From the NCBI GenBank assembly GCA_018304365.1, contig JAGVWH010000005.1, positions 1 through 14,007 on the forward strand: a DNA stretch of 14,007 nucleotides. Reading direction: 5' to 3'. Position numbers and translations under genes: made by a program. Source of the stretch: Nanobdellati archaeon. GTDB taxonomy: Archaea; Nanobdellota; Nanobdellia; UBA10117. How positions within the stretch are numbered: the stretch's first letter is position 1; the number at the start of each line of letters is the position of its first letter. The notes beneath the pieces are model-generated. The model worked only from the letters and a program-made list of their open reading frames with translations, was not told the origin of the DNA and did not search any database. This document shows positions 1 through 14,007 of the stretch, in pieces.

Positions 1-290
1 TAAGCGCCGCATTTTACTGGATCCGCATCATAACTCTTAGGACATTTAGAATATTTATCTGCATTTATAGTTCCGATTTCTATTTCTCGGCATAAACTAG
101 TTCCAGCAATGGGTTTTGTTGTGGTCGGCAATGCAGTTCTTAGCGCCATATTAAAATGGCAAAGCCCATCGCTTAAGCCGCCTCCTGCTGAAGATACTGG
201 AAAAACTATTGTTACTAATATAACTCCACCTATTATTATAGCTAATAAAATTGAAACCAAAACGCTTTGTTCTATTTTACCTCGTTTCAT
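1..290 (-). CDS. Pilin-like protein with class III-type signal, partial (runs off window)
   Basis: Not recognised by name. Ninety-six codons are visible from ATG at 290; the last two bases of the window give a codon beginning TA, so it could be Tyr or the stop. The protein starts M-K-R-G-K-I-E-Q, then a hydrophobic helix at about residues 9-31 (SVLVSILLAIIIGG...), which fits a short K/R-G leader cut by an archaeal prepilin peptidase. The visible head has four cysteines (44, 67, 83, 94) and a Gly-rich hinge after the helix. The ATG overlaps the stop of the preceding gene as ATGA, with GGGAG seven bases upstream, so it is probably translationally coupled. It is the last visible member of the pilin-like train. 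Function beyond being a surface/filament subunit is not readable. Confidence 0.72.
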   Translation of the reverse strand, partial: MKRGKIEQSVLVSILLAIIIGGVILVTIVFPVSSAGGGLSDGLCHFNMALRTALPTTTKPIAGTSLCREIEIGTINADKYSKCPKSYDADPVKCGA

Positions 291-814
291 ATTTGAGCTC
301 CCAGCGCGCTAAAGTACTGCGCATAAACATTGCAAGTAATTTCTTCTCTAAAATATGCTTGTGCATCATATTTGTATTTGTGCATCTCAGAGCTTATTAA
401 AATATCTTTGCCGAAGCCTTCGATTATTATTCCCGTTGCAGATTTATTAATAGCCAACTCATATTCTGGAGCAATGACATCTACGAGTGCGCGAGGAGTT
501 TCATACTCTTTCATTAAGTTATCAAATTGCAATATGATAGCTTGAGAAATATTGCCAACATTAGTAAAACATTGTTCACCCGTTCCAGCTCCGCTGGCAA
601 TTGCTGCTTGAACTGCTACTATTACTGCTGAATCTCTTGCGTATTCTCTAATAGCTTCTGCTTCTTTGTAAGTTTCTAGTAAAGCTGACTGTCTTTCTCC
701 TACAGTTAAAATTATTTCTTGAGCTTCGGAATTTTTCAGGAAAATAGCTGCGAAGCCCATAAGAATTACAAAAACTATTGCTAAATAAACCAGCCACGTT
801 CCGCGTTTATTCAT
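287..814 (-). CDS. Minor pilin-like protein, 175 aa
   Basis: Begins M-N-K-R-G-T-W-L-V-Y, then a hydrophobic stretch to about residue 26, so it looks like a class III signal with cleavage expected after Gly5 and the helix kept as the filament-core segment. Residues 28-72 form a continuous predicted amphipathic helix (GERQSALLETYKEAEAIREY), as expected for a long pilin-type alpha helix leading into a head. The head has two cysteines (82 and 161) that could form one disulfide. Its ATG overlaps the stop of the preceding gene by one base (TGATG) and its own stop overlaps the next start (ATGA). The family is not recognised beyond minor-pilin-like; TadE-like is an alternative. Confidence 0.8.
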   Translation of the reverse strand: MNKRGTWLVYLAIVFVILMGFAAIFLKNSEAQEIILTVGERQSALLETYKEAEAIREYARDSAVIVAVQAAIASGAGTGEQCFTNVGNISQAIILQFDNLMKEYETPRALVDVIAPEYELAINKSATGIIIEGFGKDILISSEMHKYKYDAQAYFREEITCNVYAQYFSALGAQI

Positions 815-1284
815 CAGTACTCAACCCCCAATGTGACTAATAATTTTCCATCCTTTAGGCTTGGAACATACTGCTTACAAGTATCTTTTCCTTCTGCAGT
901 TTGCAATTCACCCATATTGATTAGCGAAGTACTATCTTTGGAGATATGCAAAAACCATTCTTCCCTAGTGGAATCACCGCGTTTATAATCCTCAAAAAAC
1001 GCTTTCGTTTCAGTTGTAAGAATTTGTTTATTAATTGAATTTGATTCTATAAAACTAATTAGCTGTGAAAATCTTATGCCGCTCGAAGTTGCTCCGCGCA
1101 AGTAATTCAATAAATTCTGATCGCAAACTTTCGAACCGGTATCTTCATCCAAAACTAAATTTAAGTTTACTCCGTTGTTTACAAAAGAACTTGCAACTAA
1201 AACAAAAAGAAAAATTACACTTAAGATAATAAATGCAACTAAAAATGCTACCATATCTTCTATTACGCCGCGTTTATTATTCAT
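814..1284 (-). CDS. Minor pilin-like protein, 156 aa
   Basis: Starts M-N-N-K-R-G-V-I-E-D with an uninterrupted hydrophobic helix at about 10-34, then an ectodomain. The N-K-R-G leader is shared with neighbours and fits archaeal prepilin processing. Two cysteines (54 in SKVCDQNLLNYLRG, and 136) could pair. The C-terminus KDGKLLVTLGVEY resembles the end of the 1346-1876 product (DGRLLVEVAFYR), suggesting a related last strand. GAGGT lies eight bases before the ATG. A 22-codon reading frame fills the gap to the preceding gene, so translation may be coupled through it. Specific function unknown; a filament or anchor subunit is inferred from leader and context. Confidence 0.8.
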   Translation of the reverse strand: MNNKRGVIEDMVAFLVAFIILSVIFLFVLVASSFVNNGVNLNLVLDEDTGSKVCDQNLLNYLRGATSSGIRFSQLISFIESNSINKQILTTETKAFFEDYKRGDSTREEWFLHISKDSTSLINMGELQTAEGKDTCKQYVPSLKDGKLLVTLGVEY

Positions 1285-1349
1285 CTTGCGAACCTCTGTG
1301 AAGCGAGATTAGCAAAATTTACCTTATCTGTTATTGAATTTTGGTTCAT
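1281..1349 (-). CDS. Possible 22-aa mini-ORF joining two pilin-like genes
   Basis: Hand translation gives M-N-Q-N-S-I-T-D-K-V-N-F-A-N-L-A-S-Q-R-F-A-R then TGA. Its ATG overlaps the stop of the 1346-1876 gene (ATGA) and its TGA overlaps the ATG of the 814-1284 gene (ATGA), so it exactly fills the only gap between those genes. There is no clear ribosome binding site and no hydrophobic segment. It may carry ribosomes across the gap, be a remnant of a longer leader, or be chance, since an open frame this short is not rare in AT-rich DNA. Confidence 0.3.
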   Translation of the reverse strand: MNQNSITDKVNFANLASQRFAR

Positions 1350-1876
1350 CTGTAAAATGCTACCTCAACTAATAATCTACCGTCTGTAAAACTTTGGTCT
1401 TGCTGTCTGATTTTTACAAAATAATAATCACTGATTAAATCATCTGGCGTCCTAGTGTAAGAAAATCTCCCCACTCTCTTAGTGCCAAAACCTTCTTGAC
1501 TTTCAATCAACAACGCGCCGTCATTTCTAATTAATTCATAATTTACTTCTATTTTACTGGCTCTAAGGCAACCAGACATAATTCCGCGTATTAAATTTGG
1601 ATCGAAAATTCCGACATTATTTCCCTTGGTTAAATCTATTGTTCCTGCGTGCACTAAATATTTTTGCACTCCATCTTTATCTATATACTTTTCTTCCCAC
1701 GCTAAACAATTAGGCGAATTAAATATGCGTTCTGCTATAATTTGCGCTTCCAATTCTTCTGATAATAAATCTGGATAATCTGCCTGAGGTTTAGCTACCT
1801 CGAACAGCATAAATAAACCGACACCCAGTAATATAACTGCAAAAATTGTTGAAATTAACGCTTGTGGCCACTCCAT
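1346..1876 (-). CDS. Pilin-like membrane-anchored protein without K/R-G leader, 176 aa
   Basis: Begins M-E-W-P-Q-A-L-I-S-T and passes straight into a hydrophobic helix at about 6-26. Unlike its neighbours it has no K/R-G site, so it may stay uncleaved as a membrane anchor or be a minor subunit. The ectodomain follows an acidic linker (DLLSEELEAQIIAERIFNSP). It has two cysteines (57 in SPNCLAW, and 103), and its C-terminus DGRLLVEVAFYR matches the end of the 814-1284 protein. GGAG lies seven bases before the ATG, which overlaps the preceding stop as TAATG. I know of no named family; the context makes it a component of the pilus-like complex. Confidence 0.75.
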   Translation of the reverse strand: MEWPQALISTIFAVILLGVGLFMLFEVAKPQADYPDLLSEELEAQIIAERIFNSPNCLAWEEKYIDKDGVQKYLVHAGTIDLTKGNNVGIFDPNLIRGIMSGCLRASKIEVNYELIRNDGALLIESQEGFGTKRVGRFSYTRTPDDLISDYYFVKIRQQDQSFTDGRLLVEVAFYR

Positions 1877-2298
1877 TAATTCACTCCTCGAAATGTGCTT
1901 TTTCTAGTTGTTTCATCGTATTCTTTTACCAATGTTACTTTTTGATGTATAGCTATATCTTTGAAATTAATGTTCTCCTCTGACATATATATCAAATTAA
2001 AACACGCTGAATCTCTAGTAAGTGATATGGCTACTTCAGAAGGGGCGACTGCACAAGTTTGCTTTCGAGTAATACTTCCTGTACCACCAATAAACTTTTC
2101 TTTATGTATTATATCTTGCTGGGCCGTTTCCGGAGCCGCAAGTAAAGTTTCGACTGTTAATTTTTGATCAAATGCTACATATTCAGGCAATGTTTTAAAC
2201 AACGGCAAAAAAACTTGCACGCCAAATACGATAAATATTACTGCTATTACTATCATACCAATAACTAAAATTGGCCTTATTACGCCGCTCTTATTCAT
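1876..2298 (-). CDS. Minor pilin-like protein, 140 aa
   Basis: I chose the ATG at 2298, giving M-N-K-S-G-V-I-R-P, rather than a TTG two codons upstream, because it restores the M-N-K-x-G leader seen in neighbours. A hydrophobic helix runs from about 9 to 32. The short ectodomain has two cysteines (82 and 99) and ends in a basic/polar tail (TTRKSTFRGVN). The cleavage site is weaker than in neighbours because Ser replaces Lys/Arg before Gly, so processing is less certain. The first codons ATGAATAA also contain the stop of the upstream propeller gene (8-nt overlap). Role inferred as a minor subunit; no specific activity is visible. Confidence 0.76.
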   Translation of the reverse strand: MNKSGVIRPILVIGMIVIAVIFIVFGVQVFLPLFKTLPEYVAFDQKLTVETLLAAPETAQQDIIHKEKFIGGTGSITRKQTCAVAPSEVAISLTRDSACFNLIYMSEENINFKDIAIHQKVTLVKEYDETTRKSTFRGVN

Positions 2299-3541
2299 TT
2301 TCAAGCACCGCTATACCGCTATTTATTTGGTAATCAAAATCAGGATCTGCGCACCATTTTTGTGCGCTAGATTCTCCGACTATATGATTGCTTGCGCTTT
2401 TTGCCAATGCAATATCATAAGCGCAAACGTGATCGCCTAATGCGAAATACAAAAGTCCATTATCTATTGCTGGCGTAGATTTAGCATCAGTAGCATCCCA
2501 TTTATCAGAAGCTGAAACAAAGAAGCCAGATGCTAATTCATTTTTCTCGCTACACCGTATAGCATCATTATCACCAGAACCAAAACAAATTACTTCATCG
2601 TTAGCTGCAAAATCTGTATTTATGCTACTCGATACTATCCCAAAATCAACTAACTCTAGAAGTTCATCTTGCGAGATGTTCCATTTATACAATTTATTTC
2701 CTAATGCAAAATAAATTAAATCTCCTTCTAAATGCGGTTTTGATCCTGCAAAACCTTGCGCCTTAGTAAGCGAATTAAATATCGGATCCCCAGCCGTAGC
2801 ATTAAAGCAAGCCACTAAATTATTATTACCGGCTCCGAAGCACATTAAATCATTTTTAAGTTCTATATTAGATGTATCGAAACTAAATCCAATACAACGT
2901 CCCCAAACGCTCGCAGTTTCATCCAACGGACCTGAACTAAATTTATCATACTTGCAAACTTTATGTCCTAAACCGACATAAATATAGTCTTCAGTTACTA
3001 TTGGTTTGACTAAAGTAGTGCATGCATGACTTAAGCATTTTTCCTTAGCCTTAATTGTTAATATCTGCGATCCATCTCTTTGATTTAAACAAGTGTATTC
3101 ATTTCTATCAGTTCCAAAGCAAACTAAACCAAAGTTCGCTTCTATATCTGTAGTTATCGAACCGCTTGCTTCATAGCAATTATTCCAAATTGCGCCTGTT
3201 GGATTATAAGCGCATACATGATTTCCAATCGCGAAATAAAGTCCTTCTTTTGTTAATTTTGGTGTAGAATCAGCTCCACCTTTTTTCCACTTTTTTGCTT
3301 TTTCAAATGTGAAAAGTGGCTCTCCTGTTAATTTTTCCAAGCAATGAATAGAATTATCTTTTCCACCGCCAAAACAAATGACATTATTCGTATCTGTAAC
3401 CGAACCGCTAACTTTTGGAAATTCATCTAAAAAGCCTCCAATTAAATTTGCTGCAAATGTGAAAAATACTACTGCAATTATAATTCCTATAATAGCATAA
3501 ACAAGTATACTAGCTCCTCGCTTGCTGTTAAGTGCGGCCAT
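2291..3541 (-). CDS. Pilin-leader protein with eight-bladed PQQ-like beta-propeller head, 416 aa
   Basis: Residues 1-9 (MAALNSKRG) plus a hydrophobic helix at about 11-34 form a class III-like signal and anchor. The rest is an internal repeat of about 85-93 residues occurring four times, starting near 54, 139, 232 and 317. Each unit contains two blade-like motifs. The first is [VL]-x-C-F-G followed about ten residues later by a second Cys. The second is [LI]-Y-[FV]-x-[LI]-G-x-[HK]-[VL]-x-[AK]-[YW] at 101-112, 187-198, 276-287 and 364-375, often preceded by S-T-P-x-[LI]. These match the general look of PQQ-like/quinoprotein blades, so I infer eight blades. Sixteen cysteines fall into neighbouring pairs (56/67, 110/122, 141/151, 169/174, 196/216, 234/245, 319/330, 373/397). 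No catalytic residues are evident, so it is probably a binding or structural head; ligand unknown. GGAG lies eleven bases before the ATG. Confidence 0.82.
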   Translation of the reverse strand: MAALNSKRGASILVYAIIGIIIAVVFFTFAANLIGGFLDEFPKVSGSVTDTNNVICFGGGKDNSIHCLEKLTGEPLFTFEKAKKWKKGGADSTPKLTKEGLYFAIGNHVCAYNPTGAIWNNCYEASGSITTDIEANFGLVCFGTDRNEYTCLNQRDGSQILTIKAKEKCLSHACTTLVKPIVTEDYIYVGLGHKVCKYDKFSSGPLDETASVWGRCIGFSFDTSNIELKNDLMCFGAGNNNLVACFNATAGDPIFNSLTKAQGFAGSKPHLEGDLIYFALGNKLYKWNISQDELLELVDFGIVSSSINTDFAANDEVICFGSGDNDAIRCSEKNELASGFFVSASDKWDATDAKSTPAIDNGLLYFALGDHVCAYDIALAKSASNHIVGESSAQKWCADPDFDYQINSGIAVLENE

Positions 3542-3542
3542 C

Positions 3543-3599
3543 TCAATTACTTCTCCAATGATGACCAGTCAAAACTCTTGTGGTTTTAGACGCTGCCAT
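3543..3599 (-). CDS. Doubtful 18-aa leader ORF ahead of the propeller gene
   Basis: An open frame M-A-A-S-K-T-T-R-V-L-T-G-H-H-W-R-S-N ends in TGA one base before the propeller ATG (TGAGATG). It lies in the 100-base gap 3542-3641, one of the few real gaps inside the minus-strand train. An AT-rich block at about 3621-3628 (AATAAAAA on the minus strand) sits about 25 bases before this ATG and could be a weak TATA box, which would make the ORF leaderless. No ribosome binding site precedes it. Chance occurrence is quite possible. Confidence 0.18.
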   Translation of the reverse strand: MAASKTTRVLTGHHWRSN

Positions 3600-3641
3600 A
3601 GAATACTTTAGCGAAGCTCGTTTTTATTGTTTACTAAGAGC

Positions 3642-3794
3642 TTAGCTGGCTGGAATACTTCCAAATAACGAATTTTTGGCGGCTTCTCCTGCTTGTCCGA
3701 AAACATTTGAATAAAATAGCAAAGCAAATACTATGAAAACTATTGCTAATATTAAAAGTGCTATGAATTCCCATTGTATTCCCCTTTTATTCAT
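3642..3794 (-). CDS. Headless pilin-like peptide, 50 aa
   Basis: Found by hand translation. The protein starts M-N-K-R-G-I-Q-W-E-F and has a hydrophobic helix at about 10-29 (IALLILAIVFIVFALLFY). It ends after only about twenty more polar residues (Q-A-G-E-A-A-K-N-S-L-F-G-S-I-P-A-S). Leader and helix match the larger pilin-like proteins around it, so it looks like a pilin reduced to signal plus core helix. GGAGA sits about seven bases before the ATG, a good ribosome binding site. Glu9, after the proposed cleavage at Gly5, falls at mature position 4, close to the Glu5 of type IV pilins. It may fill or cap the filament core; inference only. Confidence 0.75.
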   Translation of the reverse strand: MNKRGIQWEFIALLILAIVFIVFALLFYSNVFGQAGEAAKNSLFGSIPAS

Positions 3795-3847
3795 ATTTAT
3801 TCTCCTGGGCCTGAGCTTGCTCCTGACTGAGCTGCTTCTCCTGCACC

Positions 3848-4588
3848 TTATTGTCCTGGCTGAGTTCCTTCAGTTTCTCCTGAGTCAGCCTCTGGAGTTT
3901 CTCTAAGTTGATAAACTCTTACTAAGACTTCTCCATCATTATCAGAACATTTCTTATCTAAATACCATCCGCAAACAAATGCCACGCCTTCGCCTTCAAA
4001 GTAATACATCGTATCAGGTGGTAGCCAGGTTGACTGATATGTATTTTCTTTTTTATCTATATCTGTAGTAAGTAATGCTGGGGTTGTAAGTATGCTATAA
4101 CCTGTCTTTGTTCTTACATCCAACATTACTATTTTATCAGTAGTAGCCCGTGCTCTCTTTTTATCATATATTATTGCTCCATTATTATATTCTATTTGAT
4201 ACTTTGCACCTTCTTTTGTACTTACACACGCTTTACTCACGGCTGCTCCAGGCATAGAAATGGTTTCATAATTTTTGGCGCAATTTGTTACACCATTAAC
4301 AATTAACTCTTGGAAATCTACCACATTATTTGTACAAATATTATTGGCGCAAGCAAGATTGCTTGATGAACAATCACCACTATCGATACAAGATTCACCT
4401 TCTAACGAAGAACCTTGTTCTGCTTGCACTTGGCCAGGAGCACTAATTACCCCAAATAAATCTGTTATTTTATTTCCGCCGGTGGTCGCTGAACCGCTTA
4501 ACATAATTATTGCAAGAACTAAAACTACTACCGCAATAATTCCGAATACAATTATAGTCCAAACAGGAGTATCTCCGCGATTATTCAT
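3848..4588 (-). CDS. Cysteine-rich pilin-like protein, 246 aa
   Basis: The ATG at 4588 gives M-N-N-R-G-D-T-P-V-W and the family-like leader; an upstream TTG at 4618 would add ten residues inside the previous gene and is less likely. A hydrophobic helix spans about 9-31, then a Gly/Ser linker. A compact Cys cluster at 67-85 (C-x5-C-x6-C-x4-C) precedes a larger domain with Cys 103, 121, 206 and 214, making eight in total. The C-terminus is an acidic, Gly/Pro/Thr-rich tail (residues 230-246). Directly after the TAA stop the same frame stays open for 16 codons of similar low-complexity composition before a second TAA at 3797-3799, so a recent nonsense change or readthrough is possible. It starts two bases after the preceding gene's stop. 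Probable large filament or adhesin-like subunit; binding target unknown. Confidence 0.82.
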   Translation of the reverse strand: MNNRGDTPVWTIIVFGIIAVVVLVLAIIMLSGSATTGGNKITDLFGVISAPGQVQAEQGSSLEGESCIDSGDCSSSNLACANNICTNNVVDFQELIVNGVTNCAKNYETISMPGAAVSKACVSTKEGAKYQIEYNNGAIIYDKKRARATTDKIVMLDVRTKTGYSILTTPALLTTDIDKKENTYQSTWLPPDTMYYFEGEGVAFVCGWYLDKKCSDNDGEVLVRVYQLRETPEADSGETEGTQPGQ

Positions 4589-4590
4589 TA

Positions 4591-4965
4591 TTATCTTTGA
4601 GTAATAAATGGTGGACAACTTGTTTCGTCAACTTCGCCTTCTTCGACTGTAGTGGAACAAGTCATACCTAAATCTTTACATGAATCAGCTGTGCCATCTC
4701 CATTTTTATCTAATAATTCCTCCTTACAAAATCTTGATGCTTCCCATTCGGCTGTTGTATCAACACCTTGGGCCTGCAGACACCACTGGCTGCATTTAGT
4801 CTGGGCTGCAACTATGTCTGCTTCTGTTGCTTGTGCAATAGTTTTTGTCTGTCCAAATAAATTCTCAAATGCGCCTGTTGCAAATAATACTATGAATACT
4901 AAAACTAAAAGTGCTAAAATTGCTAAAATAATTGTATTTAGCGGAAGACCTTGACCTCGTCTCAT
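4591..4965 (-). CDS. Pilin-like protein B with calcium-loop-like motif, 124 aa
   Basis: Starts at ATG 4965, which overlaps the previous stop as TAATG; a TTG two codons upstream is less likely. M-R-R-G-Q-G-L-P-L-N leads into a hydrophobic helix at about 10-30. The sequence parallels the upstream gene 4965-5432: both share R/K-G-Q-G-L-P-L, then C-x3-C (58/62 here), then F/Y-C-K-[DE], then a Ca-binding-loop-like stretch, then C-S-T-T near the end. The loop D86-x-N88-x-D90-G91-x-x-D94 resembles EF-hand, dockerin or thrombospondin type 3 loops. Six cysteines suggest three disulfides. This is a tandem paralog of the likely major pilin, shortened by loss of a segment carrying two cysteines. Calcium binding is inferred from the motif only. 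Confidence 0.83.
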   Translation of the reverse strand: MRRGQGLPLNTIILAILALLVLVFIVLFATGAFENLFGQTKTIAQATEADIVAAQTKCSQWCLQAQGVDTTAEWEASRFCKEELLDKNGDGTADSCKDLGMTCSTTVEEGEVDETSCPPFITQR

Positions 4966-5432
4966 TAGCAAGTAGCCTCAGATGCGGGGTCTCCTCCGAT
5001 TGTTGTTGAACAGCTTACATCTATATCGCTGTTGTAACAAGTCAAGTCAACTTCCATCTGTCCGACTTTATTGTAAGTACCGCCAGTGCAAATTTCATCT
5101 TCTAATGGGTTTCCAGGAGAGCCTGATGAAATATCGCAGCCTCCAAGATCTCCGTCTTTATCCAAATCTATATCGAATGTGTCTTTACAATATGAGCTTG
5201 AGCTCCAGGCAGACGTAGTAGTTGCTAATTTAGCCTGTGAACAAAGTGAATTACACGAATTGCGCGCTGTAGCTAAATCATCACCTATTGCAGAAGTTCC
5301 GCCTTTGAAAATCTTTTGGAAGAAGACACTTCCTCCGCCTATTGTAAATGCGATTATTAAAACTAAAACTATTGCAGCAATTGCCGCAAGAACGATTAAT
5401 TCAAGCGGTAATCCTTGTCCCTTTTTGGCCAT
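4965..5432 (-). CDS. Pilin-like protein A with calcium-loop-like motif, probable main pilin, 155 aa
   Basis: M-A-K-K-G-Q-G-L-P-L-E is followed by a hydrophobic helix at about 11-32, a typical archaeal prepilin layout with cleavage expected after Gly5. The head contains eight cysteines (60, 64, 82, 99, 115, 132, 141, 155), the last being the final residue. An acidic loop D89-x-D91-x-D93-G94-D95 resembles calcium-binding loops. It is a tandem paralog of the next gene. It is the first gene after a good TATA-like element at 5455-5462, whose spacing (about 27 bases) would put transcription start at the ATG, so it is probably leaderless and separately expressed from the motor genes. Position and promoter make it the best candidate for a major subunit, which is inference. 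Confidence 0.85.
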   Translation of the reverse strand: MAKKGQGLPLELIVLAAIAAIVLVLIIAFTIGGGSVFFQKIFKGGTSAIGDDLATARNSCNSLCSQAKLATTTSAWSSSSYCKDTFDIDLDKDGDLGGCDISSGSPGNPLEDEICTGGTYNKVGQMEVDLTCYNSDIDVSCSTTIGGDPASEATC

Positions 5433-5453
5433 TATTCAGAGTTAGAATAGTTG

Positions 5454-5470
5454 CTATAAATACTTTTCCG
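5454..5470 (-). promoter_or_regulatory. TATA/BRE-like promoter of the pilin train
   Basis: On the minus strand the sequence reads CGGAAAAGTATTTATAG. A purine-rich BRE-like block is followed by the TATA-like TATTTATA (5455-5462), centred about 27 bases before the ATG at 5432. Archaeal transcription starts about 25-27 bases downstream of the TATA centre, so the mRNA would begin at or next to the start codon. No Shine-Dalgarno motif precedes that ATG, which agrees with a leaderless transcript. Confidence 0.6.
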
Positions 5471-5499
5471 ATGTACATACTCGAAAGGTGATTATGTCA

Positions 5500-5643
5500 T
5501 TATGGTTTAATATTTGGATTATCAAATAATCCTAATGATAAATCAAACGCATTTGGAAATAAGGAACCCAAAAGCAAAAATGCTAATATAAATCCAATTA
5601 CTCCTATGATAATTATCGACAGCCAAAATAACCAAGCTTCCAT
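5500..5643 (-). CDS. Small single-helix membrane protein, 47 aa
   Basis: Found by hand translation. M-E-A-W-L-F-W-L opens directly into a hydrophobic helix at about 4-28 (IIIIGVIGFILAFLLLGSLF), followed by a short polar tail ending N-P-N-I-K-P. Unlike two of its small neighbours it has no K/R-G leader, so it is more likely an uncleaved membrane peptide. It begins seven bases after the stop of the preceding small gene, with a GGAGG at a longer than usual 14-base distance. It is the last of four mini-genes between the platform protein and the pilin promoter. No homolog is recognised; a small assembly or regulatory subunit is a guess from context. Confidence 0.65.
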   Translation of the reverse strand: MEAWLFWLSIIIIGVIGFILAFLLLGSLFPNAFDLSLGLFDNPNIKP

Positions 5644-5650
5644 CTTAGGG

Positions 5651-5806
5651 TTATGAGCCTCCTAACTTATCGAATAAATGCAGAGCTAAATAATTACTGA
5701 TGCCTGTTTTATATGAACCTAGTATGAATATCAAAATAACTAAGAAAATTGCGATTGCTAATATCAATGCTATAAGCCAGTCAGGCAGAGTTCCTTTTTT
5801 ATTCAA
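5651..5806 (-). CDS. Small pilin-like membrane protein, TTG start, 51 aa
   Basis: The TTG at 5806 is preferred because GGGAGG lies about eight bases upstream and the product then starts M-N-K-K-G-T-L-P-D-W, matching the leaders of other pilin-like genes. The open frame extends further upstream to 5860, but that part only overlaps the previous gene in another frame. A hydrophobic helix spans about 11-30, followed by roughly twenty residues (Y-K-T-G-I-S-N-Y-L...). The TTGAATAA at the start contains the stop of the upstream 53-aa gene (8-nt overlap). It fits a minimal pilin-like subunit with almost no head, but no family is recognised. Confidence 0.72.
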   Translation of the reverse strand: MNKKGTLPDWLIALILAIAIFLVILIFILGSYKTGISNYLALHLFDKLGGS

Positions 5807-5960
5807 ATTTCTTCCCTCCCATTTCAATTGCCGGCTTGATAAAGTCCAAGCCGCCCGCATAAAATAAATATATTACTGCTATAACTATGATTAAGAATAT
5901 TATAAAGATTACTAAATATGGTAAAAGTTCCGGCAGTTCTCCCTTTTTTCCAAACATCAT
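5799..5960 (-). CDS. Small pilin-like membrane protein, 53 aa
   Basis: Found by hand translation. It starts M-M-F-G-K-K-G-E-L-P-E-L-L-P (the second ATG at 5957 is an equally possible start), with a hydrophobic helix at about 14-35 and a polar tail rich in Lys/Gly/Glu (E-M-G-G-K-K-F-E). K-K-G before an acidic-containing helix start resembles a class III cleavage site. A run of six G lies just upstream of the ATGs and is the only candidate ribosome binding site. The start follows the preceding stop immediately (TAAATG), and the gene's end overlaps the next start by eight bases. Function unknown; the context suggests a minor component of the secretion/pilus complex. Confidence 0.7.
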   Translation of the reverse strand: MMFGKKGELPELLPYLVIFIIFLIIVIAVIYLFYAGGLDFIKPAIEMGGKKFE

Positions 5961-6071
5961 TTATCCCCCCAAAATATTAGTAATAAAAAATATTACAAGC
6001 GCTATCATTGTGATAACTGCAACTATTTGTATTACATATTTGACAAGTTCCCCCGTTTCAAATTCTGCCAT
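5961..6071 (-). CDS. Very small single-helix membrane protein, 36 aa
   Basis: Found by hand translation. M-A-E-F-E-T-G-E-L-V-K-Y precedes a hydrophobic helix at about 12-34 (VIQIVAVITMIALVIFFITN), and the protein ends I-L-G-G. Its ATG overlaps the stop of the platform-protein gene as TAATG, and its TAA abuts the ATG of the next small gene, so it sits inside a tightly coupled series. The acidic N-terminus lacks a K/R-G leader, so it is not an obvious pilin. It could be a small partner of the platform protein; that is position-based inference only. Confidence 0.68.
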   Translation of the reverse strand: MAEFETGELVKYVIQIVAVITMIALVIFFITNILGG

Positions 6072-8137
6072 TAGCTGACTATCATTGTTATTGGTGATGC
6101 AAGCTGATTGAATAAAAATATTGTTACGCTTGCAACTATAACGTAAATTATTGTTCCGAGTATTAAATTTATTCCCTTTTCCAAATTCTCTTCGATTGTA
6201 TCTTTACCATATGTTATTCCCGATAGTAATACTGAAAGTATAAAGCCTATTTGCAAAACATATATTCCAACAATTAATTGAAACGCAAAAGGAGACATCA
6301 TATCTTGTATTTGAAATATATCCACCAAACCAGTGCCTATCGCTGCATCGCCTGCTGTTCCCGCTTCCAAGCCGCCGAGCTGCTGTCCGAGACTTCTTAA
6401 AATACTAATTGTCAAAACTGCCAAACCGACAACAATTCCTGATATAACCGGAACGAAAATTTTAACTTGCATTTGCATAGAAGACGTTGTTTCGGCAAGC
6501 AAATCCTGCATTCTTTCCGAAACTCTATGAACCGCCCGCAAATACTGCGAAATTGTAATTAAGCTATTTCCAGCTATTTCTGGACTTCTTTTCGAACCTT
6601 CAACAACAACTTGCATTGTACTTGTAATAATAGTCGAAGGATAATCATTAATCGCGCCATACCGCGGATTGAAAATTGCATCCCGCAAATTTGTCCCCAA
6701 ATTCCTAATGTTATTTACAACTTTTTTATAAAAATTAGCGACTTCTGATTTTTCTGATTCTGCAATTTTTTCGAAAGCTATTTCGACAGGGATATGTTCT
6801 TCCAGTCTCTCTCCAAGCTGGAAAGCTGAATCCATAAATGTAGTTTCGATTTCTGAAATTCTTTTCTTTGCTTTTGCCATTTGGGAAACAGAAAGATAAT
6901 AATAAATTCCGAATCCAAGACCGATAGCACCAATCAAATCTATGCCAGCATAAACTGCTATTTGGGAGAAAAGCTCATCTGATAGATTTGCTGAAAATAC
7001 AGCTAGTGTATAAAAATAATACAGAGCCGGACTCGCAATAGCTAAAAAAGTAATAAGTCCGAAAGCTTCTGCCGGAATTGGAATTTTTTTATCGAATATT
7101 ACAACGCTTGGTTCGCCATACCTTTGCCGTAAATATTGATATACATCTGTTGTTTTGGCTCCTGCAGGTCTCGTTGCAAGAACTTCTGTTCCTATGAAAT
7201 AAACAATAATTGGCAAAAGAACATTGTATAGCAGCAATATATAATACCATTTTATTGATGCGCCCATAAATGCGGCGGCCATAGGGAGTATAACTAAACC
7301 CATAACTGGCAAGACCACACCAAGCATATGCAAACTTTCCAATGGGCTTTTCAGCATATGCGCATAATTAAGAAGTCTATCTTGTGTTCCTTCCAAAATT
7401 ACTTGCAGAGCTTGATCTAAAATTTCTTTTTTCCTGCGCGGACTGCCTTCGTATAATGAACTTTCGATTAATCTTAATGAATCAACAAACTGCGGATCCC
7501 AATCTTTCCACGTTAAAGCATAATCATTCATAGCTTCTGTAATAGAAGTATATGTTTTTGTTTCGACATCCCAAAGAAGTTTCATAAAATCGATTGACAG
7601 AGGCGGAGAAATATGTTTGGCAACAAATGCAACTGCCCGTTCCAAATTAGGAGTATACTGCATATAAATTGTCAAATATAAAACTGCTAATACTAATTCG
7701 TCAGACGCTTGTGAGCGCCACACTACGAGTATTCGCTTAGGTAGTTTCGGCAAATAGAATAGTAATGCTACTGACGTTATTAAGCCAACTAACAAAATCA
7801 AATAATTTACAAATAATATAGATGCTATAATTGTAAGAACGGCTACAATAATAGTTGTCAAATATGCAAATGAAAAAACGCTGTTTGGATTTATTTCTAA
7901 GTGAGCTAATTTAAGATGCTTAGAAACTTCCAGCAAATCTTTTTGTGCCGGAGTAACTGGCAGAATTTTATCTGCTACTCTGCATGCTGTCTCATAAAAC
8001 GTATGTGACTGCGGCAACTGATCCCGCCTGAAATCAAGATATTCTTTAGAATATGAGCGGCTAAAATCAGCTTCTCCAGATAATTCGCCTGCTATTTTCC
8101 GTTTATATTTATCTATTATATCCTGCTCAGCCGCCAT
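6071..8137 (-). CDS. FlaJ/TadC-type pilus assembly platform protein, 688 aa
   Basis: Inner-membrane platform that is expected to couple the ATPase to subunit extraction or insertion in type IV pilus/archaellum systems. I chose ATG 8137, two bases after the ATPase stop; an upstream GTG at 8188 would lie in the ATPase gene. About nine hydrophobic segments are visible (roughly 87-106, 110-130, 268-292, 297-318, 356-381, 392-415, 558-580, 617-640 and 655-677). They separate two large cytoplasmic helical regions at about 131-265 and 416-555, i.e. two T2SSF-like domains in one chain, as in archaeal FlaJ/TadC proteins. Length is near the upper end for the family. Motifs include Y-x-L-T-W-K-D-W-D in domain 1 and P-x-x-I-x-x-S-T-M-Q-V-V-V-E-G in domain 2. 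It sits directly after its cognate ATPase. Family call is strong; archaellum versus pilus is not decided. Confidence 0.92.
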   Translation of the reverse strand: MAAEQDIIDKYKRKIAGELSGEADFSRSYSKEYLDFRRDQLPQSHTFYETACRVADKILPVTPAQKDLLEVSKHLKLAHLEINPNSVFSFAYLTTIIVAVLTIIASILFVNYLILLVGLITSVALLFYLPKLPKRILVVWRSQASDELVLAVLYLTIYMQYTPNLERAVAFVAKHISPPLSIDFMKLLWDVETKTYTSITEAMNDYALTWKDWDPQFVDSLRLIESSLYEGSPRRKKEILDQALQVILEGTQDRLLNYAHMLKSPLESLHMLGVVLPVMGLVILPMAAAFMGASIKWYYILLLYNVLLPIIVYFIGTEVLATRPAGAKTTDVYQYLRQRYGEPSVVIFDKKIPIPAEAFGLITFLAIASPALYYFYTLAVFSANLSDELFSQIAVYAGIDLIGAIGLGFGIYYYLSVSQMAKAKKRISEIETTFMDSAFQLGERLEEHIPVEIAFEKIAESEKSEVANFYKKVVNNIRNLGTNLRDAIFNPRYGAINDYPSTIITSTMQVVVEGSKRSPEIAGNSLITISQYLRAVHRVSERMQDLLAETTSSMQMQVKIFVPVISGIVVGLAVLTISILRSLGQQLGGLEAGTAGDAAIGTGLVDIFQIQDMMSPFAFQLIVGIYVLQIGFILSVLLSGITYGKDTIEENLEKGINLILGTIIYVIVASVTIFLFNQLASPITMIVS

Positions 8138-8139
8138 TT

Positions 8140-10395
8140 TTAATCTTCGATATCCTCTTTGAACTGCTGTTTGAACCAATGCTCCCACTCAGCATAAACT
8201 CTTTTTGCATCTGTAGTGCCAACATCTTTTGCAACAATATCTGAAATTCTATGGAATGCTTCATTCGATTTTATTACGAAAGGCGCTTCCAGTATTTCGG
8301 AATTCTTTGTTTCATTTGCATAATCGACTATTTTTTGTTTTATTTTTGCTCTTACTTCAATATTTTCCCAAATACCATCCCAATTTCCCGACCATTCCTT
8401 AACTCTGCTTCCGATTGCTTTTATTACTTCTGACTCGCCTTCTTTCAAAGCCGCTGTAGGCTCAAGCATATCTGTTTTTGCGTTATAAGTCAGCAAATCT
8501 TTGAATCCTTTTTCTGCTAATGGATCATTTGTCCACGTTTTTCCAACCTCGGTTATTTGTACAACTCTCTTGACGTGTTCAAGTCCCGAAGGAGTTGTAA
8601 TTGGATTCGTAACTAAAATTACATCTGTTGCTTTGAAAGACGTTTTAGGAACACCCAAATCATTAACAACTCTATCGTAAACACCATAAGGGGAATCGCC
8701 GTGTATAGTTCCTGCTACAACTTTTGCTAAAGCTCCGACTCTCATAGCTTCGTAAAGCGCTTTTGCTTCAGTAGATCTTACTTCGCCGATAATTAATGCT
8801 GAATCGCCAAGGCGTAAAGCTGTTCTAATTGCATCCTCAGCGGGCACTTCTGATTTTCCGCCGGCAATTGCAGAACGTACTTTCATTGATTGGACATCAT
8901 ATCCTAATTTTCTTAGACCCGCAACATTTAATTCCAAAGTATCTTCAATTGTTACAACTCTACTCGAGCGCGCGATTTCCAACAAAAGTGCATCGAGCAT
9001 ACTTGTTTTTCCAGAGCTTCTTGAGCCGGCAATCAAAACAGTTCTGGCGCCGTCCATTAAAAACGATATTAATCCGGCTGCGAGGCTTGTAATCATTCCA
9101 TTTTGAATAAATAAAGGTAGAGTCCAAGTTCTATCTCTGTGTCTTCTAAATGCAAATGAATAGCCTTTGGGAGAAAGAGGCGGCTGCATTGCTGAAACTC
9201 TTGCGCGTCCGTGCGGAACATATAACTCTGTATCAAGAACTGGATTTGCCTGATCTAATGGTCTGCCAGACATCAGTCTTAATTTCGTTGCCCAGCTTTC
9301 TGCTTCCTTATTCAAAGGCGTTGCATTAGTAGTGCACTCGCCGTACTGCGAATGTATAACTGAAATTGGATTTATTCCTACTGGCGCATTTACAACTATA
9401 TCTTGGATATTTTCATCTGACAAAATAAGTTCAATCATTCCAAAACCTATCGTATAGCGAATCAATATTTTTGCCAGCTCTTCTACCTCTGCGGGTTCTA
9501 ACTTTATATTTCGGTTTTTTGCCAAATCGCGAATCAAATCTTTTTCTATATTTATGAAAGTCTCTCTCGTCCTTTCTATATTTGTGAATTCTTTTCTCTC
9601 TGGTCTATGCTCTGCTAAAACAGCTCTGGCATCTGTAAGAAGCGCATATTTATCCTCTGTAAGTCTAAATTCTGGCGGCGTTAAATGGTAGATAGGCCGA
9701 ATATCAGTTTTAGTTTTGAGAATCAAAACTTGAGTATCATCTGCAATTTTATAATTGTCTATTTCCTCCGCTCCAGCGGGATAAGACGTAACTAATTTAG
9801 TATACATAAAATTTGGCCGTATAGAAGGCTTGAATATTTGCTTGTAAAATGTTCTATCTCCAGATTTGTAGCCGTCTAAATGCGGCGCTGCTATCTTCAA
9901 AAGTTTAGTCTGTCCAAGAATTACGAGTACTTTTTCCAAAACAACTGAAAATTGTTTTGCGCAAGAAACGTGCTCTGTAATTACGGAGTTTACTTCTTCT
10001 CTGTGCCTTCTTAGAATTCTTACATAGCTGCCAACAGGGTCTTGCTTAATACCTTGCAAAACTGCTGACTGGAGGAAATTAAACCATTCTGGGAAAAATC
10101 TTCTGCAGTCCTCTCCGAATCCTGAAAAATCTAAAACTCGTTCTTCTGCTATTAATTTCTGATTAACTTCGGCTATTTCGTAAAGCAAATTTGCCTGAGA
10201 TTTTTCATAGACATATTCTTCATTTTGCGAGAAAATTATCTCTTCAACTTGACCGCTTTCAGCTAAAGCCCCTATAGTCTGTGCCATTACGAAAGGATCG
10301 TCTTCTATAGATGGATTATAGATACTGTTTTCGAAGTTAAATTTCAGAACTTTACCTTCAGCTGTTCTGATTATTTCGTATCCCTCTCTTGGCAT
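8140..10395 (-). CDS. FlaI/TadA/VirB11-type secretion ATPase, 751 aa
   Basis: Hexameric ATPase expected to power subunit assembly at the cytoplasmic face of the platform protein. Walker A is G-S-R-S-S-G-K-T at 457-464. An Asp box V-V-T-I-E-D-T-L-E-L spans 480-489. Walker B is G-E-V-R-S-T-E-A at 537-544, preceded by D-S-A-L-I-I, and the His box is A-G-T-I-H-G-D-S at 561-568. The region 300-425 (I-G-F-G-M-I-E, D-E-N-I-Q-D-I-V-V-N, P-H-G-R-A-R-V-S-A) matches the N-terminal ATPase subdomain of the archaeal family. About 280 residues precede the conserved part, and roughly 120 residues beyond the core (from about 630) have no recognised motif, so the protein is longer than typical archaellum FlaI. 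No Shine-Dalgarno precedes the ATG, and a TATA-like box lies about 24 bases upstream, so it is probably leaderless. Confidence 0.95.
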   Translation of the reverse strand: MPREGYEIIRTAEGKVLKFNFENSIYNPSIEDDPFVMAQTIGALAESGQVEEIIFSQNEEYVYEKSQANLLYEIAEVNQKLIAEERVLDFSGFGEDCRRFFPEWFNFLQSAVLQGIKQDPVGSYVRILRRHREEVNSVITEHVSCAKQFSVVLEKVLVILGQTKLLKIAAPHLDGYKSGDRTFYKQIFKPSIRPNFMYTKLVTSYPAGAEEIDNYKIADDTQVLILKTKTDIRPIYHLTPPEFRLTEDKYALLTDARAVLAEHRPERKEFTNIERTRETFINIEKDLIRDLAKNRNIKLEPAEVEELAKILIRYTIGFGMIELILSDENIQDIVVNAPVGINPISVIHSQYGECTTNATPLNKEAESWATKLRLMSGRPLDQANPVLDTELYVPHGRARVSAMQPPLSPKGYSFAFRRHRDRTWTLPLFIQNGMITSLAAGLISFLMDGARTVLIAGSRSSGKTSMLDALLLEIARSSRVVTIEDTLELNVAGLRKLGYDVQSMKVRSAIAGGKSEVPAEDAIRTALRLGDSALIIGEVRSTEAKALYEAMRVGALAKVVAGTIHGDSPYGVYDRVVNDLGVPKTSFKATDVILVTNPITTPSGLEHVKRVVQITEVGKTWTNDPLAEKGFKDLLTYNAKTDMLEPTAALKEGESEVIKAIGSRVKEWSGNWDGIWENIEVRAKIKQKIVDYANETKNSEILEAPFVIKSNEAFHRISDIVAKDVGTTDAKRVYAEWEHWFKQQFKEDIED

Positions 10396-10411
10396 AGCGT
10401 AATTCTTGCTT

Positions 10412-10425
10412 AGTAAAATATATAA
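10412..10425. promoter_or_regulatory. Palindromic TATA element shared by divergent genes
   Basis: AAAATATATAA in the 55-base gap between two divergent starts reads as a TATA box on both strands. Its centre (about 10419) is about 24 bases from the ATPase ATG at 10395 and about 31 from the plus-strand ATG at 10451. Both fit leaderless or very short-leader transcripts, and neither start has a Shine-Dalgarno motif. One element may therefore serve both directions, which would link expression of the motor and coiled-coil genes. Confidence 0.5.
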
Positions 10426-10450
10426 CTACCGCTGTGCTTTTCCTGTTAAT

Positions 10451-10903
10451 ATGGACGACCAAAATTTACCGCCTTTGCCAGATTTGCCTGCGCCATCGAA
10501 TTTTGCGGGTGGGATTCCAAAAGCTACGGCTGAAGGCTTAGTGAGAGTGCGGGAGAACGTTTCTTCTTTTACAGCGAGAGTTAGATTAGTAGAGGATCAA
10601 TTAAACAATATCAGGAGCCATTTAGAGTTAATCGACTCTTCTATGATTGATAAGCACAAAACAATTGTAAAAGAATTGCGAAGTCTTGAGGACAGCGGAA
10701 GAGAATTGAGAGCTGAAATGGCAAAGTTAAATGATTTGATTGAGCGCACCATTAAGCGGCTTGAAAGCCTTTCTTCCAAAGAAGAAGTAAAAGTTCTAGA
10801 GCGTTATATTGAAATGTGGCAGCCGATGAATTATGTTACTCGAGACGAATTGAAATCGTTAGTACAAAAGATTATTAAGGAACATTCGAAAAAAGGTGAA
10901 TAA
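10451..10903 (+). CDS. Coiled-coil cytoplasmic protein, possible ArlC/D/E-like accessory, 150 aa
   Basis: I prefer ATG 10451 over 10406 because the TATA-like box at about 10415-10425 would start transcription at about 10447-10451, and the 15 extra residues have no supporting signal. The N-terminus is Pro-rich (L-P-P-L-P-D-L-P-A-P), then a long heptad-like helix runs from about 38 to 108. A distinct C-terminal motif follows at about 110-142 (V-L-E-R-Y-I-E-M-W-Q-P-M-N-Y-V-T-R-D-E-L). It is soluble, with no signal or membrane helix. Divergence from the motor ATPase and coupling to a second coiled-coil gene recall the archaellum accessory proteins ArlC/D/E, but that homology is inferred from layout, not shown. 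Confidence 0.8.
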   Translation: MDDQNLPPLPDLPAPSNFAGGIPKATAEGLVRVRENVSSFTARVRLVEDQLNNIRSHLELIDSSMIDKHKTIVKELRSLEDSGRELRAEMAKLNDLIERTIKRLESLSSKEEVKVLERYIEMWQPMNYVTRDELKSLVQKIIKEHSKKGE

Positions 10904-11454
10904 TGGTTTTACACAAACTTATCGGTAGAAAAGAAAGATTTCCAACTCCAGAATCATTAAGAGCGCAGGGAGTCAAATCTGAAATATTAACTAATGATTT
11001 AAGCGGAAATCCAGTCCAACAAACTCCGATACCAGAAGCACCATCGCCGCATATCGATTTCTTAAAACGTATGGAAGATGCGCAGGAAATAGAACTGCCA
11101 GAACCACGGATTCGTACTCATCATCCGCATCACTCAACCGAAGAATTGCAAAGAATAATTGAGCAGGTTTTAAGCGATAAATTGCACGAATTTACTAAAG
11201 AACTTGATTCTGTAAGAAAAGTCAGGGATGACGTAAGATATCTAAGCAAGCAAATGGATGATAGATTTGAAAAGTTAAATCAGCATTTGGAAAACTTGCA
11301 AATAACTTTTGAGGAAAAAGTTGACGATCATCAGCAAACTGTAGAAGAGTTAAGCATAGAGTTGAAAGCTCTCAAAAAAGTTTTTGACTCTCTTATGCCT
11401 ACGTTTACAGATAATATCAGGCAAATGAGAGATATCATCGAGAACAAACGATAA
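10903..11454 (+). CDS. Second coiled-coil protein, 183 aa
   Basis: The ATG overlaps the stop of the preceding gene (TAATG) and AAAAGGTGA lies about five bases upstream, so the two are made together. The first 35 residues are basic/polar. Residues about 35-75 form a Pro-rich linker containing P-I-P-E-A-P-S-P and a His cluster H-H-P-H-H, and about 78-182 is one long charged coiled coil (E-E-L-Q-R-I-I-E-Q-V-L onward). There is no membrane segment, signal or enzymatic motif. It probably forms a rod or adaptor complex with its neighbour at the cytoplasmic face of the ATPase. That is inference; ArlC/D/E-like is the closest known analogy. Confidence 0.8.
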   Translation: MVLHKLIGRKERFPTPESLRAQGVKSEILTNDLSGNPVQQTPIPEAPSPHIDFLKRMEDAQEIELPEPRIRTHHPHHSTEELQRIIEQVLSDKLHEFTKELDSVRKVRDDVRYLSKQMDDRFEKLNQHLENLQITFEEKVDDHQQTVEELSIELKALKKVFDSLMPTFTDNIRQMRDIIENKR

Positions 11455-11484
11455 TTGGTAAATTAAATAACCTAGCATAGAGAG

Positions 11485-11498
11485 TTATAAAAAATATA
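11485..11498. promoter_or_regulatory. TATA-like / T-run element in convergent gap
   Basis: TTATAAAAAATATA on the plus strand looks like a strong TATA box with no annotated gene at the predicted start (about 11515). On the minus strand the same bases give TTTTTT, which could end transcription from 11598-12194. The gap 11455-11597 lies between convergent genes and holds no ORF that I can support. A short RNA or just terminator sequence are both possible. Confidence 0.3.
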
Positions 11499-11556
11499 CC
11501 TCTTAACTGCATTGTTATCTTAGAAGCTAAACATCTTAAACATAATCAATTCAGTT

Positions 11557-11563
11557 AAAAAAA
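11557..11563 (-). terminator. T-run terminator after the membrane-protein gene
   Basis: The minus strand downstream of the stop at 11598 reads through a weak hairpin (GAGTAA at 11584-11589 with TTACTC at 11598-11603, which includes the stop codon) and then reaches a run of seven T at 11557-11563. Archaeal RNA polymerase commonly terminates at such T-rich runs, so this is the likeliest end of the 11598-12755 transcript. Confidence 0.4.
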
Positions 11564-11597
11564 GTTTAAATCAAATCCCGTTCGAGTAATTCTGAAG

Positions 11598-12194
11598 TTA
11601 CTCACCTCGAGCTGGTTCTCTTGTTATGTAATACGTTGCTACTCCGAATATAATAACCAAGACTATCAAAGATAATATGGACGGCGAGAAAAATACTCTT
11701 GTCTGCTCTTCTCCCAAAAACGCCTGCAAACCTTCTACGCCCTCTGAAGATGGCTGAGTAATATTAAATTGGTCTCCTAATTCCGGTCGATTTGCGAGTG
11801 CTCCTTCTGGAAATACTTGTGAGAAAGCTATCAATGCAAACAGAATTATAATTATAATAATCGGACTATAAACTCTGGATTGACTTAAGGCGCTTGAAAT
11901 TGAGCTTTCTTGAACGCCCACGAATCTGAATATCAAAATAATGAATAAAATTATAAGTATTAGAACTGAAATTAATGGTAAAAAGGCTGTTAAGAATTTC
12001 ACTGCTCCGAGAGAAGATACGAATAGAAATGCCAGTACGAGCGATACCGCTGCGTGGACAAATTTGTTGTCTCCCAATACTTTTGTTTTGTCGAGAAGTG
12101 CGTAAGATAAAGCAAATATAAGTAAGAAGGGCAGTACTACAGAATACACACCTATGTTTTGCAATATACCTACAGCATCGAGTAAAGTTGGCAT
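11598..12194 (-). CDS. Polytopic membrane protein, 'VLPFLLI' paralog 2, 198 aa
   Basis: About five hydrophobic segments are visible (roughly 17-34, 47-64, 68-92, 109-127 and 170-190), so it is an integral membrane protein. Residues 14-41 (I-G-V-Y-S-V-V-L-P-F-L-L-I-F-A-L, then D-K-T-K-V-L-G-D) closely match residues 32-60 of the upstream gene product, so the two are paralogs with a shared first helix and K-T-K-V-L-G-D loop. A Ser/Glu/Gly-rich loop at about 135-165 separates the last helix. The C-terminus T-R-E-P-A-R-G-E is polar. It starts 12 bases after the preceding stop without an obvious ribosome binding site. I do not recognise a named family; proximity to motor genes suggests a membrane component of the same machine. 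Confidence 0.8.
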   Translation of the reverse strand: MPTLLDAVGILQNIGVYSVVLPFLLIFALSYALLDKTKVLGDNKFVHAAVSLVLAFLFVSSLGAVKFLTAFLPLISVLILIILFIILIFRFVGVQESSISSALSQSRVYSPIIIIIILFALIAFSQVFPEGALANRPELGDQFNITQPSSEGVEGLQAFLGEEQTRVFFSPSILSLIVLVIIFGVATYYITREPARGE

Positions 12195-12206
12195 AAAGAA
12201 AAGTGT

Positions 12207-12755
12207 TTAGTTGGCAATATAAATGTTGAGAGCTTCTTCTGGTATTGCAAATGCAATTTGACCGGATAAGAGTGCCGATAGACTGTAAAGTGCGGGAACT
12301 CTATCTCCGACTGCAAATCCAACTATTCCCAAGAAAATCAACAGAATGAATACAGATATAACGACAAGATGCGGCCCTCTGAGCGTTTTAACTTTCTCTT
12401 CCCAATCTGGAATTATAAATGCAAGTGTCATAATAACAAGCAAAGCTGCAACTAAAAGAAAACTTGCCTGCGGTAATAGAATTGCAATCGCTTCTACAAC
12501 TGGCGTATATGTGATAACCAAAAAGCCGGCTACGGTTGCAATTACTCCAGCGATGTTTTTAGTTTGCTGACTATCGTCGCCTAAAACTTTAGTCTTTAGT
12601 AAAATAGCATAGAAAATTGCCCAGATTAATAAGAACGGTAATACTACTTTAAAGAATCCAAATTGCTGAAGCAGTCCGAGAGCATTATCAAGCGGCGCAA
12701 TATTTAGAGCGCTAGCAGGTTCTTCGAAACCAGTCTGAAGTGAAAATGCAACCAT
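12207..12755 (-). CDS. Polytopic membrane protein, 'VLPFLLI' paralog 1, 182 aa
   Basis: Has an N-terminal polar segment of about 30 residues, then hydrophobic helices at about 36-53, 70-88, 92-114 and 128-148, with a further weaker one near 155-171. The core V-V-L-P-F-L-L-I-W-A-I-F-Y-A-I-L-L-K-T-K of helix 1 and the following V-L-G-D-D match the downstream paralog. A charged loop D-W-E-E-K-V-K-T-L-R-G at about 117-127 is probably cytoplasmic. A TATA-like box about 25 bases before the ATG and lack of a Shine-Dalgarno sequence suggest a leaderless transcript that also covers the next gene. Function unknown; a scaffold or channel-like subunit is possible. Confidence 0.8.
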   Translation of the reverse strand: MVAFSLQTGFEEPASALNIAPLDNALGLLQQFGFFKVVLPFLLIWAIFYAILLKTKVLGDDSQQTKNIAGVIATVAGFLVITYTPVVEAIAILLPQASFLLVAALLVIMTLAFIIPDWEEKVKTLRGPHLVVISVFILLIFLGIVGFAVGDRVPALYSLSALLSGQIAFAIPEEALNIYIAN

Positions 12756-12776
12756 ATGTAATTCTAATTAAGTTAG

Positions 12777-12788
12777 TATAAATAATTA
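12777..12788 (-). promoter_or_regulatory. TATA-like promoter of the VLPFLLI pair
   Basis: Minus strand TTATTTATACT contains TATTTATA centred about 25 bases before the ATG at 12755. The spacing predicts transcription starting at or beside the start codon, as for the pilin promoter, whose TATTTATA core is identical. Confidence 0.5.
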
Positions 12789-12794
12789 ACGTCT

Positions 12795-12826
12795 GCGCCA
12801 ACAGATGGTGTACTGCCCTGTGGCGC
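12795..12826. other. GC-rich hairpin in the gap 12756-12841
   Basis: GCGCCA (12795-12800) pairs with TGGCGC (12821-12826). Past a bulged A, CAG (12802-12804) pairs with CTG (12818-12820), and GG (12807-12808) pairs with CC (12816-12817), leaving a seven-base loop. This gives about eleven pairs, nine of them G-C or C-G. It stands out from AT-rich flanks and lies between the stop at 12842 and the promoter of the next gene. There is no T-run directly after it on either strand, so it could be a processing, stability or protein-binding element rather than a simple terminator. Confidence 0.5.
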
Positions 12827-12841
12827 GATGAATGCTTACTT

Positions 12842-13996
12842 TCAGCGGCGTCTTTTCCTTGGTTTTGCTTTGGCTCTTGATTTAGCTCTAACTCTTGCTC
12901 TTGTTTTAGTCTTTCTCGGGCGCGTTCTTGCAGTCGCTGCTCCTCTGCCTCTCGAGCTTGCAGACGCTCTTCTACTAAGATTATTCTCCATACTTGCTAT
13001 TTCAGAAAGGTATATTTCAACTTTATGTTCTAATCCTTTTATATTTGCATCCAAAAGTGGTGTAGCTCTATCGGGATTTTGCCTTTTTATTGAATTTCGT
13101 TTATTTATAGCAGATACAATATTTTCTTCTAATTTTATAACGTATTCTTCTATTTGTTCGGCTCTACTCGCATATTTCGCTGCAGTGCTGTCTCCTTTTT
13201 TGGATAACTTTATTGCTTTTTTCCTCAAATTTTTAACATCTTTTGCCAAAGCTTTAATTGATGCTTTTACTTGTTTGACTTCTGCTCCGGCAAATCTGAA
13301 TATCTTTCTGCCTCGGGCTCTTTCTTCGCCAGCTTCTTCTCTTTCGGCTCCCTTAATGTCTTTCCAAGCCGATTTTAGAGTGCCTCTTGCGCTATATATC
13401 CCTAAAAATATAGTTATTATTAAGAAAATTACTCCGATACCAATTATCACAGATGCTATTGTTCCCACTTCCGGCGGAAATTGTATTCCTGATTCCGTTA
13501 TTTCAGTACCAAATAACAATATTAAACTTCCAAGAAGTATTATTCCCACACTAATAATAAACAATCCAGAAACTGCTCCGAATTTATGTTCTTCATCTGC
13601 GACTAAACCATATAATAATCGTATGGATAATATAACTGCGATAATCAAAAATGCTAACAGCATAAAAAAGAAATATGCGAATGGCATAAACCTAATAACT
13701 AATAATGTTATTAGAATAGCTAAACCAGCTTCTGCGGAACTGCTTGTAAATGTATCTTCAAATACGCTGCTTTTTTTCAAAGCAGTATATATGATCATAA
13801 AAACAAATATACTTGATATGACTAAAAGATAAAACATAGAAATTGTATCTACTCGTTTACCAAGTACTAATGTTACTACATCAAAAAATGGAACTAAATA
13901 TGGCGTTAATTGATCTGATATTTCATCTGCACGCACTACTCCAAAAATGCTAAACAAGAAAGGGAATATTGTTGCGACTGCTCTCCTCAAGACCAT
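12842..13996 (-). CDS. Multi-pass membrane protein with coiled coil and very basic tail, 384 aa
   Basis: The start is fixed by an in-frame TAA two codons upstream of ATG 13996. Residues 5-23 look like a signal peptide or first helix (A-T-I-F-P-F-L-F-S-I-F-G-V-V-R-A-D). Further hydrophobic segments lie at about 53-71, 90-130 (one long or two short helices), 141-163 and 178-202. The rest is soluble: an acidic/basic stretch, a helical coiled-coil-like region at about 238-342 (R-K-K-A-I-K-L-S-K-K-G), and a tail from 349 to 384 with 19 Arg/Lys among 36 residues and no acidic residue. That tail should bind nucleic acid or anionic membrane if cytoplasmic. No family is recognised; it may anchor the system to the nucleoid, ribosome or membrane, which is speculation. 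Confidence 0.82.
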   Translation of the reverse strand: MVLRRAVATIFPFLFSIFGVVRADEISDQLTPYLVPFFDVVTLVLGKRVDTISMFYLLVISSIFVFMIIYTALKKSSVFEDTFTSSSAEAGLAILITLLVIRFMPFAYFFFMLLAFLIIAVILSIRLLYGLVADEEHKFGAVSGLFIISVGIILLGSLILLFGTEITESGIQFPPEVGTIASVIIGIGVIFLIITIFLGIYSARGTLKSAWKDIKGAEREEAGEERARGRKIFRFAGAEVKQVKASIKALAKDVKNLRKKAIKLSKKGDSTAAKYASRAEQIEEYVIKLEENIVSAINKRNSIKRQNPDRATPLLDANIKGLEHKVEIYLSEIASMENNLSRRASASSRGRGAATARTRPRKTKTRARVRAKSRAKAKPRKRRR

Positions 13997-14007
13997 AAAT
14001 TAATGTA

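Follow-up and report, generated by a model that had tools for sequence, protein, structure and literature searches.

Bacterial modular pilins are widespread, and the available sections of PMC8179133 describe >1,200 such proteins in 264 architectures. In Streptococcus sanguinis PilB, a functional module is carried on a pilin with a class III leader; PilB keeps its pilin module, to which a vWA domain is added by a short loop, and the bulky module was modelled as compatible only with the tip, tip exposure being deduced from its bulk (PMC8179133). In the same sections, four conserved minor pilins are proposed to form a complex that carries the propeller adhesin PilC/PilY1 at the pilus tip. PilY1 is bacterial and is not itself a pilin, and its IPR008707 propeller has a conserved calcium site (available sections of PMC4471445). 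Tad-like pili carry interchangeable, variable tips, and in the Tad-like Kil pili of Myxococcus these are minor-pilin tips with variable domains (available sections of PMC12075869); the Kil tips are bacterial, and the word 'propeller' is absent from the main text of that paper. The nearest functional precedent for the protein analysed here is PilX2 of the episymbiont N. lyticus TM7x (Saccharibacteria), a minor pilin whose propeller has seven RCC1 blades and which is needed for normal host binding: its deletion lowered host binding from ∼10.6% to 4.6% (available sections of PMC12206443).

For archaea, DUF2341 proteins have been placed at pilus tips by analogy with PilY, large signal-peptide proteins may be minor pilins or adhesins, and some components have conserved cysteines (available sections of the census PMC4858521); 'propeller' and 'PQQ' are absent from the main text of that census. 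Secreted DPANN surface proteins in which propellers are fused to CARDB are described, not as pilins, in the available sections of PMC5498576, and a giant nanohaloarchaeal protein with propellers in those of PMC10266531. The accessible sections of PMC9563170, PMC7203096, PMC12448462 and PMC11178815 contain no propeller pilin, and a term search of the accessible text of PMC6668835 returned none. In the literature searched, within which subscription journals are thinly covered, a propeller pilin from archaea or DPANN was not found.

The window (the whole 14,007-nucleotide stretch of DNA analysed) derives from a 52%-complete genome of a tiny, probably host-dependent archaeon, its host dependence resting on DPANN affiliation. 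It encodes a protein in which a pilin-type N-terminus is joined to a propeller, as follows:

3541..2291, minus strand: propeller pilin, 416 aa, ATG start; leader 1-9, helix 5-38, propeller 43-416
3515..3541, minus strand: class III-like leader M-A-A-L-N-S-K-R-G, residues 1-9, read from the sequence, with a predicted cut after Gly9
3428..3529, minus strand: N-terminal helix, residues 5-38, from the AF2 model
2294..3415, minus strand: eight-bladed propeller, residues 43-416, from AF2 strands and Cys alignment

The plus strand across this ORF contains 22 stops. A homologue search at E 0.01 among 5.8 billion proteins returned nine proteins, among them P0001, which shares 99% identity with the window protein. 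Searching with a profile added P0010 (738 aa) and P0011 (886 aa), which are the proteins of loci L018 and L019, and one doubtful match; P0009 was not recovered by the profile search among the candidates scored. Two alignments were used, A1 with 9 sequences (72 pair cells) and A2 with 11 sequences (88 pair cells).

The initial annotation had proposed a pilin-type S-K-R-G leader followed by a hydrophobic helix, and the protein does begin with MAALNSKRG and an uncharged hydrophobic stretch. Class III signal peptides are short hydrophilic leaders that end in Gly, not invariably so in archaea, and are followed in class III pilins by ∼21 hydrophobic residues, with Glu5 often absent in archaea (available sections of PMC4471445); the leader and uncharged stretch of the propeller pilin agree with this description. 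Near the N-terminus, 10 of the 11 A2 sequences have K/R followed by G/A (P0009 has Q-A), and the hydrophobic helix is conserved (mean entropy 1.41 bits over residues 5-38 in A2). In the AF2 model only four residues separate the end of the helix (residue 38) from the first propeller strand (residue 43), and no separate pilin head or pilin module is predicted between them. Judged from its sequence and model, the protein would count as a modular pilin, in that a class III-leader pilin is fused to a domain that is not pilus-specific.

The remainder of the protein had been annotated as four repeats that form an eight-bladed propeller, with structure prediction and an HHpred-type search named as the check. 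The C-F-G motif recurs at positions 56, 141, 234 and 319 (spacings 85, 93 and 85) and V-C-[AK]-Y at 109, 195 and 372 (repeats 1, 2 and 4); repeat 3 has L-Y-K-W at 284 and lacks the partner Cys there. In pairwise BLOSUM62 local alignments the four repeat units scored 78-134, and no shuffle out of 500 scored higher than 41; repetition of this strength lies far outside what chance would give. AF2 returned a propeller fold whose strands form eight groups of four (grouping and blade and strand letters were assigned manually), and the Foldseek matches of the model were propellers, both of which bear out the annotated fold. The top match was BamB, and strong matches included the designed propellers Bagel8, Scone-E/R, Cake8 and Tako8, the last described as eight-bladed. 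These proteins have the same fold as the propeller head; to our knowledge, neither BamB nor the designed propellers carry a pilin leader or regular Cys pairs.

The propeller had further been called PQQ-like, and here the fold and sequence similarity stand, but no PQQ chemistry is indicated. The Pfam scan of the propeller pilin lists PQQ_2 only (PF13360, 27.8 bits, E 2.4e-6), just above the gathering cut-off of 27.6. Among its relatives, the L017 protein scored 34.7 bits and those of L021 (25.1) and L020 (21.5) fell below the cut-off, and no match was listed at E 0.01 for the L018 and L019 homologues. PQQ-dependent dehydrogenases are marked by a vicinal Cys-Cys and a catalytic Asp/Ca site. The propeller pilin sequence contains no adjacent Cys-Cys, and Cys, Gly, Pro and hydrophobic or aromatic residues make up most of the best-conserved family positions, along with a few Asp, Gln and Lys. 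No quinoprotein model scored above its cut-off with this protein, TIGR04528 being far below.

Sixteen Cys (56, 67, 110, 122, 141, 151, 169, 174, 196, 216, 234, 245, 319, 330, 373 and 397) fall, as annotated, into eight neighbouring pairs (56/67, 110/122, 141/151, 169/174, 196/216, 234/245, 319/330 and 373/397). Repeats 1-4 hold 2, 3, 1 and 2 pairs, respectively, repeat 2 having three because of the extra pair 169/174. In the AF2 model, blades 1, 3, 5 and 7 each have one Cys of a pair on strand B and the other on strand C; in blades 2, 4 and 8 one member is on strand C and its partner in the region of strand D, and 169/174 is the extra pair. For the four B-C hairpin pairs (56/67, 141/151, 234/245 and 319/330) the residue-number sum equals the hairpin register sum exactly; the two Cys of each should therefore face each other in the model.

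If the pairs are disulfides, their members should be lost together, and this pattern was observed. No half-present pair was found among the 72 cells of A1, and 8 pairs were lost whole. With a tolerance of ±2 or 3 alignment columns, A2 gave 0 half-present pairs in 88 cells and 13 lost whole; at ±0 or 1 columns, 4 of the 88 were half-present, at 169/174 (one) and 196/216 (three). Random pairings of the same columns equalled the observed result in 8 of 20000 trials with A1 and 1 of 20000 with A2, these being related and not independent sequences. Only four pairs vary (169/174, 196/216, 319/330 and 373/397); 56/67, 110/122, 141/151 and 234/245 are invariant, and the pair-loss test is silent on them. 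At 169/174, neighbouring Cys can also vanish together when a loop shrinks. P0007 has 13 Cys, one extra and unpaired, and the L018, L019 and L020 proteins have 26, 26 and 20, respectively. The latter three have a Cys at the position of the window's repeat-3 L-Y-K-W, with W-C downstream in the alignment (by eye), and therefore the window protein lost, or never gained, a whole pair. At the level of aligned sequences, whole-pair loss supports disulfides and does not prove them.

PilX2 is bacterial, bears its seven RCC1 blades as an added C-terminal domain and has no predicted PilD signal peptide, according to the available sections of PMC12206443. In contrast, the propeller pilin is archaeal, has eight PQQ/BamB-like blades directly after the helix and eight Cys pairs, and carries a recognisable leader. 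It also differs from PilB in that no separate head is predicted besides the propeller. The modular or propeller pilin is thus a kind already known; what appears to be new is its archaeal version with eight blades, paired Cys and a propeller for a head.

The propeller gene lies within a pilus locus. PLF, EWPQ, CSQ, KRGT and GDGL are labels coined in the present analysis for pilin-like genes:

3..290, minus strand: minor pilin 'GDGL', cut by the window end
287..814, minus strand: minor pilin 'KRGT', from the homologue search
814..1284, minus strand: minor pilin 'CSQ', from the homologue search
1346..1876, minus strand: minor pilin 'EWPQ', from the homologue search
1876..2304, minus strand: minor pilin 'PLF', from the homologue search; if the listed TTG is its start, it shares 14 nt with the propeller ORF
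3848..4618, minus strand: pilin-like protein with Cys residues, 256 aa, encoded upstream of the propeller gene
4591..5432, minus strand: two putative major pilins, small and Cys-rich, in which Q-G-L-P-L follows the leader
6071..8188, minus strand: large multi-TM protein, 705 aa, taken for a TadC/FlaJ-like platform
8140..10395, minus strand: traffic ATPase, 751 aa (PF00437, E 8.1e-17)

The small proteins encoded in series here each have a basic-Gly leader and a hydrophobic helix. The traffic ATPase scored 128 bits with the archaellum ATPase model (cut-off 550) and 134.8 with the TadA family (cut-off 373.15), and no FlaF/G/H model was among the matches to the window proteins scanned. The 705-aa protein matched no family above the cut-off; its position and a strong relative upstream of the L019 pilin genes suggest that it is the platform. 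A prepilin peptidase (PF01478, E 9.9e-13) is encoded elsewhere in the same genome (G000:C9:8475-8813). The AF2 model of the CSQ pilin has an N-terminal helix, further helices and then a four-stranded sheet; it gave no significant PDB match, and a classical minor-pilin fold is not demonstrated for it. Beyond the pilus operon, two ORFs at 10406-11454 (plus strand) diverge from it, with weak coiled-coil family matches and no confident family. Three consecutive multi-TM proteins, one with a very basic C-terminal tail, are encoded at 11598-13996 (minus strand), again with no confident family; ORFs similar to this trio (by eye) adjoin a 771-aa ORF in L063.

Downstream of the propeller, phmmer found PLF-EWPQ-CSQ-KRGT in this order in the window and in L017, L018, L019, L020 and L021, the weakest match of the set being PLF in L018 (E 1.5e-4). 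In L021, GDGL lies between the propeller and PLF, which are not neighbours there. In genome G004 the propeller is split over two contigs, and in L064 the same four genes follow immediately after its C-terminal part. The order of propeller and four pilins is therefore common to 7/7 propeller genomes read, with direct propeller-PLF adjacency in 6/7. GDGL relatives occur nearby in L017, L018, L019, L021 and L022; among L017-L022, a relative of the 256-aa protein was found in L021 only. Two relatives come from 'DPANN group archaeon' assemblies (RIFCSPLOWO2_12_FULL_36_25 and NC_groundwater_1190), and a CSQ relative is named 'Nanoarchaeota archaeon' in its source. Upstream of the propeller gene, L018:1519-4290 and L019:3282-5969 (both plus strand) encode proteins with a pilin leader, one of 923 aa (50 Cys) and the other of 895 aa (48 Cys), respectively. 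The propeller homologues of these loci (L018:7098-9314 and L019:8954-11614) have long C-terminal extensions, and that of L019 has a sub-cut-off match (E 4e-4) to CARDB, the domain joined to propellers in the DPANN surface proteins of PMC5498576.

At E 1e-6, the propeller profile matched 10 of 280 genomes of the class, namely 7 family members and 3 weak partial matches. The family members (G000, G002-G006 and G017) belong to one order, six in one family and one in another. CSQ matched 13 of the 280 genomes (E 1e-4) and KRGT 35 (E 1e-5). We then read 14 propeller-less loci of the class, L059-L063 (chosen by CSQ matches) and L070-L078 (nine KRGT-match genomes), with labels given at E 0.01. EWPQ-CSQ-KRGT occurred in order in eight of them (L059, L060, L061, L070, L071, L073, L075 and L078), preceded by PLF in four (L059, L060, L070 and L078). 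A partial set was found in L062, L063, L072, L074, L076 and L077, with CSQ and GDGL matches alone in L062 and L063. Hydrophobic helices can inflate E-values and the loci were chosen by matches, and gene order is the stronger evidence. Propeller-profile matches in the 14 loci were weak, the best (E 0.0023) being to two small L060 proteins. Some members are oversized: KRGT reaches 856 aa (L076) and 672 aa (L071), and PLF 673 aa (L060). A Pfam scan of ten L059-L063 proteins found nine without a domain and one with a phage lysozyme domain. Near pilin-like genes, the 684-aa product of L062:14197-16251 (minus strand) matches the phage tail lysozyme family PF18013 (E 1.2e-26) and has, by eye, a hydrophobic segment at its N-terminus.

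Thus (i) the pilin set, found also in propeller-less loci, is wider than the propeller; and (ii) the propeller appears to have been added in two families of one order, loss elsewhere being possible.

We consider it probable that the propeller pilin belongs to a DPANN type IV filament as a modular minor pilin whose usual head is replaced by a disulfide-stapled propeller, which would serve as a tip adhesin or receptor. The observations behind this reading are the sequence features, the predicted fold, the whole-pair Cys loss, the gene order and the ATPase and peptidase genes; cleavage, oxidation, co-assembly, tip position and ligand binding we infer. The leader would hold the N-terminus inside the cell while the helix spans the membrane. 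The exported propeller would then be oxidised, facing Cys within a blade locking adjacent strands. VKOR was found in 1/7 family genomes and Thioredoxin_4 above the cut-off in 4/7, neither of them in the incomplete genome of the window. After a prepilin peptidase cut behind Gly9, the helix could pack with those of PLF, EWPQ, CSQ and KRGT into a filament-initiating cap. A head of this bulk would favour the tip, as a lineage-specific adhesin or receptor, perhaps for the host cell. The suggestion of a tip receptor is strengthened by the ATPase, the presumed platform, the peptidase gene and the conserved minor-pilin cluster downstream.

If the helix were only an anchor (or were cut late), the protein would be a membrane-bound propeller receptor or scaffold, bindosome- or BamB-like, that never enters a filament. 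The top Foldseek match fits such a role, as does the archaeal bindosome, whose binding proteins carry class III leaders and for which a filament has yet to be seen (available sections of PMC4471445). The gene order shared with four pilin genes by every propeller genome read and the K/R-G/A leader of nearly all A2 rows argue against it, and we regard an anchored receptor as unlikely. BamB, moreover, functions in Gram-negative outer membranes, which also weakens the parallel.

Were the protein instead an abundant shaft pilin that decorates the filament with propellers, the conservation of its hydrophobic helix would fit, and a body position is possible if the linker is flexible (available sections of PMC8179133). 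However, the spacing to the first strand is only four residues, the bulky head would hinder packing, the gene adjoins the minor-pilin set, and smaller QGLPL-type pilins lie elsewhere in the locus; a body subunit is distinctly improbable. Least credible, and in our judgement very improbable, is a secreted or anchored quinoprotein-like enzyme placed among pilin genes by chance, given the TIGR04528 score, the missing Cys-Cys, the types of conserved residues and the conserved pilin gene order.

The propeller head is probably a grip displayed on the pilus towards the surroundings of the cell. For the question of how DPANN archaea find and attach to hosts, residues 43-416, encoded at a conserved position of the pilus locus, would offer a direct handle, open to production, structure determination and ligand screening with no need for a culture, and the Cys-pair signature, if the reading is true, would be a way to find more such propeller heads. 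We raise, tentatively and as possible more than expected, a class-wide four-pilin cap (PLF-EWPQ-CSQ-KRGT) that different lineages would furnish with outsize domains of their own, on which the propeller head would here be the tip host receptor, an independent counterpart of the propeller pilin of Saccharibacteria. If this is true, a propeller on a minor pilus subunit would have arisen separately in small-genome bacteria and archaea.
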